Source: Gemmatimonadota bacterium
Lineage (GTDB): Bacteria; Gemmatimonadota; Gemmatimonadetes; Gemmatimonadales; Gemmatimonadaceae
Assembly: GCA_020161135.1 (NCBI GenBank)
Contig: JAIUOB010000001.1
Location: 744,001-808,000 of the forward strand
DNA length: 64,000 nt
Direction: 5' to 3'
The translations under genes and the position numbers were made by a program. Every line of letters starts with the position of its first letter. The first letter of the stretch is position 1. Positions 1-64,000 of the stretch are shown one piece after another. The notes beneath the pieces were generated by a model. It did no database searches. It saw nothing but the letters and a program-made list of their open reading frames with translations, and was not told the origin of the DNA.

Positions 1-746
1 GAGAAGTGACTCAGGTGCTCGAAACCGGCACGGTAGCAGCTCTCGCTCACGCTCCACCCCGCGTCCCGCAGGCTGGCGGCCTGCCCCAGCCGCCAGCGTA
101 TCACGTACTGATGCGGGGACTCGCCCACATAGCGGCGGAAGCTGTGCGTGAGACGCGTGCTGGTGAGCCCCACCGCGCGCGCCCGCTCGGCAATCGTCCG
201 ACGGGCGCACGGATCGTGCTCGATGTCCTCGCACGCCGCGACGACGGCATCGACATCGTCGGCGCGCGCGGCGTAGCGGCCGCGCACGGTTGCGGTGTCG
301 TCGTGCAGCGCGGTCACGGCCGCGAGCGCCCAGCGCTCGAGCTCGAAGCGGTCGGCATGCTGCGCCGCCGTCGCGAGTCGTCGGTCGACATAGGCGAGCC
401 GCGGCGTCGCGATCTCCCGCGCCGGCCACCCCGCGCGGGCCCAGGTGTCCTCGACGTCCACGGCGGCCCCGTCATGGAATCCCACCGAGACGCACACATC
501 GGTCGGGCACGCCTCGTGATGCCGGCACTGGAAGCGCTCGCCGGGCTGACACAGCAGCACACTGCCGCGCTGCAGCGTGCGCGACACGCCACCGTGCGTG
601 ATGCTGAAGCGCCCCGTCTGCACGAACGCGATCGCCCACCGCGTCGACGTCTCCTCGTCGGGATCGACGTGGTGCGTGTGCGGCGCGTGATCGAAGCGGT
701 TCACGAGCAGGTCGCTCGTGTGCAGGAGGGCGTGTGTGCGATTCAT
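1..746 (-). CDS. AraC-family transcriptional regulator, C-terminus outside window
   Basis: Partial AraC/XylS-type DNA-binding regulator reading leftward off the window edge; about 248 residues are visible from the ATG at 744-746. The N-terminal region is His-rich (HAPHTHH near residue 20) and cupin-like, as in effector-sensing arms of the family. The C-terminal part has the first helix-turn-helix (TIAERARAVGLTSTRLTHSF) followed by FRRYVGESPHQYV, the typical linker between the two HTH motifs, and the second HTH begins before the edge. The effector is unknown. The next gene upstream, a lipoprotein with NTF2-like folds, is on the same strand and ends 22 bases before this start, so the two may be cotranscribed. 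Confidence 0.85.
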   Translation of the reverse strand, partial: MNRTHALLHTSDLLVNRFDHAPHTHHVDPDEETSTRWAIAFVQTGRFSITHGGVSRTLQRGSVLLCQPGERFQCRHHEACPTDVCVSVGFHDGAAVDVEDTWARAGWPAREIATPRLAYVDRRLATAAQHADRFELERWALAAVTALHDDTATVRGRYAARADDVDAVVAACEDIEHDPCARRTIAERARAVGLTSTRLTHSFRRYVGESPHQYVIRWRLGQAASLRDAGWSVSESCYRAGFEHLSHF

Positions 747-768
747 CGAGCCGATGCGCGGGAGGCGC

Positions 769-1704
769 TCACTCCGCGACGTAGCGCCACGGCGCGCCGG
801 GCGCGGCGCGGCGCCAGATGGTGAGGAACGACGCCCCCGTGCCCGCCTCGCCGGCCGGGCGTGCCTTGAGGCGGATGACGCCGAAGGTGATGCCCAGGTC
901 GTCGCTCGAGGCGACCAACGCGGTGTCGGCGCCCCACGTGAGCGTGCTCGGGGCGTCGAGGGCGGCGTCTCCACTCACGACGCGCGCGATGGCGGCCGCA
1001 CCGACCGTGAAGCGCCCCGCGTTGGCCGGCCCCACGTTCACCGACTCCGGCGTGCCCAGCAGCGCGAACGCGGCGCCCACGCCCATCACCTGCGCGGTGT
1101 CGGAGAAGTGCTGCTCGGCCGCACGGAGCCCGGCCGTGTGGCGCGCGCGCGTGGCCGCGTCGCTCACGGGCGCCACGAGGCGCGCGGGGAGCAGCGGCGG
1201 CAACATCGTCGAGTCGATGGGCACCGACTCCATCGCGCGACGACGCCACCCGGCCACGCGCCAGGCGCGTCCGTCGTGCGTCCAATACGACAGGTACTTG
1301 TACCAGGCCGTGGTGCCATCGGGGCGCCGCGCCTGCAGGAAGCCGATCGTGAAGCCGTGCGCGCCGTCGGCGGCGAGCCCCACGCGGATGGGCGTCCACG
1401 TCACGCGCGCGGCACTGTCCGCACCGGCGGTGAGCGCGGCGAGGACGGCCGCCTTGCCCGTGACGAGCGTGCCGCGCACGCCGGGCATGAGCACGCCGTC
1501 GGCGAACTGCGCCCCGAGCCCGTCACGCAGTGGGCGTGAGGCCGCGGCGCGCGCGAGGGCACGATCGGCGGCAAGGAGTTCGTCGGCCACCGCGGCCGGG
1601 GTGCGTCCGACCGTGCGCGTCACCCCCGCCGGGGGGGATGCACTGCGGCACGCCGCGCTCGCGACGAGTGTGGCAACGAGGGCGGCGGTACGGGGGAGCG
1701 TCAT
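769..1704 (-). CDS. Predicted lipoprotein with two SnoaL/DUF4440-like (NTF2 fold) domains
   Basis: 311 residues from the ATG at 1702-1704. That start gives a clean lipoprotein signal (MTLPRTAALVATLVASAAC, lipobox Cys at 19); longer upstream starts lack this property. The mature part seems to hold two NTF2-like repeats: residues ~35-150 (DELLAADRALARAAA, then a WxVAGW-type strand) and ~180-311 (similar helix, then a closing strand SFLTIWRRAAPGAPWRYV). DUF4440/SnoaL domains bind small molecules or act as scaffolds, and no catalytic residue can be assigned here. The family assignment rests on the helix-plus-strand pattern, so it is moderate. It precedes the partial AraC gene on the same strand. 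Confidence 0.65.
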   Translation of the reverse strand: MTLPRTAALVATLVASAACRSASPPAGVTRTVGRTPAAVADELLAADRALARAAASRPLRDGLGAQFADGVLMPGVRGTLVTGKAAVLAALTAGADSAARVTWTPIRVGLAADGAHGFTIGFLQARRPDGTTAWYKYLSYWTHDGRAWRVAGWRRRAMESVPIDSTMLPPLLPARLVAPVSDAATRARHTAGLRAAEQHFSDTAQVMGVGAAFALLGTPESVNVGPANAGRFTVGAAAIARVVSGDAALDAPSTLTWGADTALVASSDDLGITFGVIRLKARPAGEAGTGASFLTIWRRAAPGAPWRYVAE

Positions 1705-1874
1705 GCGTCGAACCGGTGGGTGGGGAGCGTGGGGCTGTGCATCCAATGGGGCGCACCGAGCGAAGTCTATCGCGGACGAGATGCCCGCGTGCGGTGTCGC
1801 ATGCGCCGTCGCGTGCTCCGACGCGTGCTCCACCGGCCGCTCGTTTGCCTTCTCACCCTACTCCCTCCGCCCCC

Positions 1875-2390
1875 ATGCTGTTTCGCAGCCTGCTTCCGCT
1901 CGCGGCCCTGCTCGCCCTGAGCGTTGCGTCACCCGCCGCGCACGCCCAGGCCGCAGCGAACGCCGCCGACATCGAGCGGATCGCCGGACCGGGGTGGCGC
2001 GGCACGCTCACCTATCGGGACTACACGACCGAGGCGCGCACCACGATCCAGGCCGCGCCGCTGCTGGTGCGCCTGCCGCCCCCTGCCGGCGGCGGCACGC
2101 GGTGGGAGTTCCGCATGGCGTACGCCGACGAACCCCACGCCAACAGCGGCGACACCATCACGCTGTCAGCCGACGGGCGGCGCTTTCGCGACGCCGATGT
2201 CGTGGAGCGGCAGGTGCTCGCCGACGGTCGCGTGCAGCTCGTGACGGAGCAGGACGGCCGCGACAACGACCGCCCCGCGCGCATCCGCACGGTCTACCTC
2301 CTCGGCGAGCGCGCCGCGTCGCTGCAGAAGCTGGTGCGGTACGAGGGCGGCACGTTCTTCGAGCGGCATGTCTACAGCTGGACGCGGTGA
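1875..2390 (+). CDS. Secreted hypothetical protein, 171 aa
   Basis: The start at 1875 gives a Sec signal peptide (MLFRSLLPLAALLALSVASP, cleavage probably after AHAQA). The mature protein of about 146 residues is rich in beta strand-like segments (RGTLTYRDYTTEARTTI, RWEFRMAYAD, DTITLSADGRRFRDADV) and ends YEGGTFFERHVYSWTR. This alternation suggests a small beta-barrel or lipocalin-like periplasmic protein, but I do not recognise the family. It reads away from the divergent lipoprotein gene, with about 170 bases between them for promoters. Confidence 0.65.
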   Translation: MLFRSLLPLAALLALSVASPAAHAQAAANAADIERIAGPGWRGTLTYRDYTTEARTTIQAAPLLVRLPPPAGGGTRWEFRMAYADEPHANSGDTITLSADGRRFRDADVVERQVLADGRVQLVTEQDGRDNDRPARIRTVYLLGERAASLQKLVRYEGGTFFERHVYSWTR

Positions 2391-2535
2391 GGGGGGCGGA
2401 GTGGCAGGTACCCCGCATGGCGCGCCATACGGTGCACTGCGACGCGCACACCACTCACCGCCCCACCCGGCGCATTCACCGACTCCTGTGCGCGCGGCCC
2501 GTGCCCCGCGCGCATCATGCGGGCATGGTGAGGCC

Positions 2536-3933
2536 ATGCCACTCCGACCCGCTCTCTCGCACCCCCAGCTGCCCACGCGCTCGATGGCGCGCATCGGTGT
2601 CGCGCTCGCCGTCGCCGTCCTCGGCGCCCCCCCCGCCCTCACGCGCTCCGCCAACGCGCAGGCGCGCGCGACCACGGCCATGCCCACAGCCGACACCACC
2701 CGCGTCGCCGAGTACCGCGACGCGTGGTGGTTCACGGGCGCCGGCTTCGCGCAGGGCACGCGTTTCGTGCGGGCAGGACGCTTCGTCGCCGCTCCATCCG
2801 CCGGCGCCGACACCGTGGTGTCCCTCGCCGGACGCTTCGTCGTGCCACCCTACGGCGACGCGCATACGCACAGCCCCGACAGCCGCTTCAACTTCGAGGC
2901 GATCCGCGACGTCTACCTGCGCGCCGGCGTCTTCTACGTGCAGACCCTCGGTAACAGTCGTGCGGGTGCGCGCGAGATCCGCGCCGACATCAATACGCCG
3001 ACCAGCATCGACGTGGTGTTTGCCAACACGCCCGTCACCGCCTTCGGCGGACATCCGCAGTTGCTCTACGAGTCACTCGGCTTGTTTCGCATGCCGTTCC
3101 CAGCCGATGCGGCGCAGCGCCTCACCGCCGCACGTAGCCGCGCGCGCGAAGGCGACGTGTACCTCACGCTTGACAGCCTTCCGCAGCTGCCCGCCGTGGT
3201 GCGACGGCTCCGCCGGGACACGGTACCCATCCTCAAGATGATGCTGCTGGATACGGAACATCGACGCACGCTGGCTGACGATTCGACGGCCGGCGGACAG
3301 TACGGCCTTGCTCCCGCAGTGCTGCGCCCGCTCGTCGACTCGGCGCATGCGATGGGACGCAAGGTGTGGGCGCACGTCGAGACCGCCCACGACGCGCAGC
3401 TCGCGATGGACGCGGGCATCGACGGTCTCGCCCACATCCCCGGCTATGGTGTGGCCGATGCACCCGACAGCACCCTCGACCGCTATCGCCTGCCAGAGCC
3501 CCTCGCACGGCGCATCGGCCGTTCCGGCATTCCGGTGGTCACCACCATCGGCCTGGCGCGCGGTGCGGCCCGCGACACGGCGGCGCAGCGACGCGTGCGC
3601 ACTGTCTTCGAGGAGAACATCCGCCTCCTGCAGCGCCACGAGGCGCGGCTCGTCACCGGTTCGGACACCTACTCCGACGCGGACATCATCGCGCGCGATG
3701 CCACCGCGCTTACCGAAGTGATGGGGGGCGATGCACTGGCCCTCATCCGCTTGCGCGCCGTGACCACGCCCCGCGTCATCTTCCCGACCCGACGCATCGG
3801 CGCGCTGCAGCCGGGGTACGAAGCCAGTTTCCTCGTGCTCGACTGCGATCCCCGCACGAAACAGCAGTGCCTGCTCGCCATTCGCGAACGGGTGAAGCAA
3901 GGCGTTCACCTGCGCGTCCCGCCAGCCCCGTGA
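2536..3933 (+). CDS. Secreted metal-dependent amidohydrolase
   Basis: 465 residues. The ATG at 2536 is preceded by GGTGAGG; a second in-frame ATG at 2584 gives a shorter n-region for the same signal peptide (ARIGVALAVAVLGAPPALTR, cleavage near ANAQA). The amidohydrolase fold is indicated by the HxH motif (DAHTHS) after the first beta domain, a Lys on an ILKMMLLD strand (possible bridging carbamate), two later His (WAHVETAHD, GLAHIPGY), a catalytic Asp in VTGSDT, and the C-terminal signature FPTRRIGALQPGYEASFLVLD that returns to the small beta domain. The substrate is unknown. The last 28 bases overlap the convergent response-regulator gene. A paralogue of the same subfamily lies at 39547-40800. 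Confidence 0.85.
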   Translation: MPLRPALSHPQLPTRSMARIGVALAVAVLGAPPALTRSANAQARATTAMPTADTTRVAEYRDAWWFTGAGFAQGTRFVRAGRFVAAPSAGADTVVSLAGRFVVPPYGDAHTHSPDSRFNFEAIRDVYLRAGVFYVQTLGNSRAGAREIRADINTPTSIDVVFANTPVTAFGGHPQLLYESLGLFRMPFPADAAQRLTAARSRAREGDVYLTLDSLPQLPAVVRRLRRDTVPILKMMLLDTEHRRTLADDSTAGGQYGLAPAVLRPLVDSAHAMGRKVWAHVETAHDAQLAMDAGIDGLAHIPGYGVADAPDSTLDRYRLPEPLARRIGRSGIPVVTTIGLARGAARDTAAQRRVRTVFEENIRLLQRHEARLVTGSDTYSDADIIARDATALTEVMGGDALALIRLRAVTTPRVIFPTRRIGALQPGYEASFLVLDCDPRTKQQCLLAIRERVKQGVHLRVPPAP

Positions 3934-4712
3934 GTGTCGGGAGCGTGCGCGGCGGTGCCGTCGGTGCCTGCGGTACCGGCGCGCTGCGCCCACAGGCGCA
4001 GCACCGAGGTGCCACGCCGGCTCGCCACGATGCGGTCGCCGTTGGGAAGTTCCACCGCCAGCCGGTGCGCATCATGGGGCAACAGCGCGCGAATGGCCGC
4101 GCTGTTCACGAGATGCCGCCGATGCACACGCAGGAAGCCACCCGCCCCCAACGCCTGCTCGAGCTGCCGCAGCGTGTCGGCGTGCAACCAGGTGCGCTCG
4201 GCCGTCACCACCCGCACACAGTCGTCGGCCCCCTCGAAACGCCATACACTCGCCAGGCGCACCGGCACGTCGCGCACGCCCACGCGCACCAGCACATGTC
4301 CCGTGAGGTGCGCCTGCGCACCATGCTGCGGCATGGCGTATCGACGGCGGCGTACCCGCTCCAGCGCCTCGTGCACCCGTGGCGCCCCGAATGGCTTGCG
4401 CAGGTAGTCGGCGGCATCGAGATCGAAGGCGACCGCCGCGTGCTCGGCATGTGCGGTGGTGAACACCAGGAGCGTCTCGGGCCGCAGCAGGCCCACACAG
4501 TCGAACACCGAGCCGCCGGGCATGCGAACATCGAGGAAGAGCACGTCGATCGCCGACGTCGCGCGAAGGTAGGCCGCCAGCGCAGGGATGTCCGCGTGCT
4601 CGGCGACCACCTCGACGGCGGGATCGGCCAGCAGCATCCGCCTGAGCGCACGCCGCGCGAGCGGCTCGTCCTCGGCGATCACCACACGGAGCCGGTCGGT
4701 CGAGGACGTCAC
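3906..4712 (-). CDS. LytTR-family response regulator
   Basis: 268 residues: an N-terminal receiver domain (acidic pair in VVIAEDEPLARR, phospho-acceptor Asp in VLFLDVRMPG, Thr in FTTAHAEHA, Lys in DYLRKPF) and a C-terminal LytTR DNA-binding domain (RFEGADDCVRVVT, FLRVHRRHLVN). It starts at GTG 4712, which overlaps the TGA of the sensor kinase gene as GTGA, so the pair is translationally coupled. LytTR proteins bind imperfect direct repeats upstream of targets, often transporters or secreted proteins; the target is unknown here. The C-terminal tail (about 25 residues rich in Gly, Thr and Ala) extends past the normal domain and overlaps the end of the convergent amidohydrolase gene. Confidence 0.92.
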   Translation of the reverse strand: MTSSTDRLRVVIAEDEPLARRALRRMLLADPAVEVVAEHADIPALAAYLRATSAIDVLFLDVRMPGGSVFDCVGLLRPETLLVFTTAHAEHAAVAFDLDAADYLRKPFGAPRVHEALERVRRRRYAMPQHGAQAHLTGHVLVRVGVRDVPVRLASVWRFEGADDCVRVVTAERTWLHADTLRQLEQALGAGGFLRVHRRHLVNSAAIRALLPHDAHRLAVELPNGDRIVASRRGTSVLRLWAQRAGTAGTDGTAAHAPDTHGAGGTRR

Positions 4713-5833
4713 GACGTCACCCGTTCCGGCAGGAAGGCCGACACGGGCGTGGCCGTGTGCAGCGGGATGCGCACGGCGACCCGCCACCCGCCGTTCGACG
4801 ACACGGCACCCCACCGAATACGCGCATCGGCGCCGAAGTGGGCCGCAAGGCGCGCCTGCACCAGCGCGAGCGCCGTGCCCGCGCCGGGCGTCGCGGGCAC
4901 CGTCGTGCCGACGCCGTCGTCGGTGACGGTGACCACCAGCGTGTCGGTATCGCGCGTCGCTTGCACCGTCACGTGCCCCGGCCCGGGACGCGGGCCGATA
5001 CCATGCACCAGCGCGTTCTCGACGAGCGGTTGCAGCGATACCGCAGGGATGCGCGCCATCGCTGCTGCCTCGTCGAGATGCAGCGCGACGCGCAACCGGT
5101 CGCCGAAGCGGAGCCGCTCGAGGTGCAGGTAGTCCTCGAGGTGCGCCCACTCGTCGCGCAGTGACACTAGCTCCTGCCCGGGCTCCCGCGCAGCGCTCAC
5201 ATACCGCACCACGCGCCCGAACCGGTCGATGGCCGCCTCGGCGGCGCGGTCATGACTGCGCACCAGCTCGAGCAGTACGTGCAGGGTGTTGAGGAGCACG
5301 TGCGGGTCGAGACGCGCGCGGAGGCGGGCGAGTTCGGCCTCGTGGCGCAACGTCTCGGCCTCGCGGGCATCCGAGGCCACCTGCAGCACATAGCTGCTGC
5401 CCGCCACGGCGGCGTATGCGAACACCACGGTGAAGAGCTGCCAGTGACGCGCCGGACCTGCCAGCCAGCGCCAGAAGAAGCTGCCGGTGGTGAGCCAGGC
5501 CGACGCGCCCAGCATGAGCGTCGTGAGCAGCAGCGACAACTGGGCGGCCACCATCGCGACCAGCATGTGCACCGGCACGAACCACCACGCCGTCACCTGG
5601 CTCCAGCGCACGCGCTCCGTGATGGCACGCACACCCAGAGCCATGACCGCGAGCGCCAGCGTGTTCGCCACGGCATCCAGCAGCAGCGACACGGAGATGG
5701 CGCGCCCATCAGCCACGAACACCGACGCGTAGGCCGTCACCAGCATGCCGAGCACCGCCACCACATAGGGCGCTGGCGGCAGCGGTGTGCGGGAGTCGCG
5801 GAATCGGGTCATGCCGTCGCGGGATCGCCTCAT
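4709..5833 (-). CDS. LytS/YehU-type membrane sensor histidine kinase
   Basis: 374 residues. About five hydrophobic segments lie in residues 20-165 with no recognised extracellular sensor domain, followed by the His_kinase module of the LytS/YpdA type. The phospho-acceptor His is in ARLDPHVLLNTLHVL, where the family usually reads NPHFLFN. The ATPase N-box is VSLQPLVENALVHGI and the G-box is VTDDGVG. An alternative ATG eight codons in (MTRFRD) is possible. It forms an operon with the LytTR regulator (4-base overlap). The ligand probably acts through the membrane domain, but this cannot be read from sequence. Confidence 0.92.
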   Translation of the reverse strand: MRRSRDGMTRFRDSRTPLPPAPYVVAVLGMLVTAYASVFVADGRAISVSLLLDAVANTLALAVMALGVRAITERVRWSQVTAWWFVPVHMLVAMVAAQLSLLLTTLMLGASAWLTTGSFFWRWLAGPARHWQLFTVVFAYAAVAGSSYVLQVASDAREAETLRHEAELARLRARLDPHVLLNTLHVLLELVRSHDRAAEAAIDRFGRVVRYVSAAREPGQELVSLRDEWAHLEDYLHLERLRFGDRLRVALHLDEAAAMARIPAVSLQPLVENALVHGIGPRPGPGHVTVQATRDTDTLVVTVTDDGVGTTVPATPGAGTALALVQARLAAHFGADARIRWGAVSSNGGWRVAVRIPLHTATPVSAFLPERVTS

Positions 5834-5896
5834 GCCCGTGAAGTGTCACGCGCGGCACTGCCGCGGTGAAGAGGCAGTACCGAGGCCGCGTCGCGC

Positions 5897-6346
5897 TCAG
5901 CGGCGCGGCGTCCGCGTGCGGAGCGCGAGTCCGGCGATGGCGGCGATGACCAGCGAGAACGTCACCGAGCCGACCACGACCGTGGTGAGCTGGCCGACGG
6001 TGTCCGTCGGCGTGCCCGTCGCGTTGAGCCGCGTCAGAAAACCGGGATTGATGATCGTGTAGTACAGCTGGTAGAAGACGAGGCCGACGGCCGCGAGGAT
6101 GAGCGACACCGCCAGCCCCACCAGCAACGCCTGGCGCAGGGTGAGAAGCCCCCCTTGCTCGGCCTTCGTGGTGCGTAGCGCCCACACGATGGCGACGAGG
6201 GGGAAGAGTACGCCAATGAAGCCGGTCACCGCGCCGATCTCCATGCGCGGGCCGTGCCACCCCATAGCAAACTCGAAGAGCGTCCAGAGAGCCGTGCCAA
6301 GGCCAGCACAGAGGCCAGCGACGATGACGGTGCGATTGAAGCGCAT
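5897..6346 (-). CDS. DUF4199-like four-helix membrane protein
   Basis: 149 residues from the ATG at 6344-6346, the first start that leads directly into hydrophobic sequence. There are four predicted transmembrane segments (VIVAGLCAGLGTALWTLFEF; VTGFIGVLFPLVAIVWAL; ALLVGLAVSLILAAVGLVFY; VVVGSVTFSLVIAAIAGLAL). A short periplasmic loop, QLYYTIINPGFLTRLNATG, follows the third. The layout, with a charged LRTTKAEQGG-type loop before helix 3, is typical of DUF4199 proteins, whose function is unknown. It lies between the two-component pair and the hydrolase operon on the same strand. Confidence 0.7.
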   Translation of the reverse strand: MRFNRTVIVAGLCAGLGTALWTLFEFAMGWHGPRMEIGAVTGFIGVLFPLVAIVWALRTTKAEQGGLLTLRQALLVGLAVSLILAAVGLVFYQLYYTIINPGFLTRLNATGTPTDTVGQLTTVVVGSVTFSLVIAAIAGLALRTRTPRR

Positions 6347-6416
6347 GGGAGGTGGGAGTCGTTGTTGGTGGATCGCGGGAGTCTCGCGCGCGCCGTTCGC
6401 GGACGCAGGCAAGGCG

Positions 6417-7394
6417 CTACCGCCAGTCGGTGAACCGGCCAGTCGGGACGGTGGGACGCGCCGAGCGACGACAGGAGGTCCGCCACGCGGCGTCGCAGGC
6501 GAATCCGCGCAGGAACGTCGTGGTGAAGTCCGCGACCACGCGCGGTACCTCGAGGGGAAACCAGTGACTGCGCCCGTCGAGCCGCCGCAGGGCAGCAGCC
6601 GGGTGCGCGTGCTGGATGACGTCGGCAACCTCGACGCTCCCCGACGGATCGTCGCCGCCGACGGCGAGCAGTATCGGTGTGCGAAGCGCTGCGATGCGTG
6701 ACGCGGCCGAGTCGGGCGGTGGCGCCGGGCGGGAGGCATTCACGTCCCACACACCGGCGTTGCGACGGATCATGGCGCGAAAGGCCGAGTCGTCGCGCGC
6801 CGCGAGCGTGGTGCGCATGACCGGGGTGGAGAGCCACGCCTCCGCAGCACCGGCCCGGTCGTGCGCACGCACCCGTGCGGCAACCACCGAGAGGTCGACG
6901 CGTGCGCGCGTCTGCAGACCGTCGATGCTTGGCGACAGCAGCACCAGCGCCGCCACGCGGTCGGGCGCCCGCAACGCCAGTGCGACCGCCAGTGCCGCGC
7001 CAGCGGAGTGACCGATGACCGCCACGCGCTCGATGCGTTGCGCGTCGAGGATCGCGAGCACTGCCGCGGCCGGGTCGTCACGCGTCGTGGACGGCGCGGA
7101 TGCGCCGTGCGATGGCAGGTCAACAAGGAGCAGGCGAAAGGTGCCGCGCCAGTGAGGAACGAGCGCATCCCACATGTGCCGGTCGGCGCTGAAGCCATGC
7201 AACACGACAACCGGTGGCCCGCAACCCACGCTGGCGTACGCGAGACCGGAGGCGTCGCGATGGGCGACCGGTGACGCCTCGGGATGGCAGGCGATTGATG
7301 GCGCTTGCGCGGGCAGCGTAGCCGGGACGACGACGCCCACCGTCGTCAGCAGCGTGCGCAGGGTGGTGCGTCGGAGCAGTGCGCGTGGTATCAC
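6417..7394 (-). CDS. Secreted alpha/beta hydrolase
   Basis: 325 residues with an N-terminal signal peptide (TLRTLLTTVGVVVPATLPAQA). The alpha/beta hydrolase fold shows an oxyanion-hole HG (VVVLHGFSADRHMWD), the nucleophile elbow GHSAG (AVIGHSAGAALAVALAL), an acid-bearing segment near AVGGDDPSG and a C-terminal His (LDGRSHWFPLEVP). The substrate is unknown. Its ATG overlaps the stop of the ankyrin-like gene (7391-7394), making it the last gene of a three-gene, tightly overlapping operon that starts at the MarR operator. The hydrolase may act on the compound the MarR protein senses. Confidence 0.85.
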   Translation of the reverse strand: MIPRALLRRTTLRTLLTTVGVVVPATLPAQAPSIACHPEASPVAHRDASGLAYASVGCGPPVVVLHGFSADRHMWDALVPHWRGTFRLLLVDLPSHGASAPSTTRDDPAAAVLAILDAQRIERVAVIGHSAGAALAVALALRAPDRVAALVLLSPSIDGLQTRARVDLSVVAARVRAHDRAGAAEAWLSTPVMRTTLAARDDSAFRAMIRRNAGVWDVNASRPAPPPDSAASRIAALRTPILLAVGGDDPSGSVEVADVIQHAHPAAALRRLDGRSHWFPLEVPRVVADFTTTFLRGFACDAAWRTSCRRSARPTVPTGRFTDWR

Positions 7395-7903
7395 TTGAGC
7401 GCCGCACGCGCCTCGGCCACGATGCCCTGCACCGCGAGCTCCACGTCACGATCGCCGGTGGCCTTGGCGTGCGCTTCGAACGTCAGGCCGTGCGGCCCCT
7501 TCGTCAGCACGAGCGCGGGATGCCGCACGAACTGGGCGCGCAACAGGTCGACGTCGCGCACGACGATCATCGTGAAGAGGTCAGCGCGGGCGCCGTGTGC
7601 CAACAGGACCTCGGCGATGTCGCGGCGGCCCATGTGACTCGCGGCGCCGAGGGCCGTTTCGAAGTCACCGGCGCCCCAGTCCCAGCAGGCATTCGCGAGA
7701 CGCGGCTGGGCGTCGAGCGCCGCGCGCACGGCGGCGAGGTCCGCGTGGGCGGCCCGGACGAAGCCCCGTACGACGTCGGCGTCGAGGGGCACCGCCTGCA
7801 CCCGGCGTGCGGCCGTGGAGCCGCCGACCTCGGCCGCCATGCGTGGCGCGCGCACATGTGCCAGCATCGCGCCGCCAGCGAGGAGTGCGGTGCGCCGGTT
7901 CAT
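7391..7903 (-). CDS. Ankyrin-repeat-like protein with twin-Arg-like leader
   Basis: 170 residues from the ATG at 7901-7903, which overlaps the TGA of the upstream gene as ATGA. The N-terminus (MNRRTALLAGGAMLAHVRAP) resembles a short export signal. The body holds about two ankyrin-like helical repeats (RAAHADLAAVRAALDAQP; GAASHMGRRDIAEVLLAHGARAD) and a final helical segment. An upstream in-frame ATG at 7931-7933 would add 10 residues but loses the coupled start. It probably mediates protein-protein contact and works with the ankyrin protein encoded just before it. No catalytic motif is visible. Confidence 0.75.
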   Translation of the reverse strand: MNRRTALLAGGAMLAHVRAPRMAAEVGGSTAARRVQAVPLDADVVRGFVRAAHADLAAVRAALDAQPRLANACWDWGAGDFETALGAASHMGRRDIAEVLLAHGARADLFTMIVVRDVDLLRAQFVRHPALVLTKGPHGLTFEAHAKATGDRDVELAVQGIVAEARAALK

Positions 7904-8460
7904 GGGCGCTCCGCCGGCTGCGCGTCGATCCACGCGACGGCGTCGTGGTGTCCGCGCTGCTGCGCGAGATCGCGTGCCGTGGTGCCGTCGGGCATGGTGA
8001 CGTCGAGCCGCGCGCCGTGCTCCACGAGCGACGCCAGCGAGACGATGTCGCCCCGCGCGGCCGCGAGATGGACGGGGCGCACCGCGGCGGCATCGGTGGC
8101 GTGCACGTCAGCATCCGCGTCGAGCAGCGCGCGCACAACCTCGCGCGAGGTGCGGCCGGCCAGCGCGGCATGCAGCGCGGTGTTGCCCTGCGCCGAGGAG
8201 GCATGCCGGCGAACTGCGGCGCCTCGCGCGAGGAGCAGGCCGACGACGGCAGGGTGACCGAAGTAGGCGGCCAGATGGAGTGGGGGCCACCCGTCAGGCG
8301 ACGGGGCATCCACCGTCGCGCCGGCGTCGAGGAGGTCGAGGCACCGAGGCCCGTCGCCCAGCGCGGCGGCCTCCGGCAGGTTCAGAACCGACTGTGCAGC
8401 AATGCGTTGCGCGTCCTCGATCCGACCTTCGTACAGGGCCTGCAGGACTGGCGTGGGCAC
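7900..8460 (-). CDS. Ankyrin-repeat protein
   Basis: 186 residues beginning at GTG 8460. Four consensus-like ankyrin repeats are readable: DGWPPLHLAAYFGHPAVVGL, GNTALHAALAGRTSREVVRA, AVRPVHLAAARGDIVSLASL and DGTTARDLAQQRGHHDAVAW. There is no signal peptide, so a cytoplasmic location is likely. It is the first gene of the operon divergent from the MarR regulator, with the palindrome at 8488-8516 between them. The likely role is protein binding, partner unknown; the following overlapping gene encodes an exported ankyrin-like protein, which might be the partner or a split paralogue. Confidence 0.85.
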   Translation of the reverse strand: MPTPVLQALYEGRIEDAQRIAAQSVLNLPEAAALGDGPRCLDLLDAGATVDAPSPDGWPPLHLAAYFGHPAVVGLLLARGAAVRRHASSAQGNTALHAALAGRTSREVVRALLDADADVHATDAAAVRPVHLAAARGDIVSLASLVEHGARLDVTMPDGTTARDLAQQRGHHDAVAWIDAQPAERP

Positions 8461-8487
8461 CGGCGCGACCTCGGGGGTGAAATGTGA

Positions 8488-8516
8488 TTAGTCAGTCTAA
8501 CAATTAGACTAGCTAA
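8488..8516. promoter_or_regulatory. MarR-type operator palindrome between divergent genes
   Basis: A perfect inverted repeat, AGTCTAA-caa-TTAGACT (8494-8510), extends with two mismatches to a 29-bp palindrome. It lies in the 81-bp gap between the ankyrin operon (minus) and the marR gene (plus). Its AT-rich dyad stands out in GC-rich sequence and is of the size MarR dimers bind. A TATCTT hexamer at 8530-8535 could be the -10 of the marR promoter, which would put transcription start on the ATG. Confidence 0.7.
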
Positions 8517-8541
8517 CCACAACCCCGGGTATCTTTCCGCC

Positions 8542-9033
8542 ATGGCTGCCCCCCGCAAGATCCGCGATCCGCACTGGGACGTGTCGGCGAGTGCCCCCGA
8601 CGCGGTCGATGTCGGGCGACTGCACAGCGCGCTGGTACACGTGCTGCGACTGTTGCGTGAGGTGGACGCCGCGTCGGGCATGAGCCCCTCGCGCTTGTCG
8701 GCGCTGTCGGTGCTGGTCTTCGTCGGGCCCATGTCCCAGGCCGAGTTGGCGCGCATCGAAGGGGTGAGCGCTCCATCGATGTCGCTGCTGGTGCGCGAGC
8801 TCGAGGCCGACGGCCTGGTGATGCGCACGGCCGACCCGGCCGACGCGCGGCGCACGATCGTGAGCGCGAGCGAGACGGGACGCGCGCGCATGCTCGAGAG
8901 TCAGCGGCGGCGGCTCACCTGGCTCAGCGACGCGCTCGCGCAGCTCCCGTCCGATGCCCGGCAGTCACTCGCGGCGAGCAGTGCACATCTCGAGGCATTG
9001 ATCGTGGCACTCCGCGCGACGAGCGCGGAATAG
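8542..9033 (+). CDS. MarR-family transcriptional regulator
   Basis: 163 residues with the winged-helix core SRLSALSVLVFVGPMSQAEL, recognition helix SAPSMSLLVRELEADGLV and wing RTADPADARRTIVSASETG, flanked by the helices that dimerise MarR proteins. It lies divergently from the ankyrin/hydrolase operon with a palindromic operator between, so it probably represses both its own gene and that operon, releasing on a small ligand. Ligand unknown. There is no clear Shine-Dalgarno before the ATG. Confidence 0.9.
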   Translation: MAAPRKIRDPHWDVSASAPDAVDVGRLHSALVHVLRLLREVDAASGMSPSRLSALSVLVFVGPMSQAELARIEGVSAPSMSLLVRELEADGLVMRTADPADARRTIVSASETGRARMLESQRRRLTWLSDALAQLPSDARQSLAASSAHLEALIVALRATSAE

Positions 9034-9053
9034 CCGCGGGACGCCCGACCGCG

Positions 9054-9587
9054 TCACGCCAGTGCCAGCGGGTCGGGCCCCGGCGGCAGCGGTGGCTGGT
9101 CCGGGCGCCACCACGCATCGGGCGCGACGGGACGCGGCTGGTCGGCACTCACATTGCCCGCATCGATGGCGGCGTGGATGAAGTTCTCCGACGGCACGGG
9201 GGTGCCCTCGAGGCGACGCAGCATGGCCAGTTGCCCGGCATGCGTCATCGCGTCGGCCAGCGGCCCGTGCAGGAACTGTGCGTCGCTGATCTGTGCGGTG
9301 AGCGTCGAGTCGGCGAGGTCGTCGCGCAGGGCCCGCAGTGTCGCGTGAAACCGTTCGACTTCCTCGGCCATGGTCGGCAGTGCCGGTGGCGCGAAGACCC
9401 CGCCACGCAGCATCGTCCGCGCGTATCCGATGACGCCGGTCATATGCCACAGCAGTTCGTGCGGCGTGCGCACATGCGTGCCCGCGCGAAACGCCGCGAA
9501 CGTCAGCGGTGCATCGCGCAGCGCCTTCTGGGTGCGATAGGCGATCGCGGCAAGGAAGTGCTGCAGCAGCAGGCGGGACTCGGTCAT
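9054..9587 (-). CDS. DinB-like four-helix bundle protein
   Basis: 177 residues. The helices match the DinB/YfiT-like metalloenzyme fold: a first helix LLLQHFLAAIAYRTQKALRD, a second with HELLWHMTGVIGYARTML (metal-binding His), and a third with LADAMTHAGQLAMLRRLEG (second His, as in HxxxHxGQ). DinB-like proteins include thiol-dependent transferases for bacillithiol, mycothiol or other thiols; the substrate is not predictable. It ends convergently 20 bases from marR and follows two minus-strand genes that could share its transcript. Confidence 0.75.
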   Translation of the reverse strand: MTESRLLLQHFLAAIAYRTQKALRDAPLTFAAFRAGTHVRTPHELLWHMTGVIGYARTMLRGGVFAPPALPTMAEEVERFHATLRALRDDLADSTLTAQISDAQFLHGPLADAMTHAGQLAMLRRLEGTPVPSENFIHAAIDAGNVSADQPRPVAPDAWWRPDQPPLPPGPDPLALA

Positions 9588-9626
9588 GCGTGCAATATGG
9601 TCACCGCCGCACAGCCACGCGGACGG

Positions 9627-10088
9627 TCACGGCTCGAACCGTGACAGCCACGCCGCCACGCGCGCGCGCTCCGCCGCGAGGTCGCCGCGCACACCTGCCG
9701 TCGCCAGCATCCAGGCGCCCGCGAGATCGCCCAGCGTATCCGACAGGTCACGGGGCACCCGCACCAGCCGACGCAACTGCGTGAGCACGTGCATGGTGTC
9801 GTCGATCGTCCGCCGACCGTCCCGCACATCGGCGGCCACCGCTGCCACGAGGCGGTGCACGACGCGGGGCGGCTCGCTCGCAAGCGCCGCCGGTGCCAGC
9901 GCCGCACGCAGCGCGGTCAACTCTCGCGGGGCCAACGTCGCCTCGATGAGCGCGGCGGGCGCGTCCGGGTGTGCCGCGAGCGCGGCGTCTGCCCATGCGC
10001 TCGTCTCCTCCGGTGTCTGCAACCCCAGCAGCAGCGCCGCCCGCTGGAAGGTCACCTCCTCGGCGAACGACGTCGGCTCCAGGCGCAC
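9627..10088 (-). CDS. Hypothetical helical protein
   Basis: 153 residues from GTG 10088 (VRLEPTSFAEEVTFQRAALL). The sequence is almost entirely amphipathic helix, Ala- and Arg-rich, without signal peptide, membrane segment or a motif I recognise. Codon choice is the strongly GC3-biased pattern of neighbouring genes, and no better reading frame covers the interval, which supports real coding. It sits between a secreted-protein gene and the dinB-like gene, all on the minus strand with gaps of 22 and 39 bases. Confidence 0.5.
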   Translation of the reverse strand: MRLEPTSFAEEVTFQRAALLLGLQTPEETSAWADAALAAHPDAPAALIEATLAPRELTALRAALAPAALASEPPRVVHRLVAAVAADVRDGRRTIDDTMHVLTQLRRLVRVPRDLSDTLGDLAGAWMLATAGVRGDLAAERARVAAWLSRFEP

Positions 10089-10110
10089 GCCGGCCGTCTC
10101 GCGCGCGGCG

Positions 10111-10518
10111 CTACCGTCCGCCCGCCAGCGGATTCACGCACCCCACGATCGTGCCGTAGGACGACATCGGTCGCGGCGCCACGAACGTCGGCATGGGGGA
10201 CACTGCCGCAGAGTCACGCACCACCACGGGCATGGGGCACGTGATGCTGTCGCGCAGCACGAACGCCGCCTGCATGCGCGCGCGCACGACAGCCGAGTCC
10301 ACCTCGGGACGCAGCACCACGGAGTCGACGCCCGGCACGCGCACCAGCGCACCACGCGGTGTGGCCACCCCGAGCGACGGGGCATACCACTCGAGCGGCA
10401 GCACGCGGGAGCGCACCGGGGGCGGGGTCGCAACACCGGTACCCTGCGCCTCCGCGCGCACCGTCACCAGTGCCACCGCCAGCGCGGTCACCACCGTCAT
10501 TGATCGCATGGACTGCAT
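10111..10518 (-). CDS. Secreted hypothetical protein, 135 aa
   Basis: Starts at the ATG at 10516-10518, preceded by a good GGAGG. An N-terminal signal peptide (SMTVVTALAVALVTVRAEAQ) is followed by a Pro/Val-rich mature region. Two Cys (TCPMPV and VGCVNP) may pair in the periplasm. A helix with VDSAVVRARMQAAFVLRDS is visible. I do not recognise the family. It is divergent from the AraC-family gene at 10659. Confidence 0.6.
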   Translation of the reverse strand: MQSMRSMTVVTALAVALVTVRAEAQGTGVATPPPVRSRVLPLEWYAPSLGVATPRGALVRVPGVDSVVLRPEVDSAVVRARMQAAFVLRDSITCPMPVVVRDSAAVSPMPTFVAPRPMSSYGTIVGCVNPLAGGR

Positions 10519-10658
10519 CGGTCCTCCATGGAGACATCCGGCGCGCACACCGCGCGCCGGACACGAAGGATAGGCCGCCCACACGAGCGGTGTCCAGCCG
10601 ACGGACGAGCACGGTGTCGGAAACCCGCCTCGTCGCGCCCGCGTAGGGCCCACCTGCC

Positions 10659-11453
10659 ATGACCGCCTTCGCACACCTCACTGGTCGTCGTCTCGAGACG
10701 GGGTACCTCGCGCTCTCCGAGTCGACGTATCCCGGCGGGCTCGTGCAGGCCGCGCATGGGCATCCCGACGCGTACGTGACCTGCGTGCTGGCCGGTGCCT
10801 ACGACGAGCGTGTGCTCGGCCGCCGCCGCCGTGTCGAGCAGGGCGCGGTCGTGTACCATCCGGCGGAGGAGGAGCATGCCGTCCGCTTCCGCACGCGCAG
10901 CACGCAGATCTTCCGCCTCACGCCCACACCGGCCCTGCTCGAGGCGGCGCGCCTCGTGGGTGTGCCCTTCGACCGCATCGCGAGCGCGACGCCGCTCCTC
11001 CAGGACTTTGCGCACCGCGTGCACACGCTGGCGGCACGCGCGACACCCGAGGCGATCCTCGCCGTCGATGTGGCGGCGTCGGAGTTCGTGGCGGCGCTGC
11101 GCACCCGCTCGACGCGCGGACCCGCGCCGGTGCCGCGCGCGGCCATCGACACCGTGCGCGACTATCTCGACGTGCACTACGCGCACGGTCCGTCGCTGCC
11201 GGCGCTCGCGGCCCTCGCGCAGTGTCATCCCGTGACGCTCGCGCGGGCCTTCCGGCGCCAGACCGGGCGGTCGATTGGCGCCTACCTTCGCCAGCGCCGG
11301 CTCGAGGCCGCCTGTCGCCTGCTGCGCGAGAGCACACAGCCGTTGTCGGTCGTGGCCGCCGATGCCGGCTACGCCGACCAGGCGCACCTCACGCGCGCGC
11401 TGCGACGCGCGACCGGCATGACCCCGACGCAGGTGCGCGACGCCCGGCGCTAG
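10659..11453 (+). CDS. AraC-family transcriptional regulator
   Basis: 264 residues: an N-terminal cupin-like domain (QAAHGHPDAYVTCVLAGAYD, VVYHPAEEEHAVRF) that probably senses a ligand, and a C-terminal double HTH (SLPALAALAQCHPVTLARAF, then RQTGRSIGAYLRQRRLEAAC, then LSVVAADAGYADQAHLTRAL) ending with the family signature FRRATG-like RRATGMTPTQVR. Divergent from the small secreted-protein gene, which it may control. The Tricorn-like protease follows on the same strand 82 bases later. Confidence 0.9.
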   Translation: MTAFAHLTGRRLETGYLALSESTYPGGLVQAAHGHPDAYVTCVLAGAYDERVLGRRRRVEQGAVVYHPAEEEHAVRFRTRSTQIFRLTPTPALLEAARLVGVPFDRIASATPLLQDFAHRVHTLAARATPEAILAVDVAASEFVAALRTRSTRGPAPVPRAAIDTVRDYLDVHYAHGPSLPALAALAQCHPVTLARAFRRQTGRSIGAYLRQRRLEAACRLLRESTQPLSVVAADAGYADQAHLTRALRRATGMTPTQVRDARR

Positions 11454-11535
11454 GCGGGCAATTCGCTTTGCGCGTTCAAGACGCGCGGTGTGCGCGGCAC
11501 GACTTTTCGCACACCACCTTCAGCGCCATTCCGTC

Positions 11536-14500
11536 ATGACCTTCCGTTCGCGCGTCGCCATCGCGTCGCTCGTGACCCTCGTCGCGGCCATCGCACAGGG
11601 ACAGGGCCCGCAGCGCCTCTACCAGCACGTCGCCGTCAGCCCGACGCACCTCGCCTTCACGCTCGGCGGGCAACTCTACGAGGTGCCCGTCGGTGGCGGC
11701 ACCGCCGTGCGGCTCTCGCGCACGCCCGACGATCATGCGCGGCCGCTGTACGCACCCGATGGCCGACGCATCGCCTACGCGCGCGCCAACGCCCTGTGGA
11801 CGATCCCCTCGGGCGGCGGCACGCCGACGCGCCTCACGTACTATCCCCGCGCCCTCACACCCACGGCGTGGTCGCCCGACGGACGCGAGATCCTGTTCGT
11901 CTCCTCGCGCGATGGCGATGGCAACCAGCGCGCCATCGTCGTGCCGGCCGATGGCGGCCCGGAGCGGATGCTCCCGCTCAACCCCGTCCGCTACGCGTCG
12001 TACGCGCCGTCCGGCACGCAGCTCGCCGTGGTGGGATGGAGCCCGTTCCTCAGCGGCGTCGATCGCCGCTACTATCGCGGCGGACTCACGGACGGATTGC
12101 GCCTGCTCGATCCGCGCACCGGGACGGGGCGCGCCGTGCCGCTGCACGGAGCGAACGCGATCGCGCCCATGTGGATCGGCGGCAGTGTCTACTACCTCGC
12201 CGACTCGCTCGGTTCGTTCAACCTGGCCGTGTACGACACGACGATGCGGCGCACGCGCTACCTCACGCAGTATCGCAGTCATGGCATCATCGCGGCGAGC
12301 GGCTCGGCCGCAGGCGGCACCATTGCGTTCGTGCGCGATGGGCGCATCCATGTGTACGATCTCGCGACGCGTCAGCTTCGCACACCCGACATCGCGGTCG
12401 CACCGGACACCGCCGCCTGGGCACGCCGCACCGTGACGGCCCAGCAAGGCGCAGCATCGGTGATCGCGGGGCCGCGGGGCGAGCAGGTGGCAGTCGAGCT
12501 GCGCGGCGAGGTGCTCGTATCGGACACGCGCCGCGGCACCACGGTCAACCTGTCGCAGACGCCCGGTGCCGCCGATCGCACGCCCGTCATTGCCCCCGAT
12601 GGTCGCAGCGTCGCGTGGTTCTCGGACGCGTCGGGGGAGTACGCGCTGCGTGTCGCCCCGATCGACGGATCGGCTCCGGGCCGCACGATCGCGCTCGGAG
12701 CAACGCCCACCTACTTCCGCGGCATCACGTGGAGCCCCGACGGGCGCTTCATCGCCTTCTCCGACCAGCGTCTCACGCTGTGGTTGGCCGACGTGACCGC
12801 CGGCGTGGCGACGCCCATCGACTCGTCGCGGTGGATCGCACAGGGGCTGTGGCAGACGAGCTGGTCGCCGAACAGTGAGTACCTCGCGTACGCCAAGGCG
12901 AGCCCCGCCGGCATCCGCGCCATCTGGGTACGACACATCGCGTCGGGACGCCGCGAGCAGCTTTCGCGCGGCGGGGCCGACGATGTCTGGCCGGTGTTCG
13001 ATCCGTCGGGACGCTGGCTCTACTTCGGTACCAGCACCACGAGCGCGCTCGCGCCCGCGCGCGATGTGTGGGCCCTGCAGTCGGACATGTTCCTGCAGCC
13101 GTTCGTGACGCATCAGCTGGTCGTGGCGCCGTTGCGCGCGGGCGATGTGCTTCCCGTGCTGCCCTTCTCCGGGGCGGCCAATCCGATGGCGTCGGGGCCT
13201 GCAATGCGGGGCACGTACGACATCGCACAGGCGGGGGCGCGCGCGATACCGCTCCCGGTGCCGGCCCAGCGGCTGGAGCAGCTCTGGATGTCCCCCACCG
13301 GGGCGCTGGTCGCGCAGGTCACACGGTGGGCGCCCACCTCGCCGTTCGACAACAGCACCACCGAGCTGCTGCGCATCGACCTGGCCGCGGCGCAGCGTCC
13401 GGTCTCGCTGGCCACGGGCGTGGACGGCGCGGAGCTCTCGGTCGACGGCAGCGTCGCTGTGGTGACCCGCAATGGCGCGACCACACTGGTGACCGTCGCC
13501 ACCGGCGCCAGCACACCACTCGATCTCACCACGGCGCGGGTGGACGTCGACCCGCGCGCCGAGTGGCGGCAGATGTACGACGAAGCGTTTCGCATGATGC
13601 GCGACTACTTCTATGACCCGGGCCATCACGGCGCGAACATCACGCAGCTCCGCGAGCACTACCGCGCGTACCTGCCGTCACTCACACGACGCGCGCAGCT
13701 CAACGACCTGCTGCTCTACGCCTTCGGCGAGGTCTCGGTCTCGCACCTGAGCGTTTCGCGCGGCGATGATCGGACGCCGGCGGCGCCGGCGGAGCGCATC
13801 GGTGTCCTGGGCGCCGACGTGGCGGTGGCGGGCAATCGCTTCCGGCTCACGCGCATCCTGCGCAACGGCCCCTACTTCGCCAGCAACGCGCTCGTACGGG
13901 CGCCACTCGACGTGGGCGACGCCGTGCGCGAAGGCGACATCATCCTCGCCATCGACAGCACCGAGGTCCTCGCCGACCGGCCGCTCGAGGCGTACCTCGT
14001 GGGCAAGGCGGGGCGCCCGACGGCGCTGCGCGTGGCGCGATCGGCCGACGGTGCCGATGCGCGCACGGTCACGATCGTGCCGTCGCCCGGCGAGAATGCC
14101 CTGCGGCGCGCAAACTGGGCCCGCACCAACGCGCAGCGTGTCGCCGAACGGACACGCGGCGCGGTGGCCTACGTGTACGTGGACCAGTGGAGCCCGGCGG
14201 GCATGGCCGAACTGGCGCGCGCGTTGAGTGCGGCGGGGGGCGCGCGGGCGCTCATCATCGACGAGCGGTTCAACGGCGGCGGCATCACCGCCGACGACGC
14301 CATCGGGTGGCTCGAGCGGCAGCCGTGGTACGACTACCTATACCGCTATGGCGATGGCTTCGCCGTGCCACAGCACCTCATCACCGGCCCCAAGGTGCTC
14401 ATCACCAACGAGACCAACTTCTCGGCGGCGGAGACGTTCGCGCTGATGTTCCAGGAGCGGAAGGTCGGGACCATCGTGGGCCGACGCACGGGTGGCGGCG

Positions 14501-14775
14501 GAATCGGCGGCGCGCTCTTCAGCCAGCGCCTCATCGATGGCGGCACCGTCACCATCCCCAACCGTGCGTCGCACAACTCCCGACTGGGTACATGGGGCGT
14601 GGAGAATCACGGCGTGGTGCCCGATATCGACGTGCCGATCACCCAGGAGGACGCCGTGGCCGGACGCGATCCGCAGCTCGAACGCGCGATCGACGCGGCG
14701 CTGACGCAATTGGCGCGCTATCGGGGACCCGTGAAGAAGCGGCCGGCCATGCCGGTGCATCCGCGGCGGGGGTGA
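11536..14775 (+). CDS. Tricorn-like S41 family peptidase with beta-propeller and PDZ domain
   Basis: 1079 residues from the ATG at 11536, which opens a signal peptide (TFRSRVAIASLVTLVAAIAQ). Residues ~25-640 carry PD40/WD-like blades of two propellers (repeated WSPDGR, APDGR and DPSGRWLYF motifs). A Tricorn core helical segment (DEAFRMMRDYFYDPGHHGAN) follows, then a PDZ domain around residues 765-855 and the C-terminal S41 protease domain. The nucleophile candidate is Ser963 in NETNFSAAETFA, close to the place of Tricorn Ser965, with LIIDERFNGGG upstream. Tricorn degrades peptides released by the proteasome; secreted bacterial homologues presumably degrade oligopeptides in the periplasm. No operon partner is visible. 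Confidence 0.92.
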   Translation: MTFRSRVAIASLVTLVAAIAQGQGPQRLYQHVAVSPTHLAFTLGGQLYEVPVGGGTAVRLSRTPDDHARPLYAPDGRRIAYARANALWTIPSGGGTPTRLTYYPRALTPTAWSPDGREILFVSSRDGDGNQRAIVVPADGGPERMLPLNPVRYASYAPSGTQLAVVGWSPFLSGVDRRYYRGGLTDGLRLLDPRTGTGRAVPLHGANAIAPMWIGGSVYYLADSLGSFNLAVYDTTMRRTRYLTQYRSHGIIAASGSAAGGTIAFVRDGRIHVYDLATRQLRTPDIAVAPDTAAWARRTVTAQQGAASVIAGPRGEQVAVELRGEVLVSDTRRGTTVNLSQTPGAADRTPVIAPDGRSVAWFSDASGEYALRVAPIDGSAPGRTIALGATPTYFRGITWSPDGRFIAFSDQRLTLWLADVTAGVATPIDSSRWIAQGLWQTSWSPNSEYLAYAKASPAGIRAIWVRHIASGRREQLSRGGADDVWPVFDPSGRWLYFGTSTTSALAPARDVWALQSDMFLQPFVTHQLVVAPLRAGDVLPVLPFSGAANPMASGPAMRGTYDIAQAGARAIPLPVPAQRLEQLWMSPTGALVAQVTRWAPTSPFDNSTTELLRIDLAAAQRPVSLATGVDGAELSVDGSVAVVTRNGATTLVTVATGASTPLDLTTARVDVDPRAEWRQMYDEAFRMMRDYFYDPGHHGANITQLREHYRAYLPSLTRRAQLNDLLLYAFGEVSVSHLSVSRGDDRTPAAPAERIGVLGADVAVAGNRFRLTRILRNGPYFASNALVRAPLDVGDAVREGDIILAIDSTEVLADRPLEAYLVGKAGRPTALRVARSADGADARTVTIVPSPGENALRRANWARTNAQRVAERTRGAVAYVYVDQWSPAGMAELARALSAAGGARALIIDERFNGGGITADDAIGWLERQPWYDYLYRYGDGFAVPQHLITGPKVLITNETNFSAAETFALMFQERKVGTIVGRRTGGGGIGGALFSQRLIDGGTVTIPNRASHNSRLGTWGVENHGVVPDIDVPITQEDAVAGRDPQLERAIDAALTQLARYRGPVKKRPAMPVHPRRG

Positions 14776-14878
14776 GTCCGCTCACCCCTCGGCATGACCT
14801 GTTCCGGCGCGTTTCGACGCGTATCTGAGCGTGCCTGTCGTGACGCGCGCCCCCGGGCGTTGCGACGCTCCCGCTTCC

Positions 14879-16918
14879 ATGGAACGACGCCTCATGCCGA
14901 CCCTCGTCCGCCGCTTCCGACCGCGTCTCGCCCGTACCCGCCGGTCCACGCTCGTCGCGATGCTGCTGCCTACGCTGCTGCCTGCGCTGCTGCCTGCGCT
15001 GCTCCTGGTCGCGTGCGGCGGCGGAGATGCCGCCGCACCCCCGTCGGGCCCGCCGCCCGTCACCGCCGTGTCGGTGACACCGGCGTCCGTGCAGCTCGTG
15101 CCCGGCGGCACCGCGACGCTGTCGGCGAGCGTCGCGCCGAGCGGTGCGAGTACGCAGCTGTCGTGGAGCTCCGACGCCGCGTCGATCGTCACGGTGGCGG
15201 GCTCCGGGACCAGCGCCACGGTCACCGGCGTCGCGCCTGGCACCGCCACGGTGCGCGTGACGAGCGCAGCAAGCCCTTCCGTGAGCGGCACGGTGACGGT
15301 CACCGTCGCGCTGCCACCGGTCGCGACACTCACGCTCTCCGCCGCGACCGCGGACCTCGTGCCCAACCAGCCCCTCGCGCTCACCGCCACGGCGCGCGAT
15401 GCAAGCGGCGGCGTGATCACCGGCGCGCCCGTGTCGTGGACGTCGTCGCAGCTCAGCGTGGCCACCGTCGCGGCCGACGGGCGAGTAACGGCGGTGGCGC
15501 CGGGCACCGCGCTCGTCACCGCAACGGCGGGGACGGTCACGGCATCGGCAACCATCACCGTGAGTGACGGGGCGTATGTCACCACCAGCGGTGGCACGTT
15601 CACCGTGCTCGACGGCGAAGCGCGACTGACGTTCCCCGCCGGCGCCTTTGCCACGCCGGCTGCGGTCACCGTGCGCCGCACGGCCACGGCGCCGGCGGCG
15701 CCGCGCCTGTTGCCCGGCACGGCCGTCATCGTCGCGGCGAGTCAGCCGCTGGCCACCGCCGGTACGCTGTCGCTGCGCATGCCTGCCACGCTGGCGCCGG
15801 ATGTCGTCGAGACGAACCTGCGCCTCGCCCGGCTGCAAGGCAGCAGTTGGGTGGAGTCGGCGCCGTCGGTGAGTCGCACGACACGCCTCGTGTCGGGGGC
15901 GCTGCCGTCCGTTGGCACCTTCGCCGTGTTCGCGCCGCCGCCATCGCTGCGTGGGTATGCGCAGGTGGCCGGCATCGAGGTGGGTACCGCGGTCTCGGTC
16001 CCCGCGCTCATCGCCGACTCCGCCTATCGCCGTGTGCTGCGCAGCGAGTTCAACTCGATCACCCACGAGAACGCGCTCAAGTTCGCCGAGGTGCATCCCA
16101 CCGCCACCGGCTACACCTTCGCCAGCGCCGACTCCACGCTGGCGTTCTCCGAGGCCAACGGCATGCGCGCGCATGGGCATGTGCTGCTGTGGCACAATCA
16201 GCAGCCGGCGTGGCTCACCAGCGGGTCGCCCACGCGTGCGTTCCTCATGAATGCGCTGCGCGAGCACATCACCACCGTCGTGACGCGGTACGCGGGACGC
16301 CTCCCCACCTGGGATGTCGCGAACGAGGTGCTTCCCGACGACGGCACCGCGCTGCGCCCAACCTTCTGGGTCACGATCGGTGGCGCCGACATCATCGACT
16401 CCGCGTTCGTGTGGGCCCGGCGCGCCGACCCGACGGCGAAGCTCTATCTCAACGACTACGCCGTCGAAGGACTGGGCCGAAAGAGCGACTCACTCTTCGC
16501 GCTCGCCACGCGGCTCAAGGCACGCGGGGTGCCCATCGACGGCATCGGTCTGCAGGGGCACTTCCTTGTCAACGGCCCCTCGCAGCAGTCGCTCGATGCC
16601 AATCTCGCGCGCTTCGCGAACGCCGGCTTCGACGTGCGCATCACCGAACTCGACGTGCGCCTTCCCGATGGCACCGACAACCTCGCCGCGCAGGCGGACA
16701 TGTACGGACGCGCCGTGTCGGCGTGCCTGCGGCAACCGCGCTGCAAGGCGGTGACGGTGTGGGGCTTCACCGATCGGCACTCGTGGATCCCCGGGTCGTT
16801 CCCCGGATTCGGCCGCGGCAACCTGTTCGACGAGAACTATGTGCCCAAGCCGGCGTACACGCGGTTCAGCGACCTGCTGCGGGCGGCGTCGGGGCTGGTG
16901 CGCGCGCCCCTCCCTTGA
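14879..16918 (+). CDS. GH10 endo-1,4-beta-xylanase lipoprotein with Ig-like domains
   Basis: 679 residues from the ATG at 14879 (14894 is an alternative). A long lipoprotein signal ends LLLVACGGG. Two bacterial Ig-like (Big_2) domains follow (SVTPASVQLVPGGTATLSAS and TLSAATADLVPNQPLALTAT), then a ZU5-like beta segment (TFTVLDGEARLTFPAGAF), then a GH10 barrel from about residue 360 (FNSITHENALKFAEVHPT). Catalytic acid/base Glu483 lies in WDVANE and nucleophile Glu590 in ITELDV; the substrate-binding HGHVLLWHNQQPAW is intact. GH10 enzymes cleave xylan backbones with retention. Membrane anchoring plus Ig spacers suggests a surface enzyme. The 5' end carries a 12-bp tandem repeat in the signal sequence. 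Confidence 0.93.
   Translation: MERRLMPTLVRRFRPRLARTRRSTLVAMLLPTLLPALLPALLLVACGGGDAAAPPSGPPPVTAVSVTPASVQLVPGGTATLSASVAPSGASTQLSWSSDAASIVTVAGSGTSATVTGVAPGTATVRVTSAASPSVSGTVTVTVALPPVATLTLSAATADLVPNQPLALTATARDASGGVITGAPVSWTSSQLSVATVAADGRVTAVAPGTALVTATAGTVTASATITVSDGAYVTTSGGTFTVLDGEARLTFPAGAFATPAAVTVRRTATAPAAPRLLPGTAVIVAASQPLATAGTLSLRMPATLAPDVVETNLRLARLQGSSWVESAPSVSRTTRLVSGALPSVGTFAVFAPPPSLRGYAQVAGIEVGTAVSVPALIADSAYRRVLRSEFNSITHENALKFAEVHPTATGYTFASADSTLAFSEANGMRAHGHVLLWHNQQPAWLTSGSPTRAFLMNALREHITTVVTRYAGRLPTWDVANEVLPDDGTALRPTFWVTIGGADIIDSAFVWARRADPTAKLYLNDYAVEGLGRKSDSLFALATRLKARGVPIDGIGLQGHFLVNGPSQQSLDANLARFANAGFDVRITELDVRLPDGTDNLAAQADMYGRAVSACLRQPRCKAVTVWGFTDRHSWIPGSFPGFGRGNLFDENYVPKPAYTRFSDLLRAASGLVRAPLP
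14960..15006. repeat. 12-bp tandem repeat in xylanase signal sequence
   Basis: The unit CTGCTGCCTRCG repeats about 3.5 times, encoding Leu-Leu-Pro-(Thr/Ala) steps in the hydrophobic core of the lipoprotein signal. Because the unit is a multiple of three, slippage would change signal length in steps of four residues without a frameshift. Confidence 0.8.
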
Positions 16919-16950
16919 GAATCGCGCGCCCGCGCGCATGCTTCGGCGTG

Positions 16951-17487
16951 ATGGTGCACTACACCAGCTTTCCGACGGCCGTCGGCGACTGCGGCATCGC
17001 CTGGCGTGGCGACCTCGTCGTGGCGACGCGACTGCCCGACGCGCGTCCCGCGGACACCGACGCGCGCCTCGCCGCACGCACCGGCGGCACACCCGGTGCA
17101 CCGCCGGCATCGATGCGGCAGGTCATCGCGGCCATCACCGCCCTGCTCGAGGGGCAACGCACCGACCTCTCGTTCGTGGCGTGCGACCTCGCGAGCGTCG
17201 AGCCCTTCGCCGCGCAGGTGTACACGGCCACACGCGCCGTGCCCGCCGGCGAGACCACCACCTACGGCGCCATCGCGCGCGCACTGGGCAACGTGCAGTT
17301 CGCGCGCCGCGTGGGCACAGCGCTCGGGCGCAACCCGCTCCCGCTCATCATTCCCTGCCACCGCGTCGTCGGTGCGCACGGCGCGCTCACCGGCTTCTCG
17401 GCCACCGGTGGCGTCGCGCTCAAGCGGCGTTTGCTTGCGATCGAGGGCGCACCGGTGGGTGGCGTGCTGGATCTGTTCGACGGGTGA
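16951..17487 (+). CDS. ogt: Methylated-DNA--protein-cysteine methyltransferase
   Basis: 178 residues from the ATG at 16951. The C-terminal DNA-binding and transfer domain is complete: VYTATRAVPAGETTTYGAIA, the helix QFARRVGTALGRNPLPLIIP, and the active-site PCHRV with the alkyl-acceptor Cys136, followed by GALTGFSATGGVALKRRLL. The enzyme removes O6-methyl or alkyl groups from guanine in one irreversible transfer to Cys. It is in Ogt form (no Ada zinc domain). It is a single gene between the xylanase and the convergent SRPBCC gene. Confidence 0.93.
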   Translation: MVHYTSFPTAVGDCGIAWRGDLVVATRLPDARPADTDARLAARTGGTPGAPPASMRQVIAAITALLEGQRTDLSFVACDLASVEPFAAQVYTATRAVPAGETTTYGAIARALGNVQFARRVGTALGRNPLPLIIPCHRVVGAHGALTGFSATGGVALKRRLLAIEGAPVGGVLDLFDG

Positions 17488-17512
17488 CAGGGAACGGAGC
17501 GTGGAGCGCGGG

Positions 17513-18070
17513 CTACGACGTCGCGTTGTGCTCGCTCTCCGCCGCGAACTTCGCGCGATACCCCGCGTGCAACTGCTGCCACGCGGGGAAGCTCGCCGCG
17601 TCACGTCCCACGATGCGCCCGAGGGGCGTGCCCGCCAACGCGTGGTCGAGCACGTCGAGACAGAGATGCCAGCCGGCCGCGCCCATCGCGATGTACGCGC
17701 GGTCGATGCTCGTCCACAACGTGAGCGCGGTGCCCGTGGCCGTGGGCGTCAGCTCCCAGCGCATCTGCTGCGCGCCCCAGTAGTACACGAGCAGCGTCGG
17801 TCGCTCCGCGCGCGTGATCGTCGTCTCGGTGACGTGCAGCATGGGCGCGCCGGCGGTGGTGAGCTGCACCGTCGCGCCTTCGTGCCCGAGGTTGGCGTTC
17901 GCATCGAACGGCGCCCACTCGCGGAGCTGCGTCGGATCGGTCAGCGCGTCCCACACCAGGTCGGGCGGGTGCCGCAGCACGCGGCGCACCACCAGCACCC
18001 AGCGCTCGCCGTCCTTCTCGATGTGCGCGGCGTCAGGCGGCCCCGGTTGGTAGTCGTCGCGGGCGCTCAT
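17513..18070 (-). CDS. SRPBCC/AHSA1-like domain protein
   Basis: 185 residues. START-like fold features are clear: RRVLRHPPDLVWDALTDPTQ at the first helix, LREWAPFDANANLG, the central strand LLVYYWGAQQMRWELTP, and the closing long helix GWHLCLDVLDHALAGTP. AHSA1-type SRPBCC proteins bind hydrophobic ligands. Last gene of an operon in which arsR, doxX-like and this gene overlap by 4 bases each. The arsR-SRPBCC pairing is common and points to ArsR control. Confidence 0.88.
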   Translation of the reverse strand: MSARDDYQPGPPDAAHIEKDGERWVLVVRRVLRHPPDLVWDALTDPTQLREWAPFDANANLGHEGATVQLTTAGAPMLHVTETTITRAERPTLLVYYWGAQQMRWELTPTATGTALTLWTSIDRAYIAMGAAGWHLCLDVLDHALAGTPLGRIVGRDAASFPAWQQLHAGYRAKFAAESEHNATS

Positions 18071-18456
18071 GCGACGCGGCTTCGCAGCTCACCACGCGGC
18101 GCGCGGCGGACCAACACGAGCAGGGCGGACAGGCACGCCATCGCGACGGCCCAGACGAGCGGGTTCTCCGCCTCGAAGGCAAGCGACTGCCGCGCGTAGA
18201 GCGTGGCGAGGACGAGCGACTCCACCGCGAGCACCGCGGCGGCAACCGGCGTGCGCGCCTGCCCGCGCTTGAGGAGCGGCGGCAGCATCAGCAACAATCC
18301 CGAGGCCACTTCGATGGCGCCGAACGCCATCCACCCCGCGAGCGGCAGGTCGGGGATGGTGGAGAGGACGTCGGCCGCGTTGAACAGCTTGTACGCTCCG
18401 CCGGCGATGGCGAGGATGGCCAGCAGGGCCTGGAGGATCCAGAGGGCGACTTTCAT
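18067..18456 (-). CDS. DoxX-like four-helix membrane protein
   Basis: 129 residues with four predicted transmembrane segments (VALWILQALLAILAIAGGAY; MAFGAIEVASGLLLMLPPLL; VAAAVLAVESLVLATLYARQ; LVWAVAMACLSALLVLVRRA) and the DoxX-family feature GGAYKLF after helix 1. DoxX-like proteins are linked to redox processes or to sulfur and quinone chemistry, but no specific role can be given. Both ends overlap neighbours (ATGA), so it is the middle gene of the arsR operon. Confidence 0.85.
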   Translation of the reverse strand: MKVALWILQALLAILAIAGGAYKLFNAADVLSTIPDLPLAGWMAFGAIEVASGLLLMLPPLLKRGQARTPVAAAVLAVESLVLATLYARQSLAFEAENPLVWAVAMACLSALLVLVRRAPRGELRSRVA

Positions 18457-18791
18457 CGGTGCGTGCGCGGGTGAGGGGTCTTGGCCTGGGCGACGCGATC
18501 GAGATGCTGCTCCAGCGCGTCGACGCGGGCCGACCAGAACTGCCGAAACGGGGTGAGCCAGGCGTCCAGCTCCTGCAGTGGCTCCGGCCGGATGCGGTAG
18601 AGCCGTCGCTGGGCATCGACGGTCGCCTCGACGAAGCCGGCGTCGCGGAGCACCCGGAGGTGCTTGGAGACCGTCGGCTGCGGGAGACGTAGCCGTTGCT
18701 CGAGGTCGCCGACGGAGTGCTCGGCCTCGAGCAGGAGCCCGAGGATGGCCCGTCGGGTGGGTTCGGCGACGATGTCGAAGGCGGACTGCAT
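18453..18791 (-). CDS. ArsR-family transcriptional repressor
   Basis: 112 residues with the winged-helix core FDIVAEPTRRAILGLLLEAE, SVGDLEQRLRLPQPTVSKHL and RVLRDAGFVEATVDAQRRLY. No metal-binding Cys pair is present, so this is a non-metal type commonly paired with SRPBCC genes. It is the first gene of its operon. The ATG sits 6 nt downstream of the -10 hexamer, so the mRNA probably begins at the start codon. The operator-like GTATATAC copies at 18796-18803 and 18812-18819 flank and overlap that promoter, consistent with autorepression. Confidence 0.92.
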   Translation of the reverse strand: MQSAFDIVAEPTRRAILGLLLEAEHSVGDLEQRLRLPQPTVSKHLRVLRDAGFVEATVDAQRRLYRIRPEPLQELDAWLTPFRQFWSARVDALEQHLDRVAQAKTPHPRTHR

Positions 18792-18795
18792 GCCT

Positions 18796-18826
18796 GTATA
18801 TACTGTGTCCGGTATATACCGCGCAA
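18796..18826 (-). promoter_or_regulatory. ArsR promoter with paired GTATATAC operator
   Basis: On the minus strand TTGCGC (18826-18821) and GTATAT (18803-18798) are 17 bp apart, matching -35 and -10 elements. The self-complementary octamer GTATATAC occurs at 18796-18803 and 18812-18819, centred 16 bp apart, which puts both copies on one DNA face within the promoter. The plus-strand hydrolase gene starts at 18830, so one bound repressor could affect both directions. Confidence 0.65.
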
Positions 18827-18829
18827 GGG

Positions 18830-19771
18830 ATGCAACCGGCGGCCAGCCCCGGGTCGCTATCCTTGCCTATGGCCGACCTCGCTGCCGCCCTCCGCGCGCG
18901 CCTCGCCCTGGCGCCCCCGCCCGCTGCCCCCGTCGCGGTCCGTCGCGGCGAGTCCGTCGACGCGCCCGGCTACCGTCGCGAGCGCCTCGAGTACCTCGGC
19001 GGCGACGGCGACATCATCCCCGCGTTCCTCTTCACCCCGCGCGATGGCCCGCCGCGTGGCGGCGTGGTCGTCCTTCACCAGCACAACGGCGAGTTCCACT
19101 TCGGCAAGAGCGAAGTGGCCGGACTGGTGGGCCATCCGCATCAGGCGTTCGGCCCGGCACTCGCGCAACGCGGTGTGGCCGTGCTCGCTCCCGACGCGCT
19201 CTCCTTCGAGGATCGTCGCGGCGACGTGCGTGGCACCGCACCCGATCCATTCGATTGGGTGCGGCACTACAAGGCGCTGGCCTACCGCGTGCTCGACGGC
19301 GACACACTGTTGCGCACGGCGCTCGACGATGCGCAGCGGGCCCTCAGCGTGCTGCGCGAGGTCACGGGTGTCGACGCGCGGCGCCTCGGCATCGCGGGCC
19401 ACTCGTACGGCGGCTACACGGCGCTCTATCTCGCTGCCATCGATGCGCGCGCGCAGTTCACCTGCATCAGCGGCGCCGTGTGCAGCTTTGCCACGCGGCG
19501 CCGAGAGGACACCAACATCACGCTCCTCGAGACGGTGCCTGGGCTCGCACGCGACCTCGAGACGCACGACCTGCTCGCCGCCGTCGCGACGCGGCCCACG
19601 CTCGTCGTGTCCGCGCGCGGCGACAAGTACTCACGCGATGCCGACGAGGTGGTGGCGCGCGTGCCGGGGGGTCACATCACGTCGCTGCGCGTGGACGGCG
19701 GACACGCGCTCGATGCGGAGCGGTTCGATGCGATCGTGACGTGGCTGGAGGCGCAGGCGGGACGCGACTGA
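18830..19771 (+). CDS. Dienelactone hydrolase-like alpha/beta hydrolase
   Basis: 313 residues from the ATG at 18830 (preceded by AAGGG); an ATG at 18869 would give 300 residues starting MADLAAALR, equally good by fold. The alpha/beta hydrolase motifs are VVLHQHNGEFHFGKSEVAG (oxyanion region), nucleophile elbow GHSYGG in LGIAGHSYGGYTALYL, Asp in VVSARGDKYS and His in VDGGHALD. Similar esterases or peptidases act on small esters. It is divergent from the arsR operon across the GTATATAC operator, so it may share the inducer. Confidence 0.85.
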   Translation: MQPAASPGSLSLPMADLAAALRARLALAPPPAAPVAVRRGESVDAPGYRRERLEYLGGDGDIIPAFLFTPRDGPPRGGVVVLHQHNGEFHFGKSEVAGLVGHPHQAFGPALAQRGVAVLAPDALSFEDRRGDVRGTAPDPFDWVRHYKALAYRVLDGDTLLRTALDDAQRALSVLREVTGVDARRLGIAGHSYGGYTALYLAAIDARAQFTCISGAVCSFATRRREDTNITLLETVPGLARDLETHDLLAAVATRPTLVVSARGDKYSRDADEVVARVPGGHITSLRVDGGHALDAERFDAIVTWLEAQAGRD

Positions 19772-19774
19772 CAC

Positions 19775-20284
19775 CTACGCGCCGACGCCGTGGCCCGCGC
19801 CAGTCAGCGCGATGGTCTCCAGCACCACCCACGGCGCCGTGCCCCGCTGCTCGATCACCGCCACGGCGTCGAAGGTGATCGTGCACCGCGGCGGCAGCGC
19901 GGCAAAGGTCGCATCGACGTTCTCTGCGGCCCGTGGGTTGCGCGGATGTGCGAGCGTGAGGTGTGCGTCGTGCTCACGAACCATGGTCGCGTCGAGGGCG
20001 CGCGCGCGAAGCTGCTGGAACGCAATGACTCCCTCGACACAGGGGAGGAGCATGCCATGCCCCGCGAACCGCCGAGGCGCGCCGAACGTCAGCGTGATCG
20101 GCGCCGCGTGGGCAAGACGGTGGCGCAGCGACGCGAACTCCAGCGTCGCGATCTCGTCTTCCCGGCACAAGGTCACATGCGCCGCGATCAGCCCCCACTG
20201 CACCGGATCGGCGACGCGACGCACCGGTTCGAGGAGCGGAGCCGCGCCGTCCGGCACGAAGAGTGTGAGTTGGCGTCGTGTCAT
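19775..20284 (-). CDS. 2'-5' RNA ligase/cyclic phosphodiesterase-like protein
   Basis: 169 residues from the ATG at 20282-20284. The two HxT/S motifs of the 2H phosphoesterase superfamily are present: HVTL (IAAHVTLCRED) and HLTL (HDAHLTLAHPR), about 75 residues apart as usual. The first strand RRQLTLFVPDG and the central FGAPRRFAGHGMLLPC fit the LigT fold. These enzymes act on 2',3'-cyclic or 2'-5'-linked nucleotides. It ends three bases from the hydrolase gene, convergently. Confidence 0.85.
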   Translation of the reverse strand: MTRRQLTLFVPDGAAPLLEPVRRVADPVQWGLIAAHVTLCREDEIATLEFASLRHRLAHAAPITLTFGAPRRFAGHGMLLPCVEGVIAFQQLRARALDATMVREHDAHLTLAHPRNPRAAENVDATFAALPPRCTITFDAVAVIEQRGTAPWVVLETIALTGAGHGVGA

Positions 20285-20585
20285 GCCCGGGGTGTCGATG
20301 CGCACAGATGCGCGTCGCGGTCAGCCACGCACGACAGTCGGAGCGCGGCGGGCGCGCCGCCAAGTGCGTCGAAGAGCGGCTGATCACGCATCAGCGGGGT
20401 CTCGGCATGTCGATGGCGGGCGTGGGACAGAAAGAAGAAGCACTTCGGGTGTGTCAATCTGCGTCAGCACGTGTGGACATTCAAACGCCGCGCGTGACAC
20501 TCACGCCGTGGTGGCTGCGTAGGCACGACGTCAGCGGTCGCGATCGATTGCGCCGCCGCTCCTCCCTCCGCGTCGTCCCGCCCGC
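20285..20585. other. Intergenic region, no gene recognised
   Basis: About 300 bases between the divergent 2H phosphoesterase gene and the first permease gene. No convincing coding frame or RNA structure is seen. An A/G-rich patch (ACAGAAAGAAGAAGC near 20430) and a lower-GC stretch around 20450-20490 may hold the permease promoter, but I cannot assign hexamers with confidence. Confidence 0.5.
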
Positions 20586-21827
20586 ATGCCTTTCTTCGAA
20601 GCCATCCTCCTCGCCCTCGGCCAGATCCGCGTGCAGAAGCTCAAGAGCTTCTTCACCCTCCTGGGCGTCACCATCGGCGTGATGTTCCTCGTCGCCGTCG
20701 TCTCCATCGTCGAGGGGATGTCCAAGTACGTCGAGGAAGATTTCATCGGGCGCTTCATCGGGGTGAACACGTTCACGATCCACCGTTGGCCCGAGTTCTC
20801 CGGCCCGGAGACCGAGGCCGAGTGGCGCGACATGCAGCAGTGGCCCCTGCTGTACCGGCACGACGCCCGCTTCGTGCAGGAGGTGCTCCCCAAGGACGTG
20901 AAGTGGGCCATCGAGACCGACGGGAACGCCATGGCGTCGAGCCCCTACGCCCCACGCCCGCGGCAGGCCGCCATCTACGCCGTCGAAGGCGACTACTTCC
21001 AGATCAAGAACTACGACATCATCGCCGGCCGCGCGATCGCGCCGCAGGAGTACCGCCTGGGCACGAACGTCGTCGTCATCGGCGACGAGGTGGCCACCTT
21101 CTTCTTCCCCGACCTCGATCCCATCGGCCGCGAGCTGCGCATCAGCGGCATCCCGTACACGGTCGTCGGTCGCATCGAGAAGCAGGGCTCGCTGTTCGGC
21201 ATCTCCATGGACCGCCTCATCATCGGTCCACTCGAGTCGGGGCTCGGTCGCATCACCAACCCGCGCGGCGATATCGATGGCGTCCTGCTCAAGTCCGCGA
21301 CGACCACGGCGATGTTCGACGGCATGGAGGTCGTCCGTGAAGCGATGCGGTCACGCCGGCACTTGCGCCCGTCACAGCGGGACAACTTCTCCATCGAGAC
21401 CTCCGAGTCTGCGCTCGAGGATTTCAACGAGGTGAAGACCGTCATGACGATCGCGGGCACGGCGCTCCCGGCCATCGGTCTTGTCGTCGGCGGCATGGTC
21501 ATCATGAACATCATGCTCGTCGCCGTGGCCGAACGGACGCGCGAGATCGGCATCCGCAAGTCGCTCGGTGCGCGCCGCAAGGACATCATGCGGCAGTTCC
21601 TCGTCGAGGCGGCCACGCTCAGCACCGTCGGGGCGCTGGTCGGCATCGGGCTCGGACTCGCCGCCGCCTATACGATCCAGGCGACCACACCACTCCCTGC
21701 GGCGGTCGCCCCCTGGTCGCTCGTCGCCGCCACACTGCTCGGGCTCGGGGTGGGCATCATCTCCGGCGTCTATCCCGCCCGTCGCGCGTCGCGCCTCGAC
21801 CCCATCGACGCGCTGCGTCAGGAGTGA
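20586..21827 (+). CDS. MacB-like ABC transporter permease (1)
   Basis: 413 residues with the MacB layout: one N-terminal transmembrane helix (KSFFTLLGVTIGVMFLVAVV), a large periplasmic MacB_PCD domain (~45-280), and a C-terminal FtsX domain with three helices (GLVVGGMVIMNIMLVAVAER; VGALVGIGLGLAAAYTIQAT; LVAATLLGLGVGIISGVYPA). The coupling sequence REIGIRKSLGARRKDIMRQF is intact. MacB-type pumps use ATP hydrolysis to drive periplasmic substrates outward via an outer-membrane channel. Here two permeases are adjacent but no ATPase gene is next to them. Confidence 0.92.
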   Translation: MPFFEAILLALGQIRVQKLKSFFTLLGVTIGVMFLVAVVSIVEGMSKYVEEDFIGRFIGVNTFTIHRWPEFSGPETEAEWRDMQQWPLLYRHDARFVQEVLPKDVKWAIETDGNAMASSPYAPRPRQAAIYAVEGDYFQIKNYDIIAGRAIAPQEYRLGTNVVVIGDEVATFFFPDLDPIGRELRISGIPYTVVGRIEKQGSLFGISMDRLIIGPLESGLGRITNPRGDIDGVLLKSATTTAMFDGMEVVREAMRSRRHLRPSQRDNFSIETSESALEDFNEVKTVMTIAGTALPAIGLVVGGMVIMNIMLVAVAERTREIGIRKSLGARRKDIMRQFLVEAATLSTVGALVGIGLGLAAAYTIQATTPLPAAVAPWSLVAATLLGLGVGIISGVYPARRASRLDPIDALRQE

Positions 21828-21829
21828 GC

Positions 21830-23101
21830 ATGTCCATCAGCACCAAGCTCCTGAGCGTCCTCGAGGGCGTGAAGATCGCGCTCGACGCATTGCGCGCGAA
21901 TCGCGTGCGCGCCGGGCTCACCATCATGGGCGTCGCCGTGGGCGTGTTCGTCGTGGTGGCGTTGTCATCGGTGGTGCAGGGCGTCAACGAAAGCTTCGCG
22001 CGCGACGTCGAGGCGGCGGGACCCACATCGTTTTTCGTGTACCGGCGCCCGATTGGCGGCTTCCAGGTGTGCGACGGCACCGACGAGACCTGTCCCGAGC
22101 GCCGCAATCCGATGATCACGATGGAGGAGGTGCGGATGCTCGAGCGGCTGCCGCGCATCCGTTCGGTCACGGCGCACGTCGGCACGGGCGGCCAGTTCCG
22201 CTACCGCGACCGGCAGCTCAACGCCGGCATCGAGGCCTACTCCGCCAACTGGACCGACATCGACCCGGGCGACATCTACCCTGGACGCAGCTTCACGAGC
22301 GCCGAGTACGACGGCGCAGCGCGTGTGGTCATCCTCAACACGATGCTGGCGCAGCGTCTCTTCTACGGCTCCGACCCGCTCGACAAGCAGGTGTCCATCG
22401 ACGGCGTCCCGTTCACCGTCATCGGCATCTACGACTACACGTCGAGCCCCATGGGCACGCCCACGTCGGCCGGCGGCGGCGACGACCCCAAGGCGATCAT
22501 TCCGTGGACGACCGGCAAGACAGCGCTCAACATGTGGACGCGCGGCAACAATCTCATCGTCAAGCCGCGCGCGGGCGTCACCGCAGAAGAGGCCGTCGAT
22601 GATGTGACCGCCGCGCTGCGTGGCGCGCGCGGGCTGCGCCCCAGCCAGCCGAACAACTTCGCCGTGGTCACGCAGGACCGCCTCATGGAGATCTACAACG
22701 ACCTGTTCGGCACCTTCTTCGTCGTCGGGCTTGCGCTGTCGTCGGTGGGGCTGCTCGTCGGCGGGGTGGGCGTGGTGGCCATCATGATGATCTCCGTCAC
22801 CGAGCGCACGCGCGAGATCGGCGTGCGCAAGGCACTCGGCGCGACGCGCGCGACCATTCTCTGGCAGTTCCTGGTCGAGGCGGTGACGCTCACGAGCATC
22901 GGCGCGAGCGTGGGGCTCGTGCTCGGCATCGGCACGGCCATCGGCATCCGCACCGCGTGGCCGGCCATTCCCGCCGCGACGCCGCTGTCGTCCGTCGTGG
23001 CCGCATTGCTGGCGAGTGCGGTCACCGGCGTGCTGTTCGGCATGCTCCCGGCCATGCGTGCCGCGAAGCTCGACCCGGTGGTGGCGCTGCGGCACGAGTA
23101 G
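21830..23101 (+). CDS. MacB-like ABC transporter permease (2)
   Basis: 423 residues, same domain order as the preceding gene: N-terminal helix (AGLTIMGVAVGVFVVVALSS), MacB_PCD domain, FtsX domain with three helices and the coupling motif REIGVRKALGATRATILWQF. The ATG at 21830 follows AGGAG; GTG 21824 is a possible start overlapping the TGA of permease 1. The periplasmic part differs from permease 1 (a Cys pair in VCDGTDETCPE may form a disulfide), so the two may form a heterodimer. The cognate ATPase must be encoded elsewhere. Confidence 0.92.
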   Translation: MSISTKLLSVLEGVKIALDALRANRVRAGLTIMGVAVGVFVVVALSSVVQGVNESFARDVEAAGPTSFFVYRRPIGGFQVCDGTDETCPERRNPMITMEEVRMLERLPRIRSVTAHVGTGGQFRYRDRQLNAGIEAYSANWTDIDPGDIYPGRSFTSAEYDGAARVVILNTMLAQRLFYGSDPLDKQVSIDGVPFTVIGIYDYTSSPMGTPTSAGGGDDPKAIIPWTTGKTALNMWTRGNNLIVKPRAGVTAEEAVDDVTAALRGARGLRPSQPNNFAVVTQDRLMEIYNDLFGTFFVVGLALSSVGLLVGGVGVVAIMMISVTERTREIGVRKALGATRATILWQFLVEAVTLTSIGASVGLVLGIGTAIGIRTAWPAIPAATPLSSVVAALLASAVTGVLFGMLPAMRAAKLDPVVALRHE

Positions 23102-23188
23102 TCACGCGCACGCCGTCACGTTCGGAGGTCGGTGCGACGGGTCGCACGCCTGCTGGCGTCGGTGGCACCGGCGCTGCTTCTTCGTGGC

Positions 23189-24169
23189 ATGCCCCTCCCC
23201 GCTCATTCCCTGCGTCGCCGCTGGCTTCCGCTCGCGGCGCTGACCCTCGCCGCCTGCGCCGGCGGTCGTGGCGCCGCCTTCCGGCACACCGTGGCCGGCC
23301 CGGCCGTGCCATGGACACACACGCGCTTCGACACCACGGCCGGCGGTTTCACCTTTGCCGTCGTCTCGGACCTCAACGGCGGCGAACGTCCAGGCGTGTT
23401 CGCGCAGGCGGTGCGGCAGCTGCGCCTCCTCCGCCCCGAGCTCGTCATGAGCGTCGGTGACCTGATCGACGGGCCGACCACGGTCGACAGCACACTGCAG
23501 CGGGAGTGGAACGACTTCGATGCGCGGGCGCGCGAGATCGGTGCGCCGTTCTTTCGCGTCGGCGGCAACCACGACCTCACCGGCACCGCGCTGCGCGCCG
23601 TGTGGCAGCAGCGGTACGGGCCCACCTGGTATGCGTTCGTGTACAAGCAGGTGCTGTTCCTCGTGCTCGACACCGAGGACCTGCCTCCCGAGCGGGCACG
23701 CGTGCTCTTCGAGGCGCGCACCGCGGCGATTCGCGCCAGCGATGCCGGCCGCGCGAACACTGACACCATGCTCTACTACCGTCTGCCCGAGCGCGTGACC
23801 GGGGGCATCGGCGCGGAGCAGTCGGCGTACATGGTGCGCGCCCTGCAGGAGCACGCTGATGTGCGCTGGACGTTCCTCTTCTTTCACAAGCCCGTCTGGC
23901 GCAACGCGGGCGACGCCGGCTTTGCCGCCATCGAGGCCGCGCTCGCGAACCGGCCGTACAGCGTGTTCAGCGGGCACCTGCATGCGCTCGAGCGCACCCA
24001 GCGTCGCGGCCGGGACTACTTCACGCTGGGCACCACCGGCGGCAGCCAGGACGCGCGCAATCCCATGGCCTTCGATCACCTGACGCTGGTGCGCATGACC
24101 GGCGACGGGCCGTCCGTCGCGCACCTGCGGCTGGACGGGATCCTCGGCGCGGACGGCAAGCGGCCGTAG
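23189..24169 (+). CDS. Calcineurin-like metallophosphoesterase lipoprotein with Asn in motif I
   Basis: 326 residues from the ATG at 23189, which yields a clear lipoprotein signal (PLPAHSLRRRWLPLAALTL, lipobox LAAC). Motifs in order: VVSDLNGG (usual D-x-H has Asn here), GDLIDG, GGNHD, FFHKP and SGHLHALE. All metal ligands except the motif I His are present. A related subfamily I recall has Thr at this position, so it may be a natural variant with altered metal binding. The substrate could be a phosphodiester or phosphomonoester in the periplasm. A longer GTG start at 23132 is less likely. Confidence 0.85.
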   Translation: MPLPAHSLRRRWLPLAALTLAACAGGRGAAFRHTVAGPAVPWTHTRFDTTAGGFTFAVVSDLNGGERPGVFAQAVRQLRLLRPELVMSVGDLIDGPTTVDSTLQREWNDFDARAREIGAPFFRVGGNHDLTGTALRAVWQQRYGPTWYAFVYKQVLFLVLDTEDLPPERARVLFEARTAAIRASDAGRANTDTMLYYRLPERVTGGIGAEQSAYMVRALQEHADVRWTFLFFHKPVWRNAGDAGFAAIEAALANRPYSVFSGHLHALERTQRRGRDYFTLGTTGGSQDARNPMAFDHLTLVRMTGDGPSVAHLRLDGILGADGKRP

Positions 24170-24175
24170 GGGCCT

Positions 24176-24206
24176 CGTCGACCGGGCCCGTGTGCCCCGG
24201 TCGACG
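24176..24206. terminator. Hairpin after metallophosphoesterase gene
   Basis: CGTCGACCGGG and CCCGGTCGACG form a perfect 11-bp stem with a 9-base loop, beginning 7 bases after the stop codon. No T-run follows, so it could be a weak intrinsic terminator, an mRNA-stabilising stem or a bidirectional end structure. Confidence 0.45.
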
Positions 24207-24318
24207 GCGGCACCGTCACACGGCCGTGGAACGCGGCAGCCGTGCCGCTACGCGGCAGTACCGGGCCTCTCGGCGAGAATCTCGTCGAGCAGTGGAGGCA
24301 CACTGGGATCTGCAGTCT

Positions 24319-24344
24319 GGGGTCAGAACAATTGTTCTGATCCC
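24319..24344. repeat. 26-bp palindromic repeat, left copy
   Basis: GGGGTCAGAACAA followed by TTGTTCTGATCCC: a palindrome with a single mismatch. A perfect copy lies at 25268-25293. The form (GGGGTCAGA...TCTGACCCC) resembles dispersed palindromes that accompany REP-associated tyrosine transposases in other bacteria; no such transposase gene is in this window. Confidence 0.8.
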
Positions 24345-24390
24345 TATTCGCGCCAACCGTGCCGTCAGCGCGGCGGTGCCTGCGACTCGT

Positions 24391-25095
24391 TCACAGCCGC
24401 ACCCGGCAATCGCGACCGTCGACACCACGCTGCATGAGACGGCCGAAGAAGCTCACTTCGTCCTCTCCGGGCGGCTTTGGCCCCATCCAGCCGGTATCGC
24501 TTACGTCCTGCAGCACCCACGCGGTATCCCAGCAGTTGAGGAAGGCGATTGGTGTCTTGCCGATGCGGACGACGTCCCGGAACGGATTCAGCGTGCCGCC
24601 GTAGAGCGAACCGTATGTGCCCGTGGCCACCCACGTCCCCGCGGCAAGCGTTCCCGAGGAATAGGGGCCACGACCTCGCAACGGCTCCGGCGCCACGAGC
24701 GTGACGATGACGGAGTCGCCAACCGACGTCGCGAATCGCCGGTCGGTGGAGAAGCCGAAGTAGAAGCTGCTGTCGCGCGACGTCTCACCGATCATCGTCC
24801 ACCCGTCGGTGATGCGCCCCTCGCGAAACACCACCAGCGTCTCGTCGCGCCCGCGGCTGGTGTTCACGATGCGGAGGGTGAGCGTTCCCGCCAGGAAGGC
24901 ACGCCGGTCGAGGAACGTCCAGTGGAAGCGCGTTCCATCAATGGGCAGCTTGAAGTAGAGCGTGCGCGCGACCGTCGGACTCAGGAACGCCGGCACGCGA
25001 CCGTTGCACAGCGACAGCCAGATCGAGACGACGAGCGGCAGGGCCAGAGCGAACCGCCGAAGCGTCGACCGCAGACCGGCGCCATGGGAGCTCAT
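24391..25095 (-). CDS. Hypothetical membrane-anchored or secreted protein between palindromes
   Basis: 234 residues from the ATG at 25093-25095; the upstream extension shows no start with comparable features. An N-terminal hydrophobic segment (RRFALALPLVVSIWLSLCNG) may be a signal anchor. The rest is beta-rich (TLYFKLPIDGTRFHWTFLDR, DSSFYFGFSTDRRFATSVGD). Two late Cys (LNCWDTAWVL, GRDCRVRL) could pair. I do not recognise the family. The gene lies alone between the two copies of the 26-bp palindrome, and the whole segment is about 975 bp. Confidence 0.6.
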   Translation of the reverse strand: MSSHGAGLRSTLRRFALALPLVVSIWLSLCNGRVPAFLSPTVARTLYFKLPIDGTRFHWTFLDRRAFLAGTLTLRIVNTSRGRDETLVVFREGRITDGWTMIGETSRDSSFYFGFSTDRRFATSVGDSVIVTLVAPEPLRGRGPYSSGTLAAGTWVATGTYGSLYGGTLNPFRDVVRIGKTPIAFLNCWDTAWVLQDVSDTGWMGPKPPGEDEVSFFGRLMQRGVDGRDCRVRL

Positions 25096-25267
25096 CGAGC
25101 GGGACCCGCGAAACGGCCGGGGATGCGTCTCGTGCTCATCGCGGTCACGGCGGTTACGCACAACGTGCACAGACACACGAGCATTGGACATCTCCTGAGC
25201 AGGTTGGGGAATCGTGCGAATATGTGGCGCGCACGTCACCTGCGCACCCGCTCGCTGGAAGCACAAT

Positions 25268-25293
25268 GGGGTCAGAACAATTGTTCTGACCCC
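25268..25293. repeat. 26-bp palindromic repeat, right copy
   Basis: GGGGTCAGAACAA and TTGTTCTGACCCC form a perfect 26-bp palindrome, identical to the left copy at 24319-24344 except for one base. The copies are 949 bases apart. Both occur outside coding sequence. Confidence 0.85.
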
Positions 25294-25326
25294 AATGCGC
25301 CCCACTCCCGCGCGCACGCCCCCGCG

Positions 25327-25815
25327 CTAGGGCCGCGGGCGACGGGTCGCCGTCATCGGATAGCGCACACCACCGTGGTAGTCCACGATGCCCTCCATGC
25401 GCTGGCCGTTGTCCGTCAGTCGCGCGTGGAAGCGGACGTCACCTTCGCGCGAGGCGACGACCATGTGTATGGAGTCGCCCCGCACCGTGAGCTCGCGGAT
25501 CGCCAGCGTGTTGGTCAGGTACATGGTGAGCGACCCCGCCCACCCCTGCCCCACGGGACCGAGGCCGAAGAAGCCGGGTGACGTCCGGTCGCCGACGCGC
25601 ATCGTGAAGTCCCACAGCCCCTGCAGGTCGGGGCCGCTCGCGGCCGGGCTGGCGGTGGCGGCGGCTCGCGGCGGCGGCGGCGACGAAGTAGTCGCCTGCG
25701 CTCGGGCCGTCCCGGAGAACACGAGGAGTGCGGCGAGCGTCGCCGCCGACCACGCCGTGCCGCGCGCGCGCCGCAGGGCGAGGGGACGACGGGGATGCGT
25801 CATGGGATCGGACAT
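25327..25815 (-). CDS. Secreted hypothetical protein, 162 aa
   Basis: Starts at the ATG at 25813-25815 (a second ATG lies four codons in). The signal peptide is TAWSAATLAALLVFSGTARA with cleavage before QATTS. A Ser/Pro/Ala-rich linker precedes a compact beta-rich domain (LQGLWDFTMRVGDRTSPGFF, GSLTMYLTNTLAIRELTV, HMVVASREGDVRFHARLTDN, EGIVDYHGGVRYPMTATRR) resembling small lipocalin-like domains seen in many secreted bacterial proteins. No function is assigned. Confidence 0.65.
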   Translation of the reverse strand: MSDPMTHPRRPLALRRARGTAWSAATLAALLVFSGTARAQATTSSPPPPRAAATASPAASGPDLQGLWDFTMRVGDRTSPGFFGLGPVGQGWAGSLTMYLTNTLAIRELTVRGDSIHMVVASREGDVRFHARLTDNGQRMEGIVDYHGGVRYPMTATRRPRP

Positions 25816-25959
25816 CGTGACATGCTCTGGTGAATGGGTGATGTGCCTACGGGGGGAGCGTGCGGACGCAATGATCGCGAACGACTGCCTCGCGCCTCGC
25901 GCACACCGTGTACGCGCTATACACCGTCGAGGCGTGGTCGTTCGGGCGCACGGCCGCGG

Positions 25960-26694
25960 CTAGTCGACCCGATCCAGCACGCCGACCCGGCGATCGACCT
26001 CGCGCGCGAGCAACGATTCCAGCGTCGGCATGGTGAGGGCGGGGTACTGCCCCTGCACCGCGCCGTCCTGCAGCAACGAGACGCTGTCGCAGAAGCTCGC
26101 GAGTGCCTCCAACTCGTGGGCCGAGAAAATCACCGTCTGCCCCTCCGCCGCGGCACGACGGAGCAGATGGCGGACGATGCGACGACTCACCACATCGAGC
26201 GCCTCGAACGGCTCGTCGAGCAGCAGCACAGGGCGACGCAGGCTCAGGACGCCGATGAGGGCAAGCTTGCGACGCGTACCGTACGAGTACGAGTCGATGC
26301 GCTCATCGATGGGGACATCGAGCGCCGTGGCCTGACGCTGCGCGGTCGGCGCGAGCTCGCCATGACCGAAGAGCACGAGCAGCTCGCGGCCGGTGAGCCC
26401 CGCATAGAGTTCGAGCGTGGTCGGCAGGTACGCCACATCCTCCCGCTGCAGTGCACGCGCGCCGAAGCGCACCTGTCCACCTTCCGGCATGAGGAAGCCG
26501 AACAGCGTGTCGAACAGCGTCGTCTTGCCGGCGCCATTGTGCCCGACGATGGCATGCACCTGCCGCAGAGGCAGCGAGAGGGTGCACGCCTGCAGCACTC
26601 GCCGATCGCCGCGACGGACGGTGAGCGACTCGATGGAGAGGCCGGCGTCGCGCTCGATCGCATGCGGTGCGGGTGGCACGTGCTCACCGTGCAC
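25960..26694 (-). CDS. ABC transporter ATP-binding protein
   Basis: 244 residues from GTG 26694, overlapping the end of the permease gene by 11 bases. Walker A is GHNGAGKTT, the Q-loop region is DVAYLPTT, Walker B is PVLLLDEPFEALD, and the H-loop is FSAHELEA. The signature motif is unusual (YSYGTRRKLAL instead of LSGGQ), as often seen in small exporter ATPases of this kind. It forms a transporter with the adjacent membrane protein. The HExxH lipoprotein and methyltransferase upstream may belong to the same transcript. Confidence 0.9.
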   Translation of the reverse strand: MHGEHVPPAPHAIERDAGLSIESLTVRRGDRRVLQACTLSLPLRQVHAIVGHNGAGKTTLFDTLFGFLMPEGGQVRFGARALQREDVAYLPTTLELYAGLTGRELLVLFGHGELAPTAQRQATALDVPIDERIDSYSYGTRRKLALIGVLSLRRPVLLLDEPFEALDVVSRRIVRHLLRRAAAEGQTVIFSAHELEALASFCDSVSLLQDGAVQGQYPALTMPTLESLLAREVDRRVGVLDRVD

Positions 26695-27664
26695 GCGATG
26701 CTCCCGGGCAATAGTCGGCGATGCGTGCGACCCCACGACGGTAGAGCCACGCCAGGAGCAGCAGGCCGACAGGCGGAACGACGATGGCCAGCGCGGTGAT
26801 TGTCCACAGCAACGACCCGGCCGCATCGAGGGAACGGCCCTCCCGGTACGACGCATACTTCACGGCGACCGCCGCCGCGTGCGCGTGCAGGCCGATGACC
26901 AGCGCGAGCAGATAGGCGCGCCAAGCCGACGGCTCGCGAAGCAGGCCGAGCAACACGAGGGGAACGAGCAGAACGGACAGCAGGCCAACCGAGCGCGCGA
27001 GCTTGCCCGCGAGAAAGCGGCTGGCCGTCTGATCACGCGCATGGATGAGCAGCCACCCTTCTGCAGGTGTCCAGAAGAACGCCGAGGTCACGAGACTGAC
27101 AACCGCCATGGCGAGGATGACGATGCCGGGCGCGCCGGACCCCGCGAGGCCGGCGAGGAGCGCGACCACGAGGACGGGGGCCGACTGTCGCAGCCCCACG
27201 GTCCATTCGGGGAGCGACGCCGCGAGACGCAACAGGACACGCCGCGGTGCGCGCGACCGACTGCGCGCACGCACGCCGACCGACAGGTAGGCGGTGGCCG
27301 CGACCGCGCTCGCGATCACGGTGCCACTGCGCACCGACAGCAGTGCGGCCAGGCCGATCAGCGGCGACGACCAGAGCAGCGCCTCGACGACGCGCACCAT
27401 CCCCGGTGCGACGCCGAGCACGCGATGCAACGTCGCGTCGCGTCGCGCGGTCGTGAGCGCCAGCGTGAGCACCACGGCGACGACGCCGAGTGCGATGAGC
27501 TGCCGCTGTGGCTCGAGACGCTGCGCCGCGACGATGCCGCCGCCGATGAGCGCACAGGTCACGAACAGGAACCAGCCCGGCTCGGCTGCGGCAATCGCTG
27601 CCGTGCCGCGCACCGTCGACAGGGCGCGGGCGCGCACGGCGAGCCGTACGAGGGCGTGGCTCAT
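26684..27664 (-). CDS. ABC transporter membrane protein
   Basis: 326 residues with about seven to eight hydrophobic segments (for example GWFLFVTCALIGGGIVAAQR, LIALGVVAVVLTLALTTARR, APVLVVALLAGLAGSGAPGI, VGLLSVLLVPLVLLGLLREP, VVPPVGLLLLAWLYRR). There is no recognised permease signature. Position and an 11-base overlap with the ATPase gene argue that it is the transmembrane subunit of the same exporter. Substrate unknown. Confidence 0.75.
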   Translation of the reverse strand: MSHALVRLAVRARALSTVRGTAAIAAAEPGWFLFVTCALIGGGIVAAQRLEPQRQLIALGVVAVVLTLALTTARRDATLHRVLGVAPGMVRVVEALLWSSPLIGLAALLSVRSGTVIASAVAATAYLSVGVRARSRSRAPRRVLLRLAASLPEWTVGLRQSAPVLVVALLAGLAGSGAPGIVILAMAVVSLVTSAFFWTPAEGWLLIHARDQTASRFLAGKLARSVGLLSVLLVPLVLLGLLREPSAWRAYLLALVIGLHAHAAAVAVKYASYREGRSLDAAGSLLWTITALAIVVPPVGLLLLAWLYRRGVARIADYCPGASRAR

Positions 27665-27725
27665 GGGCGTCCGTCGTCGATCACATCATCTCCACACGGT
27701 GTGCGGTCGCAGTGCACCAGCATCG

Positions 27726-28907
27726 CTACCGGGCCGCGACCTGGCGCACCCGCGCGCGCCACGCGCCGACCACGTCGGTCCATGGACGCGCGAGTTGCCG
27801 TTCGAGAAACGCACGCATTCCGACAATCGGTGTCTGCAGGTACGCGCGGACCGCGGCGACGCCCCCCGCCTCGTGCACCATCTCGGCGAGGACTGCGCCG
27901 GCCGCGTTGCGGATCTCGGCCGCCACGCCCATGTCGAAGACAATCCGGTCCAACGTGACGCTCGGCTGCGCGACGAGCAGCGAGTCCATGTGTCGCACCG
28001 CGCGCGCGTAGTCGCGAGCCGCCGAGCCGCCGAGCCACGTCGGCACACCCTCCGACGCGAGCAGCGAGGTGCTGCTGCCACGGATGATCGGCATCAGCAC
28101 CACATGGGCGATCTCGTGGCGATATGCTTCGCCGAGCGCGGGGATCCCCGAGAACACCTGGAAGTTGACGGGCTTCGCGAAGCCGCCGGCGGCGCCGAAC
28201 CGTTGCGCATACGCCGTGCCCTGCACCTCGAGCGCCTGGTCGACACTCTCCGTGACGTAGTACTCGAGCCGCGGCGGAGGCGCCACGCCGAACGCCTGCG
28301 CCATCGAGTCGACGAAGGCGGCGGCGCGTTCGGCACGCGTCGCATTGAACGACAGCGCCGGCGCGATGTGGAAGGTGATGCGGCCGCGCGTTTCGCGGCG
28401 CCACGTGGCGGTGTGGTAGGTGAGGGCGTTGGCCAGGACCCACTGCGCCCGCTGGCGCCGCGCGTACACCGCCATTGTCAGCTGGGGTGTCGCGGCGGAG
28501 TCGCCCACCGTGGTGCCGGCCGGCCAGAATCGCGTCACGATGCGATAGGCCGTATCGACGCGCGGATTGACCGCCGTCACGCTGAGCACCTCCGGCACGG
28601 CACCGTCGGCAAGATAGAAGCCCGCCAGGTCGTACAGGGGCCACCGCGCCTGCTCTGCCGCATCCCACAGCGGCGACGGATCGCTCGCGTGCTGCGCATA
28701 CTGCCCACGCTTGCTCGCGAGGTACGCGCTCCACAGCGTGCGCACCGCTGCCGCGGACTCCGGGCTGGGCGCCGGCGTGGGCGCGCATGCGCCCACGGAC
28801 ATTGCCAGCAGCAGCACGATCGCAGAACGCCGGCACCTGCGTGGATTCGCCCTCGACGCGTGTGCCCGCGGCGTGCGGTCGCCGCACAGCCCCACTCGAT
28901 GTGTCAC
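27726..28907 (-). CDS. Lipoprotein with HExxH metalloprotease-like domain
   Basis: 393 residues from GTG 28907, which overlaps the TGA of the upstream methyltransferase (GTGA). The lipoprotein signal is SAIVLLLAMSVGACAPTPAP. A C-terminal domain holds HEIAH in GEAYRHEIAHVVLMPII and, about 20 residues on, LLASEGVPTWLGG. This matches the peptidase MA-like zinc pattern HExxH...E. The N-terminal ~100 residues look NTF2-like (VRTLWSAYLASKRGQYAQHA). Probably a membrane-anchored periplasmic zinc peptidase or a non-catalytic relative. Next to an ABC exporter, which may export or process the same peptide. Confidence 0.75.
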   Translation of the reverse strand: MTHRVGLCGDRTPRAHASRANPRRCRRSAIVLLLAMSVGACAPTPAPSPESAAAVRTLWSAYLASKRGQYAQHASDPSPLWDAAEQARWPLYDLAGFYLADGAVPEVLSVTAVNPRVDTAYRIVTRFWPAGTTVGDSAATPQLTMAVYARRQRAQWVLANALTYHTATWRRETRGRITFHIAPALSFNATRAERAAAFVDSMAQAFGVAPPPRLEYYVTESVDQALEVQGTAYAQRFGAAGGFAKPVNFQVFSGIPALGEAYRHEIAHVVLMPIIRGSSTSLLASEGVPTWLGGSAARDYARAVRHMDSLLVAQPSVTLDRIVFDMGVAAEIRNAAGAVLAEMVHEAGGVAAVRAYLQTPIVGMRAFLERQLARPWTDVVGAWRARVRQVAAR

Positions 28908-29794
28908 CGGTGCCCCACCGCGCAGATCGTCACGTTGGGAATCTGCACGCTGCCGTTGGCCGATCGATAGGGCGCGAGTCGGTCGGCCAGCGCGTGCCAG
29001 TATGCAGCTTGACGCGCCGCCGGCTGCGCGGCGATGCGCGCGCGCAAGTCCGGCGACACGTCCTGCAGGTACTGCGCGCACGCGGCCACGGAGGGCCAGG
29101 CGAACTGAATGGTCATCACCTCGGCGTGCACGCCCGTGAACCCCGCCTCGCGGAGCAGATGCACGAGCGTCGACTGCATCGATGCCTCACTCGCAGTCGC
29201 GCTGGCGGACGGCGACGGCGACGGCGACAACGACGGCGACAACGACCGCGCATCGAAGCACGCATCCGCGAGCGCCGTCGCGAGGTGGGCCAGCGGACGC
29301 CCAGCCGGTCCCGCTTCCCATACGGCCGTCGCGAATGCGCCGGTCGGCGTGAGCAACGCGCGTAGTGCGCGCAACGTGCCTGCGGGATCGGGAAGCGAGG
29401 TGATCCCCCAGCGACAGAGGATGGCATCGAACGGAGCAACCTCGGCCGGCAGGCGTGCGGCGTCGGCCTCGAGGAACGCGATGTGCGAGACACCCAACTC
29501 GGCGGCACGCATCCGGGCGATCGCCAGCATCTGCGGCGACAGGTCCGTCGCCACCACCGATCCCGTGGGCCCAACGCGTTGCGCGGCCGTGAGCGCGGGC
29601 TCGCCGAGCCCGGTCGCGACATCGAGCACACGCTGCCCCGGCGTGACATCGGCCAGCGTCAGCTAGCGCGCGCTCACCACGTGCGCGCCCTCTTCGATGG
29701 TCGCCCACCAGCGCTGCCAGCCGGCGGCCACGTCGTTCCACGCCTGACGCACGTCCGCCGTATCCGGTGCCGACTCATCCAGGGGTGCAGGCAT
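28904..29794 (-). pseudogene. Class I SAM-dependent methyltransferase interrupted by in-frame TAG
   Basis: From the ATG at 29792-29794 the frame reads WNDVAAGWQRWWATIEEGAH, a typical N-terminus for this family, then hits TAG at codon 44 (29663-29665). It continues in the same frame with LTLADVTPGQRVLDVATGLG, the SAM-binding motif I. The downstream 241 residues from GTG 29629 are otherwise intact (ATDLSPQML, DAILCRWGITSLPDP). A Ser-Pro-rich insert from a GACGGC-type repeat interrupts the middle. Restart at a downstream codon would lose strand 1, so the gene is probably inactive unless the TAG is suppressed or is a sequencing error. It heads the ABC/lipoprotein cluster. Confidence 0.8.
29207..29252. 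repeat. Hexanucleotide tandem repeat in methyltransferase gene
   Basis: GACGGC/GACAAC units repeat about seven times, encoding the low-complexity Leu/Ser/Pro stretch (SLSPSLSPSPSPS) on the minus strand. The insert lies in a surface region between the SAM domain and the C-terminal part of the methyltransferase, a likely product of replication slippage. Confidence 0.75.
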
Positions 29795-29997
29795 GGTGAT
29801 GTGCGCTTCCTCGGTGATCAGGTGATGGACTTGCGTCGAGCCAGCAAGCGGACTCGGCCGCAGCAGTCGCTGCTCTGCGAAGTAGTTTGGCGCCGGTCGC
29901 AGGCGCCAGCACGTTCGCCTTGATCGATCTGTGCGCCTCCCGACGCTCGCAACGACACACAGCGTCCTGCTTTCGCTTCATGTCGGCAAACGCACGA

Positions 29998-30026
29998 TTG
30001 AGCCACTGCATTTCACACGCTAGAAT
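29998..30026 (+). promoter_or_regulatory. Sigma70-like promoter for the MetOD1/histidine kinase pair
   Basis: TTGAGC (29998-30003) and TAGAAT (30021-30026) are spaced by exactly 17 bp in a locally AT-rich patch. The transcript would begin near 30033, leaving a leader of about 105 bases before the ATG at 30138. The remainder of the 343-base gap from 29795 shows no other feature. Confidence 0.5.
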
Positions 30027-30137
30027 GACAATTGGGTGATCTCATTCGGCCGACCGGGTGCATCGCCACGAAGCTCCGCGTCCCCGGACGACGCACTGCG
30101 TGGCGTGCTGCGGCCTCTCTCTCGCCGGAGCAATGCC

Positions 30138-30671
30138 ATGTCCTCGGAGTCCCAGAACTCCACGTCGATCTCGGCGCTTCCCGTCGCGCTCGATCGTGAC
30201 GGATTCGTCCGCTCCGTGCTCCGGGAGCTCGCCGGCACCTTGCAGGATGTGGTCGGCACTGAAGACGCCGCCGGGTTCATCAGCGTCGTCGGTCAGCACA
30301 TCGGCGACGACCTGAACGAGCAGTATCGCGCGGCGCTCGGTGTGTCGGCGCTCGACAGGGGCCAGGTCGCCGAGGTCCTCGTGGACCTGAAGCGGCGCAT
30401 CCAGGGCGATTTCACCGTCACGCACGCCAGCGACGCCCGCATCGAGCTCACCAACACGCGGTGCCCCTTCGGCGACAAGGTGCTCGATCGCCCGACGCTG
30501 TGCATGATGACGTCGAACGTGTTCGGCAGCATCGCCGCCGAGAATCTCGGCTACGCGCGCGTGGTGCTGCATGAGACGATCGCCGAGGGACACGGACGCT
30601 GCCACGTCGTGGTGCACCTGGATCCCTCCGGAGCGGCCGAGGATCACGGGCGCGAATACTTCATGCGCTGA
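30138..30671 (+). CDS. MetOD1 (methanogen output domain 1)-like protein
   Basis: 177 residues from the ATG at 30138 (MSSESQNS). After a short linker and a helical region (RSVLRELAGTLQDVVGTEDA), the C-terminal domain has the conserved set IELTNTRCPFGD, RPTLCMMTSNVFGSIAAENL and LHETIAEGHGRCHVVVHL. This pattern matches the MetOD1 family, found beside or within sensor kinases, and its Cys and His suggest metal or redox sensing, which is inference. The hybrid histidine kinase gene begins two bases after its stop, so the two act together. Confidence 0.8.
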   Translation: MSSESQNSTSISALPVALDRDGFVRSVLRELAGTLQDVVGTEDAAGFISVVGQHIGDDLNEQYRAALGVSALDRGQVAEVLVDLKRRIQGDFTVTHASDARIELTNTRCPFGDKVLDRPTLCMMTSNVFGSIAAENLGYARVVLHETIAEGHGRCHVVVHLDPSGAAEDHGREYFMR

Positions 30672-30673
30672 TC

Positions 30674-32296
30674 ATGCCAGCATCCTCGATGCAGTTCCTC
30701 GAGGTGGCCGACTGGCTGCCCGATCCGCTCATGCTGGTGCGTGCCGATGGCCTCCTGCTGGCGTCAAACCGCGCAGCGCAACAGGCACTGGGGCTCACCG
30801 ATGACATGATGCAGGTGATCACGCTGCAGGATCGCAGCGTCGTGGACGCGGACGCGGTGACCAGCTACCTCGCACGGTGTGCCCGCTCGCGCGAGCCGCG
30901 CCCCGGTGTGCTCGTCCTGCGCGGACCGAAGGACGAGCGCCTCGATTTCCGAGCGAGCACGGGGGTGTTTCGCCCGGCCGCGGACGGGCAGCCGGCCCGG
31001 CTGCTCGTACGTCTGCAGCCCCGGGGCGGCGCGCAGCGGGCGTTCCGCGCGCTCAACGAGCGCATCGAGCAACTGAGCCGCGAGGTGGCACGTCGGCGCG
31101 CGGCCGAGGCGGCGCGCCGCAAGCTCGAGGCGCAGCTGCTGCACGCACAGAAGCTCGAGAGTCTCGGCGTGCTCGCTGGCGGCATTGCGCACGATTTCAA
31201 CAACATCCTCACCAGCATCATCGGCTATTGCGACTTGGCCCGTAACGAGGTGGCCGAGGGCTCGGAGGCCCGGGAGTACATCGAGGAGGTTGTCAACGGC
31301 GCCCACCAGGCGGCCGAACTCACGCATCAACTGCTTGCCTATTCGGGCAAGGGACGCTTCGTGGTCGCCCCGGTGTCGCTCACTCAGATCGTCGAGCGCA
31401 TTGGCCGGCTGCTGCAGGTGTCCATCTCGAAGCGCTGCGTGCTGCGGCTCGACCTGATGCCGGACCAGCCCGTCTGTCTGGCCGACAGCGCGCAACTGCG
31501 GCAGGTGGTGATGAACCTCATCATCAATGCGTCCGACGCGATTGGTGATCGCAGCGGTGTAATCTCGGTGACCACCGGAGCCGCATGGTGCGATGCGGAC
31601 TATCTCGCCACGGCGTTCTCCGGCGATGGGTTGCCGCCGGGCATGTACGTCACGCTCGAGGTGTCCGACACCGGCAGTGGCATGAGTGCGGAGACGCAGG
31701 CCCGCATCTTCGATCCGTTCTTCACGACCAAGTTCACCGGGCGTGGCCTCGGACTGGCTGCCGTGCTCGGCATCGTCCGCGGCCACAATGGCGCCATCCG
31801 CGTGTACAGCGAGCAGGGGCGCGGCACGACCTTCAAGCTGCTCTTCCCGGCCGCCGTGGATCAGGTGGCTCCAGACGAGGAGGGCCCCGCCGACGCCGTC
31901 GATGTCGACCCGAACCTGGTGATCGTCGCCGACGACGAGGAACGGGTCCGCGCCGTTGCCCGGCACCTGCTCGAGCGCATGGGGCATGACGTGCTGCTGG
32001 CATCGGACGGACGGGAGGCGGTCGCGCTGTTCGAGGCACACCGTGCGCGGGACCCGCTGCTCCTCATGGACATGACCATGCCCCATCTCGACGGCCCCGG
32101 GGCGCTCCGCGAGGTCCATCGACTCGATTCCGCCGCGCGCGTGCTCATGATGAGCGGCCACAGCGAACAGGCCGCCATGAGCCAGTGCATCGGCAAGGGG
32201 GCACTTGGATTCATCCAGAAGCCCTTCCGCCAGGACGCGCTCAAGCGGGCCATCACGGAGGCGCTGCGCGAGCGCCGCCGCGCGGTGCTGCCGTAG
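30674..32296 (+). CDS. Hybrid histidine kinase with C-terminal receiver domain
   Basis: 540 residues: a PAS-like sensor (~1-110, DWLPDPLMLVRADGLLLASN), a coiled-coil (LNERIEQLSREVARRRAAEA), HisKA with phospho-acceptor in LAGGIAHDFNNILT, HATPase (N-box QVVMNLIINASDA, G1 VSDTGSGMS, F-box FDPFFTTKF, G2 GRGLGLAAVLG), and a C-terminal receiver (VIVADDEERVR, Asp in LLLMDMTMPHLDG, Lys in IQKPFRQD). There are no transmembrane segments, so it is cytoplasmic. The phosphoryl group moves from His to its own receiver. The MetOD1 protein directly upstream is the likely input partner. Confidence 0.93.
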   Translation: MPASSMQFLEVADWLPDPLMLVRADGLLLASNRAAQQALGLTDDMMQVITLQDRSVVDADAVTSYLARCARSREPRPGVLVLRGPKDERLDFRASTGVFRPAADGQPARLLVRLQPRGGAQRAFRALNERIEQLSREVARRRAAEAARRKLEAQLLHAQKLESLGVLAGGIAHDFNNILTSIIGYCDLARNEVAEGSEAREYIEEVVNGAHQAAELTHQLLAYSGKGRFVVAPVSLTQIVERIGRLLQVSISKRCVLRLDLMPDQPVCLADSAQLRQVVMNLIINASDAIGDRSGVISVTTGAAWCDADYLATAFSGDGLPPGMYVTLEVSDTGSGMSAETQARIFDPFFTTKFTGRGLGLAAVLGIVRGHNGAIRVYSEQGRGTTFKLLFPAAVDQVAPDEEGPADAVDVDPNLVIVADDEERVRAVARHLLERMGHDVLLASDGREAVALFEAHRARDPLLLMDMTMPHLDGPGALREVHRLDSAARVLMMSGHSEQAAMSQCIGKGALGFIQKPFRQDALKRAITEALRERRRAVLP

Positions 32297-32591
32297 GCGT
32301 GCTGATGAGCGCGCGTCCCCACGAGCGCAGGTAGCTGTGGGGGCGCAGCACGAGCAGGACGGCGACCAGTTCGCCCGCAGAGATGGCGGCGAACCGCCAC
32401 AGGTCACCCGGCCGGTTGTGCCAATTCGGGATGTCGTCGGGCAGCCCGGTTGGTCCGAGGTCTTGTTGTGCGTCGAGCCACATGCGCACCACGGTGAATA
32501 CCCACCACGCGACGAGCGCGAGCACGCCCACGCGGCGTTGTGCGTCCTGACTTACGGTCAGCGTCGACGACGCATCAGGCGGCCGGTTCAT
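32253..32591 (-). CDS. Small membrane protein with two transmembrane helices
   Basis: 112 residues from the ATG at 32589-32591, with two hydrophobic segments (VGVLALVAWWVFTVVRMWLD and LWRFAAISAGELVAVLLVLR) around a polar loop QQDLGPTGLPDDIPNWHNRP. The 3' end overlaps the convergent kinase gene by 44 bases and the 5' end overlaps the methyltransferase gene by 17 bases, so it is probably the second gene of that operon. Family not recognised. Confidence 0.65.
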   Translation of the reverse strand: MNRPPDASSTLTVSQDAQRRVGVLALVAWWVFTVVRMWLDAQQDLGPTGLPDDIPNWHNRPGDLWRFAAISAGELVAVLLVLRPHSYLRSWGRALISTPTAAPRGGARAAPP

Positions 32592-33153
32592 CGCGCCCGT
32601 CCTGCGCCAGCGCATGCCGCGTTGGCGATGTCCACGCGATGGCGAAGGCGCTCGACGCGCGATCCTGGTGCACGTCGCCGACCTCGAATCCCGCGTGGGC
32701 TACGGCGCGCTCGAGCTTGGCGATGAGCGGGGCGCGTCCGCTGGCGGTCGGCGGCTCGAAGCCGAGCAACACCAGGCCGCGCGGGGCGAGGAGCGCCCGC
32801 AACGCGGCGCCGGCTGCGGCCGGCTTCGTCCACGGGAGATTCACGTTCATCGCCACGATGCTGGAGAATGGCGTCGCGGCGAGCACCGCCGGTGCGGCCT
32901 CGAGCGTGAGATGATGGATGCGCGGTGGTAGCGCCAGAGTAGCGAGGCGCTGCGTGGCCTGGCGCACCTGCAGGGCGGAGCGATCGATGCCGACGAGCGT
33001 AGCGCGCGGCAGCCGCTCGGCGAGCAGCGCGAGCAGCGTGCCAGTGCCGCAACCCACCTCGAGGACGCGCTCAGCGTGCCCGGCAGAGAGGATGGTGCTG
33101 AACCATCGAAGTCGTTGAGGGATGTCACGCATGGCGGCCGGCGCATCGGACAT
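32575..33153 (-). CDS. Class I SAM-dependent methyltransferase
   Basis: 192 residues with motif I VLEVGCGTGTLLALLAERLP, motif II acidic strand LVGIDRSALQVRQA, and motif IV-like SSIVAMNVNLPWTK, followed by a short C-terminal half. It resembles small methyltransferases of the UbiE/YrrT kind; the substrate cannot be inferred. It is divergent from the Rrf2 regulator, about 220 bases away. Confidence 0.85.
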   Translation of the reverse strand: MSDAPAAMRDIPQRLRWFSTILSAGHAERVLEVGCGTGTLLALLAERLPRATLVGIDRSALQVRQATQRLATLALPPRIHHLTLEAAPAVLAATPFSSIVAMNVNLPWTKPAAAGAALRALLAPRGLVLLGFEPPTASGRAPLIAKLERAVAHAGFEVGDVHQDRASSAFAIAWTSPTRHALAQDGRDEPAA

Positions 33154-33335
33154 TCGCCTCGGTGCGCCAGCGTGCGCGCAGGTGCTGAGCCACGGAGGGA
33201 GCCCGGGTCAGGGTTGGTCAGGCGTGCAGCGACAGCGGTGAAGTCTGCGCGGCGCCGGCGCACTGCAGCAAGCGCCTGCACGACCGCACGCACCGGCCAG
33301 CGCGCGACCCGCCGCACCGATTGCGGGACGCCCCC

Positions 33336-33364
33336 TTGATCCTCAACCACTCTCGTAACATATA
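33336..33364 (+). promoter_or_regulatory. Promoter of the Rrf2-family gene
   Basis: TTGATC (33336-33341) and CATATA (33359-33364) are 17 bp apart in an AT-rich patch. The ATG at 33372 sits 7 nt after the -10, so transcription probably starts at or one base from the start codon. Confidence 0.5.
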
Positions 33365-33371
33365 GCGTTGC

Positions 33372-33836
33372 ATGAGAAGAGACAGCCGACTCTCGGGCGT
33401 GCTGCACGTCCTGCTGCACATGACGGAACAGCCCGGGCCCATCACATCGGATGCGCTGGCCCGCGCCATGAACACCAACCCGGTGGTCGTCCGCCGCATC
33501 ATGGGCGGCCTGCGCGACCGAGGGCTGGTTCACTCCGAGAAGGGCCATGGCGGCGGCTGGATGCTCGCCTGCGATCTCGCCGCCGTCACACTCCGCGACG
33601 TGTACGACGCGCTCGGCGAGCCTGCGCTGCTGGCGATGGGCAACCGCACCGAGGCCCCCGACTGCCTGGTGGAGCAGACCGTCAACGCCGCGCTCGGCGA
33701 GACCTTCGACGAAGCCGAAGCGCTGCTCCTTCGCCGGTTCGAGCAGATCTCCCTCGCAGCGCTCTGCGAAGTCTTTCACGCGCGCCTCGCCGAACGCGGT
33801 GGTTCGCTCGCCCTGGAGACCACCCATGCCGCATGA
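33372..33836 (+). CDS. Rrf2-family transcriptional regulator
   Basis: 154 residues. The N-terminal winged helix is typical of Rrf2 ([53 protein letters not shown]). The three clustered Cys that bind an Fe-S cluster in IscR and NsrR are missing (only DCLVEQ has Cys here), so the protein is of the non-cluster YwnA-like type. The methyltransferase gene that follows on the same strand is a likely target or partner. Confidence 0.9.
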
Positions 33837-33854
33837 CGCCGTCATGCTCGGAGA

Positions 33855-33913
33855 CGCCTGCAGCGGAGGCGCCCGCAGCGGAGGCGCCCGCAGCGCGCGC
33901 TCCTGCAGTGGAG
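33855..33913. repeat. 15-bp tandem repeat in the Rrf2-methyltransferase gap
   Basis: GGCGCCCGCAGCGGA-type units occur about four times, with the first and last copies degenerate. It lies between the Rrf2 stop and the methyltransferase start. It can fold into GC-rich hairpins and may affect mRNA continuity between the two genes. Confidence 0.7.
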
Positions 33914-33923
33914 CGGGAGACTG

Positions 33924-34592
33924 ATGCACCCCTTTGCCGATCCAGCGATCGTCGCGAGCTATGCGGAGAGCACGCCGCGCAAGGTGCCCGGCTTTGCCGA
34001 CCTGCATCGCATGACGAGGCTGCTCCTGGCGGAACGCGCTCCGGACGCCGCAGAGATCCTCGTGGTTGGCGCGGGCGGAGGACTCGAGTTGAAGGCGTTC
34101 GCCGAAGCGCAGCCGCTCTGGCGCTTCGTCGGGGTGGATCCGTCGGCCGAGATGCTCGACCTCGCACGCCGGATGCTCGGACCGCTGCAGTCGCGTGTCG
34201 ACTTGCAGCGAGGCGATGTCGATGTCGCGCCAGCGCGGCGATTCGATGGCGCGACCTGTCTGCTCACCTTGCACTTTCTGTCGAGGCAGGAGCGTCGACA
34301 CACGTTGCGGGAGATCCATCGGCGCCTCAAGCCGGGTGCCGCACTCGTCGTCGCCCATCACAGCATTCCTGCAGATGGCGATGTTGCCCGGTGGTTGGCG
34401 CGGTCGGTGGCGTTCTCCGGAGGGCCCACCGCCGACTTCGATCGGGCATCCGCCGCGGCCGCAACGATGGCGGAGCAGCTGCCCGTCCTGTCCTCCGACG
34501 ACGACGAAGCGATGCTTGGCGAGGCAGGCTTCTCCGACGTGGCACTCTTCTATGCCGGGCTATCCTTTCGCGGCTGGGTAGCCACCGCCTGA
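33924..34592 (+). CDS. Class I SAM-dependent methyltransferase
   Basis: 222 residues. Motif I reads ILVVGAGGGLELKAFAEAQP, motif II FVGVDPSAEMLDLARRMLGP, motif III QRGDVDVAP and motif IV DGATCLLTLHFLSRQERRHT, followed by REIHRRLKPGAALVVAHHSI. The pattern is close to small-molecule methyltransferases regulated by Rrf2-like genes. It follows the Rrf2 gene by 87 bases, a gap filled by the 15-bp repeat. Confidence 0.88.
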   Translation: MHPFADPAIVASYAESTPRKVPGFADLHRMTRLLLAERAPDAAEILVVGAGGGLELKAFAEAQPLWRFVGVDPSAEMLDLARRMLGPLQSRVDLQRGDVDVAPARRFDGATCLLTLHFLSRQERRHTLREIHRRLKPGAALVVAHHSIPADGDVARWLARSVAFSGGPTADFDRASAAAATMAEQLPVLSSDDDEAMLGEAGFSDVALFYAGLSFRGWVATA

Positions 34593-34603
34593 CGCTGCGC
34601 CGT

Positions 34604-34622
34604 CGGCAACTCCGGGTTGCCG
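34604..34622. terminator. Hairpin after methyltransferase gene
   Basis: CGGCAAC-tccgg-GTTGCCG, 12 bases after the stop codon: a 7-bp perfect stem that can extend with G-C pairs on either side. No T-tract follows. Likely transcription end of the Rrf2-methyltransferase unit. Confidence 0.4.
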
Positions 34623-34696
34623 GCGGAGAGATGCCCGCGTGTTCCACGCACACGTCGGTGCGCTGCCCTCCTTCACATGGTCGTCATCGGCGATCG

Positions 34697-36241
34697 TCAC
34701 TGCGGCAGACGCCGCGCCATCTGGATGCGGCCACCCTGGTGAAGCTGCAGTGCCGAGGTGCGCCCGGCGCTGTCGACGAAGCTGATCTGCGCATCTGCCG
34801 CCTCGAAGAAGAATTTCGTGTTCGATTCCGGGTACGCATGGAGGCGACCCTGGTCGCCTAGACGGACGATGAGGCGCGAGCGTGCCGTGTCAGCGCCGAC
34901 GACAAAGTGGAATCCCGGCGCAAGCTCGTATCGCCCGGCGTAGCGGACGAGCAGCGTGTCATCGATTGCCACGCGCGTGCGAACGACACCGACACCCGCC
35001 ATCTGCTCCGTGAGCAGTTGTGCGTTGGCACTGGAGAAGCGCCGCTGCGCGGTATCGGGCCAACCATAGTGCTGTGCCACCGCGAGCGTGATGAGTGCGG
35101 TGAGGGGATGGCCGACATCCGAGTTCGTCATGACGACCACGCCCTTCCCGACGCGTGCGAGCATCTCCATATGCGCCCGGTATCCCTGATTCCCGCCCGA
35201 GTGCGAGAAGAATCCCAGTGAGTCATCGGCGCGCACGACGAATCCGAGGCCCATGCGCTCGCGGTAGGGCGCGAGCATCCGGCGCGTGGTTGCGGTGGTG
35301 AGTACTCGCTCCGATCGCCCCATCCACGACTGCGCGGTCTCGATGGCGAGCGTCGCGAGGTCGGTCGGCGTGGTCCAGAGGCCGGCCGCCGCGAGTTCGG
35401 GATAGATGTTCCATCCGCCGGGCAGCGGAGCGCCCGATGCGAAGTGCCCGCGCGCGGCTCGGGTGGCCAACGCTTCCGGCAGCGTTTGGGCGAACGTGCT
35501 GTTGCGCATGTTCAGCGGGCGAAACACGGACTCGTCAACGATGCGCTCAAACGGACGGCCGAGTCGTTCGACCATCGCCAGCTCGATCATCGTGTAGCCG
35601 AGTCCACTGTACTCGACGGCCTCACCCGGCTTGCGATCGACGACCGCAGCGGTGTTGAGTGCGGGTTCGGCACCCTGCAGGATCTGCAGCGTGCTGGGAA
35701 TGGGCGCGCCGCGCTCGTAGCCGGTGAATCCGCCCGCGCGAATGCCCGCGGTGTGCGACAGGAGGTGGCGGAGCGTGATCGTCGTCCCGGAGTCGGCGCC
35801 GCCCGTCGGGAGTGACCACGAGCGCAGCATCGAGCGTACATCGGCATCCAGGTCGAACGCGCCGGCGTCCGCGTGGTGCAGCAGCGCCAGCGCGGTGACC
35901 GGCTTCGCGATGGAGGCGGCCTGGAACAGCGTGCTCGGCGTGACCGCGGCGCCGCCCGCGCCCGCCGAGAGCGTCCCGTAACCCTTGGCCCAGACGATGC
36001 GATAGTCGTCGATGACGGCAATGCTCACGCCCGGCACGCCCAGCGCATCCATCCACTCCGCCAGCGAGCGCTGGATGGTCGAATCGCCGTTGGTGACGGC
36101 CGGGAGCGCGCTCTCGATGGCGGCGATGCGCGTGTCGGTCGCGCACGCTGCGGAGAGAATCAGTACGGTTCCGACGGCAGCGAGTCGCACGCGGGGTGGC
36201 GGGTCAGGGGAGACGGAATGGGTGCGGGCCGTGTCCGTCAC
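34697..36241 (-). CDS. Serine hydrolase of the beta-lactamase/class C-like family
   Basis: 514 residues from GTG 36241, which opens a lipoprotein-like signal (LAAVGTVLILSAACATD). The catalytic SxxK is SIAK in TLFQAASIAKPVTALALLHH, the second motif is YSG (usually YxN) in AVEYSGLGYTMIELAM, and the third HSG is FSHSGGNQGYRAHMEM. A C-terminal lipocalin-like domain (YAGRYELAPGFHFVVGADTA) follows the enzyme domain. Such proteins are esterases or peptidases acting on D-amino acids or small esters. The YSG change is common in esterase branches. Single gene. Confidence 0.9.
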   Translation of the reverse strand: MTDTARTHSVSPDPPPRVRLAAVGTVLILSAACATDTRIAAIESALPAVTNGDSTIQRSLAEWMDALGVPGVSIAVIDDYRIVWAKGYGTLSAGAGGAAVTPSTLFQAASIAKPVTALALLHHADAGAFDLDADVRSMLRSWSLPTGGADSGTTITLRHLLSHTAGIRAGGFTGYERGAPIPSTLQILQGAEPALNTAAVVDRKPGEAVEYSGLGYTMIELAMVERLGRPFERIVDESVFRPLNMRNSTFAQTLPEALATRAARGHFASGAPLPGGWNIYPELAAAGLWTTPTDLATLAIETAQSWMGRSERVLTTATTRRMLAPYRERMGLGFVVRADDSLGFFSHSGGNQGYRAHMEMLARVGKGVVVMTNSDVGHPLTALITLAVAQHYGWPDTAQRRFSSANAQLLTEQMAGVGVVRTRVAIDDTLLVRYAGRYELAPGFHFVVGADTARSRLIVRLGDQGRLHAYPESNTKFFFEAADAQISFVDSAGRTSALQLHQGGRIQMARRLPQ

Positions 36242-36334
36242 TACGAGACCACCCGGAACAAGTTGCGCGCGCGTTCGCGCGGTCAGCCCACTGCTCGCGC
36301 CGTGCCGCAGAAGCCCGCATGAACGCAAGCGCCG

Positions 36335-36706
36335 CTAGTCCGGCGTGGGGAAGAACAGCTCGTTGCCATCCGGATCGGTGATCCGCAGCGTGTCATAGCC
36401 CCACCACGTCTCGGTCGTCTGCACGGCGCGGTCGACGCACCAGCGGCGGAAGTCGGCGAGCGCCTCGGCGGTGAGCTCGATGAACAGACGGCCGCGGTCA
36501 CGACGCGCCGCGTCCGCGCAGAGGATGATCTCACACTCCCCGTGCGCGACCTGGCAGACCGTCCCGGCGCCGTCGTCGGCATGCCAGGCCATCGTGAAGC
36601 CGAGCACGTCGACGTAGAAGCGCGCCGCGCGGTGCACGTCCGCGACGAAGAAGACCGGGCGTGTGTACCAGCGCGGCTCGGGCCCATCGTTCTGGGGGAG
36701 GTTCAT
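36335..36706 (-). CDS. VOC-family (glyoxalase/bleomycin resistance-like) protein
   Basis: 123 residues forming one complete VOC unit: PVFFVADVHRAARFYVDVLG, FTMAWHADDGAGTVCQVAHG, ELTAEALADFRRWCVD and the closing strand LRITDPDGNELFFPTP. The metal-binding positions are not all obvious, so it may be a binding rather than a catalytic protein. Substrate unknown. Confidence 0.85.
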   Translation of the reverse strand: MNLPQNDGPEPRWYTRPVFFVADVHRAARFYVDVLGFTMAWHADDGAGTVCQVAHGECEIILCADAARRDRGRLFIELTAEALADFRRWCVDRAVQTTETWWGYDTLRITDPDGNELFFPTPD

Positions 36707-36795
36707 GCGTGGTAGTGGGAAATCCCTCGTGCGTCATGGCCCTGCTGATCGAATGCGGAGCGAAGACCTCGGCCGCCACGCGACAGGTATCGCCG

Positions 36796-37008
36796 CTACC
36801 CGCGACCAACAGGTCTTCGCGACTGCGTGAGCAGCGCGAGCGCCTTCGGCCCCATGCCGTGCAGCGCCGCCAGATCCGTCGTGGTCCAGTCCGCGAGTTC
36901 GGTCATGGAGCGGATCCCCGCCTGCGCAAGCGCGCGGAGCGCCGGCCCCGAAAGGCCCGCGGGAAAGGCCGCGGCGTTGGGATGGGTGCGTTCAGGTTTG
37001 GGACGCAT
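36796..37008 (-). CDS. Small helix-hairpin-helix DNA-binding-like protein
   Basis: 70 residues from the ATG at 37006-37008. It carries a helix-hairpin-helix pair: FPAGLSGPALRALAQAGIRS, then MTELADWTTTDLAALHGMGP and KALALLT. This is the arrangement of the RNA polymerase alpha C-terminal domain and related HhH proteins, commonly annotated as a DNA-binding protein. It overlaps the end of the next upstream gene by 17 bases. Confidence 0.75.
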   Translation of the reverse strand: MRPKPERTHPNAAAFPAGLSGPALRALAQAGIRSMTELADWTTTDLAALHGMGPKALALLTQSRRPVGRG

Positions 37009-37570
37009 GTGGGAGCTCGTGATCGCGCGCGAGGCTGCCGCGCAGACCCGGATAGTCTGCCGACGCACGCGCCACCTCATTCATCGCGCCGCCCGTCACG
37101 CGCGCCGCCGACGCTCGTCCGCGACCGATGCGGTTGGCCTGCTTCGCCACCGCGACCAGCACGCTCGTCCCGAGCGCCACCCCCACACTCGGCACCGCGA
37201 CCGCCCACCAGCGCCCACTGTTGGCGAGCCAGCGCAGGGCGCCCGGTCCATCCACCGCGACATCCAGCGTCACCGCACCGAGCGCGAGGGCGCCGAGGCT
37301 CAGGGCGCCCACGGCAATCCCGAAGAGGCCGCGACCCACACGCGTGCGCAGCGTGCCGGCGCATGTCGCGCAGATGTGGACGCCAGTCACCAGGAACTGT
37401 TCCTCGCCCAGCACGAACGCCGTGTCACACCGGCCGCAGCGCCCGTTGGCCACCCGACGAGCGGCACGGAGACGCCAGCGCGTGTACTGTACGGCCGCGA
37501 TCGGCGCGCCAACCACCGTCGTAGCGGCCACGACGAAGAACGGAATGAAGAGAACGCCGGATATGTCCAT
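36992..37570 (-). CDS. Membrane protein with double CxxC zinc ribbon
   Basis: 192 residues from the ATG at 37568-37570, with GAGG upstream. One transmembrane helix (GVLFIPFFVVAATTVVGAPI) is followed by a zinc ribbon (GRCGRCDTAFVLGEEQ, HICATCAG) and two more helices (LFGIAVGALSLGALALGAVT; WWAVAVPSVGVALGTSVLVA). The ribbon is on the short loop between helices 1 and 2. Function unknown; many small membrane proteins of this shape exist. Confidence 0.7.
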   Translation of the reverse strand: MDISGVLFIPFFVVAATTVVGAPIAAVQYTRWRLRAARRVANGRCGRCDTAFVLGEEQFLVTGVHICATCAGTLRTRVGRGLFGIAVGALSLGALALGAVTLDVAVDGPGALRWLANSGRWWAVAVPSVGVALGTSVLVAVAKQANRIGRGRASAARVTGGAMNEVARASADYPGLRGSLARDHELPHASQT

Positions 37571-37607
37571 TCTCACAGCCTCGTGAAGGCAACGTCGGTG
37601 TGCATCG

Positions 37608-37631
37608 CGCTTGACTCTGCAGCGGGCGCTC
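37608..37631. repeat. Half attC-like sequence (decayed)
   Basis: 24 bases identical at 21 positions to the left arm of the attC site at 52581-52604, with TCTGCAGCGGGCGCTC exactly shared. No matching right arm with a GTTRRRY core follows within 150 bases. It lies in the gap between two minus-strand genes. Likely a relic of an integron cassette site. Confidence 0.5.
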
Positions 37632-37658
37632 CACCACGCGTCCGAAGCTGCGCCCAGC

Positions 37659-38129
37659 TCACGGCAAATTCAACCGGGCGCCGGTGAGCGGCTTCGGAGT
37701 TGCCGGCGCAGGAGCCGGCGCACCGTTCGCGTCGAACACCTCGACTGTCTCAGTCGCGGTGAGGGAATCGCCGCGGACTCTGATCTGCATGGAGAGCTCG
37801 AGGCGTCCCGCGTACTGTCGCGTTGTCCGATCGGCCGAGAGCTCCACCCACTTGCCCTCGACGTGGCCGCCGCGATCCGCCCACACCCCCTTACCGTCAC
37901 TGTCGCTGGTGCGCGGATTGCCAGCATCCGGATTCGCCTGATGTATGGTGCCGTCGGCGCTGAACACATAGAGGTGGTACGGAAACGGGGCATTCGGATC
38001 GTGCACCAGCCAGGTACCTACGATCGGGTGGACCGGGCCAACGGCTGCTCGTGCGCGGTCGCACCCGCTGGCGTTCAGGGTGAGTGCGAACAGCATGGGG
38101 AGTATCAGGAACCTGCCAAGTGTGCGCAT
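37659..38129 (-). CDS. Lipoprotein of unknown function
   Basis: 156 residues from the ATG at 38127-38129. The lipoprotein signal ends at ALTLNASGC. The mature part is a single small domain of beta strands (HPIVGTWLVHDPNAPFPYHL, YVFSADGTIHQANPDAGNPR, GKWVELSADRTTRQYAGRLE, TATETVEVFDANG). It looks like small lipocalin-like lipoproteins, with a C-terminal Pro/Ala linker. No ligand-binding residues are obvious. Confidence 0.65.
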   Translation of the reverse strand: MRTLGRFLILPMLFALTLNASGCDRARAAVGPVHPIVGTWLVHDPNAPFPYHLYVFSADGTIHQANPDAGNPRTSDSDGKGVWADRGGHVEGKWVELSADRTTRQYAGRLELSMQIRVRGDSLTATETVEVFDANGAPAPAPATPKPLTGARLNLP

Positions 38130-38167
38130 GGGCGGGCGATGGTGTGGCGCAGCGTCCGCACGCGTCG

Positions 38168-39190
38168 TCACCCGGATGCGCGTCGACTCTGCAGGTACCA
38201 GTCAAGCAACTGCGAGAGTATACGGAGCCAACCATCCTGCCGCACGCCGTTCTCATCCGTGACCGAGAAGCTATGGTCGGCGTTGGCAACGAGAGCGGCT
38301 TCGGGTCGACGCCCAGCGCCCGCGAGCTCCGACACCAGCGCATCGAACGACTCCCGAGCGACCACCCGATCCTGCGCTCCCTGCGCCACGAACACCTTCG
38401 CCGTGGACTGCCGCAGTTCCGCGATCGGCGAGGCACGCAGGAAGGTGGCCCAGCGACGATACGGATGCCCGAGGAACATCCGCTCCGTGGACTCGGGGTC
38501 GGCAAGGATGGAGTCCCATTGCGCGACGACATACGCCTCTCGCTCGCGCGGGCTCGTGGAGACCGACGCGAAGAGATCACCCGAGCGCGCGAGCAGCCGC
38601 AGGTCGAACAGCTGCGATGGTCCGCCGCCGGCGAGCACGCCGACGTGCGAGACGAACGAAAGGCGTCGCGCGACACGCGACGCGACAAGGCCACCCTCGG
38701 AGTGCCCGACCACGAGGAGGCGTTCCGGGTCGACGCCAGGCAGTGCGGAGGCCGCCGACGTCGCCGCGACGACGGCCTCTGCCCAGCGCTCGAGCGTGTG
38801 CTCTCGAAGAAACTCTGCGCGCGGTGGGGCGTCGCCGCGATCGAAGAGGGTGACGCCGGGCTTCTCGACGATCAGGACGCGCGCTCGACTGCGGGCGGCG
38901 TCGACAAGCGTTGCGTGGCCGTTCGCCGGGGCCACGCGCTCGCCGGCCTGCGAGAAGTGCGATGCGTGCCCGGAACCGTGAACGTAGACCACGAGCGGCA
39001 GCGCGACCTGGCTCGTCGACTCCGAGAGATAGAAGGAAACCCGTCGACCGAGTGAGTCAACGACGGCGTACGCGACGTAGGGCTGCCCGCGAATCTTGCC
39101 GACCGTGGCGGCCCGATACGGAGCCTGCGCGCGTATCGAAGTCGCCGGGAGGACGAGCGCAAGCGTCGAGAGCATCAGGGCAATCTTCAT
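38168..39190 (-). CDS. Secreted alpha/beta hydrolase
   Basis: 340 residues with signal peptide KIALMLSTLALVLPATSIRA. The hydrolase fold shows the oxyanion HG in VVYVHGSGHASHF, nucleophile elbow GHSEGG in LLVVGHSEGGLVASRVARR, an acid near GAQDRVVARESFD and His in VANADHSFSVTDENG. It resembles dipeptidyl peptidase or acyl hydrolase relatives. It is followed 38 bases later on the same strand by the lipoprotein gene. Confidence 0.85.
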   Translation of the reverse strand: MKIALMLSTLALVLPATSIRAQAPYRAATVGKIRGQPYVAYAVVDSLGRRVSFYLSESTSQVALPLVVYVHGSGHASHFSQAGERVAPANGHATLVDAARSRARVLIVEKPGVTLFDRGDAPPRAEFLREHTLERWAEAVVAATSAASALPGVDPERLLVVGHSEGGLVASRVARRLSFVSHVGVLAGGGPSQLFDLRLLARSGDLFASVSTSPREREAYVVAQWDSILADPESTERMFLGHPYRRWATFLRASPIAELRQSTAKVFVAQGAQDRVVARESFDALVSELAGAGRRPEAALVANADHSFSVTDENGVRQDGWLRILSQLLDWYLQSRRASG

Positions 39191-39227
39191 GGCCTTGGGA
39201 CAACGGGTTCGCGTCCGAGGGTTGCTG

Positions 39228-39320
39228 GTCCGGCACGCGGGTGCTTCTGCTGCGACACAGGCAACTGCAACTGCCAGTAACGCTGCAGCAAGTCACGGTC
39301 GGCAGCACGCGTCGCTACTT
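39228..39320. repeat. Decayed attC site
   Basis: The left arm holds TGCTTCTGCTGC (39242-39253), also found in attC1 at 49628. The right arm, GTCGGCAGCACGCGTCGCTA (39298-39317), matches attC1/attC2 at 18 of 20 bases. The core boxes have mutated (GCTACTT for GTTATGC, and GGCACGC for GCATAAC), so it is unlikely to recombine. It lies in a 356-base gap (39191-39546) that shows no coding frame. Confidence 0.55.
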
Positions 39321-39546
39321 GGCTCCGGAAGCACCGTTGACGGCGTCCTGCAGACAGCTCGTCCCATCCGTCGAAATTGCCCGGTGAACCTGCAAACCGC
39401 CCGCGGGGCTCAGGCGGTCGAAGCAGACAGGGTACCGATGCCCGGCACGCTGCCGTCGTGCCTTTGTCGAATCACGGAGCGGCCTCGTCGCTTCTGCTGC
39501 CGGCCTCCGTGAAAGTTGACGGCCCACCAATCACAGGAGTGAACGG

Positions 39547-40800
39547 TTGAGGATCGCTGCGATCGCGCTGGCTGCACTCTCGGCCGTCTACGCGGCTCGT
39601 GGAACGGGCGCCGCGCGTGCCGACCGCGTCGCCTTCATCAACGCGCGCGTCCTCGACGACTCGACCTTCGTCGAGCGAGCGCTCGTCGTCGAAGGCGGGC
39701 GTTTCGTGGACGCCGATCCGGCGACCGCGAGCCGCACCGTAGACCTGTCCGGTGCCTTCCTCGTGCCGCCGTTCTGCGAGGCGCACAACCACAACCTGGG
39801 CAGTGCCGACGGCAACCAGGAGGCGATCGATCGATACCTCAGCGAGGGCATCTTCTATGTCGGAGTGCTGTCCAACCTGCCGGCGCTCACTGATCCGATT
39901 CGTCACACCTACAACACCCCCCGCAGCGTCGACGCGATCTTCCTGAACGGCGGCCTGACGGCCACGGGCGGGCACCCCATCCGTCTTCGCGAGTCCCTGC
40001 TGGAACGAGGGCTGTACCCTGGCTTCACGCGTGAGTCGCTGGCAGATCACTCGTACTTCGTCGTCGACTCCGTCACGGACCTGAATCGGAAGTGGCCACA
40101 GATCATCGGCTTCCGGCCAGACGGCATCAAGATCTTCCTGCTGTGGTCCGAGGAGTTCCAGCGACGTCAGCGGGACACGGCCTACTTCGGGCAGAAGGGA
40201 CTCGATCCGACGCTCGTGCCGCAGATCGTCGAACGCGCGCACGGGCAGGGACTGCGCGTCTTCGCGCATGTGGAGAGCGCACACGACTTCCACGTCGCGG
40301 TCGAAGCTGGCGTGGACGTCATCGCGCACCTTCCCGGGAACGACGCGCCGGCTCGCATCGCGGCGGCCGACGCACGCCTGGCCGCCGCACGCGGCGTGCG
40401 TGTGATCACGACGGCCGTGCTCATCGAGCGTCCGGCGCGCAAGCGGGACACGACCAACTATCTCGCGATGCGCGCGGCACAGGTCGAGAACCTCCAGCTC
40501 CTGCGACAGTCCGGCGTCGTGCTCGCGGCGGGAAGCGACGAGACGCGGCAGACCAGCACCGCCGAGATCGACTACCTGCGGGCACTCGGTGTGTTCAACA
40601 ACGCCGCACTGCTCGACGTCTGGGGCGCGGCCTGCGCGAGTACGCTCTTTCCCAAGCGGAAGCTTGGCAAGCTCCGGCCTGGCTACGAAGCCAGCTTCCT
40701 GGCACTCGGCGCAGACCCGCTCGCAGACTTCGCCGCCACCCGCAACATCCGCCTTCGTGTGAAGGACGGTGTGGAGTTGCCCGCAGCGTCGGCTCGGTGA
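39547..40800 (+). CDS. Secreted metal-dependent amidohydrolase, paralogue of the gene at 2536
   Basis: 417 residues from TTG 39547, preceded by AGGAG. Signal peptide IAAIALAALSAVYAARGTG. The metal motifs are CEAHNHN (HxH), a Lys in DGIKIFLLW, His in VFAHVESAHDFHVAVEAG and VIAHLPGN, and Asp in LAAGSDETRQ; the C-terminal FPKRKLGKLRPGYEASFLAL matches the paralogue at 2536-3933. Both belong to one subfamily of exported amidohydrolases of unknown substrate. It is preceded by the decayed attC site. Confidence 0.88.
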   Translation: MRIAAIALAALSAVYAARGTGAARADRVAFINARVLDDSTFVERALVVEGGRFVDADPATASRTVDLSGAFLVPPFCEAHNHNLGSADGNQEAIDRYLSEGIFYVGVLSNLPALTDPIRHTYNTPRSVDAIFLNGGLTATGGHPIRLRESLLERGLYPGFTRESLADHSYFVVDSVTDLNRKWPQIIGFRPDGIKIFLLWSEEFQRRQRDTAYFGQKGLDPTLVPQIVERAHGQGLRVFAHVESAHDFHVAVEAGVDVIAHLPGNDAPARIAAADARLAAARGVRVITTAVLIERPARKRDTTNYLAMRAAQVENLQLLRQSGVVLAAGSDETRQTSTAEIDYLRALGVFNNAALLDVWGAACASTLFPKRKLGKLRPGYEASFLALGADPLADFAATRNIRLRVKDGVELPAASAR

Positions 40801-40890
40801 GCTGGCGGTCGCAGCGTCTCTCGGCCGGCGAGCTTCAAGACAGGTGCGCTCAACAGTCGCACGCGTCGTCGGGCAACGACGCGCCTCAGC

Positions 40891-41295
40891 TCACGCCTGA
40901 TCGACGTGCTGCAGCAGCATCCAGGACGTGCCAAAGCGATCGCGGAGCATCGCAAAGCGGTTGGCGAACGGCGTCTTCGTGATCTTCGCGAAGACATCTC
41001 CGCCTTCGATGAGGACCGCGTACACCCGTTCAGCCTCGGCCTCGCTCTCGAGCGTCAGCGTGAGGTAGGCGCTCCGCATCGGTTCGGCGTGTGGGATATC
41101 AGCGCCCATGACCGTCATCCCCGCGAGGTCCAGGCGCGCGTGCACCAGCTTCTCGCCCCAGTCGGCGGGCAGGTGCGGATTCGGCTGCTGGTTGTGCCGG
41201 AGCAGGCTCGTCACCCGCGCGCCGAGATGCTGCTCGTAGAAGCGAAACGCCTCTTCACACGTGCCACGATAGTTCACGTACACGCCAAGCCGCAT
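40891..41295 (-). CDS. PhnB-like VOC-family protein
   Basis: 134 residues from the ATG at 41293-41295. The PhnB-like pattern is visible: MRLGVYVNYRGTCEEAFRFY, EQHLGARVTSLL, DLAGMTVMGADIPH, YLTLTLESEAEAERVYAVLI, and the closing DRFGTSWMLLQ. PhnB-type VOC proteins are of unclear function. The hydrolase gene upstream on the same strand ends 34 bases before its start. Confidence 0.88.
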   Translation of the reverse strand: MRLGVYVNYRGTCEEAFRFYEQHLGARVTSLLRHNQQPNPHLPADWGEKLVHARLDLAGMTVMGADIPHAEPMRSAYLTLTLESEAEAERVYAVLIEGGDVFAKITKTPFANRFAMLRDRFGTSWMLLQHVDQA

Positions 41296-41329
41296 GCTCT
41301 CTCCAGTCGGTGAAGGGTACTCGGGAACC

Positions 41330-42874
41330 TCACGGGCGCTGCAGCCAGCCCCAGTGCGCCAGCGCATCGTCGATCGCCGTGCGCATGATCGCCTGGCCGG
41401 GGCGATCGTAGAAGCCGAAGAAGTGCGTCGCGTTGGGGGCCGGCACGAACCGCACGTCATTCCCGAGCGCGGCCGACTTCACACGGAACCGCTCAGCGTC
41501 CGTGAAGTCGCAGTACTCATCGTTCGCGGCGTGGATCATGAGCGTGCGCGGTTGACCGGCCGCGATCAGGTCGAGCGGCGAGAAGAGCCGTACCGGAGCG
41601 CGTGCACTCACCCGCTTGCGGAAGTAGCCGTCCTCCTTGGGGCCAGCGGGATCCACGCACACACCACTGGTGATCACCGCCGCAGGATACCGACGCGCGC
41701 TCGGCGCGACGTCCGTGTCGAGCGCGTGTGCGGAATGGCCGCGTGTGCCGAGCCAGAGCGCGAGGCCCGCACCTGACGAGAAGCCGGCAACGCCGATTCG
41801 GTTGGGATCGATGCGGAGCCGGTCCACATTGCGCTGTACGTACTCGAACGCCGCGCGTGCGTCGTCGGCCTGTTCGATCGGGCCGGCGTCGAACCGGCTG
41901 CCGGTGCAGTACTCTACGCTCACGACTACGACGCCGAGCCGCCTGAGTTCACGGACGATGCCCGGTGAGTGACTCCAGTTGCCTGTCGTTCCCGAACCGC
42001 CATGGAACCAGAGCATGGCGGGACGCACGCCGGAGGTGTCGCCGGCGGTCGGGCGCAGGATGTGCAGCTCGAGCGAGATGCCGTCGATGCGTCGGTACGT
42101 GTCGACCGCGTGCCCCGCACGCGCGGCGCGGTGGTCGGCGATCAGTGAATCGACACGCCGGTGTGATGCCGAGTCCGGGCGCAGGGCAACCCACCGGGCA
42201 TAGACCGAGTCGACACCACGCTCGTCGTTCTCGTCGAGGTGCGTCAGGAGCAGGGTCGTGGTGACGCGCCGCTGCGCCGACGCGCTGCGGAACAGGTCCT
42301 GTGCCGCCTCGAACTCCGCGCGCAGCCATTGCGCATCGCCAGTGCGCAGAGCGGGGCGGCGCGCGAGCAGCGTGCGCGCGAGCAGCGTGCGCGCGCGCTC
42401 GTGCACCAGCGCGCCCCGCAACTCAGCGTGCTCCGGTAGCGACCACCAGCGCTCCTCGTCGAGCGGCAACGTACGGAGGAGCGTGTCCAGCGCGACGTCG
42501 GGCGTCACGTCCGCCGCGTCGCTCTCGCGCCAGTGGAAGTACGGCCACGCGACGCGCCCCCACGCGTGCCGCAGCCGGAGGCGCAGCAGCTCCTCCTCGA
42601 ACTGGTTCGCCGTGATGCGGTCGCGGTACCGCGCGAGCGCACTGCGTTCAGACTGGAGCGCGGCGTCCCACGTGCGGCGGAACTCCGCTGGCGTCGTCCG
42701 CCACGTCGCCGCAAAGGCGGGAGTCGCGAGCGCGCTGTTCCGTTCCCGCCATGCCTTGAGAGCCGAGTCGGCAACCGGCGCCTGCGCGGCGACGCGCGTA
42801 CCGGCAGTGAGCAGGATTCCCGCGATGAGGAGCGAGGCTGAGTGACGACCGATGGTCCGTGGATGCGACGTCAT
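41330..42874 (-). CDS. Secreted alpha/beta hydrolase with N-terminal helical domain
   Basis: 514 residues from the ATG at 42872-42874, signal SASLLIAGILLTAGTRVAAQ. An N-terminal helical region (~25-250) of unknown fold, including a short duplicated RTLLARTLLAR, precedes a hydrolase domain of the esterase/lipase type: oxyanion HGG in MLWFHGGSGTTGNW, nucleophile GFSSGAG in VAGFSSGAGLALWL, acid in HAANDEYCD and His in NATHFFGFYD. Probably an exported esterase. It shares a strand with the VOC gene. Confidence 0.82.
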   Translation of the reverse strand: MTSHPRTIGRHSASLLIAGILLTAGTRVAAQAPVADSALKAWRERNSALATPAFAATWRTTPAEFRRTWDAALQSERSALARYRDRITANQFEEELLRLRLRHAWGRVAWPYFHWRESDAADVTPDVALDTLLRTLPLDEERWWSLPEHAELRGALVHERARTLLARTLLARRPALRTGDAQWLRAEFEAAQDLFRSASAQRRVTTTLLLTHLDENDERGVDSVYARWVALRPDSASHRRVDSLIADHRAARAGHAVDTYRRIDGISLELHILRPTAGDTSGVRPAMLWFHGGSGTTGNWSHSPGIVRELRRLGVVVVSVEYCTGSRFDAGPIEQADDARAAFEYVQRNVDRLRIDPNRIGVAGFSSGAGLALWLGTRGHSAHALDTDVAPSARRYPAAVITSGVCVDPAGPKEDGYFRKRVSARAPVRLFSPLDLIAAGQPRTLMIHAANDEYCDFTDAERFRVKSAALGNDVRFVPAPNATHFFGFYDRPGQAIMRTAIDDALAHWGWLQRP

Positions 42875-42956
42875 GTGGTGGACTACCCGCGCTCCCCTCA
42901 CGCGGTTTCAGTGGCTCGGACGCCCCCGACCGTTCGCGCGTCTGCGGCACGCATCG

Positions 42957-43370
42957 CTACGCGGCGGCGCGCGGCAAGATGATCGCGACCACCAAGCCGA
43001 CACCGCCGACGAGAGACGCGATGCCGATGAGGGGAAGGTGTCGAGTGGCGCGCGGGACGGACCACGCGGCGAATCGCTGATGCAGCCGCCAGGGCACCAG
43101 CGCGAGAGCAACCGAGGTCGTGACCAGCACCCAACCAAAGAGGGGCAGGAGGGTGCCGAACGCCAGTCGCGGAGCGCTGATGATCAGGGCACCCCCCACG
43201 CACACCCGCAGCGCCAGCTCGATGAAGTGAAGACGCCGGGTGGTGGCAAAGCCGCCAAGAAATCGCCGCGCGATCTCAGGACGCGTGAGCGCACTGACCC
43301 CCAACGCCAACAGATAGAGCGCCGCGCCGACGATGACGCCGAGCGCGGTCACGGTGATCACTGGCGCCAT
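42957..43370 (-). CDS. Four-helix membrane protein
   Basis: 137 residues with four hydrophobic segments (ITVTALGVIVGAALYLLALG; IELALRVCVGGALIISAPRL; GWVLVTTSVALALVPWRLHQ; LIGIASLVGGVGLVVAIILP). No conserved motif is recognised. The gene is followed downstream by about 80 bases before the hydrolase gene on the same strand. Confidence 0.65.
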   Translation of the reverse strand: MAPVITVTALGVIVGAALYLLALGVSALTRPEIARRFLGGFATTRRLHFIELALRVCVGGALIISAPRLAFGTLLPLFGWVLVTTSVALALVPWRLHQRFAAWSVPRATRHLPLIGIASLVGGVGLVVAIILPRAAA

Positions 43371-43507
43371 CTCTGTCTCTCGAAGTCCGTCGTGGTCGGT
43401 ATGGCGCCCGCGATCGCGTGCCGTGCCTGATCAGAAGTCTCGGGCCGGGGAGGATGTCACGCAACCGCGTGCGCACGCCGCAACCACGAGCTCCGCCGAT
43501 GCCATCC

Positions 43508-43684
43508 TTAGAGGGCAGCAGGTCGCACGTCGAGCCGCCGCGCCGCCCGCCACAGGGCGCTGGCGATCTGGTGACGCGTGTCGGCGGGGTGCAACGTCGG
43601 TGTCCCGGCCTGCTGCTCGAGTTGGCAAAGGTAGCGCTGCACCTCGATGATCGGGTCTTCAACGGCACGACCGACGAAGGCCAT
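43508..43684 (-). CDS. Possible small protein, 58 aa
   Basis: A 58-codon frame with ATG 43682-43684 and TAA at 43508-43510. Third positions are almost all G or C, as in true genes here, and the product reads as one amphipathic helical protein (AFVGRAVEDPIIEVQRYLCQ, ADTRHQIASALWRAARRLDV). No Shine-Dalgarno is obvious. The rest of the 43371-43849 gap has no other convincing frame. It could be an undescribed small gene or a remnant. Confidence 0.35.
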   Translation of the reverse strand: MAFVGRAVEDPIIEVQRYLCQLEQQAGTPTLHPADTRHQIASALWRAARRLDVRPAAL

Positions 43685-43849
43685 CTGCTGAGCAAGAGGC
43701 TGTGGGCTATCTGACGCAAAGCTGTGCAGCGGCCGCTTTCATCAATGACGGTCAGGCGGCCGTGCGGAACCTTCAGGTACGATAAGACGCGGCCGTCCAA
43801 CCGCTACCCCAGCGCGGCCGTCTGCACCCACGGCCGTTGGCCTCTGGCG

Positions 43850-44548
43850 CTACGACGCTTCCTGCCACTCCAGATCGCCCGGCAACCGCCGCCACGCGGG
43901 CGCGACGTACTCAATGTGAATCACGCGCCGATGTAGAGGCGCACGCGCCGGCGACGAGGCGTGCAGGAGCAACGAGTGGAACGCCAGCACGCCGCCAGCG
44001 GGCACGGTGCACTCCACCTCCGGTACGCGCTCGCGCCACGCGTCGATCTCTGCGGCGTTGAGCCGCCCTGCTCTGTGCGATCCCGGCAGCACGCGCACGG
44101 GGCCGTTCTCCGAGGTGCAGTCGTCCAGGTGCATTCGGACCGCCACCATGTCGTTCAAGAGCGCAGCGGGCGGCTGGACGTGCGGCGCTCCGTCCTTCTC
44201 GGACCATGGTCCGAATCCCGGCAAGTCGCGACGCGCTCGCACTGCGATCGTGAGATCCTGATGCCACACCACCTTCCAGTTCGCGTCGGGTGACTTGTCG
44301 AACAGGATGCCGCGAACGGGATACGCCCCGACTCCGACGGCTGCCTCGGCGAGCCGGCACATACCGGGCGATTCCGCCAGCGCGCGGACCTCGGGGACAT
44401 CGCGCAGAACGTGTCGCACCCCGCCGCGCACGCCAGGCAGGCCGAGCTTCGGCGCAATCGCATTCACCAACGTCGCAATCTCGGCGGGCGTGGCGACGTC
44501 GGCTTCGATGCAGTAGCCGCTGGAAGCGAACTGAGCTGCTGTCGTCAC
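43850..44548 (-). CDS. Phytanoyl-CoA dioxygenase-like Fe(II)/2-oxoglutarate enzyme
   Basis: 232 residues from GTG 44548; longer starts have no support. The PhyH-type iron site is complete: HQD in WKVVWHQDLTIAVR and distal His in FHSLLLHASSPARAP; the 2-oxoglutarate-binding Arg is probably in HRRVIHIEYV. The cupin strand pattern (MVAVRMHLDDCTSENGPVRV, LPGSHRAGRL) is preserved. Enzymes of this family hydroxylate or halogenate small molecules; substrate unknown. Single gene. Confidence 0.88.
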   Translation of the reverse strand: MTTAAQFASSGYCIEADVATPAEIATLVNAIAPKLGLPGVRGGVRHVLRDVPEVRALAESPGMCRLAEAAVGVGAYPVRGILFDKSPDANWKVVWHQDLTIAVRARRDLPGFGPWSEKDGAPHVQPPAALLNDMVAVRMHLDDCTSENGPVRVLPGSHRAGRLNAAEIDAWRERVPEVECTVPAGGVLAFHSLLLHASSPARAPLHRRVIHIEYVAPAWRRLPGDLEWQEAS

Positions 44549-44654
44549 AGGGATCCTCGTTCTATGGAGCGTCACGCAAAGCACTGCGGCGAGAGGCTCC
44601 ACAACGACGAGCGGAGCGAGCGCACAGCAAACTGCGCGGCGGCAACAGCACAAG

Positions 44655-44810
44655 TCAGGCGGCGCCGTCGCGCTGGCGTCGCCACGCCCAGCGGAGCGCG
44701 AGCGTCAGGCCCCCGATCAAGGCGCCATAGGCCCCTCTGACAGCCCCGGTCGCGATCCCGAGAAGCGGTCCCAGCGCCAACACTGCCAGCACGCCCACCA
44801 GGAAGACCAT
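44655..44810 (-). CDS. Small membrane protein, 51 aa
   Basis: Starts at the ATG at 44808-44810 with GAGG 7-10 bases upstream. Two short hydrophobic stretches (VFLVGVLAVLALGPLLGIAT; GAYGALIGGLTLALRWAW) and a basic C-terminus (RRQRDGAA). The size and arrangement suggest a small integral membrane protein with two helices. Family not recognised. Confidence 0.5.
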   Translation of the reverse strand: MVFLVGVLAVLALGPLLGIATGAVRGAYGALIGGLTLALRWAWRRQRDGAA

Positions 44811-44940
44811 ACGCGTCCTCACGCGGAGGCTGAAGCCGCACGACGCGCTGCTCTGCGGCGGGACGCTCCAATGATGCGGCGGGCGCGCGCAGTGGGCCAT
44901 CAGCAGTCCTTGATTCCGTCCCGTCCGCAGCAGCGACGCG

Positions 44941-45582
44941 CTAGGTATCCCTGCGCGCGGCGGGTGCGGCCGCTTGCATCCGGTGCATCGAACGCGCACG
45001 CGGGCGCAGAGCCGTGAGCATGGCGGCGCGACGGGGCGGCATGGCACCGCGCTTCGCTGCTGATTCGGCATCCGGCAGCAGGGATTCCGTAAAGTCGGCC
45101 AGCGCCATCGCGGCGACCGATGTTGCGGTCAACACGAGGACCGTTCGTACGAGGAAGCCCAGCGTCAGTTCGTTCACCACGTCCGGCGCAGCCATCAGCC
45201 GGGCCGAAAACGCGTACGCCGAAGTCATCGCGACTCCCGTTGTGAGCGCGAGTTGCCAGCGTCGGCGCGTCTTCGCAGGTACCAGCGGCTGATGCCAACC
45301 GACGCTCGGCCATCGCAGGCGCTGCAGGATCGCGAGCGCGAGCCGCGCCACGCAGTACGGAGCGAACCCGAGGGAAGCAATGCTGGCACGATGCAGCCCG
45401 CCGCCGCTGAGCTGGTCGAACGCCCACCAGTCCGCACCCACTCCGCTTGCACGCAAGAAGCGCAGGAACGCGTAGAAGTCGATGCCGGGAAGGGCGACAT
45501 GCGTCATGAGCGCAAAGCTTGTCAGTCCAACACCGGCCAGCACGAGACGCCGCCACCATCGAGGCCCAGGCATGTTGTCCAA
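44941..45582 (-). CDS. SecY-like half protein (N-terminal helices only)
   Basis: 213 residues. The sequence follows the first half of SecY: helix 1 with LVLAGVGLTSFALMTHVALP, the HVALPGIDFYAFLRFL segment (VPGID-like), plug-region sequence FDQLSGGGLHRASI, helix 2 SLGFAPYCVARLALAIL (SecY: ALGIMPYITASIILQLL), a charged loop then RRRWQLALTTGVAMTSAY, and a helix like the fourth (FLVRTVLVLTATSVAAMALA, as in SecY LTLTAGTMFLMWLGE). The C-terminal half, including the lateral-gate helix 7, is missing. It is not in the ribosomal-protein context of secY. The plain reading is a truncated SecY paralogue of unknown role; I infer homology from motif order only. Confidence 0.6.
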   Translation of the reverse strand: MDNMPGPRWWRRLVLAGVGLTSFALMTHVALPGIDFYAFLRFLRASGVGADWWAFDQLSGGGLHRASIASLGFAPYCVARLALAILQRLRWPSVGWHQPLVPAKTRRRWQLALTTGVAMTSAYAFSARLMAAPDVVNELTLGFLVRTVLVLTATSVAAMALADFTESLLPDAESAAKRGAMPPRRAAMLTALRPRARSMHRMQAAAPAARRDT

Positions 45583-45641
45583 GGTGAGGTGTGAACCAGT
45601 GAAGTGTGGATACCTGACGCATAGCTCTGCTTCGATCTCAC

Positions 45642-46316
45642 TCAGAATCTCGCTCGAGAGACTGCGTCAGTTTCCGCTGTCCGGGGTGGAGGCCCATGAA
45701 GAGCCTGGCGTCGGCACAGCGCCAATGCGGCTTCGGCTCGAGCGCGAGGGCGATCGAGGCTCGGCAACGTATCGAGCTCCGCCAGCGGCCCCTCGATACC
45801 GCGTTGATACTCGCCACGTACCACGTTGAACGCGCGAATGCGTTGGTTCGCAAAGTCCGTCTCCACGACCGTGAAGTTGGTACTGGCACGGTAGGAGCTC
45901 GACGCGCTGTCACTCGGGTTCACCGGAGCGCCAGGTGCGCGCCGGAAGAACGGTCGGGATGCGCGGAGTTCAATCGCGTACGTCAGTGCACCAGCAGAGT
46001 CGACATACAACGAGATATCCTGCTGGCCCGCGGGGAGATCTCGCCCCCCTTTCGCATCGTGCGCGGTAAAGGGAGGAACGTCAGAGCGACGAGGCGAGCG
46101 GGAGGGCTGCGTCACGCCGCAGGAGACCCAAGCCCGCGTGTCCGCCACCGAGGGGCGGAACGCCGCGCGTGCTTCGGGCGCAGCCGTGAAGCCCGCTGGC
46201 TGGCGTAGCGGACGAACGGGCACTCCGCTGATCGGCAGATCAAAGTTCGGTTGCGCCGCGCGAATGGCCAGGCCCGACGTGAGTACTGCCATGATCGCCA
46301 CTGGGCGAATCGTCAT
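45642..46316 (-). CDS. Secreted hypothetical protein, 224 aa
   Basis: Starts at the ATG at 46314-46316, with signal peptide IRPVAIMAVLTSGLAIRAAQ. The mature protein is mostly beta-prone (DISLYVDSAGALTYAIELRA, TNFTVVETDFANQRIRAFNV) and ends in an Arg/Ala-rich tail. One Cys pair is possible (SCGVTQ, ALCRRQ). I do not recognise the family. Confidence 0.6.
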   Translation of the reverse strand: MTIRPVAIMAVLTSGLAIRAAQPNFDLPISGVPVRPLRQPAGFTAAPEARAAFRPSVADTRAWVSCGVTQPSRSPRRSDVPPFTAHDAKGGRDLPAGQQDISLYVDSAGALTYAIELRASRPFFRRAPGAPVNPSDSASSSYRASTNFTVVETDFANQRIRAFNVVRGEYQRGIEGPLAELDTLPSLDRPRARAEAALALCRRQALHGPPPRTAETDAVSRARF

Positions 46317-46535
46317 TCTGCTCTCCGCACAGGTTGGAACAACACGTTTCGCCGCACCACGGAGCACTTGATCGTTCCGCAGCGCAAGGTGAGGCGGCGT
46401 CCGCCCCGATGGAAGACCGGAGCACGAGGACATTGCCACGGCCACCCGCCCGCCGTCACGGTCAGGCGCCGCCAAACCTTTCAGAAGATGAAGGCGAGGC
46501 CCCACAACCGCTACCGCATCCGTGTGCGTCGAATG

Positions 46536-47795
46536 TCACCGAGTACGCATCGAACGCACGCGACCGTCCTGCAGCAGCCGGAAGTACTGTCCGTCCCTGA
46601 TCATCAGCCCTTCGCTGCGCCTGAGCGGGAAGCTTGTCAGGTAGTCCTTGGGATGCCGGACATCGATGGCGAACACCTTGTTCTCATGTCTCGCGTTCAC
46701 CTTGGACTGGAGCGTGTGACCGACCACAACCGCACTGGCGCGGACAGCCCGGAGACCCTCGTCCACCTCCTGAGAAGACAGGTCATCCTTGAAGTAGCCG
46801 CGGTACCAGGCCGGGCCGGTACTGCCGGAGCGCAGGAACGACTCCGTGGTTTCGGTTGTCGGTGTGAACCACGGGCTCCGGTAGCCATCGCGGACAATGC
46901 GGCTGATCTCTTCCACAGAGATGCCGAGTTGCGATATGCGAGGGTGCAGGCCACCGTGGACGAAGGCCACGCCATTGATGACCTCGACGACATTCTTTGA
47001 TGCCATCCAGCGGCCGAGAACGGAATGGTCATCGAACAGCTCGAATTGCTGTTTGCCGAGGATGCCAGCGATGTGAAAGTACTTCTCGTTCGCGGTCTGG
47101 TAGTTCCCCTGCAGGTTCTTGATCTCGTGATTGCCGATGATGTAGTGCACGCGGCCGCCTGCCGGCCTCGCAGACTGCTCGAGCTTGTAGATCGCCCAGA
47201 GCACCTGTGTCGTCGAGGCACCCCGATCGACGAAGTCACCCACGAGCACCAGGTGGCCTTTCCCGAACGTCCAGTTCAACGCCGCGTCGGCGATGCCGTG
47301 GGCAACCAGGAACTGTCGAAACGCCATGAAGCCGCTTTCGATGTCGGAGATGGCGACGATGGGCGCGCCATCGTCATAGACGGAGGCAGGAATCGGAGCA
47401 TCCGGAGCAATCGGTACGTCGAAGTGACTGCTGTCGGCTGGCACGACAACGCGGATGCGTGCGTCTCCCTGGTCGGGAAGCAGCACGGTATCCACGTGAA
47501 AGCCGCGGTCATTGTCCCCGCGCACCGTGTGCGCGACGCGGCGCTCGTTCGCGTGAAACACGTGCACTTCACCGTCGAGCTGATACGCCAACCGGTTCTC
47601 GAAGAGGTGCGCATCCGCGCCGATGAACAGTCCAAAGACCACGAGACCGACACCCAGGACGAGCGTGGAAACGACGAAGCGCTTCAGGTACGTTCCGGCG
47701 AGCGAGGCGTACCTGCGAACGCGGGCGTTTGACGGCGATGACAACTGCTGCTCCGGACCGTGATGTGGCAGTGTGGGAGTCGCTGGCTGCGTCAC
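46536..47795 (-). CDS. PPP-type metallophosphatase with membrane anchor
   Basis: 419 residues. One N-terminal transmembrane helix (FVVSTLVLGVGLVVFGLFIG) precedes a ~90-residue beta domain and then a phosphatase of the Shewanella-like type. Motif I reads VAISDIESGF (DxE where most have DxH), followed by GDFVDRG, GNHEIKNLQG, FVHGGLHPR and VVGHTLQS. The phosphatase domain faces the periplasm if the helix is a signal anchor. The substrate may be a phosphoprotein or nucleotide; not predictable. The IS1182 element begins 46 bases upstream of its start. Confidence 0.85.
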   Translation of the reverse strand: MTQPATPTLPHHGPEQQLSSPSNARVRRYASLAGTYLKRFVVSTLVLGVGLVVFGLFIGADAHLFENRLAYQLDGEVHVFHANERRVAHTVRGDNDRGFHVDTVLLPDQGDARIRVVVPADSSHFDVPIAPDAPIPASVYDDGAPIVAISDIESGFMAFRQFLVAHGIADAALNWTFGKGHLVLVGDFVDRGASTTQVLWAIYKLEQSARPAGGRVHYIIGNHEIKNLQGNYQTANEKYFHIAGILGKQQFELFDDHSVLGRWMASKNVVEVINGVAFVHGGLHPRISQLGISVEEISRIVRDGYRSPWFTPTTETTESFLRSGSTGPAWYRGYFKDDLSSQEVDEGLRAVRASAVVVGHTLQSKVNARHENKVFAIDVRHPKDYLTSFPLRRSEGLMIRDGQYFRLLQDGRVRSMRTR

Positions 47796-47840
47796 TCCGC
47801 AGCAGCCTACGCGCCTGGGGCGGCGGGGTTTCGCTACGAG

Positions 47841-49619
47841 GCTGTAGGAAAAGCCCGCGCGGCTGATGTGGAAACGAAACCTGCTGGCCGGCGCAGCGTT
47901 GGCCTCAGAGAGAATGTGCAGTGTCCTCCGTCCCGCGTCGAGCGACTGCCATGGCCCGCTACAAGCCCATCGACACGCAGCCGAAGTTCCTGCCGATCGA
48001 CCTCGCCGCCCAGCTGCTCCCGGGCACGTTCGAGCACGCGCTGCACCACCTGCTCGAGCACGCCATCGATCTGACGCCGTTCGATGCGCGATATCGGAAT
48101 GACACCACCGGCGCCCCGGCGTACCCGCCGGCGATGCTGCTGCGCGTGGTGCTCTTCGCCTACGCCCGCGGCATCGTCAGCAGCCGGGCGATCGCCCGGG
48201 CCTGTGAGGACCACGTGACGTTCATCGCCCTGAGCGGCGACACCCGCCCGCACTTCACCACCATCGCCCAGTTCGTGTCCTCGCTGGGTGACCAGATCGC
48301 GCCGATCTTCGCCGCCGTGCTGGCGGTGTGTGACCATCAGGGGCTGATCGGGCGCGAGATGTTCGCTATCGACGGGGTGAAGCTCCCGAGCAATGCGTCC
48401 AAGCACCGTAGCGGCACGCGCGCCGACTTCGAGCGGCAGGCGGCCAAGATGGAGCGCGCGGCCAACGTGATGCTCGCTCGACATCGCGCGGAGGATGCCC
48501 GCGACGTCGAGCCGACGCTGGCCGCGAAGGACACGGCGCGACGGGAGCGGCTGCTGCGCGACGCGGCGGAGTTGCGGACCTGGCTCACGCAGCATCCCAA
48601 GGACCGGCGCGGCCCGACGGGCGCGATCCGCAAGAGCAATCGCACGGACAACGAGAGCGCCAAGATGGCGACCAGCAAGGGCGTCATCCAGGGATATACC
48701 GGTGTGGCCACGGTGGATGCGAAGCACCAGATCATCGTCGACGCGCAGGCGCACGGCGTGGGCGCGGAGCAGGAGCTGCTGCTGCCCGCGGTGGATGCGA
48801 CGTCCGCGCTGCGCCAGCCCGAGACGCTGATCACGGCGGACGCGGGGTATCACAGCGAGGCGAATCTGCGGGCGCTGGCGGACGCGGAGGTCTCCGCACT
48901 GATTGCCGACAAGGACATGCGCCGTCGCGATGCGCGCTTCGCCACGCAGGATCGGTACACCGCGTTGCCGCACGCACTGCACGACAAGTCGAAGCCCGCC
49001 CGGAAGCCACTCGCGGTGTTTGGGCCCGGCGACTTTCAGTACGATCCCGTGACGCGCACCTGCGTGTGTCCCGCCGGGAAGTCGCTCTATCGCCGTGGCG
49101 CGACACGCGTCACCCGCGATCATGTCGGCGCGCATTTCCGGGGCGCCAAGCGCGACTGCGGTCCGTGTGCGCTGCGCGCGCAGTGCTTGCGGTCGCCCGA
49201 CACGACGCCGACGCGCACCGTCGCGTTCTTCCACGGCCGGGTGAGCACGCGGGACGTCGATCACAGCGCGGCGATGCGGGACCGGATCGACACACCCGAG
49301 GGGCGCGTACGATACGCGCAGCGCTTCGCGGTGGTTGAGCCGGTGTTTGCGAACCTGCGCGCGAACAAGCGGCTCGATCGCTTCACGCTGCGCGGTCGCG
49401 CAAAGGTCGACACGCAATGGAAGCTCTACTGCCTGGTGCACAACATCGAGAAACTGGCCCACGCCGGCTACGCCGCGTAGGCGGGCACCGGTGCGGCAGA
49501 GCGGTCACGGTGCGCCACGAGGACCACTGTGCGTGATCTGCACGCCTCGGCCGGTGAAACCGGTCGCAGACCGCGTTGAAGCGCGCACCGACGCTCCCGA
49601 ATGGGCTTTTCCTACAGCT
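47841..49619 (+). mobile_element. IS1182-family insertion sequence
   Basis: Terminal inverted repeats GCTGTAGGAAAAGCCC (left, 47841) and GGGCTTTTCCTACAGC (right, ending 49619) match at all 16 positions. The element is about 1.78 kb with one transposase gene. The right end abuts the left arm of attC1 (TTCAACGTTTGCTTC), so the insertion truncated or lies at the edge of that site. No clear target duplication is seen; IS1182 elements often leave short or variable ones. Confidence 0.9.
47951..49480 (+). CDS. IS1182-family transposase
   Basis: 509 residues from the ATG at 47951 (MARYKPIDTQPKFLPIDLA). The N-terminal DUF772-like part reads AYPPAMLLRVVLFAYARGIV, the central DDE nuclease has FAIDGVKLPSNASKH, a second Asp in LITADAGYHSEANL, and the C-terminal RYAQRFAVVEPVFANLRAN (Glu). 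A Cys cluster (RTCVCPAGKSLY, CGPCALRAQCLR) is typical of the family. The frame is intact, so the element may still be active. Confidence 0.95.
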   Translation: MARYKPIDTQPKFLPIDLAAQLLPGTFEHALHHLLEHAIDLTPFDARYRNDTTGAPAYPPAMLLRVVLFAYARGIVSSRAIARACEDHVTFIALSGDTRPHFTTIAQFVSSLGDQIAPIFAAVLAVCDHQGLIGREMFAIDGVKLPSNASKHRSGTRADFERQAAKMERAANVMLARHRAEDARDVEPTLAAKDTARRERLLRDAAELRTWLTQHPKDRRGPTGAIRKSNRTDNESAKMATSKGVIQGYTGVATVDAKHQIIVDAQAHGVGAEQELLLPAVDATSALRQPETLITADAGYHSEANLRALADAEVSALIADKDMRRRDARFATQDRYTALPHALHDKSKPARKPLAVFGPGDFQYDPVTRTCVCPAGKSLYRRGATRVTRDHVGAHFRGAKRDCGPCALRAQCLRSPDTTPTRTVAFFHGRVSTRDVDHSAAMRDRIDTPEGRVRYAQRFAVVEPVFANLRANKRLDRFTLRGRAKVDTQWKLYCLVHNIEKLAHAGYAA

Positions 49620-49753
49620 TCAACGTTTGCTTCTGCTGCAGCCGCTTCCATAAAAAGCAGTTGTGGGGCGGCCGCAGACTGTCCCATACGATAACGCGGG
49701 CGCCCCACAACTGCATCCTTACCCGCGGCTGTCGGCAGCAAGCGTCGTTATGC
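49620..49753. repeat. attC1 (integron cassette recombination site)
   Basis: Imperfect palindrome: left arm AACGTTTGCTTCTGCTGCAG, right arm GGCAGCAAGCGTCGTTATGC. An inner stem GCAGTTGTGGGGCG (49657) pairs perfectly with CGCCCCACAACTGC (49701). The R' box is GTTATGC (49747-49753); the R'' box was probably damaged by the adjacent IS. The stop codon of the cassette gene to the right lies in the R' box. Confidence 0.8.
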
Positions 49754-50245
49754 GGCGCCCCCGGGTTGCGCGAGCACCTCTACGCGTAGTCCGCAACGTG
49801 CGCGGCGCGTGCGGGTTTCGGGACGCGCGCCCGAACGGACCTCCTCCTGGAGCATCCGCCGACGCGACTCGCTGAGTGCTGACCACGCGATGCGGGCCTG
49901 AGGGTCGCGCTGCACGAGCTCCGCCAGCTCACGCGGCATCTCTGTCGAAGCGCGCCGCATCGTCAGCGTCACGCGCTGACCGACATCGATGCCTACCCGC
50001 CGACAGCTGCGATCCGGCAGCTCCACGAACCAACGGCGCGCATCCCAACGTTTCAGCGTGCGCCGCCCGATGGTGTTGTCATCGAGCGCGACGTCGACCA
50101 CGATCGTTTCCGTCACGTGCCATCCGGCGAGCCGCGCAGTCGGGACCAAGAGGTACCGCGGAAGGTTCGGTTGTTTCCGTTGAACCACAACGGTCAGCGT
50201 GATCTGTCCGTGGGTACCGCGTGCGCCTCGTCCGGCTGGGCTCAT
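49748..50245 (-). CDS. YdeI/OmdA-like protein with DUF1905-type barrel (cassette gene 1)
   Basis: 165 residues, start at 50245, stop codon TAA formed by the R' box of attC1. An N-terminal beta barrel (GQITLTVVVQRKQPNLPRYL; VPTARLAGWHVTETIVVDVA; RRWFVELPDRSCRRVGIDVG) precedes a C-terminal YdeI-like motif (MPRELAELVQRDPQARIAWS, then ALSESRRRMLQEEVRSGARP). YdeI and DUF1905 proteins are of unclear role and are common as cassette genes. It is transcribed against the direction of the merR cassette. No promoter is recognised. Confidence 0.8.
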   Translation of the reverse strand: MSPAGRGARGTHGQITLTVVVQRKQPNLPRYLLVPTARLAGWHVTETIVVDVALDDNTIGRRTLKRWDARRWFVELPDRSCRRVGIDVGQRVTLTMRRASTEMPRELAELVQRDPQARIAWSALSESRRRMLQEEVRSGARPETRTRRARCGLRVEVLAQPGGAA

Positions 50246-50288
50246 CTGTTGCTTCCTCCACCGTGCCTGCTTGAACTGGGTCGCGTCC

Positions 50289-50428
50289 GCATAACGTGAG
50301 CTTCTACTGTGGACGCTTCAATAGAAAGCAGAGGTGGGGCGGCCGCTAGGCCGTCCCACGCTTCACAAGGCGTCCGCCCCACAACTGCTTTCCACATCCG
50401 CGTTCGTCGGCAGCAAGCGTCGTTATGC
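50289..50428. repeat. attC2 (integron cassette recombination site)
   Basis: R'' GCATAAC (50289-50295) and R' GTTATGC (50422-50428) are exact complements, with a left arm TGAGCTTCTACTGTGGACGC and right arm GCGTTCGTCGGCAGCAAGCG. An inner stem (AAAGCAG.GGTGGGGCGG / CCGCCCCAC..CTGCTTT) has the same sequence as in attC1. Length 140 bp. Confidence 0.88.
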
Positions 50429-50461
50429 GGCCCATTCGTTGCGCGCCGGTCCGGTTGCGAC

Positions 50462-50492
50462 TTGACTCTATACCAAGGTACAGGGTTAATCA
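50462..50492 (+). promoter_or_regulatory. MerR-type promoter with dyad operator
   Basis: -35 TTGACT (50462-50467) and -10 TAATCA (50487-50492) are 19 bp apart, the long spacing typical of MerR-activated promoters. The spacer holds the dyad CTATACC-aa-GGTACAG (one mismatch). The ATG of merR at 50499 follows the -10 by 6 nt, so the mRNA likely begins at the start codon. Confidence 0.75.
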
Positions 50493-50498
50493 TGGTGT

Positions 50499-50912
50499 AT
50501 GGAATCTCCACTACGCATCGGGGCGCTCGCGGCCGCGGCGGGTGTCGGCGTACAGACGCTGCGGTACTATGAGCGCCGAGGTCTGCTGAAGGCCAAAGGG
50601 CGGACCGCTAGCGGGTATCGCGAGTACGCCGCCGACGCGGTCCGTCGGGTGGTGTTCATTCGGCGCGCCCAGTCGATGGGTTTCACGCTCGACGAGATTC
50701 ACCACCTGCTTGCGTTGCGCGTACAGACAGCGCGCCGATGCGAACCCGTCAAGCGGTCCGCCGCCCAGGCTCAGGAGCGCGTCCGCGAACGACTGGTGGC
50801 GCTGCAACGGATGGACACGATTCTCGCGCGACTGATTCGCGGTTGTGATGCACGGCAAGTCACCGACGAGTGCCCCATACTCGAGGCGCTCGAACCTGAT
50901 GGGAGGATGTAG
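50499..50912 (+). CDS. merR: MerR-type metal-responsive regulator
   Basis: 137 residues. The winged-helix N-terminus (LRIGALAAAAGVGVQTLRYY, ERRGLLKAKGRTASGYREYA) and long dimerisation helix are complete. Three Cys sit where Hg(II)-binding MerR has them: RCEPVKRSAA, then RGCDARQVTDECPILEAL. This supports a thiophilic metal ligand, most likely Hg(II). It is transcribed in the same direction as the two genes it controls, and is followed two bases after its stop by the thioredoxin-like gene. Located in a three-gene attC cassette. Confidence 0.85.
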   Translation: MESPLRIGALAAAAGVGVQTLRYYERRGLLKAKGRTASGYREYAADAVRRVVFIRRAQSMGFTLDEIHHLLALRVQTARRCEPVKRSAAQAQERVRERLVALQRMDTILARLIRGCDARQVTDECPILEALEPDGRM

Positions 50913-50914
50913 AG

Positions 50915-51199
50915 ATGCGGATTGATTTCCTGTACTTCGAAGGGTGTCCGCACGCCGCGCCCGCGCGTCAGCGGCTTCAGGAGGCGCTGGCAACCGTAGG
51001 GGCTGCGCCGCACTGGAGCGAGTGGGATACGGGGAGTTCCTCAACCCCAGAGGCATTGCGTGGCTATGCCTCGCCGACGATTCTGGTGAACGGAGTGGAT
51101 GTGGAGCAGAAAGCCCGAACGAGCGGCGCGGGCTGTGCCGTCGGCGGCGGACCCAGCATGGACGCGCTGTGCGCGGCACTCGCGGCGGTGCGCCAATGA
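50915..51199 (+). CDS. Thioredoxin-fold protein of mer-like operon
   Basis: 94 residues starting at the GTG/ATG at 50915 (MRIDFLYFEGCPHAAPARQR). The first strand and helix with a single GCPHA Cys are thioredoxin-like, followed by YASPTILVNGVDVEQKART, which contains the cis-Pro-type SPT loop. A second Cys lies in GAGCAVGGGPS. Proteins of this type accompany merR in environmental mer-like operons, probably handling Hg or another thiophilic metal. It overlaps the following gene (ATGA). Confidence 0.7.
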   Translation: MRIDFLYFEGCPHAAPARQRLQEALATVGAAPHWSEWDTGSSSTPEALRGYASPTILVNGVDVEQKARTSGAGCAVGGGPSMDALCAALAAVRQ

Positions 51200-51585
51200 A
51201 GGCGGGGACGCGTGATGCGGCGGCGGTGGTCGGTGCTGTGCTCGCGGCGCTGTGTTGCGCCGGCACGCCAGTTATCATCGCCGGGTTGACGGCGCTTGGA
51301 CTTGGGTTCCTGCGGCGCGACGGAATCCTCTGGCCGGTGATGCTGTTGGCACTCGCCATCGCAGTCACGGGATTCTGGCAAGGCGCGCGTTCACACGGAC
51401 GCTGGGGACCGCTCGTCGTTGGGGGACTCGGCGCCGTCTCGCTGGCCAGCGGCGTGATTCTCGTACACGGATTCCCAGCCATGCAGATGATCTACGGCGG
51501 CGGTGTAGCGTTGCTCGCCGGGGCGGCTTGGAACGGTATCGCGCGACGGAACTGTGCGACCATGAACTCACGCGAGTCCGCATAA
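51196..51585 (+). CDS. MerT/MerC-like membrane metal transporter
   Basis: 129 residues from the ATG at 51196, overlapping the upstream stop. Four hydrophobic segments (VVGAVLAALCCAGTPVIIAG; WPVMLLALAIAVTGFWQGAR; GPLVVGGLGAVSLASGVILV; YGGGVALLAGAAWNGIARR). The vicinal Cys pair ALCCAGTP in helix 1 resembles the MerT/MerC metal-entry Cys. It probably brings Hg(II) across the membrane, but no mercuric reductase is present in the cassette. The TAA stop is inside the R'' box of attC3. Confidence 0.65.
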   Translation: MKAGTRDAAAVVGAVLAALCCAGTPVIIAGLTALGLGFLRRDGILWPVMLLALAIAVTGFWQGARSHGRWGPLVVGGLGAVSLASGVILVHGFPAMQMIYGGGVALLAGAAWNGIARRNCATMNSRESA

Positions 51586-51686
51586 CGCTGCGCTCTACGG
51601 CGGGGCATGACAACAATGCGGCAGGCGAGCGCAGCGAGCCAGCCGCGTACCGAACTCCGCCTCGTCCGTAGCAGCGATCGTTCTGC
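51580..51686. repeat. attC3 (integron cassette recombination site)
   Basis: R'' GCATAAC (51580-51586) complements the R' of attC2, and R' is GTTCTGC (51680-51686). Left arm AACGCTGCGCTCTACGGCG pairs with right arm CGTCCGTAGCAGCGATCGTT. Length 107 bp. The stop codon of the membrane protein gene to the left lies in R''; the stop of the gene to the right begins 2 bases after R'. Confidence 0.85.
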
Positions 51687-51688
51687 GC

Positions 51689-52525
51689 CTACGAGTCGGC
51701 GCTGCCGACGGTTCCGGTTCGGACGTACGTCACGGCGTGCTCGCGAAGCGGTCCAACAAGCCGCATTTCACGCGATACAAAGTCTAGTCGCGCAATGATG
51801 TTGTCGTTCCACTCCCCTAGCGCTTCGACTTGGGCGTCCTCGTCAGGAATGAGAATGTCCGCGATGTCCCAAAACCACTTGAGTGGCCAGTCTCGCGGAT
51901 CGACCGCGTCGGGCATACCATGAGGTACGCTGGAGAGCGCCAGGTACCGCCTGAATTCATCGCTTGCGTCTCCACGTAGTGTGGTCGCGAAAAGCTCCTC
52001 TATCTGATCGGGGGCGATTCCCATCTGCTCGCGGAACTGCACAGAGTTCGTGAGCATCCGATGCAGAAGTAGTGCGCAATAGGCCTGCGTCACCGAGGCG
52101 CACTTCTCTGCATCCGCAGTCGACATCTGTTGAAGCAAGGGAACAGGAAATGTCGCCGCCTCTTGATTCACCAGCATGTCATGGAACAGTACTTGGGGAG
52201 CGATGCAGAGCCAGAACTCCAACGGGCGTTGACTCTGTGTTCCGACACCTCTCCTAATCAGCGCTCGATCGACCTCGAGAACCCTTCCGATCGACTTACA
52301 CAGATCCTCAATCGCTGCACCGCTCGCAGGCCCATCTCGCGGCTGTGATTGAGCGGCGGCGTGCGCGGCGGAATCAGGTTCGGGAGACATTGCTCCTTCG
52401 CTTACAGCCTTGTCGAGCCAAGCTCTTGTCACCTCCACAAGAGCCGGACTTCCGTCTGATCGCGTGATCTGAATGTGCACTCGCTTGCCGAACAGCCGAT
52501 CCCACCAGCCGACGTATGGCTTCAT
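51689..52525 (-). CDS. Hypothetical protein, 278 aa (cassette gene)
   Basis: Starts at the ATG at 52523-52525, with AGGA upstream. The product begins MKPYVGWWDRLFGKRVHIQI, has a beta-hairpin-like N-terminus, a charged linker, then a long mostly helical region (LCKSIGRVLEVDRALIRRGV, EKCASVTQAYCALLLHRMLT, EELFATTLRGDASDEFRRYL). No transmembrane helix. I do not recognise the family. It fills its cassette completely and its codon use is less GC-biased than chromosomal genes, which fits a foreign origin. Confidence 0.7.
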   Translation of the reverse strand: MKPYVGWWDRLFGKRVHIQITRSDGSPALVEVTRAWLDKAVSEGAMSPEPDSAAHAAAQSQPRDGPASGAAIEDLCKSIGRVLEVDRALIRRGVGTQSQRPLEFWLCIAPQVLFHDMLVNQEAATFPVPLLQQMSTADAEKCASVTQAYCALLLHRMLTNSVQFREQMGIAPDQIEELFATTLRGDASDEFRRYLALSSVPHGMPDAVDPRDWPLKWFWDIADILIPDEDAQVEALGEWNDNIIARLDFVSREMRLVGPLREHAVTYVRTGTVGSADS

Positions 52526-52574
52526 TTCCTGTCTCCAGATGCGGGTGGATACGGCATGAATCTCTGTGAAGTGC

Positions 52575-52664
52575 GCAGAACGCTGGCTTCTGCAGCGGGC
52601 GCTCAAATCAAATGCGAGCGCAGCGAGCTACCGAGTCGCCCGACTGCAGCAAGCATCGTTAGGC
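52575..52664. repeat. attC4 (integron cassette recombination site)
   Basis: R'' GCAGAAC (52575-52581) complements the R' GTTCTGC of attC3; R' is GTTAGGC (52658-52664). Left arm CGCTGGCTTCTGCAGCGGGC pairs with CGCCCGACTGCAGCAAGCAT. Length 90 bp. The antitoxin stop codon lies in R'. Confidence 0.9.
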
Positions 52665-52952
52665 TTTGCGCGGGACAGGCGTCATATGGAGCTCGACTCC
52701 TAAGGCGCGGATCAACTTCAGGACCGTGTCGTACCGCGGCTTCGCGCCCGGCGCCAGCGCTTTGTAGAGGCTCTCGCGTCCTAGACCCGTGTCCTTCGCC
52801 AGCTGTGCCATCCCTCGCGCCTTCGCCACATCCGCGATAGCCTGGAGGAAGAGATCGGGATGTTCGCTTGCTAGCGCCACGTTCAAATACTCGGCGATGA
52901 CCTCCTCGCTATCGAGGTAGTCTGCCGCATCGAATACCACAGGCTTCTTCAT
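52659..52952 (-). CDS. Antitoxin of HI1420/HigA-like addiction module
   Basis: 97 residues. An N-terminal helix-turn-helix-like region (YLDSEEVIAEYLNVALASEH; LFLQAIADVAKARGMAQLAK; DTGLGRESLYKALAPGAKPR) is followed by the family C-terminus YDTVLKLIRALGVELHMTPV. It binds the toxin and, with it, represses its own promoter. Start at 52952 overlaps the toxin stop (ATGA). Second gene of the pair. Confidence 0.88.
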   Translation of the reverse strand: MKKPVVFDAADYLDSEEVIAEYLNVALASEHPDLFLQAIADVAKARGMAQLAKDTGLGRESLYKALAPGAKPRYDTVLKLIRALGVELHMTPVPRKA

Positions 52953-53251
52953 CGATCGGTCTCCAACTGGGTGCGCAGTGCTTTGGCCTTCTGAATGTCA
53001 CGACGTTGCGTGGACTTGTCGCCGCCGCACAGCAACCAGTACGTCACGCTGCCTTGCCGCCAGTAATACACTCGATAGCCAGGACCCGTATGAATCCGAA
53101 GCTCGAACACCGCATCGCCCACGCTCGCATGATCACCGAAGTGGTCGAGCTCGGCTGCACGAAGCCGAGCAAGGATACGCGCCTTCCCAATCGGATCGCG
53201 GAGGGCCTTCAACCACGCATCAAACTCAGCGGTCCGAAGAAAAACGCTCAT
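52949..53251 (-). CDS. RelE/ParE-like toxin of HI1419 type
   Basis: 100 residues. The toxin fold is recognisable by FDAWLKALRDPIGKARILAR, LRAAELDHFGDHASVGDAVF, the basic strand ELRIHTGPGYRVYYWRQGSV, and the C-terminal LLCGGDKSTQRRDIQKAKAL. These toxins cut mRNA on the ribosome. In integrons, such cassettes are held to stabilise arrays. It precedes the antitoxin, the usual order for this subtype. The start codon lies 5 nt after a -10 element. Confidence 0.88.
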   Translation of the reverse strand: MSVFLRTAEFDAWLKALRDPIGKARILARLRAAELDHFGDHASVGDAVFELRIHTGPGYRVYYWRQGSVTYWLLCGGDKSTQRRDIQKAKALRTQLETDR

Positions 53252-53256
53252 TTTTG

Positions 53257-53285
53257 AATGTATCCGTTCGGATACGACAAATCAA
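53257..53285 (-). promoter_or_regulatory. Toxin-antitoxin promoter with perfect palindrome
   Basis: On the minus strand TTGATT (53285-53280) and TACATT (53262-53257) are 17 bp apart. The spacer and -10 hold the perfect 16-bp palindrome GTATCCG-tt-CGGATAC (53260-53275). The toxin ATG lies 5 nt after the -10, so the transcript is probably leaderless and self-repressed by the antitoxin complex. Confidence 0.7.
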
Positions 53286-53304
53286 GGACGACCTGCCTTC
53301 GCCA

Positions 53305-53396
53305 GCCTAACGCTGGCTTCTGTTGCGAGCGGACCGCACGATCGTTCACCCTGCGCGGATGGTCGGTCCGCTCGGCAACAGCAAGCATCGTTAGGC
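53305..53396. repeat. attC5 (integron cassette recombination site)
   Basis: R'' GCCTAAC (53305-53311) complements the R' GTTAGGC of attC4; R' is also GTTAGGC (53390-53396). Left arm CGCTGGCTTCTGTTGCGAGC pairs with GCTCGGCAACAGCAAGCATC, with an inner stem GAGCGGACCG / CGGTCCGCTC. Length 92 bp. It is the last recognisable complete site. Confidence 0.9.
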
Positions 53397-53502
53397 CGCA
53401 CCACACGGACGTTGCGTCGAAACGGCCCCTCCCGCAACGGAAAGGTGACGGTCCGCCTCCAAGTCGGACGTATGCTCGGCGCTCCCCGGTCCCGGAGCGC
53501 GC

Positions 53503-54852
53503 ATGCCCGACGCGGCCGCGGTGGCGCGCGGCGTCTACAAGCCCCGACGTCCCCAGGCGTCGCCGCTCTTTCGCTTGGTATCGGACCATCTGCATCGCCT
53601 GCAGACGGTCTACGACGACCGCTTCGCACGCGAGTACGGCCCGTGGCGCCCCGTGGTCGCGCAGGTTGCCGACAAGTTCCTCGCCTGCGGCGTGTTGGAG
53701 CACGGCTTCGCCCGCATCCGCTGCGACGACTGTGCACACGAATACCTGCTCGCGTTCTCCTGCAAGTGCCGCTACTTCTGTCCGAGCTGCCACGCCAAGC
53801 GCCTCGCGATCTGGACGCAGTGGCTGGACACGACACTGCTCGCGCCGGTGCCGCACCGCCAAGTGGTGCTCACCATCCCCAAGCGGCTCCGCGCCTACTG
53901 TCTGTACCGGCGTCGCCTGCTCGGCGAGATCGCCCGCGTCGCTGCCCGCACCGTGACCGCCGCCATTCGCACACTGACCGGCGAGCGCGACCTCGCCGTG
54001 GGGATCGTCGCGTGCCTGCAGACGCACGGCTCCCGGGCGAACTGGCATCCGCACCTGCACCTGCTCGTCACCGACGGCGGGTTCCGGCCAGACGGGACCT
54101 TTGTGTCGTGGCCCGCCCACGACACGGCGCGCTTGACTGAGGCGTTCCGCCGCGCCGTCCTCCGGCTCTTCGTGCGCCTCGAGCTGTTTGATGAGGAGCA
54201 GGCCGCCGGCATGCTCACCTGGCCGCACTCGGGGTTCCATGTCCACACCGCCGTGTGGGTGCCCGAGGACGATCGCGCGTTCGCCACCCGACTCGCCCGG
54301 TACTGTGCGCGGAATCCGGTCGCGCTGGAGCGCTTGACGTACGACCGAGCCGCGAAGGCGGTGACGTACCGGTCGGACAAGTCCGACGGACCCACGGCGG
54401 GCACCGAGACCGTGGACCCGCTGGAGTTCCTGGCCCGGGTGCTGGTGCACATCCCCGACAAGGGCCAGGTCACCACGCGGTACTATGGCTGGTATGCCAA
54501 CCGTCCGCGGGGCATGCGCCACAAGGCGGCGCCGACCGGCGCCGACGGGCCGCCGACGATCGTCCCCGCACGACCGCTGGCCCCGACCGAGGCGTCCCGC
54601 CGGTGGGCGACCCTGCTGCAGCAGATCTTCGAGGTCGACCCGCTCGTGTGTCCCAGCTGCCACGGTGCCATGCGCATCGTCGCCTGCATCACCCAGACGT
54701 CGGTGATCGACCAGATCCTCACCCACCTCCGGACCCGCGCCTCCCGTGAGGCGCACGCCGGGCCGCGGAGCCCCCCATCGACGCGGGCCCCCGCGAGCCG
54801 AGGGGCGTCACGCGCCCCACGCCCGTTCGCCGACGCGCCGCCGGTCCCCTGA
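53503..54852 (+). CDS. IS91-family HUH transposase
   Basis: 449 residues. An N-terminal zinc-binding region (IRCDDCAHEYLLAFSCKCRY, FCPSCHAKR) is followed by the HUH nuclease motif HPHLHLLVTDG and the tyrosine motif RYYGWYANRPRG, then a C-terminal region with DPLVCPSCHGAMRIVACI. All catalytic residues are present. The YYGWY motif has Tyr four residues apart, as in two-Tyr IS91 enzymes. The frame is complete, so it may be active. Confidence 0.92.
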   Translation: MPDAAAVARGVYKPRRPQASPLFRLVSDHLHRLQTVYDDRFAREYGPWRPVVAQVADKFLACGVLEHGFARIRCDDCAHEYLLAFSCKCRYFCPSCHAKRLAIWTQWLDTTLLAPVPHRQVVLTIPKRLRAYCLYRRRLLGEIARVAARTVTAAIRTLTGERDLAVGIVACLQTHGSRANWHPHLHLLVTDGGFRPDGTFVSWPAHDTARLTEAFRRAVLRLFVRLELFDEEQAAGMLTWPHSGFHVHTAVWVPEDDRAFATRLARYCARNPVALERLTYDRAAKAVTYRSDKSDGPTAGTETVDPLEFLARVLVHIPDKGQVTTRYYGWYANRPRGMRHKAAPTGADGPPTIVPARPLAPTEASRRWATLLQQIFEVDPLVCPSCHGAMRIVACITQTSVIDQILTHLRTRASREAHAGPRSPPSTRAPASRGASRAPRPFADAPPVP

Positions 54853-55069
54853 GTGGGGCCCGGACGCCCCGCCACCACGCGGGGACCGTCGGCGTGGGCG
54901 GCGGTCCCACCGGCGCGACGGATTGGCCCCCGCCGGCATCGCTCCCCCCACGGGGCCCGCCGGTCCCACGGCCCTCGAGGCGCACGAACGAGTCGGCGGG
55001 CACGCCGCCACCCGCCAGTCGGTGCTCGTGCGGGCGGTGATCGCGTCGTATACTCAACCGACCCAGATC
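54853..55069. other. IS91 tail region, no gene recognised
   Basis: About 217 bases of very GC-rich sequence with several short inverted repeats (for example CGCCCCGCCACCACGCGGGG around 54870). Expected position of the replication origin end of an IS91 element. The TetR frame runs across it on the minus strand, but that coding is probably accidental. Confidence 0.5.
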
Positions 55070-55570
55070 GAAATTCCTATCCCGGTCGGGCAATTTCTTC
55101 CCCGTCAATGACTCATACACCCAGAGTCCATCCGCTGCGAGTCGTGCAATGAATCGATCAAGAACGGGCTGGTCGTCGAGGTGCTCCGGCGCTGGAGAAG
55201 CCCAGCCTTCAAGCACCGTGTCCCAGGCAGCCGCAGTCGCAGTGCTTTCACTCGATTGAAGTGCAGAAAGCAATTCCGCGCGATTAGCGCTTCGTGCGCT
55301 GGTACGTGCATACGCAATGGCCCGCTCTGTGGGTGTTGTCTCTGACTTCGATTTGCCTGCGACTGATTCCAGGCTGGCCTCCCATTGCGCGGCCAAGTGC
55401 TCGTGGATTGCCTGAACAAGCGCTTCCCGCGAAGGGAAGTGGTACATCATTCCGCCCCGCGTCACGCTGGCCTCCGCCGCAACGGAATCAAAGGTGACGC
55501 CGATCAAGCCATCACGATGAATGACGCGTACAGCGGCATCCAAAATTTTGCTGCGATTGCTGGGGCGCAT
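55070..55570 (-). pseudogene. TetR-family regulator with replaced C-terminus
   Basis: The first ~165 residues are a normal TetR protein: HTH SKILDAAVRVIHRDGLIGVT, FDSVAAEASVTRGGMMYHFP, then the ligand-binding helices to WVYESLTGKKLPDRDR. After this the frame runs 118 more codons into the IS91 tail (to 54719) with no TetR-like sequence. The usual last helix (20-30 residues) is thus lost. The gene follows the efflux pump gene by 15 bases, so it would be its regulator. The loss could alter ligand response or dimer stability. Confidence 0.75.
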
Positions 55571-55585
55571 AGTCTTGTCTTTCTT

Positions 55586-57094
55586 TCAGTGTGAGCCGCC
55601 GCTGAATGCCGACGACCCCGGCCCGTGTCGCCGGAGCAAGACCGACGTCACCGATGCGCTGATGCTCAGCACGGCGGCAATGACAACGATAACAATCTCG
55701 AAACTACGATCAAACGCTTTGGAGGCGGCTGCTATGAGGGCGGCACTATCAGTGCCGCTCCGGGCCGCTATCGCGAGCGCTTGGTCCATACTGTCACGCG
55801 CATTATCGGAGACGCCCGCGGGCAAAGCCACACCAGAAGAATAAAGACCAGCCAACAAGCTGCCAAGCAGTGCAACCGCCAACAACGCACCAAACTCGTA
55901 GGAAACGCCCTCGACCGATGAGGCCATGCCGGCCCTTGAAGGGGGTGCATTGCCAACGACGGCACTGGAGGCGACTGACATCACCGAACCCAGTCCAAAC
56001 CCGGTCACTATCAAGCCAGTAATGACCCATCCCAGTCCGACGTGCAATCCGAAGCTGGTCAAGAAGACGCCCACCGTACCCAAGGCCAGGCCACCACCGA
56101 TGAGCACAAGCAAGCCGATCCGGTGCACAAATGCGCCACCGAGCACTACACTGGGCAGCGCTCCCAGTGCAACGGCTGACACCAACAGTCCGGCCTCCAG
56201 AGGGCTAAAGCCTGCGACAAGCTGAAAGCGCTGGGTAACGATCAGTTGTAGACCAGCAACGCCGAACAAGGCAGATGCACAGGCCAACACACCTGCCATA
56301 AGCGCTGGATTGCGAAAGATAGCGAAGTCCAGCAGCGGGTAAGTAAGACGCGCCTGGCGACGGACGAAGAGCGTGCCCGCCACAACGGTGACGGCCAGAG
56401 CCGTGCCGGCGAGTGTCCAAGAAGAAGGTGCATGCGCAACCTCTTTGATGGTGACAACCAGACCGGACAGTGCAAACATGGCTTGCACGGAAGAAATCAG
56501 ATCCCACGGTTTAGAGGTATCTGGTGTCACTCGCGGGGTCACGACCAGCGCACTGATGAGCGCGGCGATGACCACCGGTACGTTGAGCAGGAAGGCCGAC
56601 CCCCACCAGAAGTGATTGAGCAAAAATCCACCCACGATGGGGCCGAGTGCGCTTCCGACAATAGCCATGCACCCCCAAATGGCGAGCGCCAGATTCCGCT
56701 CGCGCTCATCCCTGAAGGTGATGAAGATCAAAGCCAGCGTGGAGGGCATCATGGCTGCCGCACCCAAAGCCAGCAATGCACGTGCGCCAATCAGCACGGA
56801 TGCGTTTGGCGCGAACGCGGCTATCACGGACGCAAGGCCGAACACGCACAGCCCGCCCAAAAACATCTCCCGATGCCCGATGCGGTCACCCAGCGTTCCC
56901 GTGCTGAGCAGCATCCCGGCCATCACCAGCGGGTAGGCGTTGATGATCCACAGTGCTTGCAGGCTGCTCGCCTCCAAGTCACGCGTCAGCGTTGGCAACG
57001 CCGTGTACAAGATGGAGTTGTCCAGGGTAAGCAGAAGGAGCGCTGCTGCGACGGTCACCAGGAGGGTCCACCGTCGGTCTTTTGGGGGTGTCAT
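55586..57094 (-). CDS. DHA2-family MFS drug efflux transporter (SmvA/LfrA-like)
   Basis: 502 residues with about 14 predicted transmembrane helices, as in DHA2 transporters. The motif A-type loop after helix 2 is GTLGDRIGHREMFLGG; helix 1 begins LLVTVAAALLLLTLDNSILY with the Asp of DHA2 motif D1, and helix 4-5 has motif C-like IVGSALGPIVGGFLL. Homologues such as SmvA export quaternary ammonium compounds and dyes. Base composition (about 58% G+C) differs from chromosomal genes, suggesting transfer. The TetR gene lies 15 bases downstream and the palindrome at 57122-57153 upstream. Confidence 0.9.
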   Translation of the reverse strand: MTPPKDRRWTLLVTVAAALLLLTLDNSILYTALPTLTRDLEASSLQALWIINAYPLVMAGMLLSTGTLGDRIGHREMFLGGLCVFGLASVIAAFAPNASVLIGARALLALGAAAMMPSTLALIFITFRDERERNLALAIWGCMAIVGSALGPIVGGFLLNHFWWGSAFLLNVPVVIAALISALVVTPRVTPDTSKPWDLISSVQAMFALSGLVVTIKEVAHAPSSWTLAGTALAVTVVAGTLFVRRQARLTYPLLDFAIFRNPALMAGVLACASALFGVAGLQLIVTQRFQLVAGFSPLEAGLLVSAVALGALPSVVLGGAFVHRIGLLVLIGGGLALGTVGVFLTSFGLHVGLGWVITGLIVTGFGLGSVMSVASSAVVGNAPPSRAGMASSVEGVSYEFGALLAVALLGSLLAGLYSSGVALPAGVSDNARDSMDQALAIAARSGTDSAALIAAASKAFDRSFEIVIVVIAAVLSISASVTSVLLRRHGPGSSAFSGGSH

Positions 57095-57121
57095 AGCTTT
57101 AGCGCCAGGAGTTGTAGAGCC

Positions 57122-57153
57122 AGTAAGTATACATTCTAGAATGTTTACTTACT
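57122..57153. promoter_or_regulatory. Palindromic TetR operator upstream of efflux gene
   Basis: A 32-bp near-perfect palindrome, with core ACATTCTAGAATGT and outer arms AGTAAGTA / TTACTTACT. It ends 28 bases before the efflux gene ATG. A minus-strand TATACT (57131-57126) inside it could be the -10. The size and position fit binding of two TetR dimers. Confidence 0.75.
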
Positions 57154-57549
57154 AGCCAAATTCAGCGCTATCGCAGGCCTTTAGCCGGAACTCTCTAATC
57201 TGGTGACAGTGAACTCGAATTCCTGATTGCCCCAAGATAGCAGTCACTCGCGGATGACAACTTCTGGCCCAGACTTGCCGCAGAACCGGGTGTGGTGAGT
57301 GACCGCAATCGCGGCATTGTTGAATTACAAATCGCTCCTAAGCTGACACACCATTGTTACCGATTGTCGCCAGGCCGCTCGACTTCAACCCCTCGTAACG
57401 GTGGCGGACATAAAGGTGCAACAGGTGGCTGGTTTGTACTGGATGAGTGGCCTACTTTGAACTGGAACGGGCGGCGGTATTCACTGGAATACGAAGACCA
57501 ATGCCCGTAAGCCGAGTAGGCCCCCAGGCAGGTCACTGGCGCCAACCGG
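57154..57549. other. Intergenic region between efflux gene and recombinase trio
   Basis: About 400 bases of lower G+C content. No well-supported gene; a 72-codon plus-strand frame (57292-57510) with a plausible C-terminus (WPTLNWNGRRYSLEYEDQCP) has no recognised family. The right end of the Tn554-like unit probably lies in here, but I could not identify terminal sequences. Confidence 0.45.
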
Positions 57550-58032
57550 TCAAGCTGCCGTTTCGTCTGACATCTTGACCACGCGTAAGGGCAAGTTCGC
57601 TACTGGGCGCTCGACGTTGGCTGCTGAATGGCTGTGTACCGCGTCCCCCACTGCCTTGTAGTCTCGCCAGAACCGCTCGAGCGCGGGCCCGCCTCCGGCC
57701 ATTTGAACCGCGCGGATGAGGCCGGCGTGGGCGGCCACCATATGCGTGAGTTGGTCTTCTAGCCGCTTGATTTCCTGCCGATAGCCTGCGACCTGGTCTT
57801 GCAGACTGCCGCTGGCCCCGCTACCGGCGACGATGTTGCGCACGCCGTGCTGCTGCGCTTGTGCCGCAGCGATGAGTGCGGTTCGAGCCTCGTTGCGCGT
57901 GAATGCTGAAGGGTTCTTCAACGTGCTGTGGCGCCGCGCTACCTCGCGTGCCGTGATGTCGATGTTGTCGGTGAGCAGCGTTTTGAGGATGTCGGTCAGC
58001 TCTTCGTTTTTGGGGTCTAAGAGCAGCCTCAT
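57550..58032 (-). CDS. DUF6262/TnpC-like protein of Tn554-type trio
   Basis: 160 residues. N-terminal helical part (LTDILKTLLTDNIDITAREV, ARRHSTLKNPSAFTRNEART) and a predicted coiled coil (DQVAGYRQEIKRLEDQLTHM). In Tn554 the third gene, tnpC, affects efficiency and orientation of transposition; the DUF6262 family has the same place next to two tyrosine recombinases. It overlaps the preceding gene by 4 bases (ATGA). Confidence 0.75.
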   Translation of the reverse strand: MRLLLDPKNEELTDILKTLLTDNIDITAREVARRHSTLKNPSAFTRNEARTALIAAAQAQQHGVRNIVAGSGASGSLQDQVAGYRQEIKRLEDQLTHMVAAHAGLIRAVQMAGGGPALERFWRDYKAVGDAVHSHSAANVERPVANLPLRVVKMSDETAA

Positions 58033-59957
58033 TTGAAGATGTCCTCCTTCGGGGTGGAATGGTCGACACCGTCCGTGAAGACGGGTCGGTTCGGTTGGGC
58101 ATCAAGTGCGGCCGACACGCCAGCAATCAGCCGCTCGGCATGGGCAACCTGATTCTTGCGCCCGATGGTGGTGGCCGGCTTGGAACGAGCCACGTCGCGC
58201 ATCGCCACGAGTTTCGAGCGGAGGTCTTCAAGAGTCACCCGATGCTCAGTGACCCCGCTGGCCGCGAAGTGCTTGCACTGGTCGAAGCACTTGAGGTGTC
58301 GAGTGCAGGGGTTGACTGAGAAGCTGTTGGTGCAGAAACCGTACGGCGTGATGTGAAACCCGTCCGCGTTGGCCGCTAGGTAGATGAAGGCTGCTTCGTC
58401 ACCGCTCTCTTGCTGGATGCGCTTGAACGACTGCCCCAAGTGGCTTTGCAGCGCCATGCCACCGACGACCATCTTGCCCACCAGTTCCTTGGCGCTCCCC
58501 GCGGGAAGGACCTTGGACGCTGCAGGGGGCAGCTTTACGAAGCTCAACTTCTCCGCGAGGTTGCGATGGTCGTACTCGTAGCTCTGAGCGACGGTCTGTC
58601 GACCGAACTGGTGCGTAATGACGGTGTCAGGCACGTTCTTGCGGAACATCTCTGTATTCATGAGATGCCGAAGGCTGTGCGGCTTGACAGACATCACCTT
58701 CGACTCAGGCGACCGCCCGTACGTGTTGAACATTGAACGGCCCGCATGACGCCCTAGCGCGATGAGCATCCCCGGGTACAGCATCGGCTTGATTTCCATG
58801 ACCTCCTGCAAGGGAAGCTGGAGCGGGTAAGTTTGCCCCTGTGTGCTCCGTCCCAGGCTCAGAAACAGGCGGTCGCTGGTCCACACCGACCTTCCGGAGG
58901 AGGTGCGAAACATCCGGCAATCCGAGTCAGGATATTGGCTGGGGTTCTGCTGTTGCAAGCGAAGCAGCTCTCGGATGGGGCCGACAAGCTCTACCATCTC
59001 GGCGACAGTTGAGACCACAATCGTTTCGAACATCGCAGGCACATGCTGGTAGGCCTCGACAAGCACATTTGGGGCGCCGTCGATATGCTTCTCGGCGTAA
59101 TAGTGCAGTCGCAAGGAGCGTGAAACGCCACCCACCGTTCCGGCCGGGCGTCCAGTGACCACGTCGATATGCTCATCCCAAACCAAGCAGTCGGCGGGTA
59201 TCGTCAGCACCTCCTCGATTCGCAGGCCCGTGAACAGAGCCAGTTTCACGACACCGAAGCGAACAGCGTCCATGTAGGTCTGGGGCTTCTCCTGGAAGAC
59301 AATTCGCGTCAGTTCAAGAAGTGCGGGAAGGTCAGGCAGCTTCTCTGCGTGCTGACGCTCTTGCAGCGAGGCGAGTAACGCTGGCGACTCCTTCCTGTTG
59401 AGGTCCGGGCGGACTGGACAATGAATGGAGATGAGGTTCTCGTCGATGTACCTTGCGACCGTCGAGAAGTCGCGAGCCGGCTTGTCGGACCATTTCTTGA
59501 GGCTCAAGACGGCGTCAAAGTGTTCGCGAGACAGTTCCCATGGCGGGCAGCGGACCAGCGAGAAGATGCGGCGAGCAGCTCTGGCGATTTGCTGCGTGTC
59601 GCCGGTCGAGCGGCCGCTGCTGCAGTGCTCGACGATGAGAGCTTTGATAAAGTCCTGCGCGTCTCCGTCGAACACTGCGTCTTCCGGCAACAGGCTGGGG
59701 TGCCATCCAGATGCGGCCGCTACAGCGGTCAGGTCGCGCGAGACCGCAAACCCACAACTTCCCGGCACGTGGAGGTCGTGGCTCTTGTTCAACTTGCGCA
59801 GGTCCCAGTCCGTGTTCGACGCGGCGGCGCCGTTATTGTCGAGTTCGATGTGCCAATCAAGTCCGCACGATGAAGCGATTCGACGCATCCGGTCGATGAA
59901 GCTCAGATAGGCCTGCGGCGGTGGCACCCGTTGCGGCGAGAGAACGTGGATGGTCAT
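58029..59957 (-). CDS. Large tyrosine recombinase (TnpB-like)
   Basis: 642 residues. The tyrosine recombinase catalytic residues are Arg in LFTGLRIEEVLTIPADCL, His-Leu-Arg in VKPHSLRHLMNTEMFR, and the Tyr in QSYEYDHRNLAEK. A Cys-rich C-terminal part (TPYGFCTNSFSVNPCTRHLK, CFDQCKHFAASG) may bind zinc and is typical of the larger recombinase in such trios. It has a 4-base overlap at both ends with its partners. About 57% G+C, lower than the surrounding chromosome. Confidence 0.88.
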   Translation of the reverse strand: MTIHVLSPQRVPPPQAYLSFIDRMRRIASSCGLDWHIELDNNGAAASNTDWDLRKLNKSHDLHVPGSCGFAVSRDLTAVAAASGWHPSLLPEDAVFDGDAQDFIKALIVEHCSSGRSTGDTQQIARAARRIFSLVRCPPWELSREHFDAVLSLKKWSDKPARDFSTVARYIDENLISIHCPVRPDLNRKESPALLASLQERQHAEKLPDLPALLELTRIVFQEKPQTYMDAVRFGVVKLALFTGLRIEEVLTIPADCLVWDEHIDVVTGRPAGTVGGVSRSLRLHYYAEKHIDGAPNVLVEAYQHVPAMFETIVVSTVAEMVELVGPIRELLRLQQQNPSQYPDSDCRMFRTSSGRSVWTSDRLFLSLGRSTQGQTYPLQLPLQEVMEIKPMLYPGMLIALGRHAGRSMFNTYGRSPESKVMSVKPHSLRHLMNTEMFRKNVPDTVITHQFGRQTVAQSYEYDHRNLAEKLSFVKLPPAASKVLPAGSAKELVGKMVVGGMALQSHLGQSFKRIQQESGDEAAFIYLAANADGFHITPYGFCTNSFSVNPCTRHLKCFDQCKHFAASGVTEHRVTLEDLRSKLVAMRDVARSKPATTIGRKNQVAHAERLIAGVSAALDAQPNRPVFTDGVDHSTPKEDIFK

Positions 59958-60745
59958 TCGTCGTTCTTGGGTAGGTCGTCAATCAGAGTAAGGGCCTGCT
60001 GCGCCCCCGCCAGCGCGCGCGTGAGCTGCCGGTAGGCCGGCGTCTCATCGGAGATTCCTTGCTTCAGATACAGGCGGACTTGGTCGCGCATCCCTTCAAT
60101 GGCCTCGACGTGGGCCCCGTGGTCTAAGGACGGCATGAACTTCGGACAGCCATAGCAAGACGTCACCGGGTTGTAGGCGCAGCTACTTTGGCCTGTCTTG
60201 CACAGTCCCACGCCGGCAACCAATCGATGCCCCACCACAGCGCCAATCTGCTGGTCCTCAGGAGCCTGCAGGACATCGCTGACTGAGACGAAGCTGCCGG
60301 TCGATATGTCCAACAGGCTGTTGTAGAGTTTCGATGCACCGAGCGCCGTATTGATGAGCTCGGCTTGCTTGAAGCTCGCCCGTATGTAGTGCGATGCGGC
60401 CTCTGCGCTCTTGTGGCCGAGGAATCCTTGGATGCTGGCTCTGTCATGCCCCGCATCGGCGAGCGTTTGCGCCCCGGTGTGACGAAGCGAGCGCGCCGTG
60501 CTGTCCAGTTGCACTGAGAACCGCTTGCAGAGAACCTCTGCCCTGTCCCAGAAGGTAACCGGGCCGGTAGCGCTGAATAGCCGCTGCCGCCCGTGGGCAA
60601 GCGCCGTCGCGTGCAGCCTCGCTACGAGCGGAACCCACTCTGGTTTGACTTGGCGCAACAGCTCGAACTCGTTGCCTGGTGTTTGCTTGGCCGCGTGGAA
60701 GGAGAGCACGCAAGCAAGGTCGTCGCTTACATCGCGGAAGCAGCA
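59954..60745 (-). pseudogene. Tyrosine recombinase, 5'-truncated (TnpA-like)
   Basis: Only the catalytic C-terminal half is present: an open frame enters from ~60745, with HTGAQ in ARSLRHTGAQTLADAGHD and the LGHKSAEAASHYIRAS (His and nucleophile Tyr), followed by a Cys-rich tail (GLCKTGQSSCAYNPVTSCYG). The Arg I box and N-terminal core-binding domain are missing. Its upstream neighbour is the truncated dehydrogenase gene, so a deletion or transposition has fused both. The apparent start (GTG 60709) gives 251 residues but probably not an active enzyme. Confidence 0.75.
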
Positions 60746-61104
60746 TTGGCATCGGCAATGTCGAGCGCACCGAAGCGCGCGACACAGTCGCGCACTGCCG
60801 CGTCCACGTCGCTCGCGTTCGTGACATCAGAGAGCGACCACGCGCATTGCGTCGCGGCGTTGGCCTCGCGGACCAGCGCCTCAGTCGCACGCAGCGCGTC
60901 CTGGTCGCGCGCCGTGAGATAGATCGCGCGCGCGCCGGAAGCCGCAAACGCGATCGCGGTGGCTTGCCCGATTCCACGCGAGGCGCCGGCGATGAACACC
61001 ACCTTGCCTGCGGCGCTTCCAGCGAGTGCAGACCGCGGGTCAATCGCAGGATACACATCGTGACGAACCGTCAGGTCGAGAAACTGCGTCTGGATCGATG
61101 ACAT
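60740..61104 (-). pseudogene. Short-chain dehydrogenase, 3'-truncated
   Basis: The first ~120 residues of an SDR enzyme: the Rossmann motif KVVFIAGASRGIGQATAIAF, ARAIYLTARDQDALRATEAL, the acidic turn SLSDVTNASDVDAAV, and then FGALDIADANA, after which the sequence ends (frame stop at 60727). The catalytic Tyr-x-x-x-Lys and the C-terminal half are missing, replaced by the tyrosine recombinase. It was divergent from the AraC gene that starts at 61272, which probably regulated it. Confidence 0.85.
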
Positions 61105-61271
61105 GGGACACTCCCTCGGGTGATTGGCGACGTACGGAGAAGTCTCTCAGCGTCCGGGAGGTCCTGCCTGCCACATTGTGTGCAATATCTGCCTAATCCT
61201 CCAAATGTGGGTGGACAAGGCGCTCAACTCCGGGAGAGATTTTTGCATCTCGCGCCACGGAGGGTGATCTC

Positions 61272-62153
61272 ATGACTATCGAGCGACTGATCGACGCGAG
61301 CGCACGCTTGCGTGCGACGCACCACGCGAGCGTACCAGGCCTGACGCTGCTCCGGCGCGAGGCGGTGAGCGCGCTGGAAGCCGTCGTCTACGAGCCGGTC
61401 ATCTGCGTAATCCTGCAAGGTCGCAAGGTCACGTCGGTCGGCGCGCAGAGTGTTCACCTCGGACCGGGCGACGCCTTGCTGGTCAGCCACGACCTGCCCG
61501 TCCAGTCGCGGATCACCCGGGCCAGCCCGCGAGAGCCCTATCTCGCGCTTGTCCTCACGCTGGATCTGGAGCTGGTGTGAAGCCTGCACGGCCTGCTCGC
61601 CGACGCGCCCTTGAAGGTGGCCGCGGCCCGCCCGCTTGCGGCTGGCAGGGCCGAGGAGGCATGGCTCCAGCCCCTCGGGCGCTATCTCGACCTGATGGAC
61701 CGCCCGCTCGACGCGCGAGTTCTCGGACCATCGATCCTCCGCGAGATCCACTATCGTCTGCTGCTTTCCGCGCTGGGAGGAATGTTGCGACGCCTGCTCG
61801 TCCTCGACAGCAACGCAAGCCGGATTGCACGGGCCATACATCGGCTCCGCCGCGAGTTCGGGACGCCGCTCAGCATGTCCTCGCTCGCGCGGAGCGCCGG
61901 GATGAGTGCGTCGTCATTTCATCAACACTTCAAGGCCGTCACCGGCACGACGCCACTGCAGTACCAGAAGGATCTTCGGCTTATCGAGGCCCATGCGCTG
62001 CTCGCCGTGCGCGGACGGTCCGTCTCCGAGACCGCCTACGCCGTCGGGTACCAGAGCCCGACCCACTTCAGCCGCGACTACCGCCGGAAGTTCGGCAAGT
62101 CTCCGCGGCAGGACGCGAGCCGTATGGACGCCGAGACGCGCATCTCCGGTTGA
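61272..62153 (+). pseudogene. AraC-family regulator with in-frame TGA
   Basis: One frame over 293 codons, broken by TGA at 61578-61580. Before it: an AraC_N-type sensing domain (SVPGLTLLRREAVSALEAVV, YEPVICVILQGRKVTSVGAQ). After it: SLHGLLADAPLKVAAARPLA and a full double HTH (FGTPLSMSSLARSAGMSASS; FHQHFKAVTGTTPLQYQKDL; SVSETAYAVGYQSPTHFSRD). The frame is continuous, so a single base change explains the break. Internal start at 61611 could still produce a DNA-binding half. Its former target is likely the truncated dehydrogenase. Confidence 0.85.
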
Positions 62154-62455
62154 TCGCCGGGCGTCGATCGGGAGAAGAATCCCGTCATGCCATTTCGATT
62201 GATTGTCGCGGTCGCGCGAACGCTGGCTTCTGCAGCGGGTGATCACATCATCGCGCGCGCGAGTCGAGCGGATGTTCGACGGATAGTCGACCCGCTCCGA
62301 TTGAAATTCCTATCTCGCCGAGGCGACGCTGCCCCGACCGACCGCAGCGATCCGCATCGCTCTTCCGCGCCAGGTTCGTCGGTGTCCTCGCACTCGGCGA
62401 TCGGGCGGTATATTCGTCCGACGTCGACCGTATACCGACCCCGAGCCGTGCCCCG
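62154..62455. other. Intergenic region with half attC and IS-like repeat
   Basis: No gene is seen. It contains the half attC at 62215-62240 and, around 62285-62314, 30 bases sharing 23 identities with the IS91-side end at 55052-55081 (GAAATTCCTATC exact). The kinase promoter is probably near 62410-62440 (TATATTCG, GTATACC) but no clear hexamer pair was found. Confidence 0.5.
62215..62240. repeat. Half attC site (left arm only)
   Basis: AACGCTGGCTTCTGCAGCGGG is identical to the left arm of attC4 over 21 bases, preceded by CGCG as a possible R'' box (CGCGAAC). No right arm or GTTRRRY core follows. It marks a former integron site near the right end of the mosaic region. Confidence 0.6.
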
Positions 62456-64000
62456 ATGACCGACACCACCCCACGTCCGATCAACGGCTTGAGTGACCGC
62501 TATGCGATCGAGCGCGAACTCGGGCGCGGCGGTATGGGCACCGTCTATCTCGCGCGTGAGCGGCGGCTCGATCGCTTCGTCGCGCTGAAGGTGCTACCGC
62601 CGGAGTTCGCGGCGGTGCCGGACCTGCGCGAACGGTTCCTGCGAGAGACACGGCTCGCCGCGGGATTCTCCCACCCGAACATCGTGCCGGTGTTCGCCGT
62701 GGAGGAATCAGACGAGGCACTCGCGTTCGCGATGGGATTCGTCGAAGGAGAATCGCTGGGCGCGCGCGTCGCCCGCGACGGCCCACTCTCCCGACGCGAT
62801 GCGGTCCGTTTGCTACAGGACGTCGGCTACGCGCTCGCCTACGCCCACGGCCGTGGTGTGGTGCATCGCGACATCAAGCCCGACAACATCATGATCGAGC
62901 GCGCGACGGGCCGCGCCTTGGTCATGGACTTCGGCATCGCGCGCGCAATCGCCCCGGTGGGCGAGTCGGCCGGGCTCACGCGCGTCGGCGAGGTGGTCGG
63001 TACGCCGGAGTACATGAGTCCGGAGCAAGCCTCGGGCGATGCTGTGGATGGACGCTCCGATCTGTACTCTCTCGGCCTCGTCGCCTGGTTCGCGACCACC
63101 GGGCGTACGGCAATGTCGGGCGACAGCACGCAGCGCATTCTCGTACGGCAGCTCACTGAGGTCGTTCCTCCCGTTACGGCGCTCCGCAGCGATCTGCCGA
63201 AGGCGCTCAGCGATGTGATCGATATGTGCTGCGCCAAGGAACCATCAGCGCGCTTCCAGTCGGCGGAGGCGTTGGTGGAAGCGTTGGATGCCACGCAGCT
63301 CGCGACGCCGGAGCTTCCGGTGGCGCTGCGCTTGCTTGCCCCAGAGCTCACCACGGCCGCCACTCGCGCGGTCGTGGCGATCGCCCTGCTCTTCATCGGC
63401 GTGGGCATGGTGGTCAGCAACGGCAACGGGAATGTGCTGGCGATCGGCGTCATCGTCTTCGCGATGTTCTGGGTGGGGCTTGTGAACGCGCTCCGCGAAG
63501 TCGGTCGGTTGCGCGGCATGGGTTTTGATGTTGTCGAGATCCAGCGGCTGCTCGCGCTCACGTTGACCGAGCGTGACGAGGAGCGGGCGCGCCGCGCGAC
63601 GGACGTGGTGCTGGTCAAGCGCCGCACGAAGCGCGTCTGGATCTCCGTGGGCCTCGCCGTCTGGCTCGCCAGTCGCATCGTGACCATCCGCTTCGGCGGC
63701 GGATCATCCGTCCGAGGCCAGATCACCGGTGCGGTGCAGACGGTCACGTTCTTCGCGTCGCTACTCGGGCTCGCCGCGGCCATCAGCGTGCTTGTGTCCA
63801 GTCCATTTCGGCGCACGGTTGCCGAGCGGTTGTTCAGTCTGTTCTGGCTCGGACGTGTGGGGCGCGCAGTGCTTTCGATTCCTGGACGGCGCGCATCAGG
63901 CGGGGCTGACGAGCCGGGCGCGCGGCGTCAGATGAGCGATGCGCCGGGCGCGCCGGACGCTGTGGCATCGCTGGCCAGTGAGGTGGCCGCGTTGCGCGAA
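62456..64000 (+). CDS. Serine/threonine protein kinase with membrane helices, C-terminus outside window
   Basis: 515 codons are visible from the ATG at 62456, and the gene runs off the right edge. The Hanks-type kinase domain (~14-275) is complete: glycine loop ELGRGGMGTVYLAR, VALK in DRFVALKVLPPE, catalytic HRDIKPDN, DFG in MDFGIARAI, and SPE in GTPEYMSPEQASG. Then two hydrophobic segments (AVVAIALLFIGVGMVVSNG; VLAIGVIVFAMFWVGLVNAL) and later two more around residues 395-445. The likely layout is a cytoplasmic kinase attached to a membrane part. Kinases of this kind are frequent in Gemmatimonadota-like genomes. Confidence 0.92.
   Translation, partial: MTDTTPRPINGLSDRYAIERELGRGGMGTVYLARERRLDRFVALKVLPPEFAAVPDLRERFLRETRLAAGFSHPNIVPVFAVEESDEALAFAMGFVEGESLGARVARDGPLSRRDAVRLLQDVGYALAYAHGRGVVHRDIKPDNIMIERATGRALVMDFGIARAIAPVGESAGLTRVGEVVGTPEYMSPEQASGDAVDGRSDLYSLGLVAWFATTGRTAMSGDSTQRILVRQLTEVVPPVTALRSDLPKALSDVIDMCCAKEPSARFQSAEALVEALDATQLATPELPVALRLLAPELTTAATRAVVAIALLFIGVGMVVSNGNGNVLAIGVIVFAMFWVGLVNALREVGRLRGMGFDVVEIQRLLALTLTERDEERARRATDVVLVKRRTKRVWISVGLAVWLASRIVTIRFGGGSSVRGQITGAVQTVTFFASLLGLAAAISVLVSSPFRRTVAERLFSLFWLGRVGRAVLSIPGRRASGGADEPGARRQMSDAPGAPDAVASLASEVAALRE

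Follow-up and report, generated by a model that had tools for sequence, protein, structure and literature searches.

An inverted merR-DF-merC operon carried as a mobile integron cassette in a Gemmatimonadota bacterium

The window, a stretch of 64,000 nucleotides from the genome of a Gemmatimonadota bacterium (G000), contains an array of integron cassettes. One of these, here called the mer cassette (50295..51585, 1291 bp, canonical attC direction on the minus strand), consists of a recombination site, attC2, and an operon of three plus-strand genes: merR (50499..50912, 137 amino acids), a gene for a DF-family protein of predicted thioredoxin-like fold (50915..51199, 94 amino acids) and a merC-type membrane protein gene (51196..51585). 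The genes are packed as closely as the original prediction had described: a 2-bp gap separates the merR stop from the DF gene, and the DF gene and merC share the stop/start sequence ATGA. The cassette ends with the stop codon of merC.

The best model for the regulator is that of Hg(II) MerR (TIGR02051, 125.7 bits, versus 99.6 to 107.9 for ZntR, 94.5 for CueR and 91.6 for CadR). The score lies below the TIGR02051 equivalog cut-off of 150.85, so we name the protein MerR-type, not a proven mercury MerR. The three cysteines previously pointed out as those of Hg(II) sensors, C81, C116 and C125, align with the cysteines of Tn501 MerR (5crl) and Bacillus MerR (4ua1), and all 15 MerRs of an alignment have the triad. 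Its last two cysteines enclose an 8-residue loop that, like the CPI ending, fits Hg-type MerR and not CadR. In a MerR tree whose deep branches are weak (38/80), the cassette MerRs form one clade (99/99), the MerR closest to them belongs to a MerR-DF-MerT operon in G145 (96/92), and clustering with non-mercury members was not seen.

Upstream of merR lies a MerR-type operator/promoter (50462..50492, plus strand) with a -35 element TTGACT, a 19-bp spacer and a -10 element TAATCA. The spacer holds the dyad ACTCTATACC-AA-GGTACAGGGT, whose arms match at 8 of 10 positions, the best among 41 TTGAC sites in the window. The operon had been credited with a promoter of its own on these elements, and they are kept in all five complete copies of the cassette. 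The operator half-sites are nearly invariant between copies; the DNA between attC and operator varies. merR starts about 7 nt past the -10 element, and its mRNA is likely leaderless. Similar operators are found in chromosomal mer operons: they precede the MerR-DF-MerT genes of G133, G145, G170 and G046, and another (TTGACCCTATACCAAGGTATAGGGT) precedes MerR-MerC-MerA in G063, whose MerA scores 563.9 bits.

The middle gene had been read as encoding a thioredoxin fold, and it matches a single NCBIfam family, NF049942 (DF family (seleno)protein), with 50.2 bits against a cut-off of 70; all 16 aligned members have this match in common. Residues C11, P12, S53, P54 and C74 are invariant among the 16, which makes a two-thiol site plausible. 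The AlphaFold2 model (pLDDT 89.5) has thioredoxin and glutaredoxin folds among its nearest structures in Foldseek with weak E-values (best 0.06), so we limit the claim to fold class, a predicted thioredoxin- or glutaredoxin-like fold. Comparison with PDB sequences gave no credible relative. A scan of genome contigs with DF alone returned one Spirochaetaceae locus, and on plasmids only distant DF relatives were found, in Rhodococcus. DF adjoins MerT in G133, G145 and G170, and more weakly in G046; in G200, merR is followed by one 260-aa frame that holds both DF and MerC domains (L122:405-1184, minus strand). Behind MerR-DF-MerT in G133 there is a MerP-like frame (L034:6372-6797, minus strand) in which an in-frame TGA takes the place of the first Cys in GMTCxxC (GMT-TGA-TSC), which makes it a candidate selenocysteine MerP.

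The membrane gene, earlier called MerT/MerC-like, is MerC by Pfam (PF03203, 64.8 bits, gathering cut-off 27.6), and no sign of an unrelated family was seen. The NCBIfam MerC equivalogs score below their cut-offs (NF010318, 27.2 versus 170; NF033784, 23 versus 140). The alignment places a CysCys pair at 20-21 in the first helix and a further Cys at the C-terminus, and the structure model is mainly helical (pLDDT 73.7). Plasmids hold only distant MerC relatives, mostly in Agrobacterium. Close relatives of MerC follow small GDCCVxC-type proteins at five loci (L108-L110, L112 and L115), and ArsR or arsenite-methyltransferase-like genes lie near some such loci. Some GDCCVxC-MerC loci are without recognised mer context, so MerC alone is no proof of mercury.

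attC sites were located with a covariance model built from related attCs, whose E-values are rough. It finds five sites in the main array, attC1 to attC5, at 49617-49753, 50289-50428, 51580-51686, 52575-52664 and 53305-53396. attC2 (minus strand) matches with 126 bits (E 5e-32) and is itself a member of the training set; attC3 (minus strand), which is absent from the training set, matches with 53.6 bits (E 6e-12). Folded as single bottom-strand DNA, attC2 has a z of -4.8; attC3 folds more weakly (z -1.5, equalled in 15 of 200 shuffles). An Rfam scan of the whole window gave no match, and an attC search by strict stem rules overlooked genuine sites. The covariance model found no attC in the non-cassette MerR-DF or MerC loci searched.

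Which of the two flanking sites belongs to the mer cassette was decided by duplicated cassettes, in which the left attC moves with the body and the right attC does not. One pair has identical bodies, with left attCs 99% alike and right attCs 57.5% alike; in the mer copies L028 and L029 the bodies are 99.7% alike, the left attCs 98.8% (over 82 available bases) and the right attCs 78%. In the G001 copy the only attC is the one on the left. With the left site shown to travel with the body, the attC direction must be the minus strand, and the mer cassette is 50295-51585. Its own site is therefore attC2, upstream of merR; attC3, behind merC, is owned by the neighbouring cassette and marks the other boundary. 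Assignment of attC3 to the mer cassette from its L-box pattern was refuted by the duplicated cassettes and the L028/L029 pair. Both ends of the unit have the cut site GCATAA|CG, and the R-box ends match each other (TTATGC at the start, GCATAA at the end). Homology between copies in four genomes sets in near CGTTATGC and stops at GCATAACG. The mer cassette is thus a genuine mobile integron cassette, flanked by two real attCs and found at other positions with sharp boundaries. The description of a three-gene, self-regulated operon carried between attC2 and attC3 as one cassette holds for the genes, the two sites and the MerR-type promoter; the unit itself had to be redrawn as attC2 plus the operon. 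A fusion of two cassettes through loss of an attC seems unlikely, because non-cassette MerR-DF-MerT operons show the same order of regulator, DF and transporter. The best reading is that merR-DF-merC derives by capture from an operon of the MerR-DF-MerT/C kind.

The operon is inverted relative to its own attC2. The neighbouring cassettes all have the normal orientation on the minus strand: cassette A (49617..50294) is attC1 with a YdeI/OmdA-domain gene (49748-50245), cassette C (51586..52580) is attC3 with a gene without Pfam match (51689 to about 52530), and cassette D (52581..53310) is attC4 with two small genes (52659-53251) that, judged by eye without a profile search, look like a toxin-antitoxin pair. 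In the five arrays that we read, all four mer cassettes are inverted, and the main frame runs in the normal direction in 27 of the 29 other coding cassettes. The integron integrase lies about 1.1 kb past the right end of the window (TIGR02249, 386.5 bits, cut-off 265), on the minus strand like the other cassette genes. A promoter at the integrase end could not read the inverted operon, which fits its having a promoter of its own; the cassette has to bring one because the operon reads against the array direction. Two more attC-like sites, at 43709-43842 and 44838-44941, lie to the left of the main array at a distance of 5 to 6 kb and make it longer than first described. Transposase-like genes are found at 47921-49480 and 53503-54852. 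In G096 an array of 22 attC sites (L027) includes several short cassettes (about 180-240 bp) that show no clear gene, and duplicates occur among them.

A search of the whole family (179 genomes) found six copies of the mer cassette in five related genomes: G000, G001, G096 (two copies), G021 and G022. Five are complete, in four genomes; the G022 copy is cut by a contig end and is followed by an attC. Where synonymous change between a pair could be measured, dN/dS is 0.10-0.22 for merR, 0.15-0.19 for DF and 0.07-0.16 for merC, and all three genes are under purifying selection. The operon inversion relative to attC, the copies elsewhere and the placing of the middle gene in the DF (seleno)protein family are new with respect to the original prediction. 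The G001 copy (L026:6775-8070) is solitary, with one attC in a 12.6-kb contig, and lies downstream of a gene resembling a CusA-type RND pump. It is possibly an insertion outside an integron array; the search for an empty insertion site gave a near relative only for the region from about 150 bp past the junction. Between the window and this copy dS is 0.05 for merR, 0.11 for merC and 0.31 for DF, and the attCs are only 76% alike. With DF far more diverged than merR and merC, the two copies appear to have a mosaic history.

We checked for MerA in four of the carriers: G000 (93.6% complete), G021 (99%, single contig), G096 (96%, 3 contigs) and G001. G000, G021 and G096 have no MerA over the family cut-off and only lipoamide-dehydrogenase-like matches; the C-terminal CysCys of MerA is missing in the best G000 match and in the G021 and G096 matches that were read. 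The mercuric reductase noted as lacking beside the operon is therefore not found elsewhere in its own genome either, and MerP, likewise noted as lacking, is represented there by sub-threshold heavy-metal-associated domains only. MerT was found in none of G000, G021 and G096. MerB was found in none of the cassette carriers searched and, more widely, in only one (G175) of 14 genomes tested; genomes with MerB and without MerA have been discussed in a survey of mer genes (PMC8261052). G001 has, besides the cassette, a full mer operon with a MerA ending in SCCA, MerT, MerP-like and MerE-like proteins and a MerC 56% identical to that of the cassette. Most other genomes with a DF gene are also without MerA over cut-off. 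The mer cassette is thus kept mostly without MerA.

We think it probable, with moderate confidence, that the mer cassette is a mobile, self-regulated merR-DF-merC operon whose role, induced by Hg(II), is uptake with thiol relay or sequestration. From homology and context we infer three parts of this reading: that the metal is Hg(II), that it is transported inward and that DF accepts it from MerC. Without metal, MerR would keep RNA polymerase at the promoter with its over-long 19-bp spacer; Hg(II) bound to C81, C116 and C125 would switch the promoter on, and the operon would thus be self-inducing. The CysCys pair of MerC would take Hg(II) at the inner membrane, and cytosolic DF would receive it through C11 and C74 and either hand it to cellular thiols or keep hold of it. 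The most likely benefit to the cell would be sequestration or relay by DF and cellular thiols. Against this reading, MerR, DF and MerC all score below the stricter NCBIfam cut-offs, and the deep MerR branches are weak. In mer systems, uptake without MerA also tends to raise the sensitivity of the cell, so DF or host thiols would be needed to compensate. In a stronger form, which we put forward only tentatively, DF would be a Hg-accepting thioredoxin-fold partner of MerC or MerT that replaces MerA, and the cassette would amount to a full Hg(II) resistance, self-inducing and independent of MerA, that integrons spread.

The cassette could instead be an accessory uptake set, useful only where the host or another mobile element provides a MerA. 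G001, with its second MerC and its complete mer operon, speaks for this; however, G000, G021 and G096 keep the genes under purifying selection without a MerA over cut-off, most other DF-gene genomes lack one too, and we consider the idea unlikely. A true substrate other than Hg(II), whether another thiophilic metal, a metalloid or an organomercurial, we consider quite unlikely. Presumably the half-sites ACTCTATA/TACAGGGT also resemble CadR and PbrR operators, and the arsenic-related genes that adjoin some MerC relatives point the same way; the Cys loop and CPI ending of MerR are nevertheless of the Hg type, the same operator precedes MerR-MerC-MerA, and the carriers searched are without MerB. 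That MerC and DF export the metal rather than import it, leaving MerA unneeded, would account for the missing MerA in three carriers and is very improbable, since we know of no exporter in the MerC family and Pfam and NCBIfam show no energy-coupling domain in the three genes.

For the most part, the cassette combines known parts in a new arrangement. With mer operons of the Tn21/Tn501 type it shares a MerR with three ligand cysteines, a 19-bp-spacer dyad promoter and a CysCys membrane transporter; it differs in having no MerA, MerT or MerP, in its leading merR being co-transcribed with the other genes, in the added DF-family gene and in travelling as an integron cassette. The MerR-DF-MerT operons have the same types of regulator and operator and DF beside merR, but MerT replaces MerC and the stretches searched hold no attC. 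A MerR/MerT/MerP/GDCCVxC module on pPUV-6 of Pseudomonas aeruginosa (L137) is also mobile and MerR-controlled, includes a small Cys protein and lacks an annotated merA in the 3.4 kb viewed; unlike the cassette, it adjoins a Tn3-family transposase, has a divergent merR and carries MerT and MerP rather than MerC and DF. The usual description of an integron cassette is a single gene without a promoter. Reviews (PMC8618304, PMC8876359) report cassettes that have two ORFs or a promoter of their own, such as toxin-antitoxin and cmlA cassettes. These resemble the mer cassette in carrying either a further gene or a promoter; the mer cassette differs in its three genes, its metal-sensing regulator and a whole operon that runs against the attC direction. 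A metagenome survey found metal-resistance genes almost absent from cassettes (PMC7370490), and papers under open licences yielded no account of a mer-type operon carried in a cassette.

A metal-sensing operon of three genes that travels as a single cassette, and is maintained counter to the direction of the array, means that integrons are able to disseminate regulated resistance circuits. For the DF (seleno)protein family, a testable role follows from the DF-MerC fusion together with the MerR-DF-MerT operons. The carriers without MerA raise the question of what MerR-controlled Hg transporters do in cells unable to reduce Hg(II), and the cassette may reveal a way of handling mercury that is independent of the mercury-reducing enzyme.
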